A stretch of DNA of 64,000 nucleotides from assembly GCF_003940805.1 (NCBI RefSeq), contig NZ_CP034328.1, positions 930,001-994,000 of the forward strand, given 5' to 3'. Shown in pieces: positions 1 to 64,000 of the stretch (positions are counted from its first letter, which is position 1; each line of letters begins with the position of its first letter). A program made the translations under genes and the position numbers. The DNA comes from Tabrizicola piscis (GTDB lineage Bacteria; Pseudomonadota; Alphaproteobacteria; Rhodobacterales; Rhodobacteraceae). The notes under the pieces were generated by a model. That model was not told where the DNA came from and searched no databases. It worked only from the letters and a program-made list of their open reading frames with translations.

Positions 1-1
1 G

Positions 2-442
2 TCGGGGTATTACATCGACGTCGGCGCCAGCCAGCTGATCATCGACGGCAAGATCAAACTGGCCCATGGCAATGTGAAAGAGATCACTGAGGATGCTGTG
101 GTGCTGGAGGATGGCACCGTGCTGCCCGCCGATGTGATCGTCTATGCCACGGGCTATGGGTCGATGAATGGCTGGGCCGCAGATCTAATCGGCAAGGATG
201 TGGCCGACAAGGTGGGCAAATGCTGGGGTCTGGGGTCGGCGACGACGAAGGACCCGGGGCCATGGGTGGGTGAGCAGCGTAACATGTGGAAGCCGACCAA
301 GCAGGAAGGCCTGTGGTTCCACGGCGGCAACCTGCACCAGTCGCGGCACTATTCGCAGTTTCTGTCCTTGCAACTCAAGGCGCGGATGGAGGGCATCGCG
401 ACGACGGTCTACGGCATCCCCGATACCCACCTGCTGAGTTGA
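2..442 (+). CDS. Flavin-containing monooxygenase, C-terminal part (5' end outside window)
   Basis: The open frame runs in from the left edge without a start, so only the last ~147 residues are present. The visible part has an ATGYGS motif, typical of the second nucleotide-binding half of class B flavoprotein monooxygenases (FMO/YUCCA/Baeyer-Villiger type), then GLWFHGGNLHQSRHYS near the C-terminus, a stretch resembling the end of bacterial FMO-like proteins. Such enzymes use NADPH, FAD and oxygen to oxygenate soft nucleophiles or ketones. The substrate cannot be told. It converges on the DJ-1 gene and is followed by a short hairpin without a T-tract. Family call is good; subfamily is open. 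Confidence 0.8.
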   Translation, partial: SGYYIDVGASQLIIDGKIKLAHGNVKEITEDAVVLEDGTVLPADVIVYATGYGSMNGWAADLIGKDVADKVGKCWGLGSATTKDPGPWVGEQRNMWKPTKQEGLWFHGGNLHQSRHYSQFLSLQLKARMEGIATTVYGIPDTHLLS

Positions 443-467
443 TCTGAAACCGGCCCTTCGCAATGTT

Positions 468-493
468 GGGCGTCAGAGGGACCTTTGACGCCC
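468..493 (+). terminator. Hairpin downstream of the monooxygenase gene
   Basis: Perfect 8-bp arms gggcgtca / tgacgccc enclose a 10-base loop, 26 bases after the stop codon. No T-run follows, so this may be a weak or Rho-assisted terminator or an mRNA 3'-end stabiliser. Confidence 0.4.
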
Positions 494-662
494 CCCGACC
501 GGCTCTGCTGTTCCGTCTGTCATTCCTTCTTGATCGCAGGTCCTTGCCATGGGCCGTGATCCCATCGCGGATGGAGGGAAGGATCCGGTAGAAAGCCATT
601 GCCTTGGCGCGGTCGAAGAACGCGGGTCAGGTACGCGGCGTGTCGCCGGGCGTCAAACAGAA

Positions 663-696
663 AAGGCCATCGCTGCGGTTTGGCAGCGATGGCCTT
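663..696 (-). terminator. Rho-independent terminator of the DJ-1/PfpI gene
   Basis: Perfect 14-bp inverted repeat (aaggccatcgctgc / gcagcgatggcctt) with a 6-base loop. On the minus strand it lies just after the stop at 718 and is followed by further T residues (ttttctgttt). Confidence 0.8.
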
Positions 697-717
697 GGTC
701 GGGCAATGTTTCGGTGG

Positions 718-1311
718 TCAGGTGTGGGTGATCTGAGTGCCGAGGACCTTCAGGCATTCCCGCATGAAGGCGGCAAGCCCGGTCCAGCCTTTCGCCGACA
801 CCATGGTGCCATCGACATAGGCCTCGGTCGGCTTGACGTCGATATATGTGCCGCCCGCAAGGATCACCTCGGGCTCACAGGCACCCAGGGCTGCAACCTT
901 CTTGCCGCGCACCACGCCATCGACGGCTACTAGGATCTGGACGCCGTGACAGATGGTGAAGATCGGCTTCTTCGTCTCGTGGAAGTGCCGGACCATCGCC
1001 TGAATCCGCTTGTCGGTGCGGATGTATTCCGGCCCGCGCCCACCGGCGCAATAGACTGCGTCATACTGGTCCAACTGCTTTTCCGCTTCGGAGAAGGTCT
1101 TGTTGATGTCGGCATAGTGGCCGTAGCGCTCGACATAGGTCTGGTGGCCTTCAAAGTCGTGCAGGCTGGTCTGGATCTTCTCACCGGCCTTCTTGTCGGG
1201 GCACACGACGTGGACCGTGTGGCCGACGGCTTCCATGCCCTGCTGGAAGACGAAGATCTCATATTCCTCGGTGAACTCGCCCGTCAGCATCAGGATCTTC
1301 TTGCCAGCCAT
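718..1311 (-). CDS. DJ-1/PfpI family protein (class I glutamine amidotransferase-like)
   Basis: About 197 aa. The start was placed at MAGKKILML because a strong ribosome site (gaggaggag) sits about 7 bases upstream; the frame opens 10 codons earlier without one. The nucleophile elbow reads TICHGVQ, giving the DJ-1/PfpI cysteine, and an upstream acidic residue lies in the GGRGPEYI turn. Family members act as deglycases, chaperones, cysteine peptidases or isonitrile hydratases; the sequence does not choose among these. It lies head-to-tail below the GntR gene (62-base gap) and may be co-transcribed with it, opposite the dehydrogenase operon. Confidence 0.8.
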   Translation of the reverse strand: MAGKKILMLTGEFTEEYEIFVFQQGMEAVGHTVHVVCPDKKAGEKIQTSLHDFEGHQTYVERYGHYADINKTFSEAEKQLDQYDAVYCAGGRGPEYIRTDKRIQAMVRHFHETKKPIFTICHGVQILVAVDGVVRGKKVAALGACEPEVILAGGTYIDVKPTEAYVDGTMVSAKGWTGLAAFMRECLKVLGTQITHT

Positions 1312-1373
1312 CTGTCTTCTCCTCCTCGGTGAGATGCGCACGGCGCTTTGCGCCGACGCGGGTTCGGTCCGGC

Positions 1374-2069
1374 CTATTCGAAGGCCGCAAGCAGTCGGTC
1401 GTGGGACCGCTGGATGTGGTCGCGCATCGCCTGGGCGGCGGCATCCGGGTCGCGGTTGCGCAGGGCCACAAGCAGGCGTTCGTGTTCTTCCAGCGCCTCG
1501 GCAGTGACGCGGGCGTGGAACATCAGCCGGAACAGGTGCAGATGGACGTGCTGGCCAGACAGCGCCTGCCGCATGACGTTGTTGCCACCTACCCGAAGGA
1601 TGGCATCATGAAACTGCGCGTCGGCGCGGGCAAAGCGCGAATACCGGCTGTTGCGGTCGACCGGGGTGCCGCTGTTTTCCATGTCGGCTGCAATGGCCTC
1701 AATCGCTGCCATCGCCTCGGAGGTCATGTTGCGGGCGGCCAGCTTGGCGCCCTCAGGCTCAAGCAGCAGGCGGAATTCGTAGAGGTCGTCAAACTGCTTG
1801 CGGGTCAGTTGCGGGGCGGCGGAGTAGCCGATCAGGTGCGCCTTGCGCACCAGCCCTTCGCGTTCCAGCCGACTTAACGCCTCGCGCACCGGGGTCTGCG
1901 AGATGTCCAGATCACGGGCGAGGACGTCGATGGCGATGCGCGCGCCGGGGGCGATTTCCAGCGACATCAACCGTTCGTAGATGTTGTCATAGACGCCATC
2001 GACCATGCTGACAGGGCGCAAAGACACCTGTCGACCTTCCCGTTGTGTTGCCAGTTCCATCGCCATCAT
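1374..2069 (-). CDS. GntR-family transcriptional regulator, FCD (FadR-C) type
   Basis: 231 aa. An N-terminal winged helix-turn-helix (about residues 25-95; motif DISQTPVREALSRLEREGLV) is followed by an all-helical FCD ligand domain with its metal or effector His residues (DAQFHDAI, EHERLL). FCD regulators bind small organic acids and usually control adjacent catabolic genes. It is divergent from the iron-ADH/ALDH/hydrolase genes, so it likely controls that set and itself. Possible starts at 2069, 2066 and 2060 cannot be separated by ribosome site. Confidence 0.88.
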   Translation of the reverse strand: MMAMELATQREGRQVSLRPVSMVDGVYDNIYERLMSLEIAPGARIAIDVLARDLDISQTPVREALSRLEREGLVRKAHLIGYSAAPQLTRKQFDDLYEFRLLLEPEGAKLAARNMTSEAMAAIEAIAADMENSGTPVDRNSRYSRFARADAQFHDAILRVGGNNVMRQALSGQHVHLHLFRLMFHARVTAEALEEHERLLVALRNRDPDAAAQAMRDHIQRSHDRLLAAFE

Positions 2070-2118
2070 CTTCGCTTGACACGAGGCAAGTGGTCACAGA
2101 TATCCTATCGCATGTCAA

Positions 2119-2137
2119 ATCGTTTATCATATACGAT
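2119..2137. promoter_or_regulatory. Candidate GntR operator in the divergent promoter
   Basis: Imperfect palindrome atcgt-N9-acgat within an AT-rich stretch of the 122-base region between the GntR gene and the alcohol dehydrogenase. Position and symmetry suit a GntR operator; assignment is inference. Confidence 0.35.
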
Positions 2138-2191
2138 CTGATTTACCCGGCCACCAAACCGGGCGCGGACGCCTGTCCTTTGAGGGGAAGA

Positions 2192-3412
2192 ATGCAGCAA
2201 TTCGCCACCATCAGATCCCCGCGCGAGGTGCTTTTCGGCCCCGGTCAACGCCATGCCCTTGCCGCTGTGGCAAAGCGCCTTGGCACCCGGGCGCTTGTCA
2301 TCACCGACGCCCGACTGGCCGCTGACCTCATGTTCCAAGCCATGGTCGCAGACCTGCAGGACGCCGGGCTGGAGGTCCGGGTGGATGCGAGCACCCTGCC
2401 CGATGTCCCGGTCGCCTCAGCCATCGCAGCGGCCGAGGCGCAGCGCAGCTTTGCGGCTGATCTGGCCATCGGGATCGGCGGCGGGTCCTGCCTCGACATG
2501 GCGAAATGCGTGGCCCTTCTGCTGACGCATGGCGGCCGCCCGCAGGATTACTTTGGCGAGTTGCTGGTGCCCGGCCCGATCCTTCCCCTGATCGCGGTCC
2601 CGACCACGGCAGGCACCGGGTCCGAGGTGACACCGGTCGCGGTCCTGTCAGATTCCGAACGCACGCTGAAGGTGGGCATCTCGTCACCCCACCTGATCCC
2701 CGTTACCGCGATCTGTGACCTAGAACTGACGATGACCTGCCCGCCCGCCCTGACCGCAATTGCGGGTGCAGACGCGCTGACCCACGCCATCGAGGCCTTC
2801 ACGGCCATTCGCCGCCCGCTGACCCCCAGCGTGACGCAAGAACGGGTCTTTGTCGGCAAGAACCTGACCTCCGACCACTTCGCCCTTCGCGCCATCACGC
2901 TTCTGTCCGAAGGGCTGGAGGCGGCTTGCACCGACGGAACCAATGCCGAGGCGCGGGGCAAGGTGATGCTGGGTGCGACCCTCGCCGGTCTGGCCTTCGG
3001 CGTCGCAGGCACGGCGGCGGCCCATGCGATCCAGTACCCCATCGGCGCGCTGACCCATACCGCGCATGGCACCGGCGTCGCTTGCCTCATGCCCTATGTG
3101 ATGGCCTGGAACGCCCCTGCGATCCAGCCCGAACTGGCCGAGATTGCCGTGGCAATGGGCCTTGGTCATGCCGATCAGGTGATCCCGACGCTGTCGGGCC
3201 TGTTCAGACGGATCGGCATTCCTGCGACCCTGCAGGACCTCGGCCTCGCGGCGGACAGGATCGACTGGGTTGCCGACCAATCGCTTGGCATCGCCCGCCT
3301 GATGCAGAACAATCCGCGCCCGATCTCCCCCGCTGACATGCGCCACCTGCTGCACGCGGCTTTCACCGGCGATCTCGCGTTTGCCCAAACCGCTGCCAGC
3401 TCCCCTGCCTGA
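2192..3412 (+). CDS. Iron-containing (group III) alcohol dehydrogenase
   Basis: 406 aa from ATG 2192, preceded by gaggggaag; the frame opens upstream but lacks homology-like sequence there. Signatures: GIGGGSCLD (NAD binding, ~93-102), TTAGTGSEVTP (~138-148), and metal ligands matching D194, H198, H278 and H292 in GADALTHAIEAF and the later His pair 14 residues apart. Family members reduce aldehydes or keto acids or oxidise alcohols with Fe2+ and NAD(P); maleylacetate reductases are relatives. The aldehyde dehydrogenase starts 10 bases after its stop, suggesting a two-step alcohol to aldehyde to acid route. Confidence 0.9.
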   Translation: MQQFATIRSPREVLFGPGQRHALAAVAKRLGTRALVITDARLAADLMFQAMVADLQDAGLEVRVDASTLPDVPVASAIAAAEAQRSFAADLAIGIGGGSCLDMAKCVALLLTHGGRPQDYFGELLVPGPILPLIAVPTTAGTGSEVTPVAVLSDSERTLKVGISSPHLIPVTAICDLELTMTCPPALTAIAGADALTHAIEAFTAIRRPLTPSVTQERVFVGKNLTSDHFALRAITLLSEGLEAACTDGTNAEARGKVMLGATLAGLAFGVAGTAAAHAIQYPIGALTHTAHGTGVACLMPYVMAWNAPAIQPELAEIAVAMGLGHADQVIPTLSGLFRRIGIPATLQDLGLAADRIDWVADQSLGIARLMQNNPRPISPADMRHLLHAAFTGDLAFAQTAASSPA

Positions 3413-3422
3413 GGACCTGCCC

Positions 3423-4886
3423 ATGACCTTCGACGCCCCCCTTCGGGACTACGCCGACCCTACGCTGCATGCCCAAGGCCTGTGGATCGGCGGGCAATGG
3501 CTGCATGGCGGCGGCATTCCGGTGACCAACCCCTCGACCGGCCGCCCGATTGCCGAAGTCGCCGACGCCGGGGTTGCCGAAGCAATGGCCGCCGTCGATG
3601 CGGCAGATGCCGCCGCCGCCGGTTGGCGGGCGACCCCTCCCCGGCAACGGTCCGAAATCCTCCGCCGCATCTTCACCCGGATGACCGAAGAGGCCGAGGC
3701 ACTGGCGCATCTGATCGCGCTGGAGAACGGCAAGGCCCTGCCGGACGCGCGCGGTGAGGTCGCCTACGCCGCCGAGTTCTTCCGCTGGTACTCCGAGGAA
3801 GCCACCCGCATCCCGGGTGAGTTCCGCCGCACCCCTTCCGGGTCGCACAACATCCTTGTCGACCATGAACCCATCGGAATTTCCATCCTGATCACCCCGT
3901 GGAACTTCCCCGCCGCGATGGCCACCCGCAAGATCGGCCCGGCCCTCGCCGCTGGCTGCACGGTGATCCTGAAACCCGCCTCGGAAACCCCGCTGACCGC
4001 CTATGCCATGGCCCGGCTGGCGGAAGAGGCGGGCGTCCCCCCCGGCGTGATCAACGTCATCACGACCACCCGGCCCGGCCCGGTGACTGCAGCCATGCTC
4101 GCCGACCCCCGGGTGCGGAAACTGTCGTTCACCGGGTCAACCGGCGTCGGCCGCACGCTTCTGGCCGAAGCCGCCAAGACCGTCGTCAGCTGCTCGATGG
4201 AGCTTGGCGGCAACGCCCCCTTCCTCGTCTTTGACGACGCCGACCTGAACGCCGCCCTCGACGGCGCGATGGTCGCCAAGATGCGGAACGCGGGTGAGGC
4301 CTGCACCGCGGCCAACCGCTTCTATGTGCAGGACGGCATCCATGACGCCTTCGTCGCCGGTCTCGCCGCGCGGATGGCGGCGATGACGGTCGGCCCGGGC
4401 ACCGACCCCGCCACCCAATGCGGTCCGATGATCACGGCCAAGGCGGTGCAGAAGATCGACCGGCTGGTCAGCGATGCCGTCGCCCGTGGTGCGTGCGTGG
4501 TCACCGGCGGCGTGCCCTTGGATGGCGAGGGGTTCTACTACCCGCCCACCGTGCTGGAGAACGTCCCGCAAGACGCCCCCATCGCGCATGAGGAAATCTT
4601 TGGCCCCGTCGCCCCCGTTTACCGCTTCCAGACCGAGGCAGAGGCGATCACCCTTGCCAACGCCACCGAATACGGGCTTGCCGCCTATGTCTACTCGACC
4701 GACCTGACGCGCGCCCTGCGGGTGTCGAAGGCGATCGAGACCGGGATGGTCGGTCTGAACCGAGGCTTGATGTCCGACCCCGCCGCCCCGTTCGGCGGCG
4801 TCAAGCAAAGCGGATTGGGGCGCGAAGGCGGCGTCACCGGCATCCTGGAGTTCATGGAGCCAAAGTATCTTGCAATTGATTTCTGA
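3423..4886 (+). CDS. NAD(P)-dependent aldehyde dehydrogenase (succinate-semialdehyde dehydrogenase-like)
   Basis: 487 aa, normal ALDH length. Catalytic set is complete: N161 in TPWNFP, K184 in LKPAS, E260 in MELGGNAP, C294 in GEACTAANR. The C-terminal sequence PFGGVKQSGLGREGG is shared with GabD-type succinate-semialdehyde and glutarate-semialdehyde dehydrogenases, but the substrate is not proved. Start chosen at MTFDAP, 10 bases after the ADH stop; an in-frame upstream Met lies inside the ADH gene. It probably oxidises the aldehyde made by the iron-type ADH in the same operon. Confidence 0.92.
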   Translation: MTFDAPLRDYADPTLHAQGLWIGGQWLHGGGIPVTNPSTGRPIAEVADAGVAEAMAAVDAADAAAAGWRATPPRQRSEILRRIFTRMTEEAEALAHLIALENGKALPDARGEVAYAAEFFRWYSEEATRIPGEFRRTPSGSHNILVDHEPIGISILITPWNFPAAMATRKIGPALAAGCTVILKPASETPLTAYAMARLAEEAGVPPGVINVITTTRPGPVTAAMLADPRVRKLSFTGSTGVGRTLLAEAAKTVVSCSMELGGNAPFLVFDDADLNAALDGAMVAKMRNAGEACTAANRFYVQDGIHDAFVAGLAARMAAMTVGPGTDPATQCGPMITAKAVQKIDRLVSDAVARGACVVTGGVPLDGEGFYYPPTVLENVPQDAPIAHEEIFGPVAPVYRFQTEAEAITLANATEYGLAAYVYSTDLTRALRVSKAIETGMVGLNRGLMSDPAAPFGGVKQSGLGREGGVTGILEFMEPKYLAIDF

Positions 4887-4914
4887 CCCACCGCTCCGGC
4901 AGGGAAGCAGCGCC

Positions 4915-5814
4915 ATGTCACGCCCCGAACCCGATGCCGACCCCTACCGCATCCGCAGCTTCGTTCCGGACTTCGATGCCATCACAGCCGAAATCGCCGC
5001 CCGCAGCAAGGCGCTTGCCGCACGGTCACTGATCTGGTCAGGAAGCTCTTATGGCGAATGCGCACGCGAGCGAATGGATATCCTTCTGCCGCCCAACCTT
5101 CGCCAGGGCGCGCCGATCCACATGTTCGTGCATGGCGGCTACTGGCGCTCGGGCGACAAGGCCGACTACACTTGCATCGCGGCGCCCGTTCTGGCGGTTG
5201 GGGGGATCGCGGCCATCGTGGAATACGACCTGATGCCCGGCACCCGGCTTGGCACTTTGGTCGGCCAAGTGCGCCGGGCCGCGGCCTGGCTTGCCGCCCG
5301 GGCACCCGGTCTGGGTGCGGATCCTGCAAGACTGACGGTCAGCGGTCATTCGGCGGGGGCACATCTGGCCAGCTACCTTGCGGCAACCGGTCGGAGCGAT
5401 GCCTCGCTGCCGGCTACCCCCGTAGCGGGATTGCTGCTTCTGAGCGGTATCTATGATCTTTCGGGCATCCCGGAGAGCTTCCTGAAAGAGGAGGCGCGGA
5501 TGACCGAAGCCGAGGCTGCAAACTGGTCACCGCTGACCGCGCGCCAGCAGATTGGACCGAAGCGCATTATTGCCCTTGGGGCGGAGGAGACCGAGCCTTT
5601 CCATGCACAGGCAGGTCGCCTGCATCGACTGTGCCGGGGGTTGGGGGTCAAGACCGAACTGATGGTGCGTCCCGGGTTGAATCACATGAATGTCGTGCTC
5701 GATCTGGCCGATCCCGACCAACCTCTTGGTCAGAAACTGGCAAACCTGGTGCAATCCGCCAGATTGCAGGTGGCCCTTCCCTTCCCCGGCGCCACCCGAG
5801 CCGGTGTCGTTTAG
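4915..5814 (+). CDS. Alpha/beta hydrolase, kynurenine-formamidase-like esterase
   Basis: 299 aa from ATG 4915. HGGYWRSGDK (~73-82) gives the oxyanion-hole HGG typical of kynurenine formamidase/carboxylesterase relatives; GHSAGAH supplies the nucleophile S146, and a late NHMN supplies the probable catalytic His. Arylformamidases act in tryptophan catabolism, but no other tryptophan gene is adjacent, so the broader esterase or amidase call is safer. It starts 28 bases after the aldehyde dehydrogenase and is likely the third gene of that operon. Confidence 0.85.
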   Translation: MSRPEPDADPYRIRSFVPDFDAITAEIAARSKALAARSLIWSGSSYGECARERMDILLPPNLRQGAPIHMFVHGGYWRSGDKADYTCIAAPVLAVGGIAAIVEYDLMPGTRLGTLVGQVRRAAAWLAARAPGLGADPARLTVSGHSAGAHLASYLAATGRSDASLPATPVAGLLLLSGIYDLSGIPESFLKEEARMTEAEAANWSPLTARQQIGPKRIIALGAEETEPFHAQAGRLHRLCRGLGVKTELMVRPGLNHMNVVLDLADPDQPLGQKLANLVQSARLQVALPFPGATRAGVV

Positions 5815-5927
5815 CCGCCAGCTTGAACAGGCCGGTCGTACCCCGGCCGCGCTCGGGTAGCTGCGCGGGTCTAACGCCCTAAGCTGCGCGCCTTGCGGGC
5901 CCCGGGGAGTTTACACCCTCCGGACCT

Positions 5928-5954
5928 CCCGTGGGATATTTGTGCAGAAAGAAA
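5928..5954 (+). repeat. Dispersed extragenic motif, copy A
   Basis: Contains cccgtgggatattt followed by gtgcagaaagaaa. The first 14 bases recur exactly, on the opposite strand, at 7186-7199, each followed by a purine-rich cag-agaaa tail. The two copies face each other across the oxidoreductase gene. Confidence 0.55.
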
Positions 5955-5980
5955 GCACAGTTTTGATCGAATGCGCCGGG

Positions 5981-7150
5981 TCAGAGGTTCAGGCTGACCC
6001 AAGCGGCGTTTCGGTTGGAGGATCTGACGCAGGCATCGACGAAGGCGACCCCTTCCAGGCCGTCTTTCAGGCCGGGGAAGGTGGTGCCTTCGGGGACCGT
6101 TGTGCCAGACTTCGCGGCGCGGATGGCGCGGGCGGCCTCAAGGTAGATGTTGGCGAAGCCTTCCAGATAGCCCTCGGGGTGGCCCGGGGGCACACGGGTC
6201 ACGCGGGCGGCCTCGGGGCCGGAGCCGGCGCCGCCGCGGGTGATCAGGCGCTTGGGCTGGCCGAAGGGGGTGAACCACAAATAGTTTGGATCCTCCTGTG
6301 CCCATTCAAGCCCGCCCTTGGTGCCGTAGACCCGCAGGCGCAGCGCGTTTTCATTGCCGGGGGCGACCTGGCTGCACCAGAGCATGCCCTTGGCCCCGCC
6401 CTGATAGCGCAGCATCACATGGCCGTTGTCATCGACCCTTCGGCCGGGGACGAAGGCGGTCAGGTCGGCGGCAAGGCTGTCCAGCGTCAGGCCGGTGACG
6501 AAGTTCGCGAGGTTGAACGCATGCGTTCCGATGTCGCCGGTAGACCCACCCGCGCCGGACCGCGCCGGGTCGGTGCGCCAGTCGGCCTGCTTCTGCCCCG
6601 AGGCTTCCACCGCCTCGGTCAGCCAGTCCTGCACATATTCGACGTTGACGAGGCGGAGGTCGCCCAACTCTCCGCCCGCGATCATCGCCTTGGCCTGCCG
6701 GATCATCGGATAGCCAGTGTAGTTGTGGGTCAGCGCGAAGACCACGCCACTGGCTTCCGCCGCCTTGGCCAGCTTCTTCGCCTCGGCCAGCGTGGCGGTC
6801 AGCGGCTTGTCGCAGATCACATGGATGCCGCGCTTGAGGAATTGCAGCGCGACCGGGGCGTGCATGTGGTTCGGCGTCACGATGGCGACGGCGTCGATGC
6901 CATCCTTGCGCCGCGCCTCTTTCGAGGCCATCTCGGCAAAGCTGGTATAGGCGCGCGCCACGCCAAGATCCGCCGCCGAGGCAAGCGCCTTCTCCGGGTT
7001 GGAGGAAAAGCAGCCGGCAACCAGGTCATACTGATCGTCAATCCGCGCAGCGATGCGGTGGACCGCACCGATGAAGGCGTCACGGCCGCCGCCGACCATG
7101 CCAAGGCGGAGGCGGGGTGGACGGGCGGTATGGGCGGCGTCGATGGGCAT
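5981..7150 (-). CDS. Gfo/Idh/MocA family NAD(P)-dependent oxidoreductase
   Basis: 389 aa from the second in-frame ATG (MPIDAAHT), chosen because GAGG lies 6-7 bases upstream; the first ATG at 7174 falls in the extragenic repeat. N-terminal Rossmann fold with GMVGGGRDAFIG, the hallmark CDKPLT (EKP-type motif with the catalytic Lys), TPNHMHAPVA, and GDIGTHAFNLANF in the C-terminal substrate domain. Such enzymes oxidise or epimerise sugars, inositols or sugar acids. Together with the two sugar isomerase-like genes upstream on the same strand it probably belongs to the carbohydrate module, but a 117-base gap with a large hairpin separates it. Confidence 0.9.
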   Translation of the reverse strand: MPIDAAHTARPPRLRLGMVGGGRDAFIGAVHRIAARIDDQYDLVAGCFSSNPEKALASAADLGVARAYTSFAEMASKEARRKDGIDAVAIVTPNHMHAPVALQFLKRGIHVICDKPLTATLAEAKKLAKAAEASGVVFALTHNYTGYPMIRQAKAMIAGGELGDLRLVNVEYVQDWLTEAVEASGQKQADWRTDPARSGAGGSTGDIGTHAFNLANFVTGLTLDSLAADLTAFVPGRRVDDNGHVMLRYQGGAKGMLWCSQVAPGNENALRLRVYGTKGGLEWAQEDPNYLWFTPFGQPKRLITRGGAGSGPEAARVTRVPPGHPEGYLEGFANIYLEAARAIRAAKSGTTVPEGTTFPGLKDGLEGVAFVDACVRSSNRNAAWVSLNL

Positions 7151-7173
7151 GGTGTACCTCGTCTGGTCGTTCA

Positions 7174-7199
7174 TTTTCTGTCTGGAAATATCCCACGGG
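7174..7199 (-). repeat. Dispersed extragenic motif, copy B
   Basis: Minus-strand copy of the 14-base core cccgtgggatattt, followed by ccagacagaaaa. It lies between the 13-bp hairpin and the oxidoreductase start and is inverted relative to the copy at 5928. Confidence 0.55.
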
Positions 7200-7200
7200 G

Positions 7201-7241
7201 GTCGTCAGTGGTGCGCCACTGGTTCTAGCACCACTGACGAC
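7201..7241 (-). terminator. Large perfect inverted repeat between isomerase and oxidoreductase genes
   Basis: 13-bp perfect arms gtcgtcagtggtg / caccactgacgac with a 15-base loop, 27 bases after the stop of the minus-strand isomerase. No T-tract; the extragenic motif follows directly. Likely a terminator or mRNA-stabilising stem. Confidence 0.5.
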
Positions 7242-7267
7242 GGGGTGTGAAACCCCCGCTGCCGCGC

Positions 7268-8326
7268 TCAGTCACCAAGCCCCAGCATGCGGCGGTTGGC
7301 GGCGCGGTCGGTGCCGGCCCCGGCGAAGTCGTCGAAGGCCTTCTCGGTCACCCGGATGATATGGGCGTTGACGAAATCCGCGCCTTCGCGCGCCCCATCC
7401 TCGGGGTGCTTCAGGCAGCATTCCCATTCCACCACCGCCCAGCCATCAAAGCCGTATTGGGTGAGCTTGGAGAAGATGCCGCCGAAATCGACCTGCCCAT
7501 CCCCCAGCGACCGGAAGCGGCCCGCGCGGTTGACCCAGGATTGGAACCCGCCATAGACGCCTTGGCGGCCGGTGGGGTTGAGTTCCGCATCCTTGACGTG
7601 GAACATCCTGATCCGGTCATGGTAGATGTCGATGTGGTCAAGATAATCAAGGTGTTGCAGGACATAATGGCTGGGGTCGTACAGCATGTTGGCGCGGGCA
7701 TGCCCCTTCACCCGGTCGAGGAACATCTCATAGCTGATCCCGTCATGCAGGTCTTCGCCGGGGTGGATCTCGTAACAGACATCAACCCCGCAGTCCTCGG
7801 CATGGTTCAGGATCGGCAGCCAGCGGCGGGCGAGTTCATCGAACGCCTCCTCAACCAGCCCCGCCGGGCGCTGCGGCCATGGGTAGACATAGGGCCAGGC
7901 CAGCGCGCCGGAAAAGGTGGCATGAGCGGTCAGGCCAAGGTTGCGTGACGCGGTCAGCGCCTTCTTGACCTGATCCACCGCCCAGTCCTGCCGAGCCGCA
8001 GGATTGCCGCGCACGGCGGGGGCGGCGAAACCGTCAAAGGCGGTGTCATAGGCCGGATGTACCGCGACAAGCTGGCCTTGCAGGTGGGTGGAAAGTTCCG
8101 TCACCTCGATCCCGTTCTCGGCCGCTTCGCCCTTGAACGTGTCGCAGTAATCCTTCGACGCCGCCGCCTTTTCCAGATCAAACAGCCGGGCGTCCCAGCT
8201 TGGCACCTGCACACCCCGATACCCGCACTCCGCAGCCCAGGCCGTGATCGACGTCCACGAATTGAACGGCGACGCATCCCCCGCAAATTGCGCCAAAAAC
8301 AACGCAGGACCCTTGATGGTGTTCAT
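7268..8326 (-). CDS. Sugar phosphate isomerase/epimerase family protein (xylose-isomerase-like TIM barrel)
   Basis: 352 aa; ATG preceded by aagggagacggga. AP-endonuclease-2-like TIM barrel with metal-binding acidic and His positions visible in CYEIHPGED, LYDPSHYVL, MFHVKDAEL and VVEWECCLKHPEDG. This set is typical of the IolE/IolH and 3-keto-sugar epimerase or hydratase-like groups that often travel with Gfo/Idh dehydrogenases. The pairing with the oxidoreductase downstream suggests oxidation followed by isomerisation of a cyclic polyol or sugar; the substrate is not deducible. It lies 29 bases downstream of the next isomerase gene. Confidence 0.85.
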   Translation of the reverse strand: MNTIKGPALFLAQFAGDASPFNSWTSITAWAAECGYRGVQVPSWDARLFDLEKAAASKDYCDTFKGEAAENGIEVTELSTHLQGQLVAVHPAYDTAFDGFAAPAVRGNPAARQDWAVDQVKKALTASRNLGLTAHATFSGALAWPYVYPWPQRPAGLVEEAFDELARRWLPILNHAEDCGVDVCYEIHPGEDLHDGISYEMFLDRVKGHARANMLYDPSHYVLQHLDYLDHIDIYHDRIRMFHVKDAELNPTGRQGVYGGFQSWVNRAGRFRSLGDGQVDFGGIFSKLTQYGFDGWAVVEWECCLKHPEDGAREGADFVNAHIIRVTEKAFDDFAGAGTDRAANRRMLGLGD

Positions 8327-8355
8327 TCCCGTCTCCCTTGAGTATCCCGCCCGCT

Positions 8356-9213
8356 TTATCGCAGGCCGATTGTCTGCAGATGTCTTGTGATATGCGCAAA
8401 CCCGTCGCGGTAGACCGCCTCGGGGCTTTCGGCGAAGTCGCGCCAGACCTTGGTCGCTGCGGCAAGATCGGGCAGGCCGCGACCGAAGGACTCGATGGTC
8501 AGCCAGTCGTCATAGCCGATGCCCTTGATCGCGGCGAAGGTTTCGGCCCAGGGAATATTACCTCGTCCGGGCACGCCGCGGTCGTTTTCCGAAATGTGGA
8601 TATGCACCACCTCGGCCCGGTTGCGGGTTAGTGCCGCGATGGGATCGGTTTCCTCGATATTGGCGTGAAAGGTGTCATACATCGCGCGGATGTTCGGATG
8701 GTCGACACGGCGGATGAAGGCTGCAAGATCGGCCATGGTGTTCAGCAGATAGCACTCGAACCGGTTCAGCGCCTCCAGCCCCACGGTCACGCCAAGGGTT
8801 GCGGCATGGGCGCCGATCTGTTGCTGGCTATCTGCGGCGCGGGCGAGTTCGTCTTCGGTCGGTCCCTGACCGGAGAACTGCCCAAGCACCGAATGCAGCG
8901 GACCCGACACCCGGTCTGCGCCAAGGGCGGCGCTGCAGTCCAGCACCCAGCGCATCCGGTCGACCCCCGCGCGCCGGACCGCGGCATCGGGCGAGATCAG
9001 GTCCAGCGCCGGATCACCGATTGCCGAGACCGCCGTGCGCTGCAGGCCCACTGCGTCAAGCCGCTGTCCAAGGCGCGCATAAACGTCGGGCGAGCCCTCG
9101 AAAACCGGGATTTCGACCCCGTCAAAGCCGGTTGCCCTGATGTCGGCGAGGAGGGCATCGTGCTGGGGACCGACATGCGTCGTCCACAGGAACATGCACA
9201 TTCCAATCTTCAC
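8356..9213 (-). CDS. Sugar phosphate isomerase/epimerase family protein (D-tagatose/D-psicose 3-epimerase-like)
   Basis: 285 aa with a GTG start behind a strong ggggggat ribosome site. Metal-site motifs: GLEALNRFECYLLNT (the catalytic Glu of ketose 3-epimerases), MYDTFHANIEE, HIHISENDRGVPG and TIESFGR. This matches ketose 3-epimerases and hydroxypyruvate-isomerase-like enzymes. It is the first gene of the minus-strand half of a divergon whose plus-strand half opens with another isomerase. An operator-like TGGTCTTACCA lies 27 bases upstream of its start. Confidence 0.87.
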   Translation of the reverse strand: MKIGMCMFLWTTHVGPQHDALLADIRATGFDGVEIPVFEGSPDVYARLGQRLDAVGLQRTAVSAIGDPALDLISPDAAVRRAGVDRMRWVLDCSAALGADRVSGPLHSVLGQFSGQGPTEDELARAADSQQQIGAHAATLGVTVGLEALNRFECYLLNTMADLAAFIRRVDHPNIRAMYDTFHANIEETDPIAALTRNRAEVVHIHISENDRGVPGRGNIPWAETFAAIKGIGYDDWLTIESFGRGLPDLAAATKVWRDFAESPEAVYRDGFAHITRHLQTIGLR

Positions 9214-9239
9214 GCTATCCCCCCGCCACTATCTGAATC

Positions 9240-9250
9240 TGGTCTTACCA
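9240..9250. promoter_or_regulatory. FadR-type operator TGGTCTTACCA
   Basis: TGGT-N3-ACCA palindrome in the isomerase divergon, close to the minus-strand start. It matches the half-sites known for FadR/PdhR-type GntR regulators; a gene for such a regulator lies at 11568. Confidence 0.6.
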
Positions 9251-9388
9251 AAACTTGATATGTCGCGCCAGACTCTTCTGTGCGTCTCACCGTCAGGCGC
9301 CGTTCCACCAGCTTTCGGCACTATTTTGGGCTTTGTGACGGTCCCCCTTAGAAGGGACGCTTGACCGTCTTGCCAATCCGGCACAATC

Positions 9389-9399
9389 TGGTCTAACCA
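9389..9399. promoter_or_regulatory. FadR-type operator TGGTCTAACCA
   Basis: The best of the palindromes: symmetry extends to 15 bases (tctggtctaaccaga, 9387-9401). It lies about 60 bases upstream of the plus-strand isomerase start. Confidence 0.65.
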
Positions 9400-9459
9400 G
9401 AGTGAAGGCGAAGGCACCACGGAACGTCATGCCGTGCAACCGCCTTCAAGGGAGGGAAT

Positions 9460-10347
9460 ATGCATCTTTCGACGCACAACTGGATGCGGGCCGAGCCGCT
9501 TGAAACCACCGTCCGGCGGATCAAGCAATATGGCTACGAATCCATCGAGATTTCGGGCGAGCCTTCGCAATACAACACGAAGGACACGCTGAAGCTTCTG
9601 AAGGACAACGGCATGCGCTGCTGGGGGGCGGTGACGCTTACCCTGGGCGAGCGCAACCTTGCCGCCAAGGATGAAGGCCAGCGCGCGCGGTCGGTGGACT
9701 ATGTCAAATCCGTGCTGACCATGGTGTCAGAACTGGAAGGCGAGATCATCACGCTGGTTCCCGCCACCGTGGGCAAAGTGACGCCCGATGCCACCCCGGA
9801 GGAGGAGTGGAAATGGGTGGTCGATGCGACGCGCGAGTGCTTTGCCCATGCGCAGAAGGTCGGCGTGCGGGTGGCCATCGAGCCTTTGAACCGGTTCGAG
9901 ACCTATCTTTTCAACCGCTGTGCCCAGGCGCTGGCGCTGGCCGATGCCGTCAGCCCGGAATGTGGTGTCTGTCTGGACGCCTATCACCTGAACATGGAGG
10001 AATCGAACATCCACGACGCGATCCGCCTAGCGGGCAAGCGGCTGTTCGACTTTCACATCGCGGACAACAACCGGTTTGCAGCCGGTCTTGGCCACCTCGA
10101 CTGGGCCAAGATCATCGGCACGCTGCGCGAGATCGGCTATGACGGCGCGCTGACCAACGAATTCGTGGCCCCGGTCGACCGCACCCCTGCCGCGCCCTAC
10201 CCGGATATGGTGGAGAAAAACCCGGTCGACATCTCGCCCGAGCAGTTGAAGTTCATTCAGGACCACGGCTCTAGCCTGCTGACCGAGAAGTTCTATGCCG
10301 ACCAGATGCGGATCACCGCTGAAACGATCCTGCCGCTGATCAAGTGA
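9460..10347 (+). CDS. Sugar phosphate isomerase/epimerase family protein
   Basis: 295 aa; ATG behind gggaggga. Third xylose-isomerase-like TIM barrel of the region, with AIEPLNRFETYLFN, CLDAYHLNMEES, FHIADNNRF and a late acidic residue in TNEFVAPVD. The LNRFE motif groups it with D-tagatose 3-epimerase-type ketose epimerases. It begins a plus-strand run with the enolase-superfamily enzyme, FadR-type regulator and D-2-hydroxyacid dehydrogenase. A hairpin separates it from the next gene. Its substrate may be shared with the divergent isomerases, as they share operator-like sites. Confidence 0.88.
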   Translation: MHLSTHNWMRAEPLETTVRRIKQYGYESIEISGEPSQYNTKDTLKLLKDNGMRCWGAVTLTLGERNLAAKDEGQRARSVDYVKSVLTMVSELEGEIITLVPATVGKVTPDATPEEEWKWVVDATRECFAHAQKVGVRVAIEPLNRFETYLFNRCAQALALADAVSPECGVCLDAYHLNMEESNIHDAIRLAGKRLFDFHIADNNRFAAGLGHLDWAKIIGTLREIGYDGALTNEFVAPVDRTPAAPYPDMVEKNPVDISPEQLKFIQDHGSSLLTEKFYADQMRITAETILPLIK

Positions 10348-10355
10348 ACCGGCGC

Positions 10356-10378
10356 GGGCGGCCCACAGAGGGCCGCCC
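10356..10378 (+). other. Intercistronic hairpin
   Basis: Perfect 9-bp GC-rich arms gggcggccc / gggccgccc with a 5-base loop, starting 8 bases after the isomerase stop. No T-tract, so more likely an mRNA-stabilising or attenuating stem than a full terminator. Confidence 0.5.
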
Positions 10379-10401
10379 CGCAACGAAGGGAATCTCTCGG
10401 A

Positions 10402-11568
10402 ATGCGGATCAAATCGGTTCAGGCCTGGTGGGTGCAGATCCCGATCGAGGAGGCGCGCCAGCATGTCAGCGACTTCGGCCGCCTGCGCACCTTTGATGCT
10501 GCCATCCTGCGGATCGAGACGGAAGATGGCATCGTCGGCTGGGGCGAAGGCAAGAATGCCGCCGGAAGTGCGGGCAACTATGCAGCGCTGGTTCATCTGC
10601 TGAACCACGAATTCGGGCCAACCCTGATCGGCCGCGATGCCAGCCAGATCACGGCGATCTGGGAGGATCTTTATAACGGCAGCCGGGCCAAGGCTTCGGC
10701 CGCACGCGGGCATCCCCTCCCCGAACTTGCCCGGCGCGGGCTAACCATTGCCGCGATCAGCGCCATCGACATCGCGCTGTGGGACATTCGCGGCAAGGCA
10801 CTGGATCAGCCGATCTGGGCGCTGCTTGGCGGCAAGACGGCGGACCGGCTGCCGGCCTATGCTTCGGGCGGCTGGGCAGATGCGGCGGGGATCGGGGCGC
10901 AGTTGCAGTCCTATATCGACTCGGGCGGCTTTCGGGCGGTGAAGATGCGCGTCGGGTCGATGGACGACCGGCCGCATGTGTCAGCCACACGGGTGCGGGC
11001 GGCGCGCAAGGCGCTGGGGCCGGATGTAGAGCTGATGGTCGACGCGCATGGCACCTATACCGTCGCCGAGGCGAAGCGGTTTGCAGCCTTGGTTGCCGAT
11101 TGCGATCTTGCCTGGTTCGAAGAGCCAGTCAGTGCCGACGACCGGGCCGGTCTGGCTGAATTCCGTGCTTCGACCATGATCCCTGTCGCGCTTGGCGAAT
11201 CCGAATGCACCAGGTTCGACTTTGCAGCGCTGGTGGCGGGGCGTGCGGTCGATATCCTGCAGCCCGACCCGGCCTTCTGCGGCGGGATCACCGAGGCGAT
11301 GCGGATTGCGGCCCTTGCCTCATCCTTCAACCTGCGGCTTGCCCCGCACCTTTGGGCCGGGGCGCCCTGCTTCTTTGCCGGGCTGCATGTGCTGGCTGCG
11401 GCACCTGCGGGTTACATCGTCGAGTTCTCTTTGGGCGCCAATCCGATGATCCATGACCTGTCGCTTGCGCCCGTTGTCGTGCAGGACGGCACGATCGCCG
11501 TACCCGATGGCCCCGGCCTCGGTCTCGACATGGACACCGAAGTTATCGCGCGCTACGCCAGAAGTTGA
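10402..11568 (+). CDS. Mandelate racemase/muconate lactonizing enzyme family protein (enolase superfamily)
   Basis: 388 aa. N-terminal capping domain, then the (beta/alpha)8 barrel. Predicted active-site residues: K181-M-R183 at the end of strand 2, Mg ligands D214 (DAH), E240 (WFEEP) and E266 (GES), D289 (QPD) and H316 (APHLW). The His/Asp dyad suggests a mandelate-racemase-subgroup sugar-acid dehydratase or racemase. The second position of the usual KxK motif is Arg here, which may help assign a subgroup. It acts in the cytoplasm, probably on an aldonic or aldaric acid, and overlaps the regulator gene by one base. Confidence 0.87.
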   Translation: MRIKSVQAWWVQIPIEEARQHVSDFGRLRTFDAAILRIETEDGIVGWGEGKNAAGSAGNYAALVHLLNHEFGPTLIGRDASQITAIWEDLYNGSRAKASAARGHPLPELARRGLTIAAISAIDIALWDIRGKALDQPIWALLGGKTADRLPAYASGGWADAAGIGAQLQSYIDSGGFRAVKMRVGSMDDRPHVSATRVRAARKALGPDVELMVDAHGTYTVAEAKRFAALVADCDLAWFEEPVSADDRAGLAEFRASTMIPVALGESECTRFDFAALVAGRAVDILQPDPAFCGGITEAMRIAALASSFNLRLAPHLWAGAPCFFAGLHVLAAAPAGYIVEFSLGANPMIHDLSLAPVVVQDGTIAVPDGPGLGLDMDTEVIARYARS

Positions 11569-12275
11569 TGCAGCCGGAGCAAAGCATGCAACAGGAAGAG
11601 TTCCTTCCGACCCTCGCCTCCTATCTTATGGATGTGGCCCGGAAGAACGACGGGAAGGCCCCGTCAGAGCGCGACCTTGCCGAACATTTCTCGGTCAGCC
11701 GGGGCCAAGTGCGTGAGGCGCTGGCTATTCTGGAGGCGATGCAGGTCATCGAACGCCGGGCGAAGTCTGGCATCTATGTCAACGGCGGCAGCGGCGGGAT
11801 CGAGGCGATGTCATTCTTTGCCCGGTTCGGCTTGCCCTTGGAGAACCGGCAGATCTTCGAAGCCGTGGAGGTGCGCAAGATCCACGAGATCAAGGCCGCC
11901 GAACTGGCCGCATCCCGCGCAACCGAGGAAAACTTCGACCGCCTGCGCGATGTGCTTGCGCGGTCAGAGCAACGCCTGAAGGCCGGCGAAGGTCTGGACC
12001 AGCTGGATCAGGAGTTTCATCTGGAAATCGTCCGCGCGACGCAGAACACGATTTTTCTGAACATCTGCACGTCGTTCTACGCCCTCAGCCACAACCGGCT
12101 GAAGGTCTATTTCCGCAGCCCCGAGCGGAACCAGCGGTCACATGATGAGCATCTGCAGATCTTCGATGCCCTGCTGCGCCGAGATTCCGCTTTGTCATCG
12201 GCCTTGATGGTGTCGCATCTGCGCGGCGCGATGAGCTACTGGACCGAGCTTCTGGAACCCGCGGCAGAGGGCTGA
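11568..12275 (+). CDS. FadR-type GntR transcriptional regulator of the carbohydrate module
   Basis: 235 aa from ATG 11568, whose A is the last base of the preceding TGA stop, so translation is probably coupled. Winged HTH at about residues 10-75 (SERDLAEHFSVSRGQVREALAILE) and an FCD effector domain with EFHLEIV and a late SHDEHLQ metal-type His motif. FadR-subfamily regulators bind TGGT-N3-ACCA-like palindromes. Three such sites occur in the window, two in the adjacent isomerase divergon and one before the ABC transporter, so this is the natural candidate regulator of both. Effector is unknown, perhaps a pathway sugar acid. Confidence 0.88.
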   Translation: MQPEQSMQQEEFLPTLASYLMDVARKNDGKAPSERDLAEHFSVSRGQVREALAILEAMQVIERRAKSGIYVNGGSGGIEAMSFFARFGLPLENRQIFEAVEVRKIHEIKAAELAASRATEENFDRLRDVLARSEQRLKAGEGLDQLDQEFHLEIVRATQNTIFLNICTSFYALSHNRLKVYFRSPERNQRSHDEHLQIFDALLRRDSALSSALMVSHLRGAMSYWTELLEPAAEG

Positions 12276-12283
12276 GCCGTCCC

Positions 12284-13249
12284 ATGATCTTTTCGACCCA
12301 CCCGCTGCATCCCGAGGTCACGGCGGACCTGAAGGCCTTGGGCGCGTTTCAGGTCGCTTCGGCCCCCACGGCCGAGGCGATTGTTGCCGAGTCGGTGGGC
12401 GCAGAGATCATCGTGGTCCGTGCGCCGATTCCGCAAGGGATCGCGCCGCGTGAACGTGGTCTTCGCGCACTTGTCCGCCATGGGGCCGGGCTGGACATGA
12501 TCGACGTTGATGAGGCGACGGCGGCAGGGGTGCTGGTCGCCAATGTCCCGGGTGCGAATGCGGTGACCGTGGCCGAACATGTGATCTGGACTGCGATGGC
12601 CCTGCTGCGGCGTCATACGCAGGTTGACCACGATCTGCGCCATGCCGGGTGGTCGGTTGCCCGCGCCCATGCCGATCATGGCCGGGAACTGTCGGGCCGC
12701 ACGCTGGGCATTCTGGGGCTTGGCAACATCGGCAAGTTACTGGCCCGCATCGCCCGCCACGGGTTCGGGATGCAGGTCATCGCCCATACCCGCAGCGGTG
12801 CGACCGCCGAAGGTGTGCTGGCCGTGGGGTTCGACACGTTGCTGGAACAGTCCGATGTCCTTGCTCTTTGCGCGCCCCTGACGGCCCAGACGCGGGGGAT
12901 CATTGACGCAGCGGCTTTGGCCCAGATGAAGCCTGGGGCGATCCTGATCAATGTCGCCCGTGGCCCGCTGGTGGTTGAGCCTGCACTCCTCGCAGCCTTG
13001 ACCTCGGGCCAGCTTGCCGGTGCTGCGCTGGATGTTTTCGACACCCAACCGCTTGCCAAAGACCACCCGCTCATGGGCCTGTCCAACGTGATCCTGACAC
13101 CGCACATGGCGGGGATCACCGAAGAAAGCATGCTGCGCATGGGACAGGGCGTGGTGGCCGAAGTGCGGCGCGTTCTGAGTGGGGCCTTACCGGTAAACCT
13201 GGTTAATCCTGAAGCCGTGCCACTTTACCACAGCAGGTTTCCGGCCTGA
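12284..13249 (+). CDS. D-2-hydroxyacid dehydrogenase (phosphoglycerate/hydroxypyruvate reductase family)
   Basis: 321 aa. Rossmann motif LGLGNIGK (~144-151) and catalytic residues in NVARGPLVV (Arg), then an acidic residue, and TPHMAGI (His). Length and motifs are standard for NAD(P)-dependent D-2-hydroxyacid dehydrogenases such as glyoxylate/hydroxypyruvate reductase. It starts 8 bases after the regulator, so it is in the same transcript. It may reduce a keto acid released downstream of the sugar-acid dehydratase. Confidence 0.9.
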   Translation: MIFSTHPLHPEVTADLKALGAFQVASAPTAEAIVAESVGAEIIVVRAPIPQGIAPRERGLRALVRHGAGLDMIDVDEATAAGVLVANVPGANAVTVAEHVIWTAMALLRRHTQVDHDLRHAGWSVARAHADHGRELSGRTLGILGLGNIGKLLARIARHGFGMQVIAHTRSGATAEGVLAVGFDTLLEQSDVLALCAPLTAQTRGIIDAAALAQMKPGAILINVARGPLVVEPALLAALTSGQLAGAALDVFDTQPLAKDHPLMGLSNVILTPHMAGITEESMLRMGQGVVAEVRRVLSGALPVNLVNPEAVPLYHSRFPA

Positions 13250-13272
13250 CGCTCCCGCAGGCTGGACCGCTG

Positions 13273-13298
13273 GGGGCCGGGCAGCAGTGTCCGGCCCC
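13273..13298. terminator. Terminator between convergent genes
   Basis: 8-bp arms ggggccgg / ccggcccc with a 10-base loop, followed on the plus strand by atttt. It lies in the 53 bases between the plus-strand dehydrogenase and the end of the minus-strand ABC operon and may serve both. Confidence 0.65.
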
Positions 13299-13302
13299 AT
13301 TT

Positions 13303-14363
13303 TCAGAGCAACGCCAAATTAGCCCCGGTTTCGATGTCAAAGGTCACCACCCGGTCAGGTTTCCAGCCAAAACGGACCTGTTCGTCGCGCTGCACATGGG
13401 TGCCCGCGGGCACGGTCACATGCAGACGCGTTTCGCCCATGTCCATGACCAGAATCTTGACCACGCCCTGATCCTCGATGTCAAAGATCCGCGCTTCACC
13501 TGGCGCGCCGGGGGCCAGCACGACGTTCTCTGGCCTGACGCCGAAGGTTACTGTGCCGCTGCCGATTGCGTTCGCGGCTACCGGCAATTGGCAGGACCCG
13601 AAGTCAGCCATCCCCCCGACAGGCGCCCCTTGATCAGGTTCATCGGCGGCGACCCCACCGACCTGGCCACGAAGGTGTTCAGCGGTCGTTCATAGATGTC
13701 GGCCGGCGTGCCGACCTGCACCAGTTGCCCTTGCCGCAGGACGCCGATCTTGTCGCCCATCGACATCGCTTCGACCTGGTCATGGGTAACGAACAGAAAG
13801 GTTGCCCCAAGGTTACTGTGCAACTTCTTCAATTCGACCCGCAGGCTTTCCCGAAGTTTGGCGTCCAGCGCTGACAAAGGCTCGTCCATCAGGAAGACCG
13901 AGGGCTGGCGCACGATGGCGCGGCCGATCGACACGCGCTGCATCTCGCCGCCCGACAGGCGTTCGACCTTGCGGTCAAGAAGATGGGTGATCTGCAGCGT
14001 TGTCGCGGCCTTTTCGACCCGCGCGGCAATTTCGGCATCCGAGAATTTTCGCCCCGGTGCGCGCAGCGGAAACTCCAGGTTTCCCCGGACGGTCAGGCGC
14101 GGGTAAAGCGAATATTGCTGCAGGACCAGCGCCACGTCGCGTTCAGCTGCGGTCCAGTCGCTGACATCCTTGCCGCCAATGGTCACCGACCCGCTGTCCG
14201 GCTTTTCCAGCCCGGCGATCATCCGCAGCGTCGTGGTCTTGCCAGCACCCGTCCGGCCCAGCAGCACGAAGAATTCCCCATCCTCGACGACAAGGTCCAG
14301 ATCGCGCAGGGCGCGTGACGCGCCGTAGGATTTGTTGATCCCCTTAAGTTCGATCCGCGCCAT
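13303..14363 (-). pseudogene. Sugar ABC transporter ATP-binding protein, frameshifted
   Basis: Two overlapping frames together make one MalK/UgpC-like ATPase of about 352 residues. The first (14363 down to ~13610) holds Walker A GRTGAGKTT, the Q-loop, signature LSGGEMQR, Walker B VFLMDEP and the switch His in FVTHD. The second (13611 down to 13303) holds the C-terminal TOBE/regulatory domain with TFGVRPENV. The break lies at a run of six Gs on the minus strand (13612-13617); one extra G would restore the frame. The Walker A Arg in place of the common Ser/Pro position is also unusual. This may be a real lesion, slippage or a sequencing error. Confidence 0.8.
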
Positions 14364-15454
14364 CAGGCAGTCCTCCGCAGCGCCATACCGGATTCCCCGT
14401 CGAAGAAATGCGCACGTTCCGGGTCGATCCCGACCCAGACCTTTTGTCCGTCGCCGACAAAACCAGGCTCCACCCGCGCGCGCAGCGTGGCATCGCCCAG
14501 CCGAACATCGACGATCTCGTGCGAGCCGAGGGGTTCTATGTTTGTGGTCGCCGTTTCGACAAACCCCGGCTCCGGCGCATGGCGCAGAAGGACGGCTTCA
14601 GGCCGGATGCCCAGCTTCACGGGACGTTGTCCCGGCAGGTGGCCGACATGGCCGCCAGCCACGGGAAGCCCCGCGCCCTGACCGAAGGACAGCACCGCCG
14701 CCCCTGCCCCACCTTCAACCGCGACGTCTGACACGTTCATCACGGGCGAGCCCACGAATTGCGCCACGAACAGGTTGGCCGGGCGGTTGTAAACCTCTTC
14801 CGGTGCGCCGACCTGCTGCAGAAGCCCCGCATGCATCACCACGATCCGGTCGGCCAGCGACATCGCCTCGATCTGGTCATGTGTGACGTACACAGACGTA
14901 GAGTTCCGCGCGATGTGCAGCCGTTTGATTTCCGCCCGCATCTGTTCGCGCAGCTTGGCGTCCAGCGCGCCGATGGGCTCGTCCATCAACAGCGCCTTCG
15001 GCCGCCGCACCAGCGCCCGGCCAATGGCCACCCGCTGCATGTCACCGCCCGACAGGGCCGATGGTTTGCGATGCAGGAACCGTTCTATCCCCAGCACCTT
15101 GGCAACCTCGGTCACGGCGGCGTCGCGGTCTGACTGGCTCATCCCGACGGCGCGCAGCGGGAAGGCGATGTTTTCCTGCACCGTCATGTGCGGGTAGAGC
15201 GAGAAGGACTGGAACACGAAGGCAATGTCCCGGTCTGCGGCGCGCAGGTCCTGCACCTCTTTCCCGTCGATGGAGATGGTGCCTGAGGATACAGTCTCCA
15301 GCCCGGCGATCGCCCGCAGCGTCGTGGTCTTGCCGCAGCCCGATTGGCCCAGCATGACGACGAATTCCCCATCCTCGATGGTCAGATTGACATCCTGCAG
15401 CACCTGAACGGCGCCGAAAAACTTCTGGATGTTCCTTAGTTCGATCCGTGCCAT
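14363..15454 (-). CDS. Sugar ABC transporter ATP-binding protein (MalK/UgpC type)
   Basis: 363 aa. Start at MARIELRNI, overlapping the stop of the small membrane-protein gene; the longer open frame upstream is out of register with that gene and unsupported. Walker A GQSGCGKTT, LSGGDMQR signature, LLMDEP Walker B, YVTHD switch, and a C-terminal TOBE-type domain (KLGIRPEAV). It energises import by the two permeases encoded upstream. Its stop and the ATG of the second ATPase share one base, so the operon encodes two different ATPases, probably a heterodimer when the second is intact. Confidence 0.92.
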   Translation of the reverse strand: MARIELRNIQKFFGAVQVLQDVNLTIEDGEFVVMLGQSGCGKTTTLRAIAGLETVSSGTISIDGKEVQDLRAADRDIAFVFQSFSLYPHMTVQENIAFPLRAVGMSQSDRDAAVTEVAKVLGIERFLHRKPSALSGGDMQRVAIGRALVRRPKALLMDEPIGALDAKLREQMRAEIKRLHIARNSTSVYVTHDQIEAMSLADRIVVMHAGLLQQVGAPEEVYNRPANLFVAQFVGSPVMNVSDVAVEGGAGAAVLSFGQGAGLPVAGGHVGHLPGQRPVKLGIRPEAVLLRHAPEPGFVETATTNIEPLGSHEIVDVRLGDATLRARVEPGFVGDGQKVWVGIDPERAHFFDGESGMALRRTA

Positions 15455-15666
15455 CAGACGAGTTCTTCCTCTTCTTCTTCTTCCGCCTCGGGTTCGGGCG
15501 GGACATGCGAGGTGATCAGGAAGGCCACCAGCCCGATAATGATGATCGTCAGCCCGTAGCGATGCAGGATTTCGACCCAGGGCTGGCACAGGAAGATCAC
15601 CCCGAAGATCATCGTCCACTGCGCGGCGGGCTCGTAGTATTTGGCGTTCATCTGGCGAAAGGTCAT
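15454..15666 (-). CDS. Small membrane protein with acidic tail in the sugar ABC operon
   Basis: 70 aa. Two adjacent hydrophobic stretches (about residues 18-30 and 38-52, IIIIGLVAFL) make one or two membrane segments, followed by a Pro/Glu-rich tail ending in a run of seven Glu before LV. The gene overlaps the upstream permease gene by 4 bases and the downstream ATPase start by one, so it is translated as part of the operon. I do not recognise a named family. Possible roles are a transporter accessory subunit or assembly factor; this is inference from position. Confidence 0.75.
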   Translation of the reverse strand: MTFRQMNAKYYEPAAQWTMIFGVIFLCQPWVEILHRYGLTIIIIGLVAFLITSHVPPEPEAEEEEEEELV

Positions 15667-16625
15667 TTGCGGATTGCTCCGAAGCTCATGCCGCGCAGAA
15701 GGTGGTTGCGCAGAAGGAAAGTGAAGATCGCCACCGGCACAAGGAACAGGAACGCGCCCGAGGCGATGACCGTCCAGTCCGAAAGGCCCGACCCGACCTG
15801 CGACGGAATGTAGGGCGGTGCGGTCTGCGCATTGCGCGAGGTCATCATCAGCGCGAAGGCGTATTCGTTCCAGGCGGTGATGAAGCAGAAGACAGCCGTG
15901 GCGGCGATGCCGGTCAGCGCCTCAGGCAGCACGATCTTGCGAAACGCCTGCAGCCGCGTGTAGCCGTCAACCAGCGCCGCCTCTTCATACTCGCGCGGGA
16001 TCTCGTCGATGAAGCCCTTCATGATCCAGACCGCGAAGGACAGGTTGAAGGCGGTGTAAAGGATGATCAGGCCGATATGCGTGTCATATAGCCCGACTGC
16101 CCGGTACATCAGGAACATCGGGATCGCGACCACGATGGGCGGCAACATCCTTGTACTAAGGATGAAGAATAGCCAGTCCTGCTCCCCCGGCACCCTGAAC
16201 CTTGAAAACCCGTAGGCCGTGATCGTTCCCATCGACACCGCAAGGAAGGTCGAGATGATCGAGACGATCAAGGAGTTCAGGTAGCGGTTGCCATAGCCCG
16301 ACGACGTGGCCTCACCGGTCTTCTTGTTGCGCACCACCTGTTCGCCGCCGTCGAAGACCAGCTTTTCCCACCAGGGCGCGGCTTCGTAGGTTGCCTCCTC
16401 CACCGGCTCACGCAGCTGGCTGCGCTTGGTGAAGAGCTTTGCGAAGGGCGACAGCGTGGGTTCAAAGAACACCGTCGGAGGAGCGGTTGTCGCCAGATTA
16501 CGCGGCTTGAACGCCGTCGCCGCGATCCAGAAGATCGGCGTGAGCATGATGACCAACGCAATCAGCACGGCAATCACGGCGGCGCGGTTGAAGATCACTT
16601 CGCCTTTTGTCTTGACCTCGGCCAT
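15663..16625 (-). CDS. Carbohydrate ABC transporter permease (MalG type)
   Basis: 320 aa, about six membrane segments. The cytoplasmic EAA loop reads EYEEAALVDG (~205-214), the site that docks the ATPase, and the C-terminus RGMSFGAIRK is typical of MalG-like permeases. A long periplasmic insertion (~55-115, hydrophilic, with LREPVEEATYEAAPWW) follows the first segment and makes it slightly longer than usual. The gene lies one base below the partner permease. Confidence 0.92.
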   Translation of the reverse strand: MAEVKTKGEVIFNRAAVIAVLIALVIMLTPIFWIAATAFKPRNLATTAPPTVFFEPTLSPFAKLFTKRSQLREPVEEATYEAAPWWEKLVFDGGEQVVRNKKTGEATSSGYGNRYLNSLIVSIISTFLAVSMGTITAYGFSRFRVPGEQDWLFFILSTRMLPPIVVAIPMFLMYRAVGLYDTHIGLIILYTAFNLSFAVWIMKGFIDEIPREYEEAALVDGYTRLQAFRKIVLPEALTGIAATAVFCFITAWNEYAFALMMTSRNAQTAPPYIPSQVGSGLSDWTVIASGAFLFLVPVAIFTFLLRNHLLRGMSFGAIRK

Positions 16626-16626
16626 A

Positions 16627-17529
16627 TCAGCGCGCCTTCGCCTTGTTCAGGTATTTCACGTAGATGTTGGTGATCGCCACCACGACGATCAGCACGATGT
16701 AGGCAAAGGCCGAAGACATGCCGGTCTGCCATTCCAGGAACGCCATCTTGTAAAGCCGGATCGCGATCAGTTCGGTCGTGGGCTGGGTCGACAGGATATA
16801 GGCGTGGTCGAAGGTCTTGAACGCTTCCATCGTGCGGAAAATGATCGCGATCATCAGGATCGGCGCCACCAGCGGCAGGGTGATCCGGAAGAAAGTGTAG
16901 AACGGTCCGGCGCGGTCAATCTCGGCGGCCTCGTAAAGATGCTTCGGCACCGCCGAGAGGCCGGCCAAGGACAGCAGCATCACAAAGGGCGACCACATCC
17001 AGATGTCGACAATCGCCACCGCGTAAAGCGCCATCTGCGGGTCGGCGAGCCATTCGAATTTCCCAAGGCCAAGGAAGTAGTTGATGATCCCGAACGACGG
17101 GTCATAGAGCAGCTTCCAGAACAGGCCGACCACAGCGGGTGACATCATCATCGGCAGCAAGAGCAGCGTGGTGATCAGCCCCTTCAGGGGGATCGGCCGG
17201 TTCAGCAGCATCGCCAGCCCAAAGCCGACAAACACCTGACCGGTGACCGAGATGATGACGTATTTCGCGGTGATCGTGAAGTTCCGCCAGATGTTCGGAT
17301 CGCTCAGAAGCTCACGAAAGTTGGCCAACCCGACCCAGTTCGATTCCGCTGATGTCGACGCACGATAATCGGTGAACGCGGTCGCCAGGGAATAGATCAG
17401 CGGAAAGACGTTGAAGATGATCAGAAACGCGATCGTGGGAATGATGAACAAGTTACGGATCGAGAGGTCGGACAGGCCGCGCGCAGCAGCGCGCGTGTCT
17501 GGGTCCAGCCGGGTCATCACGTCTGCCAC
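16627..17529 (-). CDS. Carbohydrate ABC transporter permease (MalF type)
   Basis: 300 aa. About six membrane helices and an EAA motif LYEAAEIDRAG (~187-197). The start appears to be GTG at 17529; the in-frame ATG four codons on (MTRLDP) is an alternative. It pairs with the MalG-type permease. It is separated from the binding-protein gene by a terminator-like hairpin. Confidence 0.9.
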   Translation of the reverse strand: MADVMTRLDPDTRAAARGLSDLSIRNLFIIPTIAFLIIFNVFPLIYSLATAFTDYRASTSAESNWVGLANFRELLSDPNIWRNFTITAKYVIISVTGQVFVGFGLAMLLNRPIPLKGLITTLLLLPMMMSPAVVGLFWKLLYDPSFGIINYFLGLGKFEWLADPQMALYAVAIVDIWMWSPFVMLLSLAGLSAVPKHLYEAAEIDRAGPFYTFFRITLPLVAPILMIAIIFRTMEAFKTFDHAYILSTQPTTELIAIRLYKMAFLEWQTGMSSAFAYIVLIVVVAITNIYVKYLNKAKAR

Positions 17530-17559
17530 GGTAGGTCATCCTGCATCTTGAGAAAAATG

Positions 17560-17585
17560 ATGGGCGCCGGTTCAAGGGCGCCCAT
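17560..17585 (-). terminator. Hairpin with T-run between binding-protein and permease genes
   Basis: Perfect 9-bp arms atgggcgcc / ggcgcccat, 8-base loop, followed on the minus strand by catttttct. It looks like a Rho-independent partial terminator that would keep binding-protein transcripts in excess over permease transcripts. Confidence 0.75.
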
Positions 17586-17602
17586 CGCCGTAGAGTTGCG
17601 GT

Positions 17603-18913
17603 TTACTGGATGCGGCCGTACTTGCGGAACGTCTCTTCCCAGTCGGCGGTCAGCGCATCAAGCACCTCTTTCGCCGTGCCTTCGCCGCCCACGATGTAGG
17701 GGTAGATCCGTTCGTTCGCTGCGGTCAGAAGCTCGGCGTATTCCGGCACCGCCCAGAAGTCCTTCACCATGAACATGGTCTGATAGAAGGCCTCGTTGTA
17801 GGGCGTGGCGTTGCGGAACTCTTCGCTTTCCAGCGTCGCTGCATGGGCAGTGTAGCCCCCCAGTTCGGCCCAGCGCTTCTGCGTCTCTTCCTTGATGAAC
17901 CACTCAAGGAACTTGAACGATTCTTCCTGGTTTTCCGAATAGGAGACGATGGAAATGCCCTGCCCGCCAAGGGCTGCGAACTGGTCGCCATTCGGGCCTT
18001 TCGGGTTGGCGAAGAAGCCGGTCACATCCGCGTTCGGGTTCGTCGCCGGGTTCACCAGCGCGGGGAAGAAGGCGAAGTAGTTCATCGACATGGCCGCAAG
18101 GCCCTCGGTGATCGCCTGGTTGTTTTCCACAAAGAACGTCTTGGACCAGCCGGGTGGGGTGAAACCGTACAGCTTGCGATAGGCCTCAAGCCCGGCAATC
18201 GACGCTTCCGAATTCAGGATGCCGTCAACCTGATAGGTCTCGTAATCGCCAAGGTTGCCACCGTAGGAGAACAGCGCGTTCTCGACCCCCATGACAAGGC
18301 CGTCATACGAGTTGTCGGTGTAGATGGCGATGCCGTAGCGGTTTTCGTCCGGACGATGGAAGAACTCGGCGATGTCGATCAGCTGCGCCCAGTCCTGCGG
18401 CACGGCAAGGTCATAGCCATACTTTTCCTTGAAGGCCGCCATTTCTGCCGGGTCTTCGAACCAGTCCTTGCGATAGGACCAGCCGACCGCGTCGCCCTCA
18501 GCCGGAACGGCCCAGTACTTGCCCGAGTTGCCGGGATATTCGGCGTAATACTTGACGGTCGCCGGGGCCATCACAGTCGTCAGATTGTGCGTCGCGAAGA
18601 ACTCGGTCAGATCGACGTAGTGACCGGCCTCGGAGGCGGACCCCAGCCACTGGCTGTCGCCGACGATCATGTCATAGGCGCTGCCCTTGGCGTTGAACTC
18701 GGTGAATGCCTTGGTCTGGAAGTCCTGCCAGGGGGTCGTTTCGACCGTGACCACGACGCCGGTTTCAGCCTCGTATTCATTCACCAGCTCTTGCAGATAG
18801 TTTGCCGGGTCCCATTCGGCCCAGAAAATGGTAAGCTCTTGCGATGACGCCGCCGGTGCGGACAGCGCGATTGCCGCAGCCCCCGCCAGCAGCTTGTAGA
18901 ACGATCTATGCAT
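17603..18913 (-). CDS. Periplasmic sugar-binding protein of the ABC transporter (family 1)
   Basis: 436 aa from ATG 18913, which follows gggagg at good spacing; the frame opens further upstream without support. A Sec signal (MHRSFYKLLAGAAAIALSA, cut near SSQ/E) is followed by a mature MalE-like fold: IFWAEWDPANYLQELVNEYE at the start and the VVVTVETTPWQDFQTK region typical of family-1 carbohydrate-binding proteins. It captures the substrate for the MalF/MalG-type permeases. First gene of the operon; a FadR-type operator lies about 100 bases upstream. Confidence 0.92.
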   Translation of the reverse strand: MHRSFYKLLAGAAAIALSAPAASSQELTIFWAEWDPANYLQELVNEYEAETGVVVTVETTPWQDFQTKAFTEFNAKGSAYDMIVGDSQWLGSASEAGHYVDLTEFFATHNLTTVMAPATVKYYAEYPGNSGKYWAVPAEGDAVGWSYRKDWFEDPAEMAAFKEKYGYDLAVPQDWAQLIDIAEFFHRPDENRYGIAIYTDNSYDGLVMGVENALFSYGGNLGDYETYQVDGILNSEASIAGLEAYRKLYGFTPPGWSKTFFVENNQAITEGLAAMSMNYFAFFPALVNPATNPNADVTGFFANPKGPNGDQFAALGGQGISIVSYSENQEESFKFLEWFIKEETQKRWAELGGYTAHAATLESEEFRNATPYNEAFYQTMFMVKDFWAVPEYAELLTAANERIYPYIVGGEGTAKEVLDALTADWEETFRKYGRIQ

Positions 18914-19012
18914 GTGAGTTCCTCCCGCTATCATTGTTAGGCAGCCCGACCCCGGGGTGCACATCACCCCGGACCCATGTCGCTACCGGTAGCCTCCTCC
19001 ACTCTTCAAAAT

Positions 19013-19023
19013 TGGTAATACCA
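19013..19023. promoter_or_regulatory. FadR-type operator TGGTAATACCA
   Basis: TGGT-N3-ACCA palindrome in the upstream region of the sugar-binding-protein gene, of the same form as the two in the isomerase divergon at 9240 and 9389. Confidence 0.6.
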
Positions 19024-19192
19024 GATGCGCCCCTGTGTCAATCATGCATTCCCGTGAATAGGACCTGGAGGCGCGGGCGTTCTTCGACTCCCTATCGCCC
19101 TGTTATTATTAGAAAATCCGAACAAAACGGATCAAATCAACTTCGGCTGCAGGGCACACGCCACCCCGCCAGCCCAGAATCCTATCTGATTC

Positions 19193-19203
19193 TGGCCGGA
19201 CCA
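19193..19203. promoter_or_regulatory. Degenerate FadR-type site TGGCCGGACCA
   Basis: One base off the TGGT-N3-ACCA pattern but with 15-base overall symmetry (tctggccggaccaga, 19191-19205). It lies just below the TetR stop codon; it may be an auxiliary site, a fortuitous GC-rich palindrome or part of a terminator. Confidence 0.3.
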
Positions 19204-19209
19204 GAGCGT

Positions 19210-19839
19210 CTAACCTTGTTCCACCTCGGCCTCACGCCGCGCGGCCAGCAGCATGGCTTGCGCTGCCCAGATCGCCACCTCGCTCGCCCCGTCGTCATCC
19301 AGCCCGCAGATGTCCTTCAACACGATCATCGCCTCGATCCCGAAGGTCAGCGACAAAGCATTCACCAGCCGTTCCGACTGCTCGCGATTTAGACCGCTAT
19401 CGCTGACCGCCCGTGCCAGCAGCGCCTTGCGGTGACCCCGGCCCAGCGACTTGTCCCCGGGCGCCTCCAGGCTTGGCTCCAGCGACTGGCGCAGCGCAGC
19501 GCGAAACGTCGCCTCGTGCTCGGCCAACCGCGCGAAGGTCTCGCCGTAAAGCGAGGCAAGCCGCGCCGCGCCCTCGGTCGCCGGGTCATCCCAGTCAAGG
19601 ATCGGCCCCAGCGCTTCGGACACGACGGCGCGCAGCATGTCGGCCAGCGTCGGGAAGTAACGATAGGCCGTAGACCGGGAGACGCCCGCCGCTTCGGCCA
19701 CTTCGCTGACCGAAGGGGACAGCCCGCGCCGCATCATCGCGCTGGCGGTCATCACCATCAACGCCCGCGTTCGGGCTGCGGCACCCTTTGGCGGCGCGTC
19801 GAGGTTGTCGGGAACGGACGCTTGAAATGGGACTAGCAT
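19210..19839 (-). CDS. TetR/AcrR family transcriptional regulator
   Basis: 209 aa. N-terminal HTH at about residues 20-70 with SVSEVAEAAGVSRSTAYRYFPTLADML, the canonical TetR recognition helix. The C-terminal helical effector domain is not assignable. It is divergent from the Tm-1-like cassette with only 82 bases between starts, so it most likely represses those genes. No clear ribosome site supports the ATG at 19839; a start a few codons later is possible. Confidence 0.88.
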   Translation of the reverse strand: MLVPFQASVPDNLDAPPKGAAARTRALMVMTASAMMRRGLSPSVSEVAEAAGVSRSTAYRYFPTLADMLRAVVSEALGPILDWDDPATEGAARLASLYGETFARLAEHEATFRAALRQSLEPSLEAPGDKSLGRGHRKALLARAVSDSGLNREQSERLVNALSLTFGIEAMIVLKDICGLDDDGASEVAIWAAQAMLLAARREAEVEQG

Positions 19840-19921
19840 GCCAATATGGTACTACAGTCTCACCTTCGATCAAGGGGGATTCCTAGGCGGCTTGATGCCA
19901 CTTGGTGGGGGGAATGATCCG

Positions 19922-21112
19922 GTGAAGGCGATCCACATCGCAGGGACCTGCGACACCAAAGGGGAAGAGGTCGCCTGGCTGCGTGACCTTGTCGTCGCGG
20001 CCGGCCATCCGGCGGTAATTGTCGATCTGGGCAGCCGTGCGCCGACAATTGCACCCGATGAGCAAGCCGCAGAGGTTGCCGCCTGCCACCCTGAAGGCAT
20101 CGAGATCAGTACCACCGACCGTGGGGCCGCCGTTGCCGCTATGGGCACAGCCTTCGCCGCATGGTGCCGCGCCAATGTCGAACGTATCTCTGGCATCATC
20201 GCCGTGGGCGGTGGCGGTGGCACCTCCATCGCCTGCGCGGGGATGCGTGAGCTGCCCTATGGCGTGCCAAAGCTGATGGTCTCCACCCTCGCGTCGGGTG
20301 ACACCGCGCCTTACGTCGGCACCTCCGATATCGTCATGGTCCCTTCGGTCACCGACATCGCCGGGTTGAACCGACTGAGCCGGGTGATCCTGTCCAATGC
20401 CGCCCATGCGCTGATTGGGGCCGTCTCTGCGCCACCGCCAGCCACCGCGACCGACCTGCCCGCCATCGGTCTGACCATGTTCGGCGTCACCACGCCTTGC
20501 GTCACGGCGATCACCGACCACCTGCGCGACCGCTACGATTGCCTCGTCTTCCACGCCACCGGCACCGGCGGCCGCGCGATGGAGCGGTTGCTGGACCAGC
20601 GCCTCCTTTCAGGCCTGATCGACATCACCACGACCGAGATTGCCGACCTCCTTTTCGGCGGCGTCCTCCCTGCCCTGCCCGACCGGCTGGACGTGGTCGC
20701 CCGCACCGGCGCGCCTTGGGTGGGGTCGGTTGGCGCGCTGGACATGGTGAACTTCTGGGCCCCGGCGACCGTGCCCGACCGTTATCATGACCGGATGTTC
20801 TATCACCACAATCCCAACGTCACCCTGATGCGCACCACGCCGGACGAGAATGCCGCTATGGGCCGCTGGATCGGGGCCAAGCTGAACGCCTGCCCGGGCC
20901 CCATCCGCCTGCTGGTCCCCGAAAAGGGCATCTCGGCGCTGGATATCGACGGCGGCCCGTTCTGGGACCCGAAGGCTGACGCCGCCCTTTTCCAAGCGCT
21001 CAAGGACACGATCACCGACCCCGCGCGGCTGATCTTCCTGCCGCATCACATCAACGACCCGGCCTTTGCCCGCGCCGCCGCCGACACCTTCCTTTCCCTC
21101 ATGAGGCCCTGA
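19922..21112 (+). CDS. UPF0261 / Tm-1-like N-domain protein
   Basis: About 396 aa from GTG 19922, chosen because ggtgggggga lies upstream; ATG at 19895 or 19838 are alternatives, the last overlapping the TetR start. Starts [19 protein letters not shown] and carries [13 protein letters not shown] AVGGGGGTS, characteristic of the UPF0261 family, equivalent to the N-terminal ATP-binding domain of tomato Tm-1. The bacterial function is not established. Its stop overlaps the next ATG by one base (ATGA type), coupling it to the TIM-barrel partner. Confidence 0.85.
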
Positions 21113-21948
21113 TGCCCGCCATACCCCGCCAGACCATCCTTGACCGGTTCCACAAGATGATCGCCGCAGGTCAGCCGATCATCGGCGGCGGCGCGGGCAC
21201 CGGCCTTTCCGCCAAGGCCGAGGAGGCGGGCGGAATTGACCTCATCATCATCTACAACTCCGGCCGCTACCGCATGGCGGGCCGTGGGTCAGCGGCGGGG
21301 CTGTTGGCCTATGGCAATGCCAATGAGATCGTCAAGGAAATGGCGCTCGAAGTGCTGCCCGTCGTCAAGCACACCCCCGTCCTTGCCGGGGTCAACGGCA
21401 CCGACCCGTTCATGCTGATGCCGCAGTTTCTGGGCGAGCTTAAAGCCATGGGCTTTTCCGGCGTGCAGAACTTCCCTACCATCGGCCTGTTCGATGGCCA
21501 GATGCGGCAAAGTTTCGAAGAAACCGGCATGGGCTTCGGTCTGGAAGTCGACATGATCGCCGAAGCCCACCGGCAGGATCTGCTGACCACGCCCTACGTC
21601 TTCAACCCTGACGAGGCCATCGCCATGGCCAAGGCCGGGGCCGACATCATCGTGGCCCACATGGGTGTCACGACCGGCGGCAGCATTGGTGCCACCTCGG
21701 CCAAGACGCTGGACCAATGCGTGACGGAAATTGACGCCATCGCGGCGGCGGCCCGGTCCGTCCGCCAGGATATCATCCTTTTGTGCCACGGCGGCCCGAT
21801 CTCGATGCCGGAAGATGCCGCTTATGTGCTGGCCCACGCCGACCGGATGCACGGGTTTTACGGCGCATCCAGCGCCGAACGCCTGCCGGCCGAGCGCGCC
21901 ATCGCCGACCAGATCCGCGCGTTCAAATCCATCCCTGCGAAAGGCTGA
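21112..21948 (+). CDS. Phosphoenolpyruvate-hydrolase-like TIM-barrel protein (Tm-1 C-domain type)
   Basis: 278 aa. [23 protein letters not shown] (read from ~23) and [15 protein letters not shown] are hallmarks of the TIM-barrel PEP-hydrolase family that forms the C-terminal half of Tm-1. [13 protein letters not shown] and CHGGPIS are further conserved turns. In plants the two halves are fused; here they are adjacent, overlapping genes, which supports a stable two-subunit complex. Substrate unknown. Confidence 0.87.
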
Positions 21949-21952
21949 CACC

Positions 21953-22369
21953 ATGACCGACGTCAAGACCCTGTTCCGCAAACCTACCGACGTCGACGCC
22001 TTCGGCTTCGACTGGGGCCACCTGTCGGTCGTGCTTGGCCCCAAGGTCAACGGCGCGCAGAAGTTCTCTGCCGCCGTCGTCACCGTGCCACCGGGCAAGG
22101 GCCACACCCGCCACAACCACCCCGGCGCGGAAGAAATCATCTACATCCTTGAAGGCACCGGCGAGCAGATGGTGGAAGATGAGGCAGGCACCCCCCACAC
22201 CGAGCAGGTCGAACCAGGCACCTGCGTCTTCATTCCGGAAAGCCGTTTCCATTCGACGTTGAACACCGGCGCTGCCGACATGAAGATTTTCGTTGTCTAT
22301 TCCCCCACGGGCCCAGAAGAATTCCTGCGCACGCTGCCGGACTTCCGCCTGATCCCCAGAAAGGCCTGA
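21953..22369 (+). CDS. Cupin-domain protein
   Basis: 138 aa. Cupin motif 1 is clear (G-HTRHNHPGAEEIIYILEG: two His and a Glu as metal ligands) and motif 2 has PESRFHSTLNTG with the third His. The single beta-barrel could be a metal-dependent isomerase, dioxygenase or small-molecule sensor. It starts 4 bases after the TIM-barrel gene and 3 bases before the peptidase, so it is one unit of a four-gene operon. Confidence 0.88.
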   Translation: MTDVKTLFRKPTDVDAFGFDWGHLSVVLGPKVNGAQKFSAAVVTVPPGKGHTRHNHPGAEEIIYILEGTGEQMVEDEAGTPHTEQVEPGTCVFIPESRFHSTLNTGAADMKIFVVYSPTGPEEFLRTLPDFRLIPRKA

Positions 22370-22372
22370 CCG

Positions 22373-23551
22373 ATGGACCAAGCCGCACTCGCCGCCCTGC
22401 CCTATAGCTTTGCCAAGCTGGACGACCTGATGGAAAAGGCCGGGATCGACGTTCTTCTCGTCACCTCGAAACACAATACCCAATACCTTCTGGGCGGCTA
22501 CCGCTTCATCTTCTTCTCGGCCATGGATGCCATCGGCCACAGCCGCTACTTGCCGGTCATCGCCTATGTGAAGGGCGCGCCGGACAAGACCGCCTATGTC
22601 GCCAACAAGATGGAAGGCGGCGAACATGCCAACCACCCGTTCTGGACGCCGCATTTCCTGCCGATGTCATGGGGCTCGGTCGACAGCATGTCCGAAGCTG
22701 TCCGCCATGTCAGGGACCACGGCCCCGCCTCGCCCCGCATCGGGGTAGAGCCTTCGTTCCTGCCGATGAACAGCGCCAAAGTGCTGGAAGCAGCCTTCCC
22801 GAACGCGCCGCTGATTGACGCAACCGGCCTGCTGGAGCGTCTGCGCGCAGTAAAGACCGATGCCGAACGCGCGCTGCTCAAGCAGGCGTCCGAGGCGATA
22901 ACCGGCGCCATGCAGGCAACGATCCGTGCCTCAGGTGAAGGCGACAGCAAGTTCCAGATCATCGACCGGCTCCGCCGTGAAGAAACCGAGCGCGGTTTGC
23001 AGTTCGAATACTGCCTGCTGACGCTGGGGGCGTCGCACAACCGGGCAGCATCGTCCCAGACCTGGAACAGTGGCGAGGTGCTGTCGATCGATTCTGGCGG
23101 CAACCTCAAAGGCTATATCGGCGACATCTGCCGGATGGGCGTTCTGGGCGAACCCGACGCCGAGCTGATCGACCTTCTGGCCGAGGTGGAGACGGTCCAG
23201 CAGGCCGCCTTCGCAAAGATCCGCGCCGGCGCCCTTGGGGGCGACCTGATTGCTGCGGGCGAAGCAGAACTCGCGCGGCAGCCGAACCGGGCCTGCACCG
23301 ACTTTTTCGCCCATGGAATGGGAGTCATCACGCACGAAGCACCGTTTCTCATGACAAACCACCCCGTCGCCTATGAAGGCACAGACGCATCCCACGCCTT
23401 GGAGGCGGGTATGGTTCTGTCGGTGGAGACAACGATGCTTCACCCAAGGCGGGGTTTCATCAAGCTTGAGGACACACTGGCGGTGACGGAAGCCGGGTAC
23501 GAGCTTTTTGGGACAACCGGCCGAGGCTGGAACATTTCCGAACGCCGGTAG
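22373..23551 (+). CDS. M24-family metallopeptidase (Xaa-Pro aminopeptidase/creatinase-like)
   Basis: 392 aa. An N-terminal creatinase-type domain (LLVTSKHNTQYLLGGYR) is followed by a pita-bread catalytic domain with the five metal ligands in order: SIDSGG (Asp), GDICRMG (Asp), FAHGMG (His), VETTML (Glu) and KLEDT (Glu). Such proteins cleave Xaa-Pro bonds or, as creatinase-like enzymes, hydrolyse small C-N substrates. In this cassette a small-molecule amidinohydrolase or dipeptidase role is plausible. Last gene of the operon; convergent with the VIT gene. Confidence 0.87.
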   Translation: MDQAALAALPYSFAKLDDLMEKAGIDVLLVTSKHNTQYLLGGYRFIFFSAMDAIGHSRYLPVIAYVKGAPDKTAYVANKMEGGEHANHPFWTPHFLPMSWGSVDSMSEAVRHVRDHGPASPRIGVEPSFLPMNSAKVLEAAFPNAPLIDATGLLERLRAVKTDAERALLKQASEAITGAMQATIRASGEGDSKFQIIDRLRREETERGLQFEYCLLTLGASHNRAASSQTWNSGEVLSIDSGGNLKGYIGDICRMGVLGEPDAELIDLLAEVETVQQAAFAKIRAGALGGDLIAAGEAELARQPNRACTDFFAHGMGVITHEAPFLMTNHPVAYEGTDASHALEAGMVLSVETTMLHPRRGFIKLEDTLAVTEAGYELFGTTGRGWNISERR

Positions 23552-23681
23552 GGCAAGCCCTCTTGAGGCTGCAACGCTGAACAGTCGCAAGGTGCACAGA
23601 GTCCAAGACGAGGCGCACCACCATCGGATCGACGGCCGACCCAGGATTTCCCAGGCTTGCAATCGTCGGGAACGGTAAAGA

Positions 23682-24389
23682 TCAGACACTCACGCCGAAG
23701 ATCCAGCCGACGCCTGCAGTGATCGCCATGGCGGCGGCCCCCCAGAATAACACTCGGGCCGTGGCCGGCAGTTTCGGGGCGCCGCCTGCTGTGGCACCGA
23801 TGGCCCCGAGGGCCGCAAGGCTGACCAGTGTCGTGATGACGACAGCCGGGATGATCTGCGTGGCTGGGGCCAGCAACGCCGCGGCAAGGGGCACTGCGGC
23901 AGCGATTGTGAAGGTGACACCCGAGGCGAAAGCCGCCTGCAAGGGGTTGGCGGCGTGAACCTCAGACAGGCCCAGTTCATCGCGGGTATGGGCGGCAAGG
24001 GCGTCCTTCGTCGTCAGTTCTCGCGCCACAAGGGCCGCCGTGGCGGGCGAGAGGCCCCGGGATTCGTAAATCGATGCAAGCTCAGCCTCTTCCGCCTCGG
24101 GAGTGTCGATCAGCGCCTGCCGTTCCCGGGCGATGTCAGCGTGTTCGACGTCGGACTGCGAACTGACCGAGACATACTCCCCCGCAGCCATCGACATGGC
24201 CCCGGCGGCAAGGCCAGCCGCGCCAGCCACAAGAACGGCCGTCGGGCTGGGATCGGCTGCGGCGACACCGACGATGAGGGAGGACACGGAAACGATCCCG
24301 TCATTCGCACCAAGGACCGCCGCACGCAACCAGCCGGCGCGGTCGAGGTAGTGGAGCTCCTTGTGGGCCGAGGTATAGGCGAGGGTCAT
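23682..24389 (-). CDS. VIT1/CCC1-family iron/manganese transporter
   Basis: 235 aa. ANDGIVSVSSLIVGVAAA (about residues 28-45) is the family hallmark in the first helix, and AGAMSMAAGEYVSVSSQSD the second. About five membrane helices; a short acidic cytoplasmic segment (TPEAEEAELASIYESRG) corresponds to the metal-binding region. Family members export or sequester Fe2+/Mn2+. Its ATG overlaps the stop of the histidine kinase (ATGA), so it is the third gene of the two-component operon. It is shorter than ferritin-fused bacterial relatives. Confidence 0.9.
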   Translation of the reverse strand: MTLAYTSAHKELHYLDRAGWLRAAVLGANDGIVSVSSLIVGVAAADPSPTAVLVAGAAGLAAGAMSMAAGEYVSVSSQSDVEHADIARERQALIDTPEAEEAELASIYESRGLSPATAALVARELTTKDALAAHTRDELGLSEVHAANPLQAAFASGVTFTIAAAVPLAAALLAPATQIIPAVVITTLVSLAALGAIGATAGGAPKLPATARVLFWGAAAMAITAGVGWIFGVSV

Positions 24390-25726
24390 CTTGAAGGTTC
24401 CTGATATGGGGTGCCGCGCAGCAGGATGCTGGCGGAAAAGCCGGTGGATTTGCCGGAAAGCGGGGAAGCGAGGCGCAGGGGCGAACCAATCCGTTCGGCA
24501 ATGGTGTGGACGATGGCAAGGCCAAGGCCGCTGCCGTCACCGGCATCCTTGCCGCGTACGAAGCGGCCGGACAGGGCCGCAAGGTCATCGGGCAGGATCG
24601 GCGGGCAATCGTTTTCGACCGTGAGGATGCCTTGCGGGTCTAGGGTGACCGCTACGGGTCCCTGCCCATGCCTCAGGGCGTTTTCAATCAGGTTGCGAGC
24701 GAGGATTGCGACGGCGTCAGGGTCGATGTCAGAGGCGATTGGCGTATCTGGCAGCGTAAGGGTCACACGCCCGGCGTCTGCGCCTTGGGCGAAGTCGCCC
24801 GCGACAATCCGCAGGATCGGACGCAGGTCTTGGGGGGTGTCGGTCAACAGCCGTGCGCCCTCGGCCCTTGCAAGTTGCATCAGGCGTTCGGACAGTCGGG
24901 TCAAGCGTTTCAGCGTCGCCTCGACCTCTTCCGCACGACGCACGCTTTCGGGGTCGGTTGCCGTCTGACGCAGGCGCTGCACCTGGGCTAGCGCGCCCGC
25001 CAGCGGCGTGCGGAGTTCATGCGCGGCGTTAGCGGTAAAGCTGCGCTCGGCGGCAAACGCGGTGTCGAGGCGGGCGAGAAGCTGGTTCAGCGTGTCGGCG
25101 ATCGGGCGCAGTTCGGTGGCCATGTCCTCGGTCGGCAGCGGCGACAGGTCCTTTGCCCCCCGCCGCGCCAGTTGGGCGCGCAATTGCACCAGCGGGCGCA
25201 GGCCATAGCCCAGACCGTAGAAGATCCCCGCGATGCTGAGGGGGATCATGACGACCAGTGGCAGGGCCAGCGAAAGGGCCATCTCGCGTGCCACCTCGCG
25301 CCGGTGGGACAGGGGTTCGGCGATGGTCAGTGCGACTGTGCCGCTGACGGCGGACTCATGGTAGAACCGCTGGTCATCGGCCTGATGAAACCCGGTATCG
25401 CTGAAGGCGGGAAACCGCGCAGGGTCCGCGCGATGTGAGGTCAGAAGGATGCGGCCCCGGTCGTCACGGACGATGTAGGTGAAGTATTCCTCGTGCTCGT
25501 CTAGCGCCATCACGCGCTGGGTCACCCCTTCCTCCTCACGCCCAAGCACATCGACCACGGCCAGTTGCAGGATGCGCTGTCCGGTTTCCTGCAGGGAGGA
25601 ATCGAAGACTTCATCCAGTTCCGAGGTCAGCAGCCGCGCCGTCACCAGTGCCGTGCCCAGCCAGATCAACGTGACGATCAGCGACAGGGCGCCAGCAGAT
25701 CGCAGGCGGATCGAGGGGCGCGTCAT
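24386..25726 (-). CDS. Sensor histidine kinase (QseC-like, OmpR-partner class)
   Basis: 446 aa from ATG 25726, which overlaps the response-regulator stop. One helix near the N-terminus (LSLIVTLIWLGTALVTARLL), a periplasmic sensor region of about 130 residues, a second helix with a HAMP-like linker, then the H-box AHELRTPLAGALAQ (phospho-acceptor His), N-box NLIENALRHGQG and G-box GDGSGLGLAIV. The sensor domain resembles the two-component sensor N-domain of QseC-type kinases. Cognate regulator and a VIT-type metal transporter share the operon, so metal or redox sensing is a reasonable inference. Confidence 0.9.
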   Translation of the reverse strand: MTRPSIRLRSAGALSLIVTLIWLGTALVTARLLTSELDEVFDSSLQETGQRILQLAVVDVLGREEEGVTQRVMALDEHEEYFTYIVRDDRGRILLTSHRADPARFPAFSDTGFHQADDQRFYHESAVSGTVALTIAEPLSHRREVAREMALSLALPLVVMIPLSIAGIFYGLGYGLRPLVQLRAQLARRGAKDLSPLPTEDMATELRPIADTLNQLLARLDTAFAAERSFTANAAHELRTPLAGALAQVQRLRQTATDPESVRRAEEVEATLKRLTRLSERLMQLARAEGARLLTDTPQDLRPILRIVAGDFAQGADAGRVTLTLPDTPIASDIDPDAVAILARNLIENALRHGQGPVAVTLDPQGILTVENDCPPILPDDLAALSGRFVRGKDAGDGSGLGLAIVHTIAERIGSPLRLASPLSGKSTGFSASILLRGTPYQEPSR

Positions 25727-26382
25727 GCCGGACCCAGCCGGTAGCCAAGCCCGCGTTCCGTCAAGATGACCATTGCCCCCAGCTTCTTGCGCAGGTGGCT
25801 GACGTGCACTTCGATCGTGTTGCTTTCGACCTCGGCGTCGAAGGAATAAAGCCGTTCCTCCAGCTGCGGCTTGGACAGAAGTTGTCCGGGTTTCTGCAGG
25901 AAGGCTTCGAACAGCACCCACTCGCGGGCGGTAAGGGGGATGTTGCGCGTGGCCTTGGTCACCCGGCGGTCGGCAAGGTTGATGGACAGCTCACCCAGTA
26001 TGATCAAGGGGTTGGGATTGCCCGAATAGCGCCGTGCCACAGCCCCGATGCGGGCTGAAAGCTCGGAAAGGTCGAAGGGTTTGACAAGGTAGTCGTCGGC
26101 CCCGGCGTTCAGCCCTTCGATCCGGTCGGACACCTGATCCAGTGCCGTCATGATGATGACCGGGGTCTGGCTCCCCTTGGCCCGCAAGCTGCGCAGGAAG
26201 GGCAGCCCCCTGCCGTCGGGCAGCATGAGGTCAAGCAGGATCAGGTCGAAACTGGTTGTCGCAAGGGCTTCCGACGCCTCGTCCAGCCGGGCAGCCCAAT
26301 CGACGGAATGACCTTCGCCTTCCGCCTGCTCTCGCAGGGCGGTAGCGATCACGCGGTCATCTTCGATCAGCAGGATACGCAT
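25723..26382 (-). CDS. OmpR/PhoB-family response regulator
   Basis: 219 aa. Receiver domain with acidic pocket DD, phospho-acceptor Asp in LILLDLMLPDG, Thr in MTALD and Lys in YLVKPF; C-terminal winged helix with EVESNTIEVHVSHLRKKLG. First gene of the minus-strand operon with its kinase and the VIT gene. The divergent PepSY gene starts 133 bases away, so the regulator probably controls both directions from the sites near 26431-26470. Confidence 0.93.
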   Translation of the reverse strand: MRILLIEDDRVIATALREQAEGEGHSVDWAARLDEASEALATTSFDLILLDLMLPDGRGLPFLRSLRAKGSQTPVIIMTALDQVSDRIEGLNAGADDYLVKPFDLSELSARIGAVARRYSGNPNPLIILGELSINLADRRVTKATRNIPLTAREWVLFEAFLQKPGQLLSKPQLEERLYSFDAEVESNTIEVHVSHLRKKLGAMVILTERGLGYRLGPA

Positions 26383-26430
26383 CTGGGCTGTCTCCTTCGG
26401 TCCCCCGATAGCGCGTCAACCTGACGGCCA

Positions 26431-26470
26431 CCTGAAGCAGATACCCGGCCGGCTTCAGGCTGACGTCAGC
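26431..26470. promoter_or_regulatory. Nested palindromes in the two-component/PepSY divergent promoter
   Basis: Inverted repeat cctgaag-N15-cttcagg (26431-26459) abuts a perfect 12-base palindrome gctgacgtcagc (26459-26470). They sit between the response regulator and the PepSY gene and are candidates for the regulator's binding site. Confidence 0.4.
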
Positions 26471-26515
26471 TTCGCGCGGCACAAGGTATGCAGGGACCGA
26501 AGCGGAGTGTCGTCG

Positions 26516-26830
26516 ATGATCGGGATATCAACAAGACTGATGCTGACCCTGGCGCTGATCACCGCCCCGGCTTTTGCCGGCGATGATTGCGCCGTGCCGA
26601 TGACCGACTGGCAACCGCGCGAGGCGGTGATGCGGTTGGCCGCCGAAAACGGCTGGAATCTGCGGCGGATCCGGATCGATGACGGCTGTTACGAGGTGAT
26701 CGGCCGCGATGCGGAAGGCCGCTCCATCGAGGTCAAGCTCGACCCGGCAACATTGGCGGTGATCGAGATGGAGTTCGAGGAGGTCCACGAAGATGAAGAT
26801 GAGCAGGAAGAGGATGGCCATGACGATTGA
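26516..26830 (+). CDS. Small secreted PepSY-domain protein
   Basis: 104 aa from ATG 26516 (agcggag upstream; GTG at 26507 is an alternative). A Sec signal ends near APAFA/GDD. The mature part is one PepSY unit (REAVMRLAAENGWNLRRIRIDDGCYEV then GRSIEVKLDPATLAVIE) with a strongly acidic C-terminal tail (EDEDEQEEDGHDD). PepSY proteins are commonly encoded next to OmpR-type two-component systems and haem or iron reductases. Acidic tail may bind metal ions; that is inference. Confidence 0.85.
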   Translation: MIGISTRLMLTLALITAPAFAGDDCAVPMTDWQPREAVMRLAAENGWNLRRIRIDDGCYEVIGRDAEGRSIEVKLDPATLAVIEMEFEEVHEDEDEQEEDGHDD

Positions 26831-26885
26831 TCCGGCACCGGGCGCAGACGCGCGCCGCGAAACTCTGACCCCATGGAGAAACCCG

Positions 26886-27251
26886 ATGAAACTTGCCTTT
26901 GCGCTTTTGCTGATGAGCACGACCCTTGGCGCGGGTTCAGCAGCTTTTGCCGCCGGGCAGGGCCTGTCCCTGTTCCCCGATGCCAGCCTTGCATCCCGCC
27001 CCGCGCCGGATGCGGCCCTGACGCTGATCGACGATGACGGTGCGGAAGGCGACGACAAGGGTGAAGGCGGCTGGTTCTGGTCGCTGTCCGGGGGCGACGC
27101 TGCGGAGGATGACGACGATTGCGATGAGGGGGACGACGACGACGATTCTGCAGCCAGGGGCACCGGCAATGCTGCCAAGGCGGGCACTGCCCCGCCGCCG
27201 CAGAACGGCCTGTTCACCAACGGCACCGCGCCGGTGGTGAAGTCGAACTGA
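26886..27251 (+). CDS. Secreted aspartate-rich protein of unknown function
   Basis: 121 aa from ATG 26886; the frame is open further upstream within the PepSY gene but the signal peptide (MKLAFALLLMSTTLGAGSAAFA) fixes the start. The mature protein is low-complexity with Asp/Glu clusters (DDDGAEGDDKGE, and a run DDDDCDEGDDDDD with a lone Cys). No family recognised. Position between two PepSY-type genes and the acidic clusters suggest a periplasmic metal-binding or metal-handling role. Confidence 0.7.
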   Translation: MKLAFALLLMSTTLGAGSAAFAAGQGLSLFPDASLASRPAPDAALTLIDDDGAEGDDKGEGGWFWSLSGGDAAEDDDDCDEGDDDDDSAARGTGNAAKAGTAPPPQNGLFTNGTAPVVKSN

Positions 27252-27276
27252 TCCTTTCAATCCCGGAGTATCCAAG

Positions 27277-27747
27277 ATGAAATCCCTGATCGCAGCCCTT
27301 GCGCTGTCCACCGCCCTCGTTGCCCCCGGCCTTGCGCTGGCACGGCCCGTCACTCTGACCGTCAACATGGCGCAATATGGTGGGCCGGGGGCCTACCTGG
27401 CGATCTACGTCACCGATGCCTCGGGGGCCTATGCGGGCAGCCTCTGGATGGCTGGCGGAAAGTCGAAATACTACAAACACCTGACCGACTGGGCGCAGTT
27501 TACCGGCGGTGACGTCGCGCAGGTGGACGGGATCACCGGGGCCAGTGTCGGCTCGGGGCGAAGCCTTGAGCTGACCATGGATCTGGCGGACGCCCTCTTT
27601 GATGCGGGCTACACCCTGCACATCGACGCCGCGGCAGAGGACATGCGCGACAGCCCGAATGAAGTGGCCGTGCCGCTGACCGCCGCTGGTGCCGGGGTGC
27701 CCGCGCCGGGCCGCCGCTACATCGCCGATTTCACCTACGGCTTCTGA
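27277..27747 (+). CDS. DUF2271-family periplasmic protein
   Basis: 156 aa with a signal peptide ending near LALA/RPV. The sequence YLAIYVTDASGAYAGSLWMAGGKSKYYKHLTDW matches the pattern of the DUF2271 family (beta-rich, with conserved LW and LxxW), read here in short blocks. DUF2271 proteins are often encoded beside PepSY-membrane reductases and ApbE, as seen here. Function not established; a periplasmic redox partner or FMN carrier is a guess. Confidence 0.78.
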   Translation: MKSLIAALALSTALVAPGLALARPVTLTVNMAQYGGPGAYLAIYVTDASGAYAGSLWMAGGKSKYYKHLTDWAQFTGGDVAQVDGITGASVGSGRSLELTMDLADALFDAGYTLHIDAAAEDMRDSPNEVAVPLTAAGAGVPAPGRRYIADFTYGF

Positions 27748-27759
27748 TCGGACCCACCC

Positions 27760-29967
27760 ATGCTTCGCCAAGTTCACCGCTGGCCCGGCCTGTTGGCCGC
27801 CACCTTGATCCTCGCCCTTGCGCTCAGCGGGGCGGTGTTATCGCTGTTCCCGGCGACGGAGCGGCTGTCTGCGCCAACGTCGGTCACCGGGCAGACCGTT
27901 GGCGATCTGGCGGCAAAGGTGCTGGCGGCGCACCCGGGGGTGGAGCAGATCCGGCGGTCGCCTTCCGGCAAGATCACCGCTTACTGGTTTGATGCCGATG
28001 TGGCGGGGGCTGCAGTCGTGGACCCGGCTACGGGGCTGGACGTTGCCAGTGCCGACAAGGGCGCGGTGCAACGGTGGCTGACCGATTTTCACCGGTCACT
28101 GCTTCTGGGGGACGCCGGGCGCTACGCCACGGCTGCGGGGGCGTTGGCGCTGCTGGTGCTGGCCCTGTCCGGGGCGCTGCTTGTGGCACGGCGGCAGGGC
28201 GGCTGGGGTCGCTGGTTTGCGGCGATCAGGGGGCCATGGACGGGGCGGTGGCATGCAGAACTGGCGCGGGTGGCGGTGGTTGGGCTTGGCCTTTCCGCAC
28301 TGACGGCGTTGTGGATGGCGGCGGCGACTTTCGACGTGCTGCCGGTGGACGAGGCGAACCCCGCCATGCCCTCGGCGGTCAGTGGTGAGGTGGGCATGTC
28401 GCCCGCCGCGATGATCGCGCTGCAGGAAACCCCTGTGGCTGACCTGCGCGACCTTACATTTCCCTATGCCGGAGACGCGGAGGATGTCTTCACGCTAAGC
28501 ACGGGGGCCGGAACTGGCTTTGTCGATCAGGGCACCGGGAAGATGCTGGTCTGGCAATCACCGGGGCCATGGACCGTCTTGGGTGAGTGGATCTATCTTC
28601 TTCACACGGGTGATGGTGCTGCCCTCTGGGGATTGATCCTTGGCCTTGCGGCGCTGACGGTGCCGGTCCTGTCGGTGACCGGGGGGCTGATCTGGTGGCG
28701 CAACCGCCAAAGCCGCCCGCGTCTGGCGGGGATGGTGGCGGCGCCGGTGGCCGAGACGGTGATCCTTGTCGGCAGCGAGGGTGGCAGCACCTGGGGCTTT
28801 GCCGCGGCCCTGGCCCGCGCGGTGCAGGGCCATGGTCAGGGCGTGCATCTGGCACCCCTCTCCACCTTCGCGCCGCTGGCCTACAAGCACGCCAAGCGTA
28901 TTGTCATCATGACCGCGACCTGGGGCGATGGCGATGCGCCGACCTCGGCCAAGGGGGCGCTGGAGCGGCTGGCGACGGCTGGCCCGCTGGCAGGAGTGCC
29001 GCTTGTCGTGCTTGGCTTCGGAGACCGCAGCTTTCCCGCCTTCTGCGCCTATGCGGAAGCGCTGGAAGCCACCGCCAAGGCCGCAGGCTGGACCATGCCC
29101 TTGCCGCTGGACCGGATCGACCGGCAATCGCCGCAAGCCTTTGCCCGCTGGTCGCGCACCTTTGGCGAGGGGATTGGCCTGGCCTTGGACATCACTCACC
29201 AACCCCTGCCACCGCAAAGCACGGCCCTGCGTCTGGTATCGCGCATGGACTATGGCGAAAGCGTTCAGGCCCCTACGGCGATCCTGCGTTTTGCTGTGCC
29301 GAAGGTGGACCTTTGGCACCGGCTGACCGGGCGTGGCTTCGGGCGGTTCCGGGCGGGCGATCTGCTTGGTATCGTGCCAGAGGGCGATACGGTCGCGCGG
29401 CTTTACTCGCTGGCCTCAGGCGAGGCGGACGGGTTCATCGAGATCGTCGTGCGCAAGCATCCGGGCGGGCTTTGCTCGGGGCAGCTGCTGACCTTGCAAC
29501 CGGGGGACGCGGTGCAGGGGTTCCTGCGGCCCAACCCGGGGTTCCAGCCGGACCGGTCGCCAGCGCCGCTGATCCTGATCGGCGCGGGCACCGGGATCGG
29601 GCCGCTGGCAGGGTTCCTGCGGGCCAACCGAGGGCATCGACCGATGCACCTGTGGTTCGGCGCGCGCCACCCGCAAGCGGATTACCTTTACGCTGACGAC
29701 CTTGCCACATGGCAGGTCGACAGCCGCCTGACAGGCCTCCACACCGCCTTTTCCCGCACTGGACGGCGGCACTACGTGCAGGACGCGCTGCGCGAGGATG
29801 CCGAAGCGATCCGCCGACTCATGGTGGACGGTGCCCGGGTCATGGTCTGCGGCGGCCGCGAAATGGCGCAAGGCGTGCGCGACGCGATGACCGAAATCCT
29901 GCTGCCCTTGGGACTGTCGCCTGCGGCACTGAAGGCGGGGGGGCGCTATGCCGAAGACACCTACTGA
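27760..29967 (+). CDS. PepSY-membrane / flavodoxin / CysJ-like reductase fusion
   Basis: 735 aa. Residues 1-330: PepSY-associated membrane domain with about four helices, opening with the typical QVHRWPGLLAATLILALALSG. Residues ~340-480: flavodoxin domain (VGSEGGSTWGFAAAL, TATWGDGDAP). Residues ~500-735: FAD- and NADPH-binding reductase (RLYSLASGE, GLCSGQL, LIGAGTGIGPLAGFLR, VMVCGG). It should carry electrons from NADPH through FAD and FMN across or into the membrane, as in ferric or sulfite-reductase-like flavoproteins. Neighbouring ApbE could provide covalent FMN. Start is close to the DUF2271 stop (12 bases). Confidence 0.88.
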   Translation: MLRQVHRWPGLLAATLILALALSGAVLSLFPATERLSAPTSVTGQTVGDLAAKVLAAHPGVEQIRRSPSGKITAYWFDADVAGAAVVDPATGLDVASADKGAVQRWLTDFHRSLLLGDAGRYATAAGALALLVLALSGALLVARRQGGWGRWFAAIRGPWTGRWHAELARVAVVGLGLSALTALWMAAATFDVLPVDEANPAMPSAVSGEVGMSPAAMIALQETPVADLRDLTFPYAGDAEDVFTLSTGAGTGFVDQGTGKMLVWQSPGPWTVLGEWIYLLHTGDGAALWGLILGLAALTVPVLSVTGGLIWWRNRQSRPRLAGMVAAPVAETVILVGSEGGSTWGFAAALARAVQGHGQGVHLAPLSTFAPLAYKHAKRIVIMTATWGDGDAPTSAKGALERLATAGPLAGVPLVVLGFGDRSFPAFCAYAEALEATAKAAGWTMPLPLDRIDRQSPQAFARWSRTFGEGIGLALDITHQPLPPQSTALRLVSRMDYGESVQAPTAILRFAVPKVDLWHRLTGRGFGRFRAGDLLGIVPEGDTVARLYSLASGEADGFIEIVVRKHPGGLCSGQLLTLQPGDAVQGFLRPNPGFQPDRSPAPLILIGAGTGIGPLAGFLRANRGHRPMHLWFGARHPQADYLYADDLATWQVDSRLTGLHTAFSRTGRRHYVQDALREDAEAIRRLMVDGARVMVCGGREMAQGVRDAMTEILLPLGLSPAALKAGGRYAEDTY

Positions 29968-30904
29968 TCTCAAGCAGACGCTTGGCGGCGCGACTATGGG
30001 CACGCGTTGGTCAGTGCTGATCGACGCACCGATATCCGATCCCACCGTGCAATCCCACTTTCAGGCCGCAGTGGACGAAGTCGACGCCCAGATGTCGACC
30101 TGGAAACCCGAGAGCGACCTGATGCGTCTGAACGCGGCGCCTTTGGGCAGGTGGGTTCCCCTGCCGGACCGTCTTCTGACCGTGCTGGAGGCCGGGCTTG
30201 CCATAACCCGCCAGACCAACGGGGCGTTCGAAATGAACATCGGTGACGCCGTCCGCGCCTGGGGCTTCGGGCCGGATGCCATCGACCTGCCCGCAATCCG
30301 CGCTGCAAGTTCGGCGCCACGCGTTCCCGCCAGCGCGGCGCTGGAGCTGGATAGGGGCAACGGACGCGCCCGCAAATCGGCTGCGCTGGCGCTGGATCTG
30401 TCCGGCATCGCCAAGGGCTATGGGGTGGACCGCCTTGCCGAAACGGCGAGGGAGTTAGGCTTCGACCACGCGCTTTGCACCATCGACGGCGAGGTTCGGG
30501 CCCTAGGCCCGCAACGCGACGGGCGGCCTTGGGTGATCGGGATCGAGACGCCGGATGGCAGCACCACCAGCCAACACTCCATTCTGGAACTCAAGGACAT
30601 GGCCGTAGCCACCTCAGGTGACTACCGCCACTTCGTGACGGTGGGCATCACGCGCCTGTCGCACACGATGGACCCGCGCCGCGGCGCGCCATTGGTGGCT
30701 TCCCCGGCCTCGGTCACGGTGCTGTCGCAGTCCTGTATGCTGGCGGATGCGATGGCGACGGCGCTCATGGTGCTGGGCGACCGGCAGGGACCGGATTTCG
30801 CAACGGCGAATGAGATCAGTGCGCTGTTTCTGCTTCGCGTCCCGGGCGAGATGGTCGCCCTCGGCACCGGTGTCTTCGCCGCAACGGGCGAAGGCAGCGA
30901 ATAG
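29948..30904 (+). CDS. apbE: FAD:protein FMN transferase (ApbE family)
   Basis: 318 aa, overlapping the reductase gene by 20 bases. ApbE motifs: GGATMGTRWSV at the start, DLSGIAKGYGVD, GEVRALG, ATSGDYRHF and HTMDPRRGAP with the Mg/FAD-binding acidic residues, and SCMLADAMATALMVLG. ApbE enzymes attach FMN through a phosphoester bond to Ser/Thr of exported or membrane redox proteins. No N-terminal lipoprotein signal is visible, so this copy may act in the cytoplasm or has an unusual export route. The likely client is the PepSY reductase or DUF2271 protein. Confidence 0.92.
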   Translation: MPKTPTDLKQTLGGATMGTRWSVLIDAPISDPTVQSHFQAAVDEVDAQMSTWKPESDLMRLNAAPLGRWVPLPDRLLTVLEAGLAITRQTNGAFEMNIGDAVRAWGFGPDAIDLPAIRAASSAPRVPASAALELDRGNGRARKSAALALDLSGIAKGYGVDRLAETARELGFDHALCTIDGEVRALGPQRDGRPWVIGIETPDGSTTSQHSILELKDMAVATSGDYRHFVTVGITRLSHTMDPRRGAPLVASPASVTVLSQSCMLADAMATALMVLGDRQGPDFATANEISALFLLRVPGEMVALGTGVFAATGEGSE

Positions 30905-31201
30905 CGGTGGTCCGGATAGTCTCGGCCGGACGAACTCCTTGGAACGCGCGTCTCGAAAATCTGTTCGTATTACTGATCAATTTGGCTTTGATCGGTCCCA
31001 AGTGGGGCACGCACGCTGATCCTCGCCGTGTTGGGCGGTACCATGGTCGACGAAGTCGAAAACGCGCTGCGATCAATGCTCATCGGCAACCGTCCGCGAC
31101 CGCATATTTGGGTTGGGAGGGGTCCGGAAACGGCGCGCTTTGTAAAATCACGACGCCTTGCTATCTTGCGGTGCAGACGTCGGAAAAAGGCGGTGCGGTC
31201 C

Positions 31202-32590
31202 GTGAAGCAGGCGATCGTCATCTTGCACGGCATGGGCGAACAGGTACCCATGACGACGCTCAACTCGTTCGTCCGGTCGGTCTGGACGACGGACGATACG
31301 CTCGTCGATCCCGGTAAGCCCGATCCGAACACAGGCGGCTCCCGCGACCGCAACGTATCCTGGGCGAAGCCCGACGCGCGCAACTCCTCGACGGAACTGC
31401 GCCGCATTACCACCGAGCGCGACAGGGCCGGTAACTACACCGATTTCTACGAGTACTACTGGGCGCACCTGATGCAGGGTACGACATGGGAACACGTCTC
31501 GACCTGGATCAAGGACCTGCTGCTGCGTGATCCGCGCACGCGGGTACCGAAGCGCGTGTTTCACGCCTGGGTCGTGCTATGGATCGTTGCGCTGGCAGTG
31601 GTCGGCCTGACGGCATGGGGCCTTTGGCCCAAGGCCGAGGCACCCAAACCCTGGCTGGCGTGGCTTTCGGCGCTGCTGGGCATGGCGACATCGGCCTTCG
31701 TGTCGGCAGTTCTGATCAAGCGGTTTGGCGACGTCGCGCGCTACGTCAAGGCGCTACCCCCCAACGTGGCCAAGCGCCACGCGATCCGGCAGGCAGGCGT
31801 CGACCTGCTGGCACGGCTGATCGACACCAAGGAGTACGACCGCATCGTGGTCGTCGCCCATTCGCTGGGCACCATCGTAGCCTACGACATTCTCGCGCAG
31901 CTCTACAGCTACTACAACACGCACGGCGGCAACGGCCCACAGCCCGAACGCCACAGGCTGGAGCAAATGGTCCGCGATGCGCTGGCCGGTGGCAAACTGG
32001 ACATCGACGCCTACCAGGACCAGCAGGCGCGCGCCTTCGCCGAGGCCCGCGAACAGGGCGCGCCATGGATCGTGTCTGATTTTATCACGCTGGGCGCGCC
32101 TCTGGCCCATGCCGAGTTTCTGATCGCCGAAAGCCACGACGACCTGCGCGAACGGCAGCGTGACCGCCTGCTGCCGACCTGTCCGCCGGTGCTGGAGTAT
32201 GACGGCACAACGAAACTGCTGCACTTCACCTATTCCACCGCCCGCGACCGCGCGCTCGAGGATTGCCGCACTCCGCACCACGCGGCGCTTTTCGGCTTTA
32301 CCCGCTGGACCAACCTGTATTCTCACGAGAAGGGCATCCTGACCGGCGACCTGATCTCCGGCCCGGTGGGCGATGCCTTCGGCCTTGATGGGAAGGGCTG
32401 CGTGGTCAGCGGCATCCGCGACATCGCCGTGCTGCCGGCAATGACGGACGGCAAGGTGTCAGAAGGGCACCGGCGGTCGTTCTTTTCGCACAACAACTAC
32501 TGGGCGCTCGACAAGGGGACCGAGACAACCACCCCCCGCGTCCCGCACCACATCGCCGAACTGCGCCGCGCGCTTCGGCTGTTGAAGTAG
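31202..32590 (+). CDS. Membrane-associated alpha/beta-hydrolase-like protein, unknown function
   Basis: About 462 aa from GTG 31202 (ggcggtgc upstream); the frame extends upstream with basic, non-conserved sequence. It opens QAIVILHGMGEQVPM, a first strand and oxyanion-type HGMG turn seen in lipase-like proteins. Two membrane helices follow at about residues 115-140 and 150-172, then VVVAHSLGTIVAYDIL, a GxSxG-like nucleophile elbow with Ala at the first position. The C-terminal half is soluble. I do not recognise a named family. The protein is a probable inner-membrane hydrolase with the active site in the cytoplasm; no operon partner is evident. Confidence 0.7.
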   Translation: MKQAIVILHGMGEQVPMTTLNSFVRSVWTTDDTLVDPGKPDPNTGGSRDRNVSWAKPDARNSSTELRRITTERDRAGNYTDFYEYYWAHLMQGTTWEHVSTWIKDLLLRDPRTRVPKRVFHAWVVLWIVALAVVGLTAWGLWPKAEAPKPWLAWLSALLGMATSAFVSAVLIKRFGDVARYVKALPPNVAKRHAIRQAGVDLLARLIDTKEYDRIVVVAHSLGTIVAYDILAQLYSYYNTHGGNGPQPERHRLEQMVRDALAGGKLDIDAYQDQQARAFAEAREQGAPWIVSDFITLGAPLAHAEFLIAESHDDLRERQRDRLLPTCPPVLEYDGTTKLLHFTYSTARDRALEDCRTPHHAALFGFTRWTNLYSHEKGILTGDLISGPVGDAFGLDGKGCVVSGIRDIAVLPAMTDGKVSEGHRRSFFSHNNYWALDKGTETTTPRVPHHIAELRRALRLLK

Positions 32591-32709
32591 GCCATGCGCT
32601 TAAACGATCGCTCCAGATCGTGCTGTCCTGTGTGGACGCTCTGCCCCCGATTGATGCCCGGCCGATCGCCCCTAATTTCCCATGGTTCGGGCTGGGCATC
32701 GTCTGGTGG

Positions 32710-33696
32710 TTAGCCGCCGTTCACCAGCGCTTCGGGGAACTGATAGCGTTCGTCGCCGACGCTGATCGTAAACACGTCCCCGTCCTTGGTATAGCTGAGC
32801 GGCGCGGCCACGTCTGCCGAGACGGGCACCCCACCCTCGAACAGGATCGCGCGCTCGTTGCCGTCGCCCAGCGCAATCCAGACCCCGGCATTGCCCGGAC
32901 CATCGCGTACTACGCCGAACAGGCAACTGCCCATCGCCGCGCCCGCCGCCGTGGCACAGCTGACCTCGCCCGTTGCATCGAAGGGCACGCCGTTACCCTT
33001 TGGTCCGCCCTCCGGCATCTCGGCCATGGCGGGGGCGGCGGCTTCGATCAGGTAGCGGCCCGCGACCCAGCCCTGCACGCCCGATCCGTCGACGCGGACG
33101 CTGCACCAGCGCGTCTGCCCAGTCATCCGGCATCCCCGGTTCTGGGCCACCTCGCCGTTCTGGGCCTTGCCGACCGCGCCATAGCGCGTGTCTGGACCCG
33201 ACCGGATGTTCAACGCACCCTCAGTAAGCCCCGACACCTGCCACCAATCCGGCCCCCCGGCCAGGCCATCGGCAAAGTCCGCCCCGGCAAGGCCGATCCC
33301 AAGCGAATAGGTCGCGCTTTCATCCCGCCGGGATGCGTTGCGCATCAGGTAGACCTGAACGACGTAGGTGCCGGCCGCCGGCAGCGGAATGTCCGCCACA
33401 TTGCCGGAGGTGGATCCGACAAACAGCGCCTCCTGCGCGCCTTCGGGAAGGATGTTGAAGTAAAGGCTCGCGTTCGAGGCCAGAAGATCAACGGAGAGCG
33501 TCTCCCCAACCTCGCCCGTGATCATGTAGGATGCGGTGTCCTCACCCTTCAGGCTGCCTTTCAGGATCGTACCCCCGGCCGCAGACTCGGCCGATATGGT
33601 CTCGGTCTGGGTGGACTGGGCAAAGCTGACCGGGGCGAACGCAAGGCAAAGGACAAGGCTGGCCGCAAAGGGGATTGAAGCACGGAAAGCGGACAT
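32710..33696 (-). CDS. Secreted protein with bacterial SH3 domain and pre-peptidase-like domain
   Basis: 328 aa from ATG 33696, behind gcaggaga. Signal peptide MSAFRASIPFAASLVLCLAFA cut near SFA/QST. Residues ~30-135 look like a beta-sandwich (LKGSLKGEDTASYMITGEVGETLSVDL), resembling pre-peptidase C-terminal domains. Residues ~155-225 form an SH3_3 unit (GALNIRSGPDTRYGAVG, GWVAGRYLIE). The C-terminal third is unassigned with a Cys pair (SCATAAGAAMGSC). Probably periplasmic or cell-wall-associated. A lone gene. Confidence 0.8.
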   Translation of the reverse strand: MSAFRASIPFAASLVLCLAFAPVSFAQSTQTETISAESAAGGTILKGSLKGEDTASYMITGEVGETLSVDLLASNASLYFNILPEGAQEALFVGSTSGNVADIPLPAAGTYVVQVYLMRNASRRDESATYSLGIGLAGADFADGLAGGPDWWQVSGLTEGALNIRSGPDTRYGAVGKAQNGEVAQNRGCRMTGQTRWCSVRVDGSGVQGWVAGRYLIEAAAPAMAEMPEGGPKGNGVPFDATGEVSCATAAGAAMGSCLFGVVRDGPGNAGVWIALGDGNERAILFEGGVPVSADVAAPLSYTKDGDVFTISVGDERYQFPEALVNGG

Positions 33697-34279
33697 GGCT
33701 GGTCTCCTGCAATCTTGTGATCGTGGCGGCGCGTGCGCAAACCTTCGTCTTTGATACCCGAAAAACACCTTCCTGCTATCCGAAAGGCGAAGCCTTCGCC
33801 GATCGGTCCAGATCGCAGGATCGAAGGCCGCTGTAGCGCCAATGATGTCTGCAGATCGTTCCAACAACGAAGCACACGCATAGACCCCGCAAAACGATCC
33901 CCGAGCCCGCCAAAGAGGGCACGGCGGCACTCGAGGATCGCAAGTACTCATCAATTGACAGCAGCCAACGCGCAGACCGCACCCTTGCAGGACGGGCGAG
34001 GCCGCCGATTGACTGACTGCAAACCCTAGGTGAAGTGATCTTGTCCGCTATCCGCTTTGCGAAACGCCATCGTCTACGCCGTGCGGGAGCGGGCTGGCCA
34101 TGGGGATTGGTTCGACCGCCGGTGCGTCCCTCGATGGAACAGTGCCTGGTTCGCATTCGTCTGACGGCCCTGTGTCCGGATTTCTGACGTGACGAGACGG
34201 GAATTTTTCTGTACTTGAGTTGGGATGATCCGGGCTTCGCAGAATTGCTGTGCGGCTGGTTCAGAACGGGGGAAACGCC
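33697..34279. other. 583-base divergent intergenic region
   Basis: Between the SH3 gene and the FecR gene. No convincing ORF. One short palindrome, ggcgaag-c-cttcgcc at 33786-33800. The stretch near 34190-34230 is AT-richer and could hold the FecR promoter. Otherwise nothing recognisable. Confidence 0.5.
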
Positions 34280-34909
34280 GTGGCCTGTTTTGAAGGACAA
34301 TGCAATTTCATCAGTCGTCGCCGTGCCATTGGGATGGCGGGCAGCGCGGGATTGATCGGCCTTGCGGGCCCGGCATTTGCCGAACGCGCGGTTGGACATG
34401 TCACTGCTGTTTCGGGAAATGGCTTTGCCGGCGACACGCCCGTCCGTCCCCTGCGCGCCAGTGAAAGCTTGCAGATGGGCGACAAGGTCTGGACCGAAGC
34501 TGCGTCACGCGCGTCCTTGGCGCTTGATCTTGGCGCGGTTGTTCACATGGGACCGGAAGCCTTCCTGATCCTTGACCGCTTTGTGACCGAAGCCACCGGT
34601 GAGTTGACGTTGGAAGCCGGGGCAATCGTGTTCGAGCGAGGGGCCGAAGAGCCCGAGATTGATTTCCAGGTGCTTTCCACCTTCGCGCAGATCGGGTTGC
34701 GAGGGACCAGGTTCTTCGCGGGCCCAAACCGCGGCGTCTTTGCCGTTTTCGTGGATCATGGCAGTGTCAGCGTCACCGCGGGCGGCCAACAAGTCACGCT
34801 TGGCGCTGGCGATGGTGTCGACATCGCTGCTCCGGGCGCGCCGCCGTCCGAGGTCGTCCGCTGGCAACCGCCCCGCATTGCCGAGGCGTTCGAAAGCGTT
34901 CTGGGATGA
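34280..34909 (+). CDS. FecR-domain protein with twin-arginine-like signal
   Basis: 209 aa from GTG 34280, chosen for the ggggga site 6 bases upstream; a further GTG at 34250 lacks one. ISRRRAIGMAGSAGLIGLAGPAFA is a Tat-like signal. The mature region has the FecR-type sequence (LQMGDKVWTEAASRASLALDLG, then IGLRGTRFFAG and DHGSVSVTAGGQQVTLGAGDG). FecR domains act in periplasmic signalling; here there is no adjacent sigma factor, but a CHASE2 adenylate cyclase follows, a combination consistent with sensing through the cyclase. Confidence 0.82.
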   Translation: MACFEGQCNFISRRRAIGMAGSAGLIGLAGPAFAERAVGHVTAVSGNGFAGDTPVRPLRASESLQMGDKVWTEAASRASLALDLGAVVHMGPEAFLILDRFVTEATGELTLEAGAIVFERGAEEPEIDFQVLSTFAQIGLRGTRFFAGPNRGVFAVFVDHGSVSVTAGGQQVTLGAGDGVDIAAPGAPPSEVVRWQPPRIAEAFESVLG

Positions 34910-35008
34910 CTGCCGTGATAAGGTGTGCAGCCTTGTGGCCGCATCGGCAAAATCCCCGGTCCTGTCGTCGCGCACCTGCGCTTTGCGCAGTACGACGCGC
35001 CCCTGCGC

Positions 35009-36886
35009 ATGACTGGAACTAAATCGCCACCAAAGGCCGTCCTGACCTGTCTGGTTGTGGCTGTCATTGCAGTGCTGGCGGCCCTTTTCACGGGTGGCAG
35101 CAAACTGCGCGAAACGGCCTTCGACTGGATGCTTGGCACGACACCCGTCCCGCCAGCGGGTGACATCCGCGTTGTGGCGATTGACACCAAGGCCCTTGCG
35201 GCGCTTGGCCCGTGGCCTTGGCCGCGCAACCGCATGGCCGACCTGATCGCGCGGATCGGGGCAGACCGACCGCGGGTGATCGTGCTGGACATCCTGCTGA
35301 GCGGTCCCGGCCGCACAGACGCAGGGGTCGACGCGAATGCGGCACTTGGCTCAGCAATCGCGTCAAGCCCGGTGGTGCTTGCAGCATTGCTGAATGACGT
35401 ACCGGCCGAGACCGCGCCCAAACCCCCTCCCCCGGTCCTGTTTGCGGGCCAGCCTGCTGCGCTTCGGCCTTGGAGCGCCGGGGGCGCACTTTGGCCGTTT
35501 GAACCCTTCGCCAAGCAGGCTGCGGGCATCGGCATCGGATCCTTGGCGGGCGACAGCGTCGGCACGGTGCGCGACGTGCCGCTTTTCGTGACGGTTGGCA
35601 GTGACATCTACCCGGGGCTGGCTGCCGAGGCGGTCCGTGTGGCAGAAGGCGCCGCCGGCTTCATCCTCACGGGGCGCAGCCAGTTGACGCAAACCGCAGC
35701 ACGGCTGGAGATCGGCAGCATAAGCCTTGGCCTTCCAACCGAAGGCTCCCTGCGGTTCAGGCCGTCCGGCCCGGAAGACTGGGCAGGCCGTACCGTTTCT
35801 GCCGGTGACATTCTGGCCGGCGCTGTGGGGCCGGGAACCTTCGACGGTGCGATCGTGCTTGTCGGCGCTACGGCCCCTGAACTGGGGACATTGCGCCCAA
35901 CGGCGGCAAATCCGGTCACGCCGGGCGTTCAGATCACGGCGGATGCAGTCACCGCGATGATGGCAGGCACAGTGCCCCTGCGGCCAGATACAGCGCCTGT
36001 CGTCGAGGCGGCGGCACGGTCGCTGATGGCAATCCTAGGCGTATTTCTCGGTTGGCGTTTGGCACCCGGCAGATCGTTGGGAACAGCCGGCATAGCGGCC
36101 GGGCTGTGGGTCGCCGGGTGTCTTGCCGTGCTGCACGGCGCGTCCTTGTTGGTTGACCCTGCTTCGCCCGCGATCGCCCTGATGTCAGCGACAGTCATCT
36201 CGGCCACCACCTTGGCGGTTGTCGCCAGACGCCGGGCCGCTGCGGTCGTCGCGCAATTCCGCCAGCGTCTGGCGCCCGAGATTGTGGATCGCATTGTCAG
36301 CAAACCCGGTGTGTCGCGCGTGGAAGGCGAACGCCGCACAGTGACATTCCTTTTCACCGATCTTGAGGGATTTACCGCCATGGCCCTCGCACAACGCCCG
36401 GAAGATGTGGTGGCCCTGCTTCAGGACTATTTTCAGGGCGTCAGTGCGATCATCACCGCTGCCGGCGGAACGATCGACAAGTACGTCGGCGATGCCGTGA
36501 ACGCCATGTTCAACGCGCCGAACGATCTGGCCGACCACGCGGTGCGCGCCATCGAGGCCGCACAGCAGATCCAGAAATTCACCGAAGAGTTTCGGATGCG
36601 CCCCATTCCCCACTCCCTTGGCCTTGGGCGCACCCGCATCGGGATCGAGACCGGTGAAGTGATTGTCGGCGATGTCGGGGGCGACACGCGGCGCGATTAC
36701 ACGGCCTATGGGACAGCGATCAACACTGCCGCCCGTCTGGAAGCATTGAACGCCCGGCTTGGTTCCACGATCTGCGTCGGACCAGCGGCACGTTCCTTGG
36801 CGCCAAGCCTCCGGTTTGTCAGCCGCGGAATTCACGACCTGAAGGGCATCGGTTCGCTTGAGGTCTTCGAACCGGCTGAAGACTGA
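35009..36886 (+). CDS. Class III adenylate/guanylate cyclase with CHASE2 sensor
   Basis: About 625 aa from ATG 35009; the frame is open from 34925 (GTG), neither start having a good ribosome site. One N-terminal helix, a periplasmic CHASE2 domain (~30-320; ETAFDWMLGTTPVPP, VVAIDTKALAALGPWPWPR), three helices (~330-405), then the cyclase domain (~440-625). Catalytic pattern: FLFTDLEGFTAM (metal Asp), TIDKYVGDAVNAMF (second metal Asp and the purine-selecting Lys, favouring ATP), and AYGTAINTAARLEALN (transition-state Asn and Arg). Makes cAMP in response to a periplasmic signal, perhaps via the FecR protein. Confidence 0.9.
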   Translation: MTGTKSPPKAVLTCLVVAVIAVLAALFTGGSKLRETAFDWMLGTTPVPPAGDIRVVAIDTKALAALGPWPWPRNRMADLIARIGADRPRVIVLDILLSGPGRTDAGVDANAALGSAIASSPVVLAALLNDVPAETAPKPPPPVLFAGQPAALRPWSAGGALWPFEPFAKQAAGIGIGSLAGDSVGTVRDVPLFVTVGSDIYPGLAAEAVRVAEGAAGFILTGRSQLTQTAARLEIGSISLGLPTEGSLRFRPSGPEDWAGRTVSAGDILAGAVGPGTFDGAIVLVGATAPELGTLRPTAANPVTPGVQITADAVTAMMAGTVPLRPDTAPVVEAAARSLMAILGVFLGWRLAPGRSLGTAGIAAGLWVAGCLAVLHGASLLVDPASPAIALMSATVISATTLAVVARRRAAAVVAQFRQRLAPEIVDRIVSKPGVSRVEGERRTVTFLFTDLEGFTAMALAQRPEDVVALLQDYFQGVSAIITAAGGTIDKYVGDAVNAMFNAPNDLADHAVRAIEAAQQIQKFTEEFRMRPIPHSLGLGRTRIGIETGEVIVGDVGGDTRRDYTAYGTAINTAARLEALNARLGSTICVGPAARSLAPSLRFVSRGIHDLKGIGSLEVFEPAED

Positions 36887-36999
36887 ACTGGGCGATAGCG
36901 TTGGTGTTTCCAGGAACAACTTTCAGGCATCTCGCTGCGAGAGGCTGGCGAGATGCAACGGCCGGGTGGTAGAGTTTCATACCTGCCAAAGGAAATGTC

Positions 37000-37707
37000 A
37001 TGGGCAATACTGCAAACAAGTCTTTCGGATGGGTCGGGCTGTCATTGGCCATCGTGCTAACGGTGCTTGTGGTCCCGCAGCCAGCCCATGCGGGGTGCGG
37101 TGACTATCCAGGTCCGGCGGTGGATTGGACCGGCTGCTTGAAAGAGCGGCTTATTCTGAACGGCACCGACCTGACAGCAAGCAACTTCGAAGGGGCGTTT
37201 CTGTCAGGCACCGGGTTCAAAGGCGCCTTGCTTGCCGGGTCAAACATGCAGCGCAGCGAACTGGTGCGAACCTCGTTCGCCGGGGCCGATCTGACCGGGG
37301 CGAACTTTGAAAAGTCACTGGCCAGCCGGTCGGATTTCAGCGAGGCAAAGTTGCAGGGCGCGCGGTTCGTCAAGGCCGAGTTTTTGCGTGTCAGCTTCGT
37401 CGGGGCTGATCTCACGGATGCCGACCTGAACAGTGGCGATTTCTATCGCAACGACTTCAGCGATGCGCAGATGTCGGGCGCCAATCTCCACGACGCAATC
37501 CTGCCGCGCACTGACTTTACCGGGGCGAAGATGGATGGGGCAAATCTTGCGGGTGCCTTCCTGCTGCGGACACGATTTGAAGCTGTGGATTTGTCAGGGG
37601 TTGTCGGTCTGGAACAGACCCAACTCGATCTTGCCTGCGGCGATGCGGCAACCATTCTGCCCGCCGGTCTGACTGCCCCCGCGCATTGGCCGTGCCCTGC
37701 GGAATAG
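37000..37707 (+). CDS. Secreted pentapeptide-repeat protein
   Basis: 235 aa; ATG behind aaaggaaa. Signal peptide ending AHA/GCG. From about residue 50 to 200 there are tandem A(D/N)LXX pentapeptides (e.g. FAGADLTGANFEKS, FVGADLTDADLNSG, FTGAKMDGANLAGAF), enough for a right-handed quadrilateral beta-helix. Two Cys near residues 30 and 46 and another pair near the C-terminus may form disulfides. Function unknown; no enzymatic motif. It is a single gene between the cyclase and an AraC regulator. Confidence 0.85.
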   Translation: MGNTANKSFGWVGLSLAIVLTVLVVPQPAHAGCGDYPGPAVDWTGCLKERLILNGTDLTASNFEGAFLSGTGFKGALLAGSNMQRSELVRTSFAGADLTGANFEKSLASRSDFSEAKLQGARFVKAEFLRVSFVGADLTDADLNSGDFYRNDFSDAQMSGANLHDAILPRTDFTGAKMDGANLAGAFLLRTRFEAVDLSGVVGLEQTQLDLACGDAATILPAGLTAPAHWPCPAE

Positions 37708-37752
37708 GCATCGACTGAATCCGGAGCGGATTTTGTCGCCAGATCACCGGGA

Positions 37753-38733
37753 TCAGACGCGGCGACGAGCCAAGGTTTCGCTTGGCCGCTCGCCAAAAGT
37801 CCGCGCATAAGCTTGGGCAAACCGGCTGAGGTGAAAGAAGCCGCTTTCCAGCGCGATCGTGGTCACCTGACCGTCGCCATTCGCCGACAAAAGCCGCTTT
37901 CGCGCCTTGTCCAGCCGAATGCGGGTCAAATAGTCGCGCGGGCTCAGGCCGCCATAAACCTCATTGAAGGCGAGTTGCAGGCTGCGAAGGCTGACACCCA
38001 GCGCCTGCGCGATTTCCATGATCGACACCGGGTCATCGCTTTGGGCATGCATCAGGTCTTCAGCTTGCCGAACGCGGTGTAGGGCCGGAAGAATGCGTCG
38101 TGACGAAGCATGGACGGCCTGCATTTCGATCAGTTCGCAAAGCTGGTCGTCGATCAGGTAGACGATTGCCTCGATTGCGCGTGGCGGTATGGCCAGCGAG
38201 GGGCGCAGGAACAATGTGTCGGCAAGCTGCGGAAGGCTGCGGGTCAGAAACAGCCCAACCTCGCCCTGAAAGGCGACACCATCCTGTGGAAAGGCGCGAT
38301 CAGTCGTTGTATCGGCGGCCAAAGCCAAGTCACGCATCCGCGCCATCGGGACCTGAAGGGTTGCCGCGTGAAAATTTGCAATCGGATCGGCCACTGATCT
38401 GGTGCGACGGTCGGTCGGCCGGAATGCCGTCAACCGCCCAGAATAGACCGCATAGTTCTTGGAGCTGACATGAATATCCAGCCGACCAGCGCGAGGCAGC
38501 AGAAAGGTGATGTTGTCTGCTTCGCGCAACTCGATTTCGTGTCCGGTTGACACCACGCGACCAATGGTCAGACCACTTGTGCCGATCGTCAGCAATTCGG
38601 TTGTGATCGCTCCATTCCGGCCATGGATTGCAAGCCGGAGACTTTCGGTAAACATGATTGATCGCCGCGCGACATCGCTTTGCGCAGTCGTCGCACGCTG
38701 CACCCGGTAGTTGGTGGGAGTGTCGAAAATCAC
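37753..38733 (-). CDS. AraC/XylS-family transcriptional regulator
   Basis: 326 aa from GTG 38733; ATG at 38655 is an alternative start. The N-terminal domain resembles the AraC-binding-like domain of XylS/AndR-type regulators. The C-terminal pair of HTH motifs is clear: SIMEIAQALGVSLRSLQLAFNEV and TTIALESGFFHLSRFAQAYARTFGERPSE. No target is obvious; the gene is convergent with the pentapeptide-repeat gene and is followed upstream by a long intergenic region. Confidence 0.88.
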   Translation of the reverse strand: MIFDTPTNYRVQRATTAQSDVARRSIMFTESLRLAIHGRNGAITTELLTIGTSGLTIGRVVSTGHEIELREADNITFLLPRAGRLDIHVSSKNYAVYSGRLTAFRPTDRRTRSVADPIANFHAATLQVPMARMRDLALAADTTTDRAFPQDGVAFQGEVGLFLTRSLPQLADTLFLRPSLAIPPRAIEAIVYLIDDQLCELIEMQAVHASSRRILPALHRVRQAEDLMHAQSDDPVSIMEIAQALGVSLRSLQLAFNEVYGGLSPRDYLTRIRLDKARKRLLSANGDGQVTTIALESGFFHLSRFAQAYARTFGERPSETLARRRV

Positions 38734-39209
38734 GCTGTATCAACCCGTTTGCGAAAAACCTGTCACCACCGGAGCGCCGCATAAGAAGTTGGAAACGAAG
38801 TCACACCACCAACCAAACCCACCCTCCGGTCGAGACTTCCTGCGAGCAGTCCGCAAATGCTGTGGCCCCGCATTTCGCAAACCGGACAGCTGCGCCAAAA
38901 ATCCCTGCCGCCCGAAGCAATGAGCAATCAGAACGACAGGTTCAGCGCAGCATGCGAAAATCGCAATCATTAAATTTCAGATGTATCTGGCATCAGCCAA
39001 GTCAAGGCGCGCTATTGCCTGCGTTCGACTTGGGGTTTCACCCACAAGGCAACGTGGCCTGACATTGCGATGCGAAAGACCCGTTTCGCGTAACGACCCA
39101 TTTCGCATAGCGGATAGTGGCCATCCCAACGCTCCCATAGGCTTTCCGGCAGGTCGGCGGGCATTGCCCGTGTCCACGCAGGAAATCGATCAACATGGGA
39201 GGCCTGAAG
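38734..39209. other. 476-base intergenic region with repeats near its right end
   Basis: No convincing gene. It holds the AraC promoter at its left end, an AT-richer stretch near 38960-38995, and the GACCCRTTTCGC direct repeats at 39078-39106 with overlapping inverted arms. Confidence 0.5.
39078..39106. repeat. Direct repeats GACCCRTTTCGC with 17-base period
   Basis: gacccgtttcgc (39078-39089) and gacccatttcgc (39095-39106). In addition atgcgaaa (39070-39077) can pair with tttcgcat (39101-39108), and its inner gcgaaa with tttcgc (39084-39089), so two alternative stems are possible. It lies about 100-130 bases upstream of the secreted-protein gene: possible operator or leader RNA. Confidence 0.45.
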
Positions 39210-39743
39210 ATGAAACACGCAATCATGTGGCTCGGAGCAGCCGCGACCTGTCTTCACCTGTCCGCGGCCCCGGCTGCGGCCGAGATGAGCCATGACGAAA
39301 AGGTGGCGGCGGCGGCGGCACTGCTCGGCCTTGCGGCGGTCCTTCACAACAAGCACCACTACAGGGGAGGGTACGAGCCTGCCAGCGGCAGCCACGCCGC
39401 CGACTTCGAGACCTGCTACCGCGACGGATTGCATGGCTACGATTACACGGAAAGCTCCCGCGACTGTGCCGAAGGCTGGCAGGCGGGCAATGCGGAACGT
39501 GAAAACAGCGTCGCCCATCGTCGGACTGCGGCAAGCGACCGGGCGCCGCCGATGGCGATCAGGGGCTGCACCGATCTGGTGGCCACCAACTTCGACGTCA
39601 GTTCCCACCATGTGCACATCATCAAATCCCGATCCCCCGGCAAGCACGAATGGGAAATCGAGGCTGCAGTCGGGCATGAGCACATGGTCTGTACCATGCG
39701 CGACAGCGGCGAGGTGATCTCGGCCCGCGGCGGTCGACTGTAG
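39210..39743 (+). CDS. Secreted hypothetical protein
   Basis: 177 aa from ATG 39210, behind gggaggcctgaag; an ATG 15 bases upstream precedes that site. Signal peptide ending near [10 protein letters not shown] short hydrophobic segment ([15 protein letters not shown]) may be a second membrane anchor. The middle part ([25 protein letters not shown]) resembles the YARHG/Cys-pair style of small alphaproteobacterial envelope proteins. The C-terminal domain carries HHVHIIKSR and CTMRDSGEV. Function unknown. Confidence 0.7.
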
Positions 39744-39766
39744 CGCGCCACCTCGACCAACCCGAG

Positions 39767-39784
39767 GGCGCCCAGCGGGGCGCC
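39767..39784 (+). terminator. GC-rich hairpin before the aquaporin gene
   Basis: 7-bp arms ggcgccc / gggcgcc with an agcg loop, followed by ttcg. Short T-tract; weak terminator candidate for the secreted-protein gene. Confidence 0.4.
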
Positions 39785-39825
39785 TTCGAACCCAACAGGC
39801 AGCACCCGAAATCAAGGAAAACCCT

Positions 39826-40515
39826 ATGTTGCGACCTCTTGCTGCCGAAGCCTTCGGCACCTTCTGGCTGGTATTTGGCGGATGCGGCAGCGCCGTCCTT
39901 GCCGCGGCCTTTCCGGATGTGGGGATCGGCCTGCTCGGCGTCTCGCTGGCCTTTGGCCTGACGGTCCTGACCATGGCCTATGCCGTCGGCGGCATCTCGG
40001 GCGGACACTTCAACCCGGCGGTCAGCCTCGGTCTGGCGCTGGCCGGCCGGTTCGAGATGCGCAATCTGATCCCCTACTGGGTTGCGCAGGTGGTCGGCGC
40101 AGTGGCGGCTGCAGTGGTCCTGTATGTCATCGTCTCGGGCAAGGCGGATTTTGCCGGCGTGGGCGGATTTGCGTCGAACGGCTACGGCGCGGCCTCGCCG
40201 GGTGGGTTCAACCTGACCTCGGCGCTGGTGATCGAAGTCGTGCTGACCGCCTTCTTCCTGATCGTGATCCTTGGGGCCACGGCAAAAGGCGTACCCGCAG
40301 GCTTTGCCCCCATCGCCATCGGGCTGTGCCTGACGCTGATCCACCTTGTCTCGATCCCGGTGACCAACACCTCGGTCAATCCGGCGCGGTCCACCGGGGT
40401 GGCGCTTTTTGCCGATGGGCCGGCCCTTGCACAGCTTTGGCTGTTCTGGATCGCCCCCTTGGCCGGGGCCGCGCTTGGTGCCGTCCTGTGGCGCGCGCTC
40501 TTTGCTGATGACTAA
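39826..40515 (+). CDS. aqpZ: Aquaporin Z
   Basis: 229 aa, six membrane helices. Both half-helix signatures are present: HFNPAVS (NPA 63-65) and TSVNPARS (NPA 185-187), with the selectivity-filter Arg at 188 and His at 173, matching water-selective AqpZ rather than glycerol facilitators. It conducts water across the inner membrane. The following exported-phosphatase-like gene starts 28 bases after its stop, so co-transcription is possible. Confidence 0.95.
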
Positions 40516-40543
40516 GCAACGAACGTCAATCGGAGAAAGACCC

Positions 40544-41203
40544 ATGCAGTCAGCCGGGCTTTGGGCGCTTCTGTCAGGCCTTTTCTTGTTGTGCAGCATG
40601 TCCCTGGCCCATGCCGAAGGCTATACCGCGCGCGATGGTGGCCCCAGTCAGTCAGAACTGGTCGGGCGCGGGCACTCGCCCGCCGAGGGGATGGCCTTCT
40701 TCCGCCCTGTCCTGTCCGGCGTCCTTTACCGCGCCGGGTTCAGTGGCGGCGACAAGGGGCGCACGGGTCTGTCTGACGCCCAGCGCAAGGCACTGTGCAA
40801 GGCGGGTTTTTCCAGCGCCCGCTATATCGATTTCGGCAAGAACACCGACTATCGCAGCACAAGCTGTGACAGCGGCAAGATGAGCTATGCCCCCGGCAAA
40901 TCGACCCGCCCTGCCGATGTGATGCAAGAGCTTCACGACATCATCAAAACCCCCGGTCGCGGCCCGTTGGTCGTGCATTGCATGTGGGGCGTCCATTCCT
41001 CGGGCGCGATTTCCGCGATGGCACTGGTGCAGTTCTGCGGCTGGAGCGAGGACCGCGCCAAGGCCTACTGGAACGAGGCGCGCAACGGGGCCGAATGCTC
41101 GGATGGCTGCGATGCGTGGATCGACCACCACTTCGACACCTTCGACTTCAATCCATCCCTGACGCTGACCGCCGCCGAAATGGCTGCGATCTGCCCGAAG
41201 TAG
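40544..41203 (+). CDS. Exported protein-tyrosine-phosphatase-like protein with altered P-loop
   Basis: 219 aa from ATG 40544 (cggagaaaga upstream). Signal peptide ending LAHA/EGY. Dual-specificity-phosphatase-like layout: LSGVLYRAG (~58-65), a helix, then VVHCMWGVHSSG (143-154). The signature HCxxGxxR is recognisable with C146 present, but the position of the invariant Arg is S152. This predicts weak, different or no phosphatase activity. Several Cys (85, 108, 165, 184, 188 region) could form disulfides in the periplasm. It precedes the kinase-like and metallophosphoesterase genes. Confidence 0.72.
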   Translation: MQSAGLWALLSGLFLLCSMSLAHAEGYTARDGGPSQSELVGRGHSPAEGMAFFRPVLSGVLYRAGFSGGDKGRTGLSDAQRKALCKAGFSSARYIDFGKNTDYRSTSCDSGKMSYAPGKSTRPADVMQELHDIIKTPGRGPLVVHCMWGVHSSGAISAMALVQFCGWSEDRAKAYWNEARNGAECSDGCDAWIDHHFDTFDFNPSLTLTAAEMAAICPK

Positions 41204-41215
41204 GCGAGGCCCGCG

Positions 41216-42643
41216 ATGCTCCGTTCTGCCGTCCTCACCTGTCTGATGGCCACTGCGTCGCAGGCCAATGACAGTGTGATCGGGCTTGAAACCCTGTTCA
41301 CCAGCCCAAACGGCGTGGTCGAGCGCTGCGTGCGCATCGCCCCGATGCCGGGCGCGGCCTATTCCAGCGACGATCTGGCCCGCGAAGAAGCGTTCTGCGC
41401 GATCGACCTTTACGTACCCACGGTTGCCCTTTGCCCCAAGACGTGGAGCACAAGCCCGGGCATGATCGTCCATGACATCTCGGATGGTCCCTATGCGGGC
41501 GACCGCGCGGCATTCGAGACCCGCGCCTGCCCCGAAGGCAAGGATGCCAAAGGGCTTGGCGCGGGTGAGTTGGCGAAATTCAAGCCCACGATGAACGCCA
41601 AGGGCACGTCTGGAACCTTCTCGGCCTCACCCCTGCTTTACTACCATCTGTCGCGGTTTCTTGGGGCCGAGATCGGCGTTCCGCCCGCCGTCTGGCGCAG
41701 CATGGACCGCGGGATGCACCTTTCCGAAGTCGCCCGCCCAGGCGTCGCCATCTCGGGCCACAGCCATTCGTCAGACATGAACCGTTCTGGCTGGCAGGTT
41801 CTTGTCGCGGCTGATGACAAGCCCGGGGCCTACACACCCACCGATGATCTTTTCACAGCGGACCGCAGCGCCCTTTACGGCGTGATGCTGCGCAGCACCG
41901 GCAGCCGGTACAATTCCGAATTCAACGGCACCCGTGCCTCGGGCTGGGGCGAGGGGCAGAACTATGACTTTCAGGCCACGGCGCCGTTCCTTGCACTGCG
42001 GTCGCAGAAACCCCTGGCCGAAGCTGTTGCCGAGGGTATGGCCGAAGCCCTGAAAGACCCGCAGATCAAGCGCGACATGGGCGACAATACCGACCCGCGC
42101 CAGATCGTCTTCTGGATGGCCGACCTGACTCAGATCGTGCTCCTGGACTTCATTCTCAGCCAGCAGGACCGGGTCGGAAACATCGACTATGTGGAACACT
42201 GGTACTGGGTCGAAAACGGCGCGGTTAAGTCGCGCAAGGCCGTGGCGCACGGGGACGAGACTGAGCCGCTGCCCGCTGGTGCGGTGCGCATCAAACGCAC
42301 CCACCTGAACGACAATGATGCTGGCGGGCGCGTGGAATATGCCAACTTCGCCAAATCCACCGGCATGCTGGATGACATCCACCACTTCCCCGCGGCGACG
42401 TGGCGGCAGCTGATGGCGCTGGAGGCGGACCTGAAGGCCGAAGGGCCGCTCCATGCCTACCTGAAGACCTCGTTCGGGTTGTCGGATCGGCAATTTGCGC
42501 AACTGGTCAAGAACACCCTGCTTGCCGCCGCCACCTTGCGAATGCAGTGTCAGGCGGGCGTGATCCAGTTCGACCTTGACCCGGAGGCCTTCCTCTTGAC
42601 CGGCACCGCCACCCCAGAACCGGTAGATTGCGGGGCACCGTGA
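41216..42643 (+). CDS. Exported FAM20C/four-jointed-like kinase-fold protein
   Basis: 475 aa with a Sec-type signal (about 1-17). Three blocks match the FAM20/FJX kinase pattern: LAKFKPTMN with candidate ATP Lys K123; LLYYHLSRFLGAEIGVPP (140-157), equivalent to the family's helix ending in a VPP turn; and DFILSQQDRVGNID (311-324) with candidate catalytic D318, followed by HLNDNDAGG (363-371) in the place of the metal-binding DNG/DFG-type Asp. Secreted kinases of this type phosphorylate proteins or glycans outside the cytoplasm. Function here is inferred. Overlaps the metallophosphoesterase gene by 4 bases. Confidence 0.65.
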   Translation: MLRSAVLTCLMATASQANDSVIGLETLFTSPNGVVERCVRIAPMPGAAYSSDDLAREEAFCAIDLYVPTVALCPKTWSTSPGMIVHDISDGPYAGDRAAFETRACPEGKDAKGLGAGELAKFKPTMNAKGTSGTFSASPLLYYHLSRFLGAEIGVPPAVWRSMDRGMHLSEVARPGVAISGHSHSSDMNRSGWQVLVAADDKPGAYTPTDDLFTADRSALYGVMLRSTGSRYNSEFNGTRASGWGEGQNYDFQATAPFLALRSQKPLAEAVAEGMAEALKDPQIKRDMGDNTDPRQIVFWMADLTQIVLLDFILSQQDRVGNIDYVEHWYWVENGAVKSRKAVAHGDETEPLPAGAVRIKRTHLNDNDAGGRVEYANFAKSTGMLDDIHHFPAATWRQLMALEADLKAEGPLHAYLKTSFGLSDRQFAQLVKNTLLAAATLRMQCQAGVIQFDLDPEAFLLTGTATPEPVDCGAP

Positions 42644-43584
42644 GGCTGGCCCTGCTGCTGCTGCTGTGGCTGGCCGGCCCGGGACAGGCAGAGCCGCTGA
42701 AGATTGCCGTCATCTCGGACCTGAACGGCAGTTATGGGTCTACCGACTATGGTGCCGCGGTCACGGGTGGCGTGGCCGCGATCATCGCCCGCCGCCCGGA
42801 TCTGGTGATCAGCACCGGCGACATGGTCGCCGGACAGCGCGGCAGCCCGAAGCTGACGGAAGGTGAACTGGCCGCGATGTGGGCCAGCTTTCACGCCGCC
42901 GTCAGCGACCCCCTTGCGCAAGCGGGCCTGCCGCTGCTGGTCACACCGGGCAACCATGATGCCTCGGCCTATCCCGGGTTCGAGGCTGAGCGTGTGGCGT
43001 TTGCAGCCGCATGGTCCGGCCGGGTGCCCGACCTGACCGCGATCGACATCAAGGACTGGCCATTTCGGAGTGCCGTATCCCTGCGCGGCGTGCTGCTGGT
43101 CGGCATGGATGCCACAAGGTCCGGCCCCCTTGCCGAAGCCGACATGGACTGGCTCCGCCGCATCCTTGCCGACGAAGGCCCGCGCCATGACAGTGTGGTC
43201 CTTTACGGCCATCTCCCGCTGATGCCGATCAGCCAGGGCCGAGAGGGCGATGTGCTGGCCGACCCTGCCCTGTTCGATCTGGCCAAGGCTGCGGGCGTCG
43301 ACCTTTGGCTGTCCGGCCACCAGCATGCCTTCTACAGCGGCACGGCGGGCGGTATCCTGTTCGTCGCGCAAGGCGCGCTTGGCAACGGGCCGCGCAAGCT
43401 GATCGGCCAGGGGGAGACCAGCCCGCAGACCGTCACCTGGATCGAGATCGGCGATGACGGCACGGTCACTGTTTCCGCCTACCCGGCCCCCGACTTTGAA
43501 GAAGCCCTGCCACATGACCACCTGCCACCCAGCCTGGGAAGCGGGCCGTTCAAACTGGCCCGGCAGTTTGCCGGGGCTGACTGA
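42640..43584 (+). CDS. Exported calcineurin-like metallophosphoesterase
   Basis: 314 aa from GTG 42640 in a GTGA overlap with the kinase-like gene. Signal VRLALLLLLWLAGPGQA. Metal-site motifs in order: SDLNG (27-29; Asn in place of the usual His of DxH), STGDMV (D61), PGNHD (105-107), YGHLPL and SGHQHAF. Such enzymes use a two-metal centre to hydrolyse phosphomonoesters or diesters. Translational coupling with the exported kinase-like protein suggests the pair add and remove phosphate on a periplasmic target. Confidence 0.82.
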   Translation: MRLALLLLLWLAGPGQAEPLKIAVISDLNGSYGSTDYGAAVTGGVAAIIARRPDLVISTGDMVAGQRGSPKLTEGELAAMWASFHAAVSDPLAQAGLPLLVTPGNHDASAYPGFEAERVAFAAAWSGRVPDLTAIDIKDWPFRSAVSLRGVLLVGMDATRSGPLAEADMDWLRRILADEGPRHDSVVLYGHLPLMPISQGREGDVLADPALFDLAKAAGVDLWLSGHQHAFYSGTAGGILFVAQGALGNGPRKLIGQGETSPQTVTWIEIGDDGTVTVSAYPAPDFEEALPHDHLPPSLGSGPFKLARQFAGAD

Positions 43585-43603
43585 TCCGGTGGCAAGCGGC
43601 AGA

Positions 43604-44389
43604 TCAGGCTTCCGGATGCACGTGGGTCTGGCCGATATTCCGCATCAGCCATAGTCCGTAAATCCCGTTCGGCAGCACCAGAAGGACCGGTATCAGCTGC
43701 ATAAGCCCCGATGGGTCAGGAACCGTGGCCGCTTCGCTGGGCAGGTTGCCATGGGACATGTTGTGGGTCGCGCCGCTCAAGGTAAAGGTGGCGAAGTCCC
43801 AAAGGGCATGGACAGCGATCGGCAGCCAGAGCGACCCTGACCGCAGCCGCAGCGCAATGAACATCAGCCCGGACAGGAACGCGGCCGTAGACTGGATCAG
43901 CGCCGCCTTCAGATCGCCGGTGACAAAGACATTCATGCTGTGCATGGCACCAAAGACGACCGAGGTCAGCAACACCGCAGGCCAGATCGAAACGCTGTGC
44001 CGAAACGCCTGCAAGACCGCGCCGCGCAGCATCAGTTCCTCGGAAAACCCGACGAAAAGGCAGTTGATCAGCACGAAGAACAGGATCGTCGCGGGCGGCA
44101 GGCCAAGGACGACAGCAAAGGCCAGCGCCCCAAGAATGTACACCATCGGCAGCCAGGCGAGGCGCCCGTCACGCAAGCCGAAGCCACGGTCAAGCCCGAC
44201 ATCGTTCCAGCCTTGCCAAAGACAGACCGACAGGATGAACGCCCCGGCAAGGAACCATGTCCAGCCGATGCCCCGGGAGATCATCTCTTGCAAGCTGACG
44301 TCGCCCGCGGTGAAAAGTTTGCCGACAAAGACGGTAATCACGATCCAGACCACAAAGGCACCAAGCGCAATCGCCAGACGTTTGTTCAT
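43604..44389 (-). CDS. CPBP-family intramembrane metalloprotease
   Basis: 261 aa from the Met at 44389 (ggag 6 bases upstream); an ATG two codons earlier is the alternative. Multi-pass membrane protein with the CAAX-protease/bacteriocin-processing signatures: FSEELMLRG (Glu pair 117-118, Arg 122), VFGAMHSM (His 150) and a later HALWDF. It cleaves or processes membrane substrates, or provides bacteriocin self-immunity in some bacteria; no bacteriocin gene is seen. Convergent with the metallophosphoesterase gene. Confidence 0.87.
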   Translation of the reverse strand: MNKRLAIALGAFVVWIVITVFVGKLFTAGDVSLQEMISRGIGWTWFLAGAFILSVCLWQGWNDVGLDRGFGLRDGRLAWLPMVYILGALAFAVVLGLPPATILFFVLINCLFVGFSEELMLRGAVLQAFRHSVSIWPAVLLTSVVFGAMHSMNVFVTGDLKAALIQSTAAFLSGLMFIALRLRSGSLWLPIAVHALWDFATFTLSGATHNMSHGNLPSEAATVPDPSGLMQLIPVLLVLPNGIYGLWLMRNIGQTHVHPEA

Positions 44390-44610
44390 CTGCATCTCCA
44401 ATGTTGCACCGGCCGTGGCTGCCTTGACGTGCTGATCCCAGAGGACGGCTTTCATCGCCCGCCCAACCCCAGCCTAGCCCCTGCAACAGGGTACACTATC
44501 CGCAACACGAAATCTGGGGCCCGGCAGGCCCATATCGACCAGTCGCGCCGTCGACAACCGCCCGCAGGCCACCTAGACTCTGGCCCCATGCAGCCAAGGG
44601 GAGCGACGGG

Positions 44611-45711
44611 ATGCAGCACGACCCTGCGGAGCACGCGGCGCCCTTGGGTCAGGGCTTCATGATGGCCGTCGTGACGACCGGTACTGGTGGCTATGACCGG
44701 CTTGACTACCGGCAGGTCCCTGTCCCGGTGCCGGGTCCGGGTGAGGTTTTGCTGGCCGTCGGCGCTGCGGGGATAAACAACACCGACATCAACACCCGGC
44801 TTGGCTGGTATGCCGCGTCAGTGAAGGATGGCACCGGCGCCACGTCAATTACGGACGATCGGCAGGACGGCGGCTGGAACGGATCGGTTCCGTTTCCTCT
44901 GATCCAGGGTGCCGACTGTTGCGCGCGCGTGGTGTCCGTGGGGCCGGGCGGCGACCATGGTCGTATCGGTCAGCGGGTTCTCGTCCGGTCCTGCATGCGC
45001 AAGTCAGGGTTTGACAGCATGGATACCGTCTGGCTTGGGACCGACTTTGCCGGGGCCTTCGCGCAATATGTCACAGTCCCCGAAAGCGAGGCCTTTGCCG
45101 TAAACTGCGACTGGAGCGATGCCGAACTGGCCACCATCCCCTGCGCCTATGGCACCGCCGAGAACATGGTGCATCGCGCCGGTGTAAGGCGTGGCGACCG
45201 GGTTCTGGTCCCCGGCGCGTCGGGGGGCGTTGGGTCGGCGCTGGTGCAGCTTCTGCGGCGCCGGGGGGCCGAGGTGATCGCCATCACCAGCCCATCGAAA
45301 CAAGCGCAGATCGCGGCGCTTGGCGCATCGCGTGTCCTTGGTCGCGACGACGATCCGGGTGCGATCCTTGGGGCTGAAAGCGTCGACGTCGTGATCGACA
45401 ACGTGGGCGGGGCTGGCTTTGGCCCGATGCTGAAGGTGCTGAAGCGCGGCGGGCGCTATGTGTCGTCGGGGGCTATCGCAGGGCCGGTTGTCGAGCTGGA
45501 TATGCGCGACATGTATCTGAAGGACATCACGATGGTCGGCTGCACAGCATGGGATGCCCCGGTTTTCCCCAACCTGATTTCGTACATCGAAAGGGGCGAG
45601 ATCCGGCCGTTGCTGGCGGCCACCTTTCCGCTTGACCAGATCGCCCAAGCGCAGCGGGTGTTTCAGGACAAGCACCACATCGGAAAGATCGTCCTGATAC
45701 CGCCGCCGTGA
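44611..45711 (+). CDS. MDR-family alcohol dehydrogenase / quinone oxidoreductase-like
   Basis: 366 aa; ATG behind gggagcgacggg. GroES-like N-domain (VPVPVPGPGEVLLAVGAAGINNTD) and Rossmann domain VPGASGGVGSALVQLL (NADPH-type GxGxxG variant). The catalytic-zinc cysteine motif of classical ADHs is replaced by INNTDINTRLG, so this is probably a zinc-free member, such as a quinone or enoyl reductase relative. Substrate unknown; no operon partners. Confidence 0.88.
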   Translation: MQHDPAEHAAPLGQGFMMAVVTTGTGGYDRLDYRQVPVPVPGPGEVLLAVGAAGINNTDINTRLGWYAASVKDGTGATSITDDRQDGGWNGSVPFPLIQGADCCARVVSVGPGGDHGRIGQRVLVRSCMRKSGFDSMDTVWLGTDFAGAFAQYVTVPESEAFAVNCDWSDAELATIPCAYGTAENMVHRAGVRRGDRVLVPGASGGVGSALVQLLRRRGAEVIAITSPSKQAQIAALGASRVLGRDDDPGAILGAESVDVVIDNVGGAGFGPMLKVLKRGGRYVSSGAIAGPVVELDMRDMYLKDITMVGCTAWDAPVFPNLISYIERGEIRPLLAATFPLDQIAQAQRVFQDKHHIGKIVLIPPP

Positions 45712-45883
45712 TCCCTCCCCTGCCCTGACCGCTCTAAGCGCCCCTGCTGCAGGGTCGCAGTCGCATCACGGCTCTCCTCCTTTCCGCCGGTGCCAAGGTC
45801 CGAGCCTACCGGGAACTTTGCGGCGGTACGGGTGCCACGCGGGGTTGGGGCGCGGCAGCGCAGGGGCCTGACATTGCAGGACG

Positions 45884-45897
45884 TTGTTCCAGCACAA
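45884..45897. promoter_or_regulatory. NnrR/Dnr box TTGTTCCAGCACAA
   Basis: TTGT-N6-ACAA palindrome 63 bases upstream of the DUF1858 start. The surrounding 20 bases differ from the box at 48415 at only two positions. Likely site for the Crp/Fnr regulator at 47704. Confidence 0.7.
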
Positions 45898-45959
45898 CGA
45901 CCAAGGGGGCGCGGCGGCACAGGATGAAGCTGCGGCACAATCGCCGCAGCGGAGCCACC

Positions 45960-46190
45960 ATGCGCGCGCCAAGATTGGACGACCCCGACCTGTCGCTGCA
46001 CCTGCTGTTTGACCAGTGGCCGCAGACGGCTGCGGTGTTCCTGTCACGCCGCATGTTGTGCTTTGGCTGCCCCATCACCCCGTTTCACACGGTCATCGAC
46101 GCCTGTCTGGAATACGGGTTGGACGAAGCCGAGTTTCGCGCCGAGTTGCGGGCCGCCGCTCTGGGGCACCGCACTGATTGCACGAAGTGA
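45960..46190 (+). CDS. Small DUF1858-type protein
   Basis: 76 aa from ATG 45960 (cggagcc upstream); ATG 45924 is an alternative. Contains RRMLCFGCPI, the conserved CxGC motif of DUF1858 proteins, plus a late Cys. DUF1858 proteins occur near denitrification, hybrid-cluster and nitric-oxide genes and may bind a metal or react with NO; this is not proved. It heads the nnrS unit and has an NNR-type box in its promoter. Confidence 0.82.
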   Translation: MRAPRLDDPDLSLHLLFDQWPQTAAVFLSRRMLCFGCPITPFHTVIDACLEYGLDEAEFRAELRAAALGHRTDCTK

Positions 46191-46232
46191 CCACAGCCCC
46201 CTTGCCGGGCCAGAACTTTGAAAGACCATGCC

Positions 46233-47426
46233 ATGAACCGACCCGTTCGCCCGCCCTTCGCCGGCCCTGCGCTGTTCAGCTACGGGTTCCGGCCGCTGTT
46301 CCTGCTGGCCGGTCTTTGGGCCGTGGTTGTCGTGCCGCTGTGGATGGCGATCCGGTCGGGCGCTGTCACGCTGAACGGTCCGTTTTCGCCGACCGACTGG
46401 CATATCCATGAACTCCTGTTCGGCTATACGTCGGTGGTGATCGCCGGATTTCTGTTCACGGCGATCCCGAACTGGACCGGGCGGATGCCCACGCGCGGCT
46501 GGCCGCTGGTTGCGTTGTCGGTGTTGTGGCTGGCGGGGCGGGTGATAGTCGCGCTTGGGCCGTGGCCGGTCGTGGTCATGCTGGTGGACTGCGCTTTCAT
46601 GGCGGTGATCGGGGCGATGGTCGCGACCGAGATCATCGCCGGGCGAAACTGGGGCAACCTGAAAGTCGTGGGGCCCGTGCTGCTGTATCTGGTGGCCAAT
46701 GTCATCTTTCATCTTGAAGCAATGAGCAGGGGTCAGGCCGATATTGGCCGCAGGTTGGGGTTTGCGACCGTTGCGCTGCTGATCTTGCTGATCGGGGGTC
46801 GGATCCTTCCCAGCTTTACCCGCAACTGGCTGGCCAAGCGCGGGCCGGGCGCACTTCCGGTGCCCTTCGCGCGGTTTGATGCGGGCAGTCTGGTGTTGGC
46901 AGCCCTTGCCTTGACCTGCTGGGTGGTCGCGCCCCAGACGCAGCTTGCCGGGGTCGGGCTGATGCTTGCAGGGGCGCTGCAGCTTGCGCGCCTTCTGCGG
47001 TGGTGTGGGTGGCGAGTCTGGCGCGAGCCGTTGCTTTTGATGCTGCATGTCGCCTTTGCCTTTGTGGCCGCCGGGCTGCTGGGCATCGGGCTGGCAGCCC
47101 TTGGCATCCTGCCAGCCGCCACCGGATTGCATCTTCTGGGCATCGGCGGCATCGGGGGGATGACGCTTGCGGTGATGATGCGGGCGTCGCTTGGCCATAC
47201 GGGACGCCCGACGGAGGCGGGTCTGGTGCTGGCGCTGGCATTCGGTGCCGTGGTGCTGGCGGCTGGAGTGCGGGCCATGTCCCCCGAAGCGTCTGGGCTA
47301 TGGACTGCAGCTGCCTTCTGGACGTTTGGCTTTATCCTGTTCCTCTGGCATTTTGCCCCGATCCTTGCCTGGCCGAACCCGGCCCGCCGCAAGCCCAACG
47401 CCGCCCCGTCAACCGCCCGCACGTGA
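46233..47426 (+). CDS. nnrS: NnrS-family membrane protein
   Basis: 397 aa with about twelve hydrophobic helices. The start sequence PFAGPALFSYGFRPLFLLAGLWA, HIHELLFGYTSVVIAGFLFTA and HLLGIGGIGGMTLAVMMRASLGHTG are typical of NnrS, a haem- and copper-containing membrane protein linked to nitric-oxide tolerance in denitrifiers. Conserved His residues in HEL and HTG are likely metal ligands. Located 42 bases after the DUF1858 gene and regulated with it. Confidence 0.93.
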   Translation: MNRPVRPPFAGPALFSYGFRPLFLLAGLWAVVVVPLWMAIRSGAVTLNGPFSPTDWHIHELLFGYTSVVIAGFLFTAIPNWTGRMPTRGWPLVALSVLWLAGRVIVALGPWPVVVMLVDCAFMAVIGAMVATEIIAGRNWGNLKVVGPVLLYLVANVIFHLEAMSRGQADIGRRLGFATVALLILLIGGRILPSFTRNWLAKRGPGALPVPFARFDAGSLVLAALALTCWVVAPQTQLAGVGLMLAGALQLARLLRWCGWRVWREPLLLMLHVAFAFVAAGLLGIGLAALGILPAATGLHLLGIGGIGGMTLAVMMRASLGHTGRPTEAGLVLALAFGAVVLAAGVRAMSPEASGLWTAAAFWTFGFILFLWHFAPILAWPNPARRKPNAAPSTART

Positions 47427-47441
47427 GGAGCGACCCAGCCC

Positions 47442-47723
47442 GTGACCGCCATCACCTTTGAAAACGGCACCATCACCATCGACCCCGGCATTGTGGCAAA
47501 GGGCTTGCGCCTTGACCCGGAGGTGCTGCGCGAACAGCTGCGCAGCGGCGCTGTCACCAGCCTGTGCGAAAAGGGCGAGGGTGAGGATGCAGGCCGGTTC
47601 CGCCTGACCTTCTTCTCGGCAAACCGGCGGTTACGGTTGGTTGTGGATGCGTCGGGCGCGATCCTGACCACCTCGACCGCCGACTACCACCGCAAGGCAG
47701 GGTCTACGGGCCAACCCCGCTAA
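47442..47723 (+). CDS. Small DUF6522-like protein of the nnrS operon
   Basis: 93 aa with a GTG start, 15 bases after nnrS. Sequence ITIDPGIVAKGLRLDPEVLREQLRSG then SLCEKGEGEDAGRFRLTFFS and RLVVDASG. I associate this pattern with small proteins (DUF6522) that occur beside nnrS/nnrR; the family name is given with moderate confidence. A single Cys is present. It overlaps the end of nnrR by 20 bases on opposite strands. Function unknown. Confidence 0.65.
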   Translation: MTAITFENGTITIDPGIVAKGLRLDPEVLREQLRSGAVTSLCEKGEGEDAGRFRLTFFSANRRLRLVVDASGAILTTSTADYHRKAGSTGQPR

Positions 47724-48399
47724 GTTCGACCAGCCGGTGCGGGGCGGTCACGGTAATCTTGCGCCGCTCTGACGCCACGATGCCATCGCGTTCCCAGCCT
47801 GACAATAGGCGGCTGACGGTGTGCAGGGTCGTGCCGGTCATGTCCGACAGGTTCTGCCGGGTGATCGGCACGCCAATCTCGATTCCGCCTTCGACCTTGC
47901 GGCCCATCTGGGTGACCAGCCGCAGGATGGCGCAGGCAATGCGCTGTTCAACCTGCTGGGTGGCCAGTTCGACAAGGCGGGTGTTCATCTCGCCCACCCG
48001 TTCGCCGACCACCTTGTAGGTCTCGGTCGCGAAGCCATCGTGCCGCGCGGTGAAGCTTGCCCACAGATGGTTGGGCCAGGCCAGCACGATGCAGTCATCC
48101 GCTGTCATGGCCGTTGCCGGATAGGTCGTGCGCCCCAGTGCTGCGCCAATGCCGAACAGCTGGCCCGGTGCGATATGCAGAACAATGATCTGGTCCCCCC
48201 CGGCTGTGGTGCGCACAACGCGGATGTGGCCATCAAGCAGCAGGTAGAACCTGTCCACCGGCATGCCTTCGCTGAACACCGCAGCGCCGGCATCAAACCG
48301 GATGGACTGGGCCGCATCCAGAACCTCGCGGATCTGCGACCGGGCCAGTTTGCGAAAGGGCGGCAGGTTGGCCAGCAGGCTTTCGTCAAGTTTGTGCAA
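47704..48399 (-). CDS. nnrR: Crp/Fnr-family regulator of denitrification (NnrR/Dnr type)
   Basis: About 231 aa from TTG 48399, preceded by cggag; the frame extends to 48426 but that would lie inside the binding box. N-terminal cNMP-like beta-roll (FDAGAAVFSEGMPVDRFYLLLDGHI), dimer helix, and C-terminal HTH TRQNLSDMTGTTLHTVSRLL. It lacks the N-terminal Cys cluster of Fnr, so it fits the Dnr/NnrR class that senses nitric oxide, probably through haem. Boxes of the type TTGT-N6-ACAA precede it, nirK and the nnrS unit, arguing that it activates all of them. Confidence 0.88.
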   Translation of the reverse strand: MHKLDESLLANLPPFRKLARSQIREVLDAAQSIRFDAGAAVFSEGMPVDRFYLLLDGHIRVVRTTAGGDQIIVLHIAPGQLFGIGAALGRTTYPATAMTADDCIVLAWPNHLWASFTARHDGFATETYKVVGERVGEMNTRLVELATQQVEQRIACAILRLVTQMGRKVEGGIEIGVPITRQNLSDMTGTTLHTVSRLLSGWERDGIVASERRKITVTAPHRLVELSGVGP

Positions 48400-48414
48400 A
48401 CAGTCACTCCGATG

Positions 48415-48428
48415 TTGTGGCAGCACAA
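48415..48428. promoter_or_regulatory. NnrR/Dnr box TTGTGGCAGCACAA
   Basis: TTGT-N6-ACAA palindrome in the divergent region between nnrR and the pseudoazurin gene. It may serve both. Nearly identical context to the box at 45884. Confidence 0.7.
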
Positions 48429-48498
48429 CGACCCGGGCTGCAGCCTAGACCAGAATGGGGGCAAGACCAATCGCTAGCGTTCCCGGAAAGGACAGACG

Positions 48499-48933
48499 AT
48501 GCTTTCGAAACTGATCATGGCCAGCATGGCAACCCTGCTACTTGGCACCCTTGCCCAAGCAGAAAACTTCGATGTGAAGATGCTGAACAAGGGGGCAGAA
48601 GGAGCGATGGTGTTCGAGCCGGCCTTTGTCAGCGCCGCCGTGGGTGACACCGTGACCTTCCTTGCTACCGACAAGGGGCACAATGTCGAGGCGATCAAGG
48701 ACATGCTGCCCGCAGGGGTGGAGGTGTTCAAAAGCGACTTCGGCAAGGACTATGTTCTGACCATCACCACCGAGGGTCTGTATGGCGTCAAGTGCACGCC
48801 GCACTTCACCATGGGCATGGTCGCGCTGATCCAGGCCGGAGCACCGGTCAATCTGGACGCGGTGGCGGCAGTCACGTTGAAGGGCAAGGCCAAAACCCGG
48901 TTTGAACCGCTGGTCGCGCAAGTCGTGCAATAA
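48499..48933 (+). CDS. Pseudoazurin (blue copper electron carrier)
   Basis: 144 aa with a signal peptide ending AQA/EN. The mature cupredoxin starts [20 protein letters not shown]; type 1 copper ligands are H61 (KGHN), C99 and H102 (KCTPHF) and M107 (MGM). It delivers electrons from the bc1 complex to copper nitrite reductase in the periplasm. Divergent from nnrR and adjacent to nirK/nirV, so its role as NirK donor is well supported by context. Confidence 0.95.
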
Positions 48934-48951
48934 GGTTTAAGATGGCGACCC

Positions 48952-48982
48952 AAAAGCGGCCCCGGAAAACGGGGCCGCTTTT
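48952..48982. terminator. Bidirectional Rho-independent terminator
   Basis: Perfect 12-bp arms (aaaagcggcccc / ggggccgctttt) with a 7-base loop, giving A- and T-runs on either side. It lies between the convergent pseudoazurin and nirV genes and can end both. Confidence 0.92.
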
Positions 48983-49024
48983 CTGTTGAGAAACCGTTCA
49001 GGTTGCCGGGCCACACCGTGGCGC

Positions 49025-49843
49025 TTAGTCCCCGCCCTCCCGCACCAGCCGGAACCCCAGAAAATCCGGCGGGACCCCTGCCGCGCAACCGCCTGACCGG
49101 GCGTCGCGGATGAAGTCGATCACAAAGGCCCGATGCTTGCCCTGCACAGCGCGGACACCGCAGTAGTCTGACCTTGTGGCAATGGCAGAGCCATCGGCGG
49201 TCAGGGTGCCGTTCTGAAAACAGGTCTGCGTCCATTCCCAGACATTGCCGGCGATATCGGCCACGCCCAGATCGTTCACGCCAAAATGCCCCAAGGGGTG
49301 CAGGGTCAGGTCAGCCTCGCCCCGCAAGGCCACTTCGCGCTGGTAGCTGGCAATCCAGCGGCGGGACGGGTCGGCCCCGTTGGCGGCGGCGTCAAACCCG
49401 TCATCAAAGCCCCGCTCGCCCGCCGCGCGCAACCATTCGGCATCGGTTGGCAGCCGCCACAGGCTGCCAGTCTGGTCTGAAAGCCATGCTGCATAGGCAG
49501 CCGCATCGGTGAAGTTGACATTGGTTTGCGCCACCTTTGCCGTCCCGGTCACGTCTGTCGACTGACAGACCCCGGCCCTGACGCAGAGGGCATAGTCCTG
49601 TGCCGAGACCTGATGTTTCATGATCTCCAGCCGCGGGGCGGCGTCCTGCTGAAGTGGAGCATCGACGATCCGGGTGCCTTGCCGGAACTCACCCGCGGGG
49701 CGGTAGGCCTGAGTGCCCGCCGCGATCACCACGGTTTCGGGCAGTGCGGTTTCCGGTATGCGGAACGGGATTGTCACAGGAAAGTGCCAAGTGGCCAACC
49801 CGGCAAGCACGACAAACGGGATCAGGACCGGCAGGGCTTTCAT
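49025..49843 (-). CDS. nirV: NirV-like SUMF1/FGE-sulfatase-domain protein
   Basis: 272 aa from the second ATG (49843; ggga 8 bases upstream), or 275 from 49852. One N-terminal signal/anchor helix, then a SUMF1-type fold: LWRLPTDAEWLRAAGERGFDDG, GVADIAGNVWEWTQTC and a late DFLGFRLVRE. The paired active-site Cys of true formylglycine-generating enzymes is not apparent. nirV is known to sit next to nirK in Rhodobacter-type denitrifiers, as here. Its role in nitrite reductase maturation remains unclear. Confidence 0.88.
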   Translation of the reverse strand: MKALPVLIPFVVLAGLATWHFPVTIPFRIPETALPETVVIAAGTQAYRPAGEFRQGTRIVDAPLQQDAAPRLEIMKHQVSAQDYALCVRAGVCQSTDVTGTAKVAQTNVNFTDAAAYAAWLSDQTGSLWRLPTDAEWLRAAGERGFDDGFDAAANGADPSRRWIASYQREVALRGEADLTLHPLGHFGVNDLGVADIAGNVWEWTQTCFQNGTLTADGSAIATRSDYCGVRAVQGKHRAFVIDFIRDARSGGCAAGVPPDFLGFRLVREGGD

Positions 49844-49870
49844 GGGGGGCATCCCGTCGCAGAAAAGGAC

Positions 49871-49894
49871 GGCGGCCCGAAGATCCGGGCCGCC
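49871..49894 (-). terminator. Terminator-like hairpin between nirK and nirV
   Basis: 9-bp arms ggcggcccg / cgggccgcc with a 6-base loop, 22 bases after the nirK stop on the minus strand, followed by gtccttttct. It would attenuate nirV relative to nirK. Confidence 0.7.
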
Positions 49895-49915
49895 GGTCTG
49901 TGGTCATCCAAAGGA

Positions 49916-51064
49916 TCACGGCAGCGCGGTGCGCCCTTCATGCAGCACGTTGTATTCGACAGGTGCCACAACCTGTTCCATCAGGTCGTTGTTCCAGTCA
50001 CCGCCCACGATGACATGCGCGGTCGCCCCAAGGTTCACCGCCTCGATCAGGTTGTGATTGACATAGGCGTACACGCCCGGCTGAAGAAAGGTATAAAGCG
50101 CCGCCCCGGCAGACCCGCCGCGGATGAACCATGTTTCAAGGTCGCGCTCTGGCAGGTTGTTGAACTTGCCGCTTTCCCAGACCAGATCGCCATGGCCGCC
50201 GATCAGATGCGGTCGGCTGTCGCGGTTGGCCTGGCTGTGGATGAACAGCACCGTCTCGCCCTGATCGGCCGTCAGGGCCTTGTCACCGGTCAGCGCGCCG
50301 ACCCGGCCGTTGAACACCACATGCGACGGGATCAAGCCGTTCATCACCGCCAGCATGTCGGAATAGCCTTCACCGGCATCGGCAAAGCGCAGGAACGCGC
50401 CATCTTCCCCGCGGGGAATATAGAAGTCGCTTTCGCCGATGTAGTAGACCCGGTCATAGGACACCGGCCGGCCCAGATGGTCCTTCAGACCGTCACGCGG
50501 AAGAACCATGATCGCGCCCGACATGCCCGACACCACATGCCACGGGATCATCGGCCCCCCGGGCGCACAGTGATAGACAAACACCCCCGGTCGCGTGGCC
50601 TTGAACCGCAGCACGGCCTTTTCACCGGGGTTCACCAGTGTCAGCGACCCACCACCCAGCGCGCCGGTTGCGGCGTGAAAGTCGATGTTGTGCTGCATCA
50701 TGTTCTCGGGCGGGTTGAACAGCGTCAGTTCGACGTAGTCCCCTTCATGCACCACCATCAGCGGGCCGGGGACGGAACCGTTGAAGGTCATTGCCTGAAT
50801 CCAGGCATCGTCATCCACCTGCATCTCCTTTTCGATGATCTTCATCTCGAATTCGATGATCTGCGGCTCGACCGTCGCCACCTGTTCATGCGGATGGACG
50901 AAGGGCGGGGCGACCAGCTTGACCTTGCGGCGGGTCATATGTGTCAGATCAACGGGCGCCGCGGTGGAGGTGTCCATCAGCTCTTCGGCAGTCGCGGTCT
51001 TGATGATGTAGGGCGAGGCTGCAACCATCGCAGCCCCCATGAGTGCAGCGCGTCTGGTAATCAT
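49916..51064 (-). CDS. nirK: Copper-containing nitrite reductase
   Basis: 382 aa from ATG 51064 (caggaga upstream); the frame is open upstream through the promoter region. Tat-type signal [15 protein letters not shown]. Two cupredoxin domains: H125, C166, H176 and M181 are type 1 ligands (in QHN, HCAP, PWH, GMSG) and H130 and H165 with the second-domain NHN type 2, with D128 in HNIDFH as the catalytic Asp. Reduces nitrite to nitric oxide in the periplasm, with electrons from pseudoazurin. Promoter carries an NNR box 63 bases upstream. Confidence 0.97.
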
Positions 51065-51126
51065 GGCAATCTCCTGTGCGGTCCATTGGTTTGGGGTAAG
51101 GGTACCGCACCGCCCGGTCCGGCTCG

Positions 51127-51140
51127 TTGTGCCCGGACAA
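51127..51140. promoter_or_regulatory. NnrR/Dnr box TTGTGCCCGGACAA
   Basis: TTGT-N6-ACAA palindrome, symmetric out to cgttgt/acaacg, in the nirK promoter. Third box of this form in the denitrification region. Confidence 0.72.
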
Positions 51141-51260
51141 CGTTTCACGCCATTTGTCGCGCCGGATTCAGGGCGATCATCTCAGAGTTGATATGCTTGG
51201 GAAGGCGTTGTATTTTTTCGGTCGACAACATGTTTTCTGAAACGTCAGGACACCTGAGCA

Positions 51261-51965
51261 ATGGCCGAGGTTGAAGTCACCACCTTTCCCGAACGCAAGC
51301 GCGGTTCGGGCGTCAAGGTCGTCTACGAGATGCTTCGGGATGAGATCCTGGATCTGAAGCTGCCACCCGGCAGTCCGATTGACGAAGTGCACCTTGCCGA
51401 CCGGTTCGGCATGTCCCGCACCCCGATCCGCGAGGCATTGGTCCGGCTGGCGGGGGAAGGGCTGATCGAAACGCTGCCCAACCGGTCCACGATGGTGTCG
51501 AACATCGACGTGCTGAACCTGCACACCTTCTACGATGCGATTACCCTGATGTACCGGGTGACCACCCGTCTGGCGGCGCAGTATCATCGCCCGGCCGATC
51601 TGGAAAAGATCCGCGCGCATCAGGCCCGCTATGCGGCTTCGGTCGCGGCACAGGATGCGCTGGCGATGGTGGCCACGAACCGTGACCTGCATTCGGCAAT
51701 CGCCGAGGCCGGGCGAAACCCCTATTACACCGCCTTGACGCAGCGCCTTCTGGATGATGGGCGCCGCATTCTGCGCCTGTACTACCATTCCTTCGACGAC
51801 CGCCTGCCGATTGAATATGTTGAAGAGCACGAGGCGATGATCGCCGCGATTGCGGCCCGCGACGTGGACCTGTGTGACCGGATCGCCCGCGCCCATGCCG
51901 ACCAGATCGTGCGCCAGATCCAGAAGCTTTTCGCGCGTGACGAACGGCAGGACATCGCCCTGTAA
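51261..51965 (+). CDS. GntR-family FCD regulator of the hydroxyproline module
   Basis: 234 aa. Winged HTH at ~15-80 (DEVHLADRFGMSRTPIREALVRLAGEGLIE) and FCD domain with NRDLHSAIAEA and EHEAMI metal/effector His residues. It is divergent from nirK but lies directly before the DapA-family and amino-acid transporter genes on its own strand, so those are the likely targets. AT-rich palindromes follow it (51997 and 53077). Confidence 0.87.
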   Translation: MAEVEVTTFPERKRGSGVKVVYEMLRDEILDLKLPPGSPIDEVHLADRFGMSRTPIREALVRLAGEGLIETLPNRSTMVSNIDVLNLHTFYDAITLMYRVTTRLAAQYHRPADLEKIRAHQARYAASVAAQDALAMVATNRDLHSAIAEAGRNPYYTALTQRLLDDGRRILRLYYHSFDDRLPIEYVEEHEAMIAAIAARDVDLCDRIARAHADQIVRQIQKLFARDERQDIAL

Positions 51966-51996
51966 CGGCCATGACTCTCCTGTCGACAAATAAAAT

Positions 51997-52010
51997 ACAA
52001 ATGATATTGT
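51997..52010. promoter_or_regulatory. Candidate GntR operator upstream of the DapA-family gene
   Basis: acaa-N6-ttgt symmetric element in the 112-base gap between the GntR gene and the deaminase gene. AT-rich in an otherwise GC-rich window. Confidence 0.4.
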
Positions 52011-52077
52011 GGCGTCAGTTTCGGCTGACGGACCGCACGGTCACTCCATGCCGAACCCGGACAGGCAGGAGGTTTGG

Positions 52078-53040
52078 ATGGATACCGCGATTTTCACAGG
52101 CGTCATTCCCGCGCTGATGACACCCTGCACGGCAGACCGCCGTCCCGATTTCGACGCCCTTGTGCGCAAGGCGGAGGAGTTGATGACGGCGGGCATGTCG
52201 GCCGTGGTTTACTGCGGGTCGATGGGCGACTGGCCGCTCCTGAGCGATGCGCAGCGCATGGAAGGGGTCGAGCGGTTGGTTCAGGCCGGGCTTCCGGTGA
52301 TCGTCGGGACCGGCGCCGTGAACTCCGCGACCGCCGTGGCGCATGCGGCGCACGCGGCAAAGGTGGGTGCGGCGGGTCTGATGCTGATCCCGCGTGTTCT
52401 GTCGCGCGGGGCGTCGCCGGTGGCACAACGCCACCACTTCAAGGCTTTGCTTGCCGCTGCGCCAGAGCTGCCGGCGGTGATCTACAACAGCCCCTACTAC
52501 GGCTTTGAAACCAAGGCAGACCTGTTCTTCGCCCTGCGGGCCGAGCATCCCAACCTTGTGGGCTTCAAAGAATTCGGTGGGGCAAAGGCAATGACCTATG
52601 CCGCCGAACACATCACCAGCGCTGATGACGGTGTCATCCTGATGGCCGGTGTCGATACCGGGGTGTATCATGGCTATGTCAAATGCGGGGCCGCGGGCAC
52701 CATCACCGGCATCGGCAACGTGATCCCGAAAGAGACGCTGCATTTCGTGGCTCTGGCCAAGGCGGCGGCAGCGGGTGATCTGGAAGCCCGCACCCGCGCA
52801 GCCGAACTGGGCGAGGCGCTGGAAGTGCTGGCGTCGTGGGATGAGGGGTGCGATCTGGTGCTATTCTACAAGTACCTGATGGTCTTGGAAGGCAACGCCG
52901 AATACGGGCTGCACTTCAACCCGACAGATGAATTGACGCCAAGCCAGCGTGGCTGGGCCGAACGGCAGTTTGCGCAGTTCAAGACGTGGTATGCCGAATG
53001 GAACAAGCTGCCCGGCGCTGTCCAGAAATACCGGGCCTGA
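52078..53040 (+). CDS. DapA-family protein, probable 1-pyrroline-4-hydroxy-2-carboxylate deaminase
   Basis: 320 aa from ATG 52078 behind a perfect caggagg. Class I aldolase fold with Schiff-base K164 (VGFKEFGG), Y136 (VIYNSPYYG) and the GSMGD turn in place of GTTGE. The 4-hydroxyproline epimerase and aconitase X in the same module point to the deaminase of hydroxyproline catabolism, giving 2-oxoglutarate semialdehyde. The FAD-dependent hydroxyproline oxidase that would link them is not in the window. Other keto-acid aldolase activities remain possible. Confidence 0.82.
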   Translation: MDTAIFTGVIPALMTPCTADRRPDFDALVRKAEELMTAGMSAVVYCGSMGDWPLLSDAQRMEGVERLVQAGLPVIVGTGAVNSATAVAHAAHAAKVGAAGLMLIPRVLSRGASPVAQRHHFKALLAAAPELPAVIYNSPYYGFETKADLFFALRAEHPNLVGFKEFGGAKAMTYAAEHITSADDGVILMAGVDTGVYHGYVKCGAAGTITGIGNVIPKETLHFVALAKAAAAGDLEARTRAAELGEALEVLASWDEGCDLVLFYKYLMVLEGNAEYGLHFNPTDELTPSQRGWAERQFAQFKTWYAEWNKLPGAVQKYRA

Positions 53041-53076
53041 TCCGCAGGCCCAATCTGCGGCCCTGATCCACCGGCC

Positions 53077-53086
53077 CTGTATACAG
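53077..53086. promoter_or_regulatory. Candidate GntR operator CTGTATACAG
   Basis: Perfect 10-base palindrome containing the TGTATACA core common to FCD-GntR operators, about 85 bases upstream of the amino-acid-binding-protein start, in an AT-rich stretch. Confidence 0.55.
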
Positions 53087-53170
53087 AATGTATTTTAAGA
53101 TTGCTTTGTTTGCATGCAGACCCGATACTTTTCTGACCCAACCAAGAAACGCCAACCCACGGAGGAATAC

Positions 53171-53980
53171 ATGAAACCGTCGATTTTCATCGCTGGCCTT
53201 GTGGCCGCATCCGCAGCGGCCATGCCAGTTCTGGCTGACAAACTTGATGATATCATCGCATCGGGCACGCTGCGCTGTGCGGTCGTGCTGGATTTCCCGC
53301 CCATGGGTTCGCGTGACGCCGACAACAACCCAATCGGCTTTGACGTCGACTACTGCAGCGATTTGGCTGCAGCCCTTGGCGTGACCCCGGAAGTCGTTGA
53401 AACCACCTTCCCCGAGCGGATCCCCGCGCTCATGTCGGGCCGGGTCGACGTTGCCGTCGCCTCGACCTCGGACACGCTGGAGCGGGCCAAGACGGTTGGC
53501 TTCTCGATCCCCTACTACGCCTTTGAAAACGCCGTCGTTGCCAACGAAGGTGTCGAGATGGCGAATTGGGAGGGCATGAAGGGCAAGACCGTTGGCGCCA
53601 CCGCCGGCACCTACGAAGCCATCTGGCTGGAAGGCAAGGTCAAGGAGTGGGGCGAAGGTGAATTCCGGCCCTACCAGAACCAGGCCGATGTGTTCCTTGC
53701 CCTGAGCCAGGGTCAGCTTGACGCCACCGTGTCGACCGTCGAGGTGGCCGAGGCCAATGTCGCATCGGGCAACTTCCCGGGCATCAAGATTGTCGACAAG
53801 GCCCCGATGGTGCCGGACTATGTCGCGCTGATCACCCTGCGCGAGGAATATGGCCTGATCAACTACATGGACCTGTTCATCAACCAGCAGGTCCGCACCG
53901 GCCGCTACGCCGAACTTTACAAGAAGTGGGTGGGCGAAGGTGTGCCGGCTGATCTGACCATCCCCGGCGTCTATCGCTGA
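53171..53980 (+). CDS. Amino-acid ABC transporter substrate-binding protein (family 3)
   Basis: 269 aa from ATG 53171 (acggagg upstream); an in-frame Met 19 codons earlier is inside the leader. Signal peptide ending LA/DKLDD. Family-3 binding-protein sequence: IIASGTLRCAVVLDFPPMG, GFDVDYCSDLAAALG and the hinge GKTVGATAGTYE. It should bind an amino acid or imino acid, by context a hydroxyproline isomer, for the two permeases encoded next. Confidence 0.92.
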   Translation: MKPSIFIAGLVAASAAAMPVLADKLDDIIASGTLRCAVVLDFPPMGSRDADNNPIGFDVDYCSDLAAALGVTPEVVETTFPERIPALMSGRVDVAVASTSDTLERAKTVGFSIPYYAFENAVVANEGVEMANWEGMKGKTVGATAGTYEAIWLEGKVKEWGEGEFRPYQNQADVFLALSQGQLDATVSTVEVAEANVASGNFPGIKIVDKAPMVPDYVALITLREEYGLINYMDLFINQQVRTGRYAELYKKWVGEGVPADLTIPGVYR

Positions 53981-54000
53981 TCTGGTTGGCTTGATAGAGT

Positions 54001-54020
54001 GCGGGGGGGCAACCCCCCGC
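54001..54020 (+). other. Intercistronic hairpin with GCAA tetraloop
   Basis: Perfect 8-bp arms gcgggggg / ccccccgc closing a GNRA-type gcaa loop, 20 bases after the binding-protein stop and 33 bases before the permease. No T-run: likely an RNA-stabilising or processing stem. Confidence 0.65.
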
Positions 54021-54052
54021 ATTGCTGTTGTGCAGACTGACCGGGGGCGGCC

Positions 54053-54718
54053 ATGTTCAACTACAACTTCCGCTGGAATCAGGCGCTCGACTCGCTTCCG
54101 CAGATGCTGGAAGGCGCGCTTGTCACCATCGAGATCGCGGTCCTGTCCATGGTCATCGGGATCAGCATCGCCATGGTGCTGACGCTGTTCCGGCTGTCCG
54201 GCAACCGAGTGTTGTCCGCCATCACCACGACATGGGTGGAGATTGCCCGCAACACCCCGGCGCTGTTTCAGATCTACATGGTACACTTCGGCCTTGGCGG
54301 GTTCGGCATCCATCTGTCACCCTACATGTCGCTGCTGATCGGGATTGCCTTCAACAACGCTGGCTACCTGACCGAGAACTTTCGTGGCGCTCTCAAGGCC
54401 ATCCCCGATACGCAGACCCGTTCCGCCCGATCCTTGGGCATGACGCCGATCCAGGCCTTCCAGCATGTCGTCATGCCGCAGATGCTGCGGATCTCGTTCC
54501 TGCCGATGACCAACCAGATGGTCTGGGCGATCCTGATGACATCGCTTGGCGCGGTGGTGGCGATGAACACTGACCTTTATGGCGTGACAAGCGACCTGAA
54601 CGCCCGCACCTTCCGCACGTTCGAGCTGTTCGCCATCGCGGCCGTGATCTTCTACCTGCTGACCAAGGCAATCACCCTGTCGGCCCGGCTGCTTGCGGCC
54701 CGGCTGTTCCGGTATTGA
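54053..54718 (+). CDS. Amino-acid ABC transporter permease (HisM/GlnP type)
   Basis: 221 aa with about five helices. The N-terminal FRWNQALDSLPQMLEGALVTIEIA and the EAA-type loop ENFRGALKAIPDTQTRSARSLGMTP are typical of polar-amino-acid permeases. Start ATG 54053 follows the hairpin and gggggcggcc. It pairs with the next permease gene, 12 bases below. Confidence 0.9.
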   Translation: MFNYNFRWNQALDSLPQMLEGALVTIEIAVLSMVIGISIAMVLTLFRLSGNRVLSAITTTWVEIARNTPALFQIYMVHFGLGGFGIHLSPYMSLLIGIAFNNAGYLTENFRGALKAIPDTQTRSARSLGMTPIQAFQHVVMPQMLRISFLPMTNQMVWAILMTSLGAVVAMNTDLYGVTSDLNARTFRTFELFAIAAVIFYLLTKAITLSARLLAARLFRY

Positions 54719-54730
54719 GGGGGCAGCGCG

Positions 54731-55384
54731 ATGTTTGACACTGCCCTTACGGCCAATGACCTGATCTTTCTGGCCAAAGGCGCCGGGATGACGCTGATCG
54801 TCACCGCGATCTCGGTGTTTTTCGGCACGATCCTTGGCATCCTCTTTGGGGTGATCCGCTATCAGGTCGGCGCGTGGTGGTTCGCGCCGATGACCTTTGT
54901 CCTGGATGTGTTCCGGTCAATCCCGCTGCTGATCCAGCTGGTGCTGGCCAATGCCTTCGTCACGACCGTGCTGGGCTGGCGCATCTCGGGCTTTACGGTG
55001 GCCTGCGGGGTGCTGTCGCTTTACACGGCCGCCTATTGTGCCGAAATCGTGCGGGGCGCGATCGAGTCTGTCCCGCAGACGCTGCGCCGGGCGGCGCGGT
55101 CGCTGGGCATGACCTGGGGGCAGGACATGACCAGCATCGTCCTGCCACTGGCGACCCGCGTGGCCCTGCCCTCGTGGATCGGTCTGGCGCTTGGGGTGAT
55201 GAAGGATTCGGCGCTGGTCTACATCGTGCAAGTGGTCGAGCTTCTGAAATCCACGCAGACCCTGATCACCCGCCTGCAAGAGCCGCTGTTCCTGCTGATG
55301 ATCTGCGGGCTGTTCTACTTCATCATCTCCTTCCCGCTTGCCCGCTTTGGCGGTTATCTGGAAAAACGGTGGTCCAATGATTGA
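54731..55384 (+). CDS. Amino-acid ABC transporter permease (HisQ/GlnP type)
   Basis: 217 aa; membrane helices and the EAA loop CAEIVRGAIESVPQTLRRAARSLGMT. Forms the heterodimeric channel with the preceding permease. Its last codons overlap the ATPase start by 8 bases, coupling their translation. Confidence 0.9.
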   Translation: MFDTALTANDLIFLAKGAGMTLIVTAISVFFGTILGILFGVIRYQVGAWWFAPMTFVLDVFRSIPLLIQLVLANAFVTTVLGWRISGFTVACGVLSLYTAAYCAEIVRGAIESVPQTLRRAARSLGMTWGQDMTSIVLPLATRVALPSWIGLALGVMKDSALVYIVQVVELLKSTQTLITRLQEPLFLLMICGLFYFIISFPLARFGGYLEKRWSND

Positions 55385-56099
55385 GATCGAGAATGTCCGC
55401 AAATCCTTTGGCCCGCTGGAGGTTCTGAAAGGGATCAACCTGACGGTGGCGAAGGGCGAGGTGCTGACCGTGATCGGCGGATCGGGGTCAGGGAAGTCCA
55501 CGCTGCTGACCTGCATCAACGGTCTGGAGGCCATCGATTCTGGCCGTATCCTTGTTGACGGTGTCGAAGTCCATGCCAAGGCAACCGACATCAACAAGCT
55601 GCGTCAGAAGATCGGGATCGTCTTTCAGCAGTGGAATGCTTTCCCGCATCTGACGGTGCTGGAGAATGTCATGCTGGCGCAGGTGAAGGTCCTGAAACGC
55701 TCCAAGGCTGAGGCTGAGGCCGAGGCCGAGCGTCAGTTGAACCATGTGGGCCTTGGCGACAAGCTGACGGTCTACCCCTCGCGGCTGTCCGGGGGCCAGC
55801 AACAGCGCATGGCAATCGCCCGCGCGCTGGCCATGTCGCCGAATTACATGCTGTTTGACGAGGTGACGTCTGCGCTGGACCCGCAGCTTGTGGGCGAAGT
55901 GCTGGACACGCTGCGGATGCTGGCGTCCGAAGGGATGACGATGATCGTTGTCACGCATGAGATGAAGTTCGCGCGTGAAGTGTCAGACCGGGTGGCGTTC
56001 TTCCACAAGGGGGTCATGGCCGAGATCGCAGCACCCGAAGCGCTGTTCGACGCGCCCAAGGACCCGGAATTGCGGCAGTTCCTCTCCGCCACGCATTAG
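55377..56099 (+). CDS. Amino-acid ABC transporter ATP-binding protein
   Basis: 240 aa from ATG 55377, within the end of the permease gene; the frame is open earlier but MIEIENVRKSFG fits the family start. Walker A GGSGSGKST, signature LSGGQQQR, Walker B MLFDEVTSALDP, switch His in VVTHEM. GlnQ/HisP-type ATPase energising the importer. Last gene of the transporter operon proper; the epimerase follows after 44 bases. Confidence 0.94.
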   Translation: MIEIENVRKSFGPLEVLKGINLTVAKGEVLTVIGGSGSGKSTLLTCINGLEAIDSGRILVDGVEVHAKATDINKLRQKIGIVFQQWNAFPHLTVLENVMLAQVKVLKRSKAEAEAEAERQLNHVGLGDKLTVYPSRLSGGQQQRMAIARALAMSPNYMLFDEVTSALDPQLVGEVLDTLRMLASEGMTMIVVTHEMKFAREVSDRVAFFHKGVMAEIAAPEALFDAPKDPELRQFLSATH

Positions 56100-56143
56100 C
56101 ACGGGACGCAGGTCCCTTTCGCCCCCACCGACCCCGAGGCCAG

Positions 56144-57145
56144 ATGACCACCCATACTTTTTCCTGCATCGACGGGCACACCTGTGGCAATCCCGTTCGC
56201 CTTGTGGCGGGCGGCGGCCCCCGCCTCATGGGAGCGGACATGCTGGAACGCCGGGCCCACTTTCTGCGCGACTATGACTGGATCCGCACGGGTCTGATGT
56301 TCGAACCGCGCGGGCATGACATGATGTCAGGCTCGATCCTTTATCCGCCAACGCGGGAGGATTGCGATGTGGCGGTGCTGTTCATCGAAACATCGGGCTG
56401 CCTGCCGATGTGCGGGCACGGCACCATCGGAACAATCACGATGGGCATCGAGAACGGCCTGATCACCCCGCGCGCGCCGGGGCGGTTGTCCATCGAGGCC
56501 CCGGCAGGCAAGGTCGACATCGCCTATCGCCAAGAGGGGCGCTTTGTCGAGGAAGTGCGCCTGACCAACGTCCCCTCCTACCTCCACGCCGAAGGGCTGA
56601 CCGCCGAAGTCGAGGGGCTGGGCGAGATTGTGGTGGATGTGGCCTATGGCGGCAACTTCTACGCCATTGTCGAACCGCAACGGAACTTCCGCGACATGGC
56701 CGATTTCACGGCCGGAGAGTTGATCGGGCTTTCTCCAAAGCTGCGCGCGGCACTGAACGCGAAGTATGACTTCGTTCACCCCGAACATCCCGCCATCAAC
56801 GGGCTGAGCCATATCCAATGGACGGGAAGCCCAACTGTTCCCGGTGCCCATGCCCGCAACGCCGTGTTCTACGGCGACAAGGCGATTGACCGTAGCCCCT
56901 GCGGCACGGGGACTTCGGCGCGCATGGCGCAGCTTGTGGCCAAGGGCAGGCTGTCGGTGGGCGACGAATTCCACCACGAATCCATCATCGGGTCGATCTT
57001 CAAGGGCCGGGTCGAGGCCGCGGCATCCGTTGCGGACCGACCGGCCATCATCCCCTCAATCGCTGGCTGGGCACGCATGACCGGGTACAACACCATCTTC
57101 ATCGACGACCGCGATCCCTTTGCGCATGGGTTTGTCGTCAAATGA
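56144..57145 (+). CDS. 4-hydroxyproline 2-epimerase (proline racemase family)
   Basis: 333 aa. Both catalytic cysteines are present: C90 in PMCGHGTIG and C253 in [10 protein letters not shown]. Cys at both places indicates an epimerase or racemase; trans-3-hydroxyproline dehydratases have Ser or Thr at one. The substrate-recognition segment and context (DapA-family deaminase, aconitase X, amino-acid transporter) favour trans-4-hydroxy-L-proline to cis-4-hydroxy-D-proline. Proline racemase is the main alternative. Overlaps the next gene by 4 bases. Confidence 0.88.
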
Positions 57146-58818
57146 CCGGAATGGCGCAATCCATCCTGCCGGGCGAGGCTGCGGGCAAGGTTCTGGCCTG
57201 CAATGAACCGATCAGCTTCTGGGGCGGGGTTGACCCCGCAACGGGCCGGGTGATCGACGTGCACCATCCGCTGGCAGGACAAAGCATTGCCGGGCGCATC
57301 CTTGTCATGCCGGGCACGCGCGGGTCCTGTACGGGGTCGGGCGTGCTTTTGGACATGGTGCTGAACGGGCACGCGCCCGCCGCCCTTGTGTTTGCTGAAC
57401 CAGAGGACGTGGTAACTTTGGGCGCGATGATCGGGGCGGCGATGTTTGGCCGCCCCCTGCCCGTCCTGCGCCTGACCCGGGATGCCTTTGACGCGCTGGC
57501 GCAGGCGGAGACCGCCCGCATCACCGAAACCGAGATCACCGCGGATGGCCTGACGATCCCGGTCACGCCCCCCGCCACGGCAGCGCTTGACCTGACGCCC
57601 GCGGACCGCGCCATGCTGGACGGCACGCAGGGCGAGGCGACGGCACAGGCCATGCGCATCCTGTGCGCCATGGCCGCCAATCAAGGGGCCACCCGGCTGA
57701 TCGACGTGACCCAAGGCCATATCGACGGCTGCATCTATGCCAGCCCCGCCAATCTGACATTTGCCGAAAAGATGGCTGACATGGGGGCCAAGGTCTGCAT
57801 CCCGACCACGATGAATGCCATTTCCGTTGATCACGCCAACTGGCGGGCGCAGGGCGTGCCGCCGCTGTTCGGCGGCCCGGCGCAACGGCTGGCGGATGCC
57901 TATGTCCGCATGGGTTGCCAGCCCACCTTCACCTGCTCGCCCTATCTTCTGGACACCGCCCCCTCCGAAGGCGAGGCCATCGCCTGGTCGGAATCCAACG
58001 CGGTGATCTATGCCAATACCGTTCTGGGCGCGCGTACGGCCAAACACCCGGACTTCCTTGACCTGTGCATCGCCATGACTGGGCGCGCGCCGCTTGCCGG
58101 GGTCTATCTGGACGGCCCGCGGCAGGCGCGGCGGATCATCGACGTTGACCTGCCGGACAGCATTGACGATGCGTTCTGGCCGCTTCTCGGCTGGCTGGCT
58201 GGCAAGGCCGCACCCGACCGGATTCCGCTGTTGCGGGGGGTGGCCGCCGCCCGACCCACGCCCGAGAACCTGAAGGCGGTCTGCGCGGCGTTCGGCACAA
58301 CCTCGGCCGCGCCGATGCTGCATGTCGAGGGGGTCACCCCCGAAGCGCATTGCGTGGCGCCCGACGCCGATCATGCCCGCATCACCAAGGCCGACATGGT
58401 GGCAGGCTGGACTACCTTGAATGACGGGCCCGAGGCGGTGGAACTGGTGGCGATTGGCAGCCCGCACGCCTCGTTGATCGAATGTCGCGCGCTGGCCGAT
58501 GCGCTGGGCGGGCGGTCAACCTTGGTTGCGACGATTGTCACCGCAGGCCGGGCGGTCATGGCAGAGGCGAAGGCCGAGGGCACCTTGGCCCGGCTGGAGG
58601 CTTCTGGCGTGCAGATCCTGCCCGATCTGTGCTGGTGTTCAATCTCAGAACCCGTCTTTCCCCCCGGTACCCGCGCACTGATGACCAACTCGGGCAAATA
58701 CGCCCATTACGGCCCCGGCCTTTCCGGCCGGGCGGTCAGGTTCGGCGGCCTGTCCGCCTGTGCCGAAGCGGCTGTGACCGGCCATGCGACGCATGCGCTT
58801 CCGCCCTGGCTTGCATAA
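57142..58818 (+). CDS. Aconitase X (fused small and large domains), probable cis-3-hydroxy-L-proline dehydratase
   Basis: 558 aa. N-terminal ~130 residues are the DUF126 swivel domain ([34 protein letters not shown]); the rest is the DUF521 large domain ([46 protein letters not shown]). Fused bacterial AcnX proteins are known as cis-3-hydroxyproline dehydratases, using an iron-sulfur or metal centre; archaeal split forms act in mevalonate metabolism. ATGA overlap with the epimerase supports a common hydroxyproline pathway. Confidence 0.88.
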
Positions 58819-58904
58819 GGCGGACGGGCCCGGTTGGACCGTTCTGCGGCCATGCTCTCGACCACCCTATCGCCTGATGCACAGTTGTGCGCTATGGCGG
58901 CAGG

Positions 58905-59570
58905 ATGAAACTTGTCATCCTTGATTGCGACGGCGTCCTGATCGACAGCGAAGTCATCAGCGCACAGATGCTGATCGAAGAACTGGCCTGCCTTGGCGTG
59001 CAGATCGACATGGCCTTTGTCGCACGGCATTTCCTTGGCCGGAGTTACCCCACCGTGATGCAGACGATCCGCGAGGATTTCGGGCTTGACCTGTCCCCGG
59101 GGTTTGAGGCGCAGTACCGCGACCGATTGCTGCGGGCCTTTGAAGACCGGCTGACGATCATGCCCGGGGTGAACGATTTCCTTGACGCGCTGACACTGCC
59201 AGTGGCGGTTGCCACATCGTCGTCACCGCGCCGGGTCGAGGCGTCGTTGCGGCGGGTCGGGCTTTGGGACAGGTTGGGGCCGGTGACCTTTACCGCCAGT
59301 CTGGTGGAACGGGGCAAGCCGGCGCCGGACTTGTTCCTGCATGTGGCCAAGGCGATGCAGGTGCTGCCCGAGGACTGCATCGTGATCGAGGACAGCCTGC
59401 CGGGCTTGCGGGCGGGGCTGGCGGCCGGGATGCAGGTCTGGCATTTCGTGGGCGGCAGCCACATGCAGCCGGCCCCGCCCGAAGTGCCTGCCGACACGCG
59501 CCCGCACCATAGATTTGCGCAGTTCGCCGAATTCTTTCAGATTGCGCCTGAACTTCAGAGGCAGAGATGA
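58905..59570 (+). CDS. HAD-family hydrolase (beta-phosphoglucomutase-like)
   Basis: 221 aa from ATG 58905 (cggcagg upstream). HAD motif I DCDGVLIDSE (nucleophile Asp), motif II in VATSSSP, motif III Lys in ERGKPAPDLF, and motif IV VIEDSLPGLRAG. Cap-type I sugar-phosphate phosphatase or phosphomutase. It overlaps the SorC regulator by 4 bases and belongs with the polyol operon; dephosphorylating a sugar phosphate is a plausible role. Confidence 0.9.
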   Translation: MKLVILDCDGVLIDSEVISAQMLIEELACLGVQIDMAFVARHFLGRSYPTVMQTIREDFGLDLSPGFEAQYRDRLLRAFEDRLTIMPGVNDFLDALTLPVAVATSSSPRRVEASLRRVGLWDRLGPVTFTASLVERGKPAPDLFLHVAKAMQVLPEDCIVIEDSLPGLRAGLAAGMQVWHFVGGSHMQPAPPEVPADTRPHHRFAQFAEFFQIAPELQRQR

Positions 59571-60523
59571 GTCGCCCGGACCCCGAACCCACCCCGCAGG
59601 ACGAAGCGGCCCGCGCTGGCTGGCTGTATTATGTCGGCGGGATGACTCAGGATCAGATCGCAGCGGAACTGGGCGTGTCACGCCAGCGGGCCCAGCGCCT
59701 TGTCAGCCGGGCCATGAGCGAAGGGCTGATCCACGTCCGTCTGCACCACCGCATCGGGGCCTGTCTTGATCTGGAAGCCGCCCTGACCGCCCGGTTTGGC
59801 CTGACGCGGGCAAGGGTTGTGCCCGGGCTTGGCCCGGGTGCCGATCCGGTGCGTGCGATCGCCCCCGCTGCCGCGGCCGAGTTGGAGCGCTTCCTTCGGA
59901 TGCCGGAACCGATGGTCATCGGGCTTGGCACGGGTCGGGCGATGCGGGGCATGATCGACGCAATGGTCGACATGGAGGCCCCGCAGCACCGTCTTGTCAG
60001 TCTGATCGGGAACATTGCGCCTGACGGGTCGGCCTCGTTCTTCGACGTGGTGATGCGGATTGCCGACAAGGTGCGTGCTCCGCATTACCCCATGCCGGTT
60101 CCCGTGATTTCCCCCACGGTCGAAGAGAACGCGGCGTTCCATGCTCTGCCCCCGGTGCGCCGGGTCGTGGACCTTGCGCGGAATGCGGATGTGGTCTTCG
60201 TCGGTGTCGGGCAGATGTCCGACGATGCGCCGCTGCTGAAGGATGGCTTCGTGTCGCGTGCCGATCTGGACGAAATGCAGGCGGCGGGTGCCACGGGCGA
60301 AGTTGCCGGCTGGGTGTTCGATTCGCAGGGTACTTACCTGGACTTTGGCACCAACCGCCGCACCGGAGGGGTGCGCGTGACCCCCGGACTGGATCGCCCC
60401 GCAATCGGGATTGCTGCGGGTGCATCCAAGGTTCCAGCCATCTTCGGCGCCCTGAAATCCCGCATCATCAATGGCCTGGTGACTGACGAGGCGACGGCAA
60501 AGGCGCTTCTCGCCCACCCCTGA
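59567..60523 (+). CDS. SorC/DeoR-like sugar-binding transcriptional regulator
   Basis: 318 aa. HTH at about residues 20-50 (MTQDQIAAELGVSRQRAQRLVSRA) and the SorC effector domain with GLGTGRAMRGMID and GVGQMSDDAPLL, which binds a sugar or sugar phosphate. Translation overlaps the HAD stop. It precedes the smo-type transporter, whose promoter has a TGAGCA inverted repeat, so it probably regulates polyol uptake. Confidence 0.92.
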   Translation: MSRPDPEPTPQDEAARAGWLYYVGGMTQDQIAAELGVSRQRAQRLVSRAMSEGLIHVRLHHRIGACLDLEAALTARFGLTRARVVPGLGPGADPVRAIAPAAAAELERFLRMPEPMVIGLGTGRAMRGMIDAMVDMEAPQHRLVSLIGNIAPDGSASFFDVVMRIADKVRAPHYPMPVPVISPTVEENAAFHALPPVRRVVDLARNADVVFVGVGQMSDDAPLLKDGFVSRADLDEMQAAGATGEVAGWVFDSQGTYLDFGTNRRTGGVRVTPGLDRPAIGIAAGASKVPAIFGALKSRIINGLVTDEATAKALLAHP

Positions 60524-60572
60524 TGGCTGCAGGTGCGGCGGAACAGGGGGATTGACAAGTCACCGGCAAATG

Positions 60573-60605
60573 TGAGCATTTACCCACCTAGCGATGATTT
60601 GCTCA
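60573..60605. promoter_or_regulatory. SorC-type operator, TGAGCA inverted repeat
   Basis: tgagca (60573-60578) and tgctca (60600-60605) separated by 21 bases; flanks gtgagcattt and atttgctcat extend the symmetry. Located 24-56 bases upstream of the binding-protein ATG, right behind the SorC gene. Confidence 0.55.
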
Positions 60606-60628
60606 TACGCTTGTCCAGGGAGGATACC

Positions 60629-61939
60629 ATGACACTGACGCTTCGCGCGCTGCTTGGCGCGACTGTTTCGCTTACCCTAGCGGGTGCTGCGATGGCCGAA
60701 ACCACGATCACCGTCGCGACCGTGAACAACGGCGACATGATCCGGATGCAAGGCCTGATGGACGACTTCTATGCCAAGCACCCCGACATCAAGGTCGAAT
60801 GGGTGACACTGGAAGAAAACGTCCTGCGCCAGAACGTGACGACCGACATTGCCACCAACGGCGGCCAGTATGACGTGCTGACCATCGGCACCTATGAGGT
60901 TCCGATCTGGGGCAAGCAGGGCTGGCTGGCCAGCTTGAACGACCTGCCCGCCGACTATGACGTTGATGACCTGCTGCCTGCGATCCGCGGTGGCCTGACG
61001 GTCGACGGCAATCTGATGGCCTCGCCTTTCTACGGCGAAAGCTCGATGGTCATGTATCGCACCGACCTGATGGAGGCTGCCGGTCTGACCATGCCGGATG
61101 CCCCGACTTGGGCCGATATCGAAGCCGCTGCCGCCGCGATGACCAACAAGGACGGCGAAGTCTACGGCATCTGCCTGCGCGGCAAGGCTGGCTGGGGCGA
61201 GAACATGGCCTTCCTGACCGCCATGTCGAACTCGTTCGGCGCGCGCTGGTTCGATGAGGCTTGGAAACCCCAGTTCGACAGCCCGGAGTGGAAGGCGACG
61301 CTGGACACCTATCTGCGCCTCATGACGGAATACGGCCCGCCCGGCGCTTCGAACAACGGCTTCAACGAAAACCTGACGCTGTTCCAGCAGGGCAAGTGCG
61401 GCATGTGGATTGATGCCACGGTTGCGGCATCCTTCGTCACCGGCGCGGATTCGACGGTGGCTGACAAGGTCGGCTTCGCCCTTGCGCCGGACAATGGCCT
61501 TGGCAAGCGCGGCAACTGGCTTTGGGCGTGGTCGCTGGCGATCCCGGCTTCTTCGACCAAGCAGGACGCAGCCAAGACCTTCATCAACTGGGCGACCAAC
61601 AAGGACTACCTTGCCCTTGTCGCGTCCAAGGAAGGTTGGGCAAACGTGCCTCCGGGAACCCGGACGTCGCTTTACGCGAACCCGGAATATGCCGCGATCC
61701 CCTTCGCCAAGATGACGATCGACAGCATCAACTCGGCTGACCCGAACGCACCAACCGTACAGCCGGTGCCTTACGTCGGCGTGCAGTTTGTCGCCATCCC
61801 CGAGTTCCAGGGGCTGGGCACGTCGGTCGGTCAGGAGTTTTCGGCCGCTCTTGCCGGTCAGAAGACGGCGGATGAGGCACTTGCCGCCGCGCAGGCCCTT
61901 GTTACGGATGAAATGACGGCTGCGGGTTACATCCAGTAA
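60629..61939 (+). CDS. smoE: Polyol (sorbitol/mannitol-type) ABC transporter binding protein
   Basis: 436 aa from ATG 60629 (ccagggagg upstream). Signal peptide ending AAMA/ETT. The mature start TITVATVNNGDMIRMQGLMDDF resembles the SmoE sorbitol/mannitol-binding protein of Rhodobacter; the middle has FYGESSMVMYRTDLME and GKCGMWIDAT, usual in family-1 carbohydrate-binding proteins. Together with the SorC regulator and MalF/MalG-type permeases this suggests a hexitol importer. The symbol rests on recollection of the family, so moderately sure. Confidence 0.85.
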   Translation: MTLTLRALLGATVSLTLAGAAMAETTITVATVNNGDMIRMQGLMDDFYAKHPDIKVEWVTLEENVLRQNVTTDIATNGGQYDVLTIGTYEVPIWGKQGWLASLNDLPADYDVDDLLPAIRGGLTVDGNLMASPFYGESSMVMYRTDLMEAAGLTMPDAPTWADIEAAAAAMTNKDGEVYGICLRGKAGWGENMAFLTAMSNSFGARWFDEAWKPQFDSPEWKATLDTYLRLMTEYGPPGASNNGFNENLTLFQQGKCGMWIDATVAASFVTGADSTVADKVGFALAPDNGLGKRGNWLWAWSLAIPASSTKQDAAKTFINWATNKDYLALVASKEGWANVPPGTRTSLYANPEYAAIPFAKMTIDSINSADPNAPTVQPVPYVGVQFVAIPEFQGLGTSVGQEFSAALAGQKTADEALAAAQALVTDEMTAAGYIQ

Positions 61940-61953
61940 TCCTGCGCCCGACT

Positions 61954-61981
61954 GGGGCGGCCTCCCTCCCGGGGCCGCCCC
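61954..61981 (+). other. Hairpin between binding-protein and permease genes
   Basis: 9-bp arms ggggcggcc / ggccgcccc with a 10-base loop, 14 bases after the smoE stop. No strong T-run. Same layout as the hairpins at 17560 and 54001. Confidence 0.6.
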
Positions 61982-62050
61982 ACCATAGTCTCGGGCATGT
62001 ACCGCCCGCAATCTGCCGCTGCCCCACCGGTCCAAGCGAAAGAGAGCCCC

Positions 62051-62923
62051 ATGTCCACGCAATCGTCCCGCGCCGCCGCGCGCCTGATGCTATCCCCGAC
62101 CGTCATCCTGCTGCTCATCTGGATGATCGTGCCGCTGGCAATGACGCTGTGGTTTTCTTTCCAGCGCTACAACTTGCTGTATCCCGAACGGTCCGGCTGG
62201 AACGATTTCGCCAACTACACCCGCTTTGTCGCGTCGCCAGCCTTCATGTCCGCCATCGCCAACACGCTGATCCTTGTCGTCGGTGTGCTGGTCATCACCA
62301 TCGTCCTTGGCATCCTGATCGCCCTTCTGATCGACCAGCCGCTGTGGGGTCAGGGGGCAGTGCGCATCCTGACAATCTCGCCCTTCTTCATCATGCCCCC
62401 CGTGGCGGCGCTGATCTGGAAGAACATGTTCATGAACCCGACAAACGGGCTGTTTGCCGAGGCGTCCAAGTTCCTTGGACTCAGTCCCTATGATTTCCTC
62501 GGCCAAGCGCCGCTGGCGTCGATCATCCTGATCGTTGCCTGGCAATGGCTGCCCTTCGCCACGCTGATCCTGCTGACCGCGCTGCAATCACTGTCCTCCG
62601 AGGAGCTTGAGGCGGCCGAGATGGACGGCGCCCCGGCGATCAAGCGGTTCTGGTACATCATGCTGCCGCATCTGGCCCGGTCGATCACCGTGGTGGTCCT
62701 GATCCAGACGATCTTCCTCTTGGGCATCTTCGGCGAGATCCTTGTCACCACCAACGGCGGGCCCGGCACGGCGTCAACCACCCTGCCCTACCTGATCTAC
62801 AAGGAGGCGCTGCTTGATTTCGACGTCGGTACCGCCGCCGCAGGTGGGGTGGTCGCCGTTGTCCTTGCCAACATCGTTGCCTTCTTCGCCATGCGGGCGA
62901 TCGGCAAGAACCTGGAGGGGTAA
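62051..62923 (+). CDS. smoF: Polyol ABC transporter permease (MalF-like)
   Basis: 290 aa from ATG 62051; an ATG 18 codons earlier lies in the leader. About six helices, N-terminal SPTVILLLIWMIVPLAMTLWFS and EAA motif ELEAAEMDGAPAIKRF. Forms the channel with the next permease. The symbol follows from the smoE assignment and operon order. Confidence 0.87.
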   Translation: MSTQSSRAAARLMLSPTVILLLIWMIVPLAMTLWFSFQRYNLLYPERSGWNDFANYTRFVASPAFMSAIANTLILVVGVLVITIVLGILIALLIDQPLWGQGAVRILTISPFFIMPPVAALIWKNMFMNPTNGLFAEASKFLGLSPYDFLGQAPLASIILIVAWQWLPFATLILLTALQSLSSEELEAAEMDGAPAIKRFWYIMLPHLARSITVVVLIQTIFLLGIFGEILVTTNGGPGTASTTLPYLIYKEALLDFDVGTAAAGGVVAVVLANIVAFFAMRAIGKNLEG

Positions 62924-62926
62924 AGC

Positions 62927-63757
62927 ATGGCCCGGCATGTCACCACCCGCCGCAAGGCGATCAACACGGCCGCTGCTTGGTCTGTGGCAATCCTGCTGTT
63001 CTTCCCGATCCTGTGGACGATCCTGACGTCGTTCAAGCCCGAGGCGCAGGCCGTCGCGTCGCCGCCGATCTTCCTTGGCTTTGACTGGACGCTGCAGAAC
63101 TACATCGACGTCAACGACCAACGCGACTATTTCCGGTTCTTCTGGAACTCGGTCATCATCGCTGTCGGCTCCACCGTCCTTGGCCTTGTCATAGCGATCC
63201 CGGCTGCCTGGTCGATGGCCTTTGTGCCCGGGCGCAAGACGAAAGACCTGCTGATGTGGATGCTGTCCACCAAGATGATGCCTGCGGTGGGCGTGCTGGT
63301 TCCGATCTACCTGATCTTCAAGACTCTTGGCCTTCTGGACAGCCGCATCGGCCTTGTCATCGTGCTGACCCTGATGAACCTGCCGATCATCGTCTGGATG
63401 CTTTACACCTACTTCAAGGAAATCCCCGGCGAGATTCTTGAGGCCGCGCGGATGGACGGCGCGTCGCTTGCGTCGGAAATCCTGTACGTCCTGACGCCGA
63501 TGGCGATCCCGGGCATCGCCTCGACCCTTCTGCTCAACATCATCCTCGCCTGGAATGAATCCTTCTGGACGCTGAACCTGACCGTGTCCAACGCGGCCCC
63601 GCTGACCAAGTTCATCGCCAGTTTTTCCAGCCCGCAGGGCTTGTTCTACGCCAAACTCTCTGCCGCCAGCACGATGGCAATCCTGCCGATCCTCGTGCTG
63701 GGCTGGTTCAGCCAGAAACAACTCGTCCGCGGCCTGACCTTTGGCGCGGTGAAGTGA
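62927..63757 (+). CDS. smoG: Polyol ABC transporter permease (MalG-like)
   Basis: 276 aa, ATG 3 bases after the smoF stop. Six helices, EAA loop [17 protein letters not shown] and the C-terminus RGLTFGAVK typical of MalG-type permeases. Partner of smoF. Confidence 0.88.
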
Positions 63758-63763
63758 GGGAAC

Positions 63764-64000
63764 AATGGGACAGATCACACTCCACCAGGTCCGCAAATCC
63801 TTTGGCGAGGTTGACGTCATTCCCGGCGTCGATCTTGAGATCAAGGATGGCGAGTTTGTCGTCTTTGTCGGCCCGTCCGGCTGCGGCAAGTCCACCCTTC
63901 TGCGACTGATCGCGGGGCTGGAGGATACCACCTCGGGCACCATCTCGATCGACGGCAAGGATGCCACTGCCCTGCCTCCGGCCAAACGGGGCCTTGCGAT
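63764..64000 (+). CDS. smoK: Polyol ABC transporter ATP-binding protein, N-terminal part (cut by window end)
   Basis: First ~79 residues from ATG 63764 (gtgaggg upstream). Walker [10 protein letters not shown] and the following [20 protein letters not shown] are standard for MalK-type ATPases. Signature and C-terminal regulatory domain lie beyond the window. Symbol by operon position. Confidence 0.88.

What the first reader, a model, noticed from the sequence alone, without database searches (positions are those of the whole stretch)
40544..43584. Exported phosphatase-like, FAM20C-like kinase and metallophosphoesterase cassette
Three consecutive genes encode proteins with signal peptides: a PTP-like protein, a protein with three blocks matching the FAM20C/four-jointed kinase pattern (FKP, L-RFLG-VPP, DFILSQQDR-GN, HLNDND), and a calcineurin-like phosphoesterase. 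The last two overlap by 4 bases. Together they could write and erase phosphate on periplasmic proteins or glycans, an activity little known in alphaproteobacteria. The kinase assignment rests on motif reading; the cassette idea is inference from gene order.
Basis: partly seen in the sequence, partly recalled or inferred. Interest (0 to 1): 0.85.

Follow-up and report, generated by a model that had tools for sequence, protein, structure and literature searches.

The report
Exported Fam20-like bacterial kinase cassette
Three neighbouring genes that travel together in some alphaproteobacteria encode proteins that look exported: one with the fold of the animal Fam20 secretory kinases, one tyrosine-phosphatase look-alike that lacks its key arginine, and one metal-dependent phosphatase, which suggests that these bacteria may phosphorylate molecules outside the cytoplasm.

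Summary
In detail: PTP-like gene 40544-41203, kinase-like 41216-42643, metallophosphoesterase 42640-43584 (4-base overlap).

Kinase reading supported. P0002 has no Pfam or NCBIfam family, but its AlphaFold model (pLDDT 94) matches Fam20: all 28 Foldseek rows with probability >= 0.98 are Fam20 chains, though query TM-scores are only 0.35-0.43. Catalytic Asp, Arg, Asn and Asp-Asn-Asp positions are invariant in two subfamilies 28% identical. The acidic residues that Fam20C needs are mostly absent, so it is no Fam20 ortholog.

The cassette is real: 22 of 30 distinct related loci carry all three genes. The PTP family was found in 15 of 18 kinase genomes and 0 of 23 others.

The "eraser" needs correcting: the PTP-like protein keeps Cys, but Ser or Ala replaces the CX5R Arg in 121 of 121 sequences, so it is probably a non-hydrolysing partner. 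The metallophosphoesterase is the likelier phosphatase.

New: a DUF4956-like family was found only in kinase genomes (12 of 12, biased profile), and three PTP-less loci pair the kinase with a polysaccharide synthase. Best guess: an extracytoplasmic kinase module linked to envelope glycans. Activity, export and phosphate donor are untested.

The parts
40544..41203 (+). Probably exported PTP-superfamily-like protein, predicted pseudophosphatase (P0001, 219 aa); P-loop H145-C146-M-W-G149-V-H151-S152-S153-G154, CX5R Arg position is Ser152
   Evidence: PF00102 E 0.053, below cut-off; Cys146 121/121; Ser 118 and Ala 3 of 121 at the Arg position; best PDB profile hits 2m3v E 0.0044 and TpbA 4r0s E 0.0057
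41216..42643 (+). Probably exported Fam20-fold kinase-like protein (P0002, 475 aa); K123, D318-R319, N322, D366-N367-D368; conserved C38, C61, C73, C105, C445, C472
   Evidence: conservation; AF2 model pLDDT 94.0, pTM 0.92; fold searches
42640..43584 (+). Probably exported calcineurin-like metallophosphoesterase (P0003, 314 aa); GTG start overlapping the kinase stop by 4 bases
   Evidence: PF00149 E 7.9e-16, 59.5 bits against cut-off 21.5; D27, N29, D61, N105, H106, H191, H227, H229 conserved in at least 93% of 32 rows
39195..39743 (+). Protein with signal-like N-terminus and no known domain; a relative lies near the kinase gene in 10 of 30 sequences compared (29 loci and the window); association only, role unknown
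   Evidence: no Pfam family

Best explanation
The three genes form an operon for an extracytoplasmic phosphotransfer module. (1) P0002 is an exported, disulfide-bonded kinase of the Fam20 fold. It would bind nucleotide through Lys123 and use Asp318 as catalytic base, with Asn322 and Asp366 (or Asp368) as metal ligands, without the loop Glu that Fam20C uses. Fold of the model and conservation are shown; export and activity are inferred. (2) P0001 is a TpbA-like PTP domain that keeps the nucleophilic Cys but not the P-loop Arg. It is therefore more likely a phosphate-binding or docking partner (pseudophosphatase) than a phosphatase; this is inferred from a nearly invariant substitution. (3) P0003 is a metallophosphoesterase that would remove the phosphate or recycle a phosphorylated product (inferred). 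The most likely target is a cell-envelope or secreted glycan, or the machinery that makes it. In three Rhodobacteraceae loci without the PTP partner the kinase gene lies close to a deacetylase/GT2 polysaccharide synthase and a DUF3131 protein, and in 17 of 30 loci near a DUF4956-like membrane protein, a domain known beside CotH kinases at Pel exopolysaccharide operons. My own split: exported Fam20-fold protein 0.9; active phosphotransferase 0.7; PTP-like protein non-hydrolysing 0.65; glycan-linked function 0.4.
Against: No activity or export data. The periplasm is not known to hold ATP (general knowledge), and no donor is identified. Acidic residues important in Fam20C are missing: the segment from Lys123 to His144 has an Asp or Glu in 12 of 121 sequences, and in 0 of 121 of the other subfamily. 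Foldseek TM-scores for the 28 Fam20 rows are only 0.35-0.43 on the query, with 10-15% identity in the two fold comparisons. The window's own genome has no DUF4956-like match and, for DUF3131, one match of 28 bits (over the cut-off) in a 2837-aa frame elsewhere, so the glycan link comes from relatives and rests on 3 loci plus a domain of unknown function. DUF3131 also occurs away from the kinase in two other kinase genomes (G708, G917), and its rate in genomes without the kinase was not measured. The VTC polyphosphate polymerase that accompanies CotH and DUF4956 is not associated: 13 of 295 genomes, one shared.
Confidence: 0.5

Rival explanations
1. An exported protein kinase of Fam20C type that phosphorylates Ser, Thr or Tyr on secreted or periplasmic proteins, for instance small exported proteins encoded nearby, with no glycan role.
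For: Fam20C and C. elegans Fam20 are protein kinases and are among the best fold matches. The closest named PDB relative of the PTP-like partner is TpbA, a periplasmic phosphotyrosine phosphatase (PMC2691606 passages). Several recurrent neighbours look exported and have no known function.
Against: The top VIA-align hit is hydra Fam20, described as Fam20B-like, a glycan kinase (PMC5865150 passages), though Z differences among Fam20 hits are small and Foldseek ranks C. elegans Fam20 first. Three PTP-less loci sit at polysaccharide synthase genes. No substrate was identified.
Confidence: 0.3
2. A kinase-fold protein that does another reaction (AMPylation, polyglutamylation or another transfer) or none (pseudokinase), with the pseudophosphatase as scaffold.
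For: Equivalents of Fam20C Glu306 and of the helix-C ion-pair Glu are absent in most sequences. Fam20A is a pseudokinase partly because of a Gln at the first position (PMC5865150 passages). Kinase folds that transfer Glu or AMP are known (reference titles in PMC7948968; their names SidJ and SelO are recalled). The periplasm is not known to hold ATP (general knowledge).
Against: Lys, Asp, Asn and Asp positions are kept in two subfamilies 28% identical, which argues for catalysis rather than a dead fold. A phosphoesterase with conserved ligand positions is encoded in the same operon.
Confidence: 0.2
3. A lipid or phosphoinositide-type kinase of PI4K-II kind acting on the outer leaflet of the inner membrane or on the outer membrane.
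Against: No PI4K-II chain is among the 50 Foldseek rows listed. No lipid-related gene was among the neighbour families that I inspected. Inositol lipids in these bacteria are not evidenced here.
Confidence: 0.07

Closest known systems
Fam20 secretory-pathway kinases (Fam20C protein kinase, Fam20B xylosylkinase, Fam20A pseudokinase)
   Same: Closest fold; FKP lysine, H-L-x-R helix, VPP, LD(F/Y)...DR and HL-x-D-N motifs; signal-like N-terminus and conserved cysteines
   Different: 10-15% identity in the fold comparisons; no PF06702 match in 47 members; Asn four residues after the catalytic Asp where Fam20C has Glu at +5; loop and helix acidic residues mostly missing; bacterial operon with PTP-like and MPP genes
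CotH kinases (spore coat; also beside Pel operons)
   Same: Bacterial relatives of Fam20C (PMC12189002 passages); found with DUF4956 proteins at exopolysaccharide operons (PMC7112168 passages)
   Different: No CotH Pfam match; no polyphosphate polymerase association here; a different, cysteine-conserved family with signal-like N-terminus
Four predicted Legionella kinase families that cluster with FAM20/CotH
   Same: Bacterial families near the FAM20/CotH group in a kinase survey (PMC9758233 passages)
   Different: Not compared here; described there as candidate effectors, possibly lipid-directed
TpbA periplasmic tyrosine phosphatase
   Same: Best named PDB profile match of the PTP-like protein: 4r0s E 0.0057; 2m3v, unnamed in the table but with the same aligned letters, E 0.0044
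   Different: TpbA has HCKHGNNRTG, the window protein HCMWGVHSSG, so the catalytic Arg is Ser
Calcineurin-like metallophosphoesterases (PF00149)
   Same: Over the Pfam cut-off; ligand positions conserved
   Different: Motif I reads D-x-N in place of the usual D-x-H (motif labels recalled)
HipA/HipT and CtkA kinases
   Different: Weaker match than Fam20; no toxin-antitoxin arrangement was seen here

Membership tests
Fam20 kinases | Fam20 fold | tested here: met
Fam20 kinases | Pfam PF06702 (Fam20C) sequence match | tested here: not met
   no match in P0002 or any of 47 members. The genome scan with PF06702 rang in no control and proves nothing
Fam20 kinases | Nucleotide-site Lys (FKP), catalytic Asp-Arg, DFG-like Asp | tested here: met
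   K123 120/121 (one gap), D318, R319, D366 121/121
Fam20 kinases | Catalytic loop Glu (Fam20C Glu306) and helix-C ion-pair Glu | tested here: not met
   segment 123-144 is about 10 residues shorter than in C. elegans Fam20 and has D/E in 12 of 121 (0 of 121 in the second subfamily); motif-level alignment, no coordinates at hand
Fam20 kinases | Phosphotransferase activity on secreted proteins or xylose | not testable with these tools
   Needs biochemistry
CotH kinases | Pfam CotH match | tested here: not met
   none in P0002 at E <= 1, none among 47 members at E <= 10
Protein tyrosine phosphatases / TpbA | CX5R P-loop | tested here: not met
   Cys 121/121, Arg position Ser 118 and Ala 3 of 121; HCx5R in 0 of 121
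Protein tyrosine phosphatases / TpbA | PTP fold | tested here: inconclusive
   PF00102 matched by 20 of 21 members at E <= 1 (best 0.0032); TpbA E 0.0057; the fold prediction did not complete
Calcineurin-like metallophosphoesterases | PF00149 over cut-off and metal ligands | tested here: met
   D-x-N in motif I
DUF4956 (neighbour protein in related loci) | PF16316 match | tested here: inconclusive
   15 of 15 members match at E <= 1, best 1.6e-5; the one member shown singly is below the curated cut-off; 4 of 15 also match DUF456 (best 3.9e-5)
Known anti-phage defence systems | PADLOC-DB model match | tested here: not met
   none for P0001-P0003 and P0124

The most novel reading that the evidence does not exclude
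A previously undescribed extracytoplasmic phosphorylation system in proteobacteria. A Fam20-fold kinase with a rewired active site works outside the cytoplasm on an exopolysaccharide or its exported machinery, usually paired with a pseudophosphatase subunit (as Fam20C is paired with pseudokinase Fam20A) and a metallophosphoesterase eraser, and in many lineages with a DUF4956-like membrane protein that supplies the phosphoryl donor or anchors the complex. It would be an independent counterpart of the CotH-DUF4956-Pel modules.
Probability: 0.25. Interest if true: 0.92.

Novelty: new variant of a known kind. Interest (0 to 1): 0.74.

Why it matters
TpbA is reported to dephosphorylate a membrane protein from the periplasmic side in Pseudomonas (PMC2691606 passages). 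To my knowledge (recalled, not searched) no periplasmic kinase that puts such phosphate there is known, nor its donor. A kinase-fold family with signal-like N-termini that usually travels with a TpbA-like protein gives concrete genes with which to test extracytoplasmic phosphorylation in bacteria. It also places a close Fam20-type fold, called eukaryote- or Metazoa-specific in one kinase network (PMC9758233 passages, which also reports Legionella families near FAM20/CotH), in a patchy bacterial family that neither Pfam nor NCBIfam models cover, and offers a natural PTP-like family with a fixed loss of the P-loop Arg.

Tried and rejected
Sequence-only links from P0002 to known kinases failed: Pfam, NCBIfam and PDB sequence or profile searches (and 130 for P0124) gave nothing significant; the weak StkP and phosphorylase-kinase hits cover only the C-terminal region. 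A VTC polyphosphate polymerase partner was considered because it accompanies CotH and DUF4956; it is not linked (13 of 295 genomes, one shared with the 17 kinase genomes). A second gene with kinase-like motifs beside the Bradyrhizobium-type copy (L058:5176-6339) was compared with the kinase profile: hhalign probability 0.14 percent, so no homology shown; it was not found in the 59 other genomes of that genus searched. Plasmid carriage: no match for P0002 or P0124 in the plasmid collection. Defence system: no PADLOC match. The PF06702 genome scan rang in no control and was discarded.

Counting notes. One search compared 37 loci; seven (L042, L043, L047, L048, L049, L053, L054) were dropped because their contig lengths equal those of loci already held, leaving 30. 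L007 and L008 come from one MAG, L016 and L020 from one strain. Of the 30, 22 have the trio; the other eight are L007 (PTP and kinase, contig ends behind the kinase), L010, L017 and L056 (kinase only), L020 (a 108-residue piece), L055 (kinase and MPP), L057 (decayed kinase and MPP pieces) and L058 (PTP and kinase). The MPP alignment has 32 rows and includes those repeats. The sets of 121 are the query and the listed hits, which are the closest ones (mostly above 57, 65 and 60% identity for kinase, second subfamily and PTP). The DUF4956 profile was built from kinase neighbours, so the 12-of-12 result is biased towards them, and only 7 first-look candidates per genome were scored. The 23 genomes without the kinase are those first listed as misses, not a random draw. 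Paper searches cover open-licence PMC papers only; none of the listed titles concerns this family; of the papers I saw only listings and passages.
Full report
What is there. The three ORFs are at the stated coordinates and overlap as stated. P0003 is a calcineurin-like metallophosphoesterase (PF00149, E 7.9e-16). P0001 has only a sub-threshold match to PF00102 (E 0.053). P0002 matches no Pfam family at E <= 1. None of the 47 members of alignment A2 matches a kinase family in Pfam. NCBIfam gives nothing for P0001 or P0002, PADLOC nothing for the three. All three begin with a signal-like hydrophobic stretch by a crude test.

Where it departs from Fam20. [quoted passage not shown] Fam20A is a pseudokinase partly for lack of the first (PMC5865150, passages). 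Here the Lys-to-helix segment is about ten residues shorter than in C. elegans Fam20 (my count), and it holds an acidic residue in only 12 of 121 sequences and in 0 of 121 of the other subfamily. The classical Asp, Asn, Asp set is kept instead. So it works, if it works, with a differently wired site. Six cysteines are conserved in 117 or more of 121. The copy in L017, a MAG labelled Aquificaceae, lacks both a signal peptide and C38 and C61, as expected if those two form a disulfide in the exported forms (inference). The Bradyrhizobium type has two extra invariant cysteines, C129 before helix C and C351 beside the DND motif, which would be neighbours in a kinase fold (inference).

The PTP-like protein. 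400 relatives at E <= 1e-3, 120 listed; three carry source names such as tyrosine-specific or dual-specificity phosphatase. The best PDB profile matches are 2m3v (E 0.0044) and TpbA 4r0s (E 0.0057), with the same aligned letters. In that alignment the TpbA P-loop HCKHGNNRTG faces HCMWGVHSSG. His145, Cys146, Gly149, Ser153 and Gly154 are invariant in 121 of 121, while the Arg position is Ser in 118 and Ala in 3; none has HCx5R. The distant copy in L058 reads HCWYGLHASG. Such a fixed loss with the rest of the loop kept points to a constrained, probably non-hydrolysing role. Its fold could not be predicted.

The metallophosphoesterase. D27, N29, D61, N105, H106, H191, H227 and H229 are conserved in at least 93% of 32 rows (some rows are repeats of one contig). 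The motif I residue is Asn where His is usual (motif labels recalled). It is the likelier active phosphatase of the trio.

Linkage. Of 30 distinct loci, 22 have all three genes in order. Taking the first possible start codon no more than 30 bases before the previous stop, the gaps run from -26 to 51 bases between PTP and kinase and from -29 to 2 between kinase and MPP, with one of 110. Pairwise distances of the three proteins correlate (r 0.79, 0.57, 0.77 over 253 pairs), as for genes inherited together, though species relatedness alone can give this. The kinase is patchy: 17 of 295 genomes of the window's family, own genome and one decayed copy included; 1 of 289 of the class, the own genome; 2 of 398 of the phylum, own genome included; and 2 of 198 in the family of the Bradyrhizobium-type copy, one of them a weak piece with stops. 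The PTP family was found in 15 of 18 kinase genomes and 0 of 23 others, each time beside the kinase.

Wider neighbourhood. Near the kinase in 17 of the 30 loci is a membrane protein; all 15 members scanned match DUF4956 weakly (best E 1.6e-5). In the 295 genomes it was found at E <= 1e-10 in 12, all of them kinase genomes, with the bias noted under Tried and rejected. A SdiA-regulated/phytase-like propeller protein is near in 12 of the 30. In three intact loci that lack the PTP gene (L010, L055, L056) the kinase lies close to an exported-looking DUF3131 protein and a large protein with polysaccharide deacetylase and GT2 synthase domains (1163 and 1126 aa; Pfam for L010 and L055, tblastn for L056); neither was found at E <= 1e-8 in the other loci held or in the window. 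The fourth kinase-only locus, L017, has neither. DUF3131 matches occur in 5 of 18 kinase genomes, in G708 and G917 away from the kinase. CotH, polyphosphate polymerase and DUF4956 genes lie beside pel genes in streptococci and clostridia (PMC7112168, passages), and TpbA lowers Pel production (PMC2691606, passages). These point to envelope glycans, but the window's genome has no DUF4956-like match and only a 28-bit DUF3131 match in a 2837-residue frame elsewhere.

Mechanism. Shown: gene order, conservation, Fam20 fold of the model, motif residues, loss of the P-loop Arg. Inferred: export, nucleotide use, phosphotransfer, glycan link, partner role of the PTP-like protein, eraser role of the metallophosphoesterase. 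The main obstacle is the donor: Fam20 enzymes work in the Golgi, while the periplasm is not known to hold ATP (general knowledge).

Verdict. This is a family of Fam20-fold proteins in bacteria without a Pfam or NCBIfam model, with a conserved, unusual partner set: a new variant of a known kind.

Noticed in passing
L058:5176-6339: Convergent to the Bradyrhizobium-type kinase gene lies a 387-aa protein with signal-like N-terminus and its own QQWDR...GGN and TDNGG motifs, reminiscent of another kinase-like protein but with no detectable homology to the kinase family.
   Followed up: partly
L017:7980-9347: A MAG labelled Aquificaceae carries a 46% identical kinase-like protein without signal peptide and without two of the conserved cysteines, with no PTP or MPP of the cassette type beside it; the label may be a binning error.
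   Followed up: partly
L057:7933-8979: Decayed remains of the kinase and metallophosphoesterase genes, with stop codons in the kinase, so the module is lost in some lineages.
   Followed up: no
P0124 residues 129 and 351: The Bradyrhizobium-type kinases have two extra invariant cysteines, one before helix C and one next to the DND motif, both absent from P0002.
   Followed up: no
P0096 (601 aa): One kinase relative in the homologue list is longer and carries a precomputed PF01266 domain; possibly a fusion or a gene-calling error.
   Followed up: no
L004, L007, L014 and other loci, within about 9 kb of the kinase gene: Several loci also hold small exported or lipoprotein-like proteins (SH3 domain, Transgly_assoc, unnamed families) that may be substrates or just island cargo.
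   Followed up: partly
window 39826-40515 and 43604-47426: Immediate neighbours in the window are an aquaporin (MIP), a CAAX-type protease, a zinc alcohol dehydrogenase and an NnrS protein; none of these four was among the recurrent neighbour families that I inspected.
   Followed up: partly
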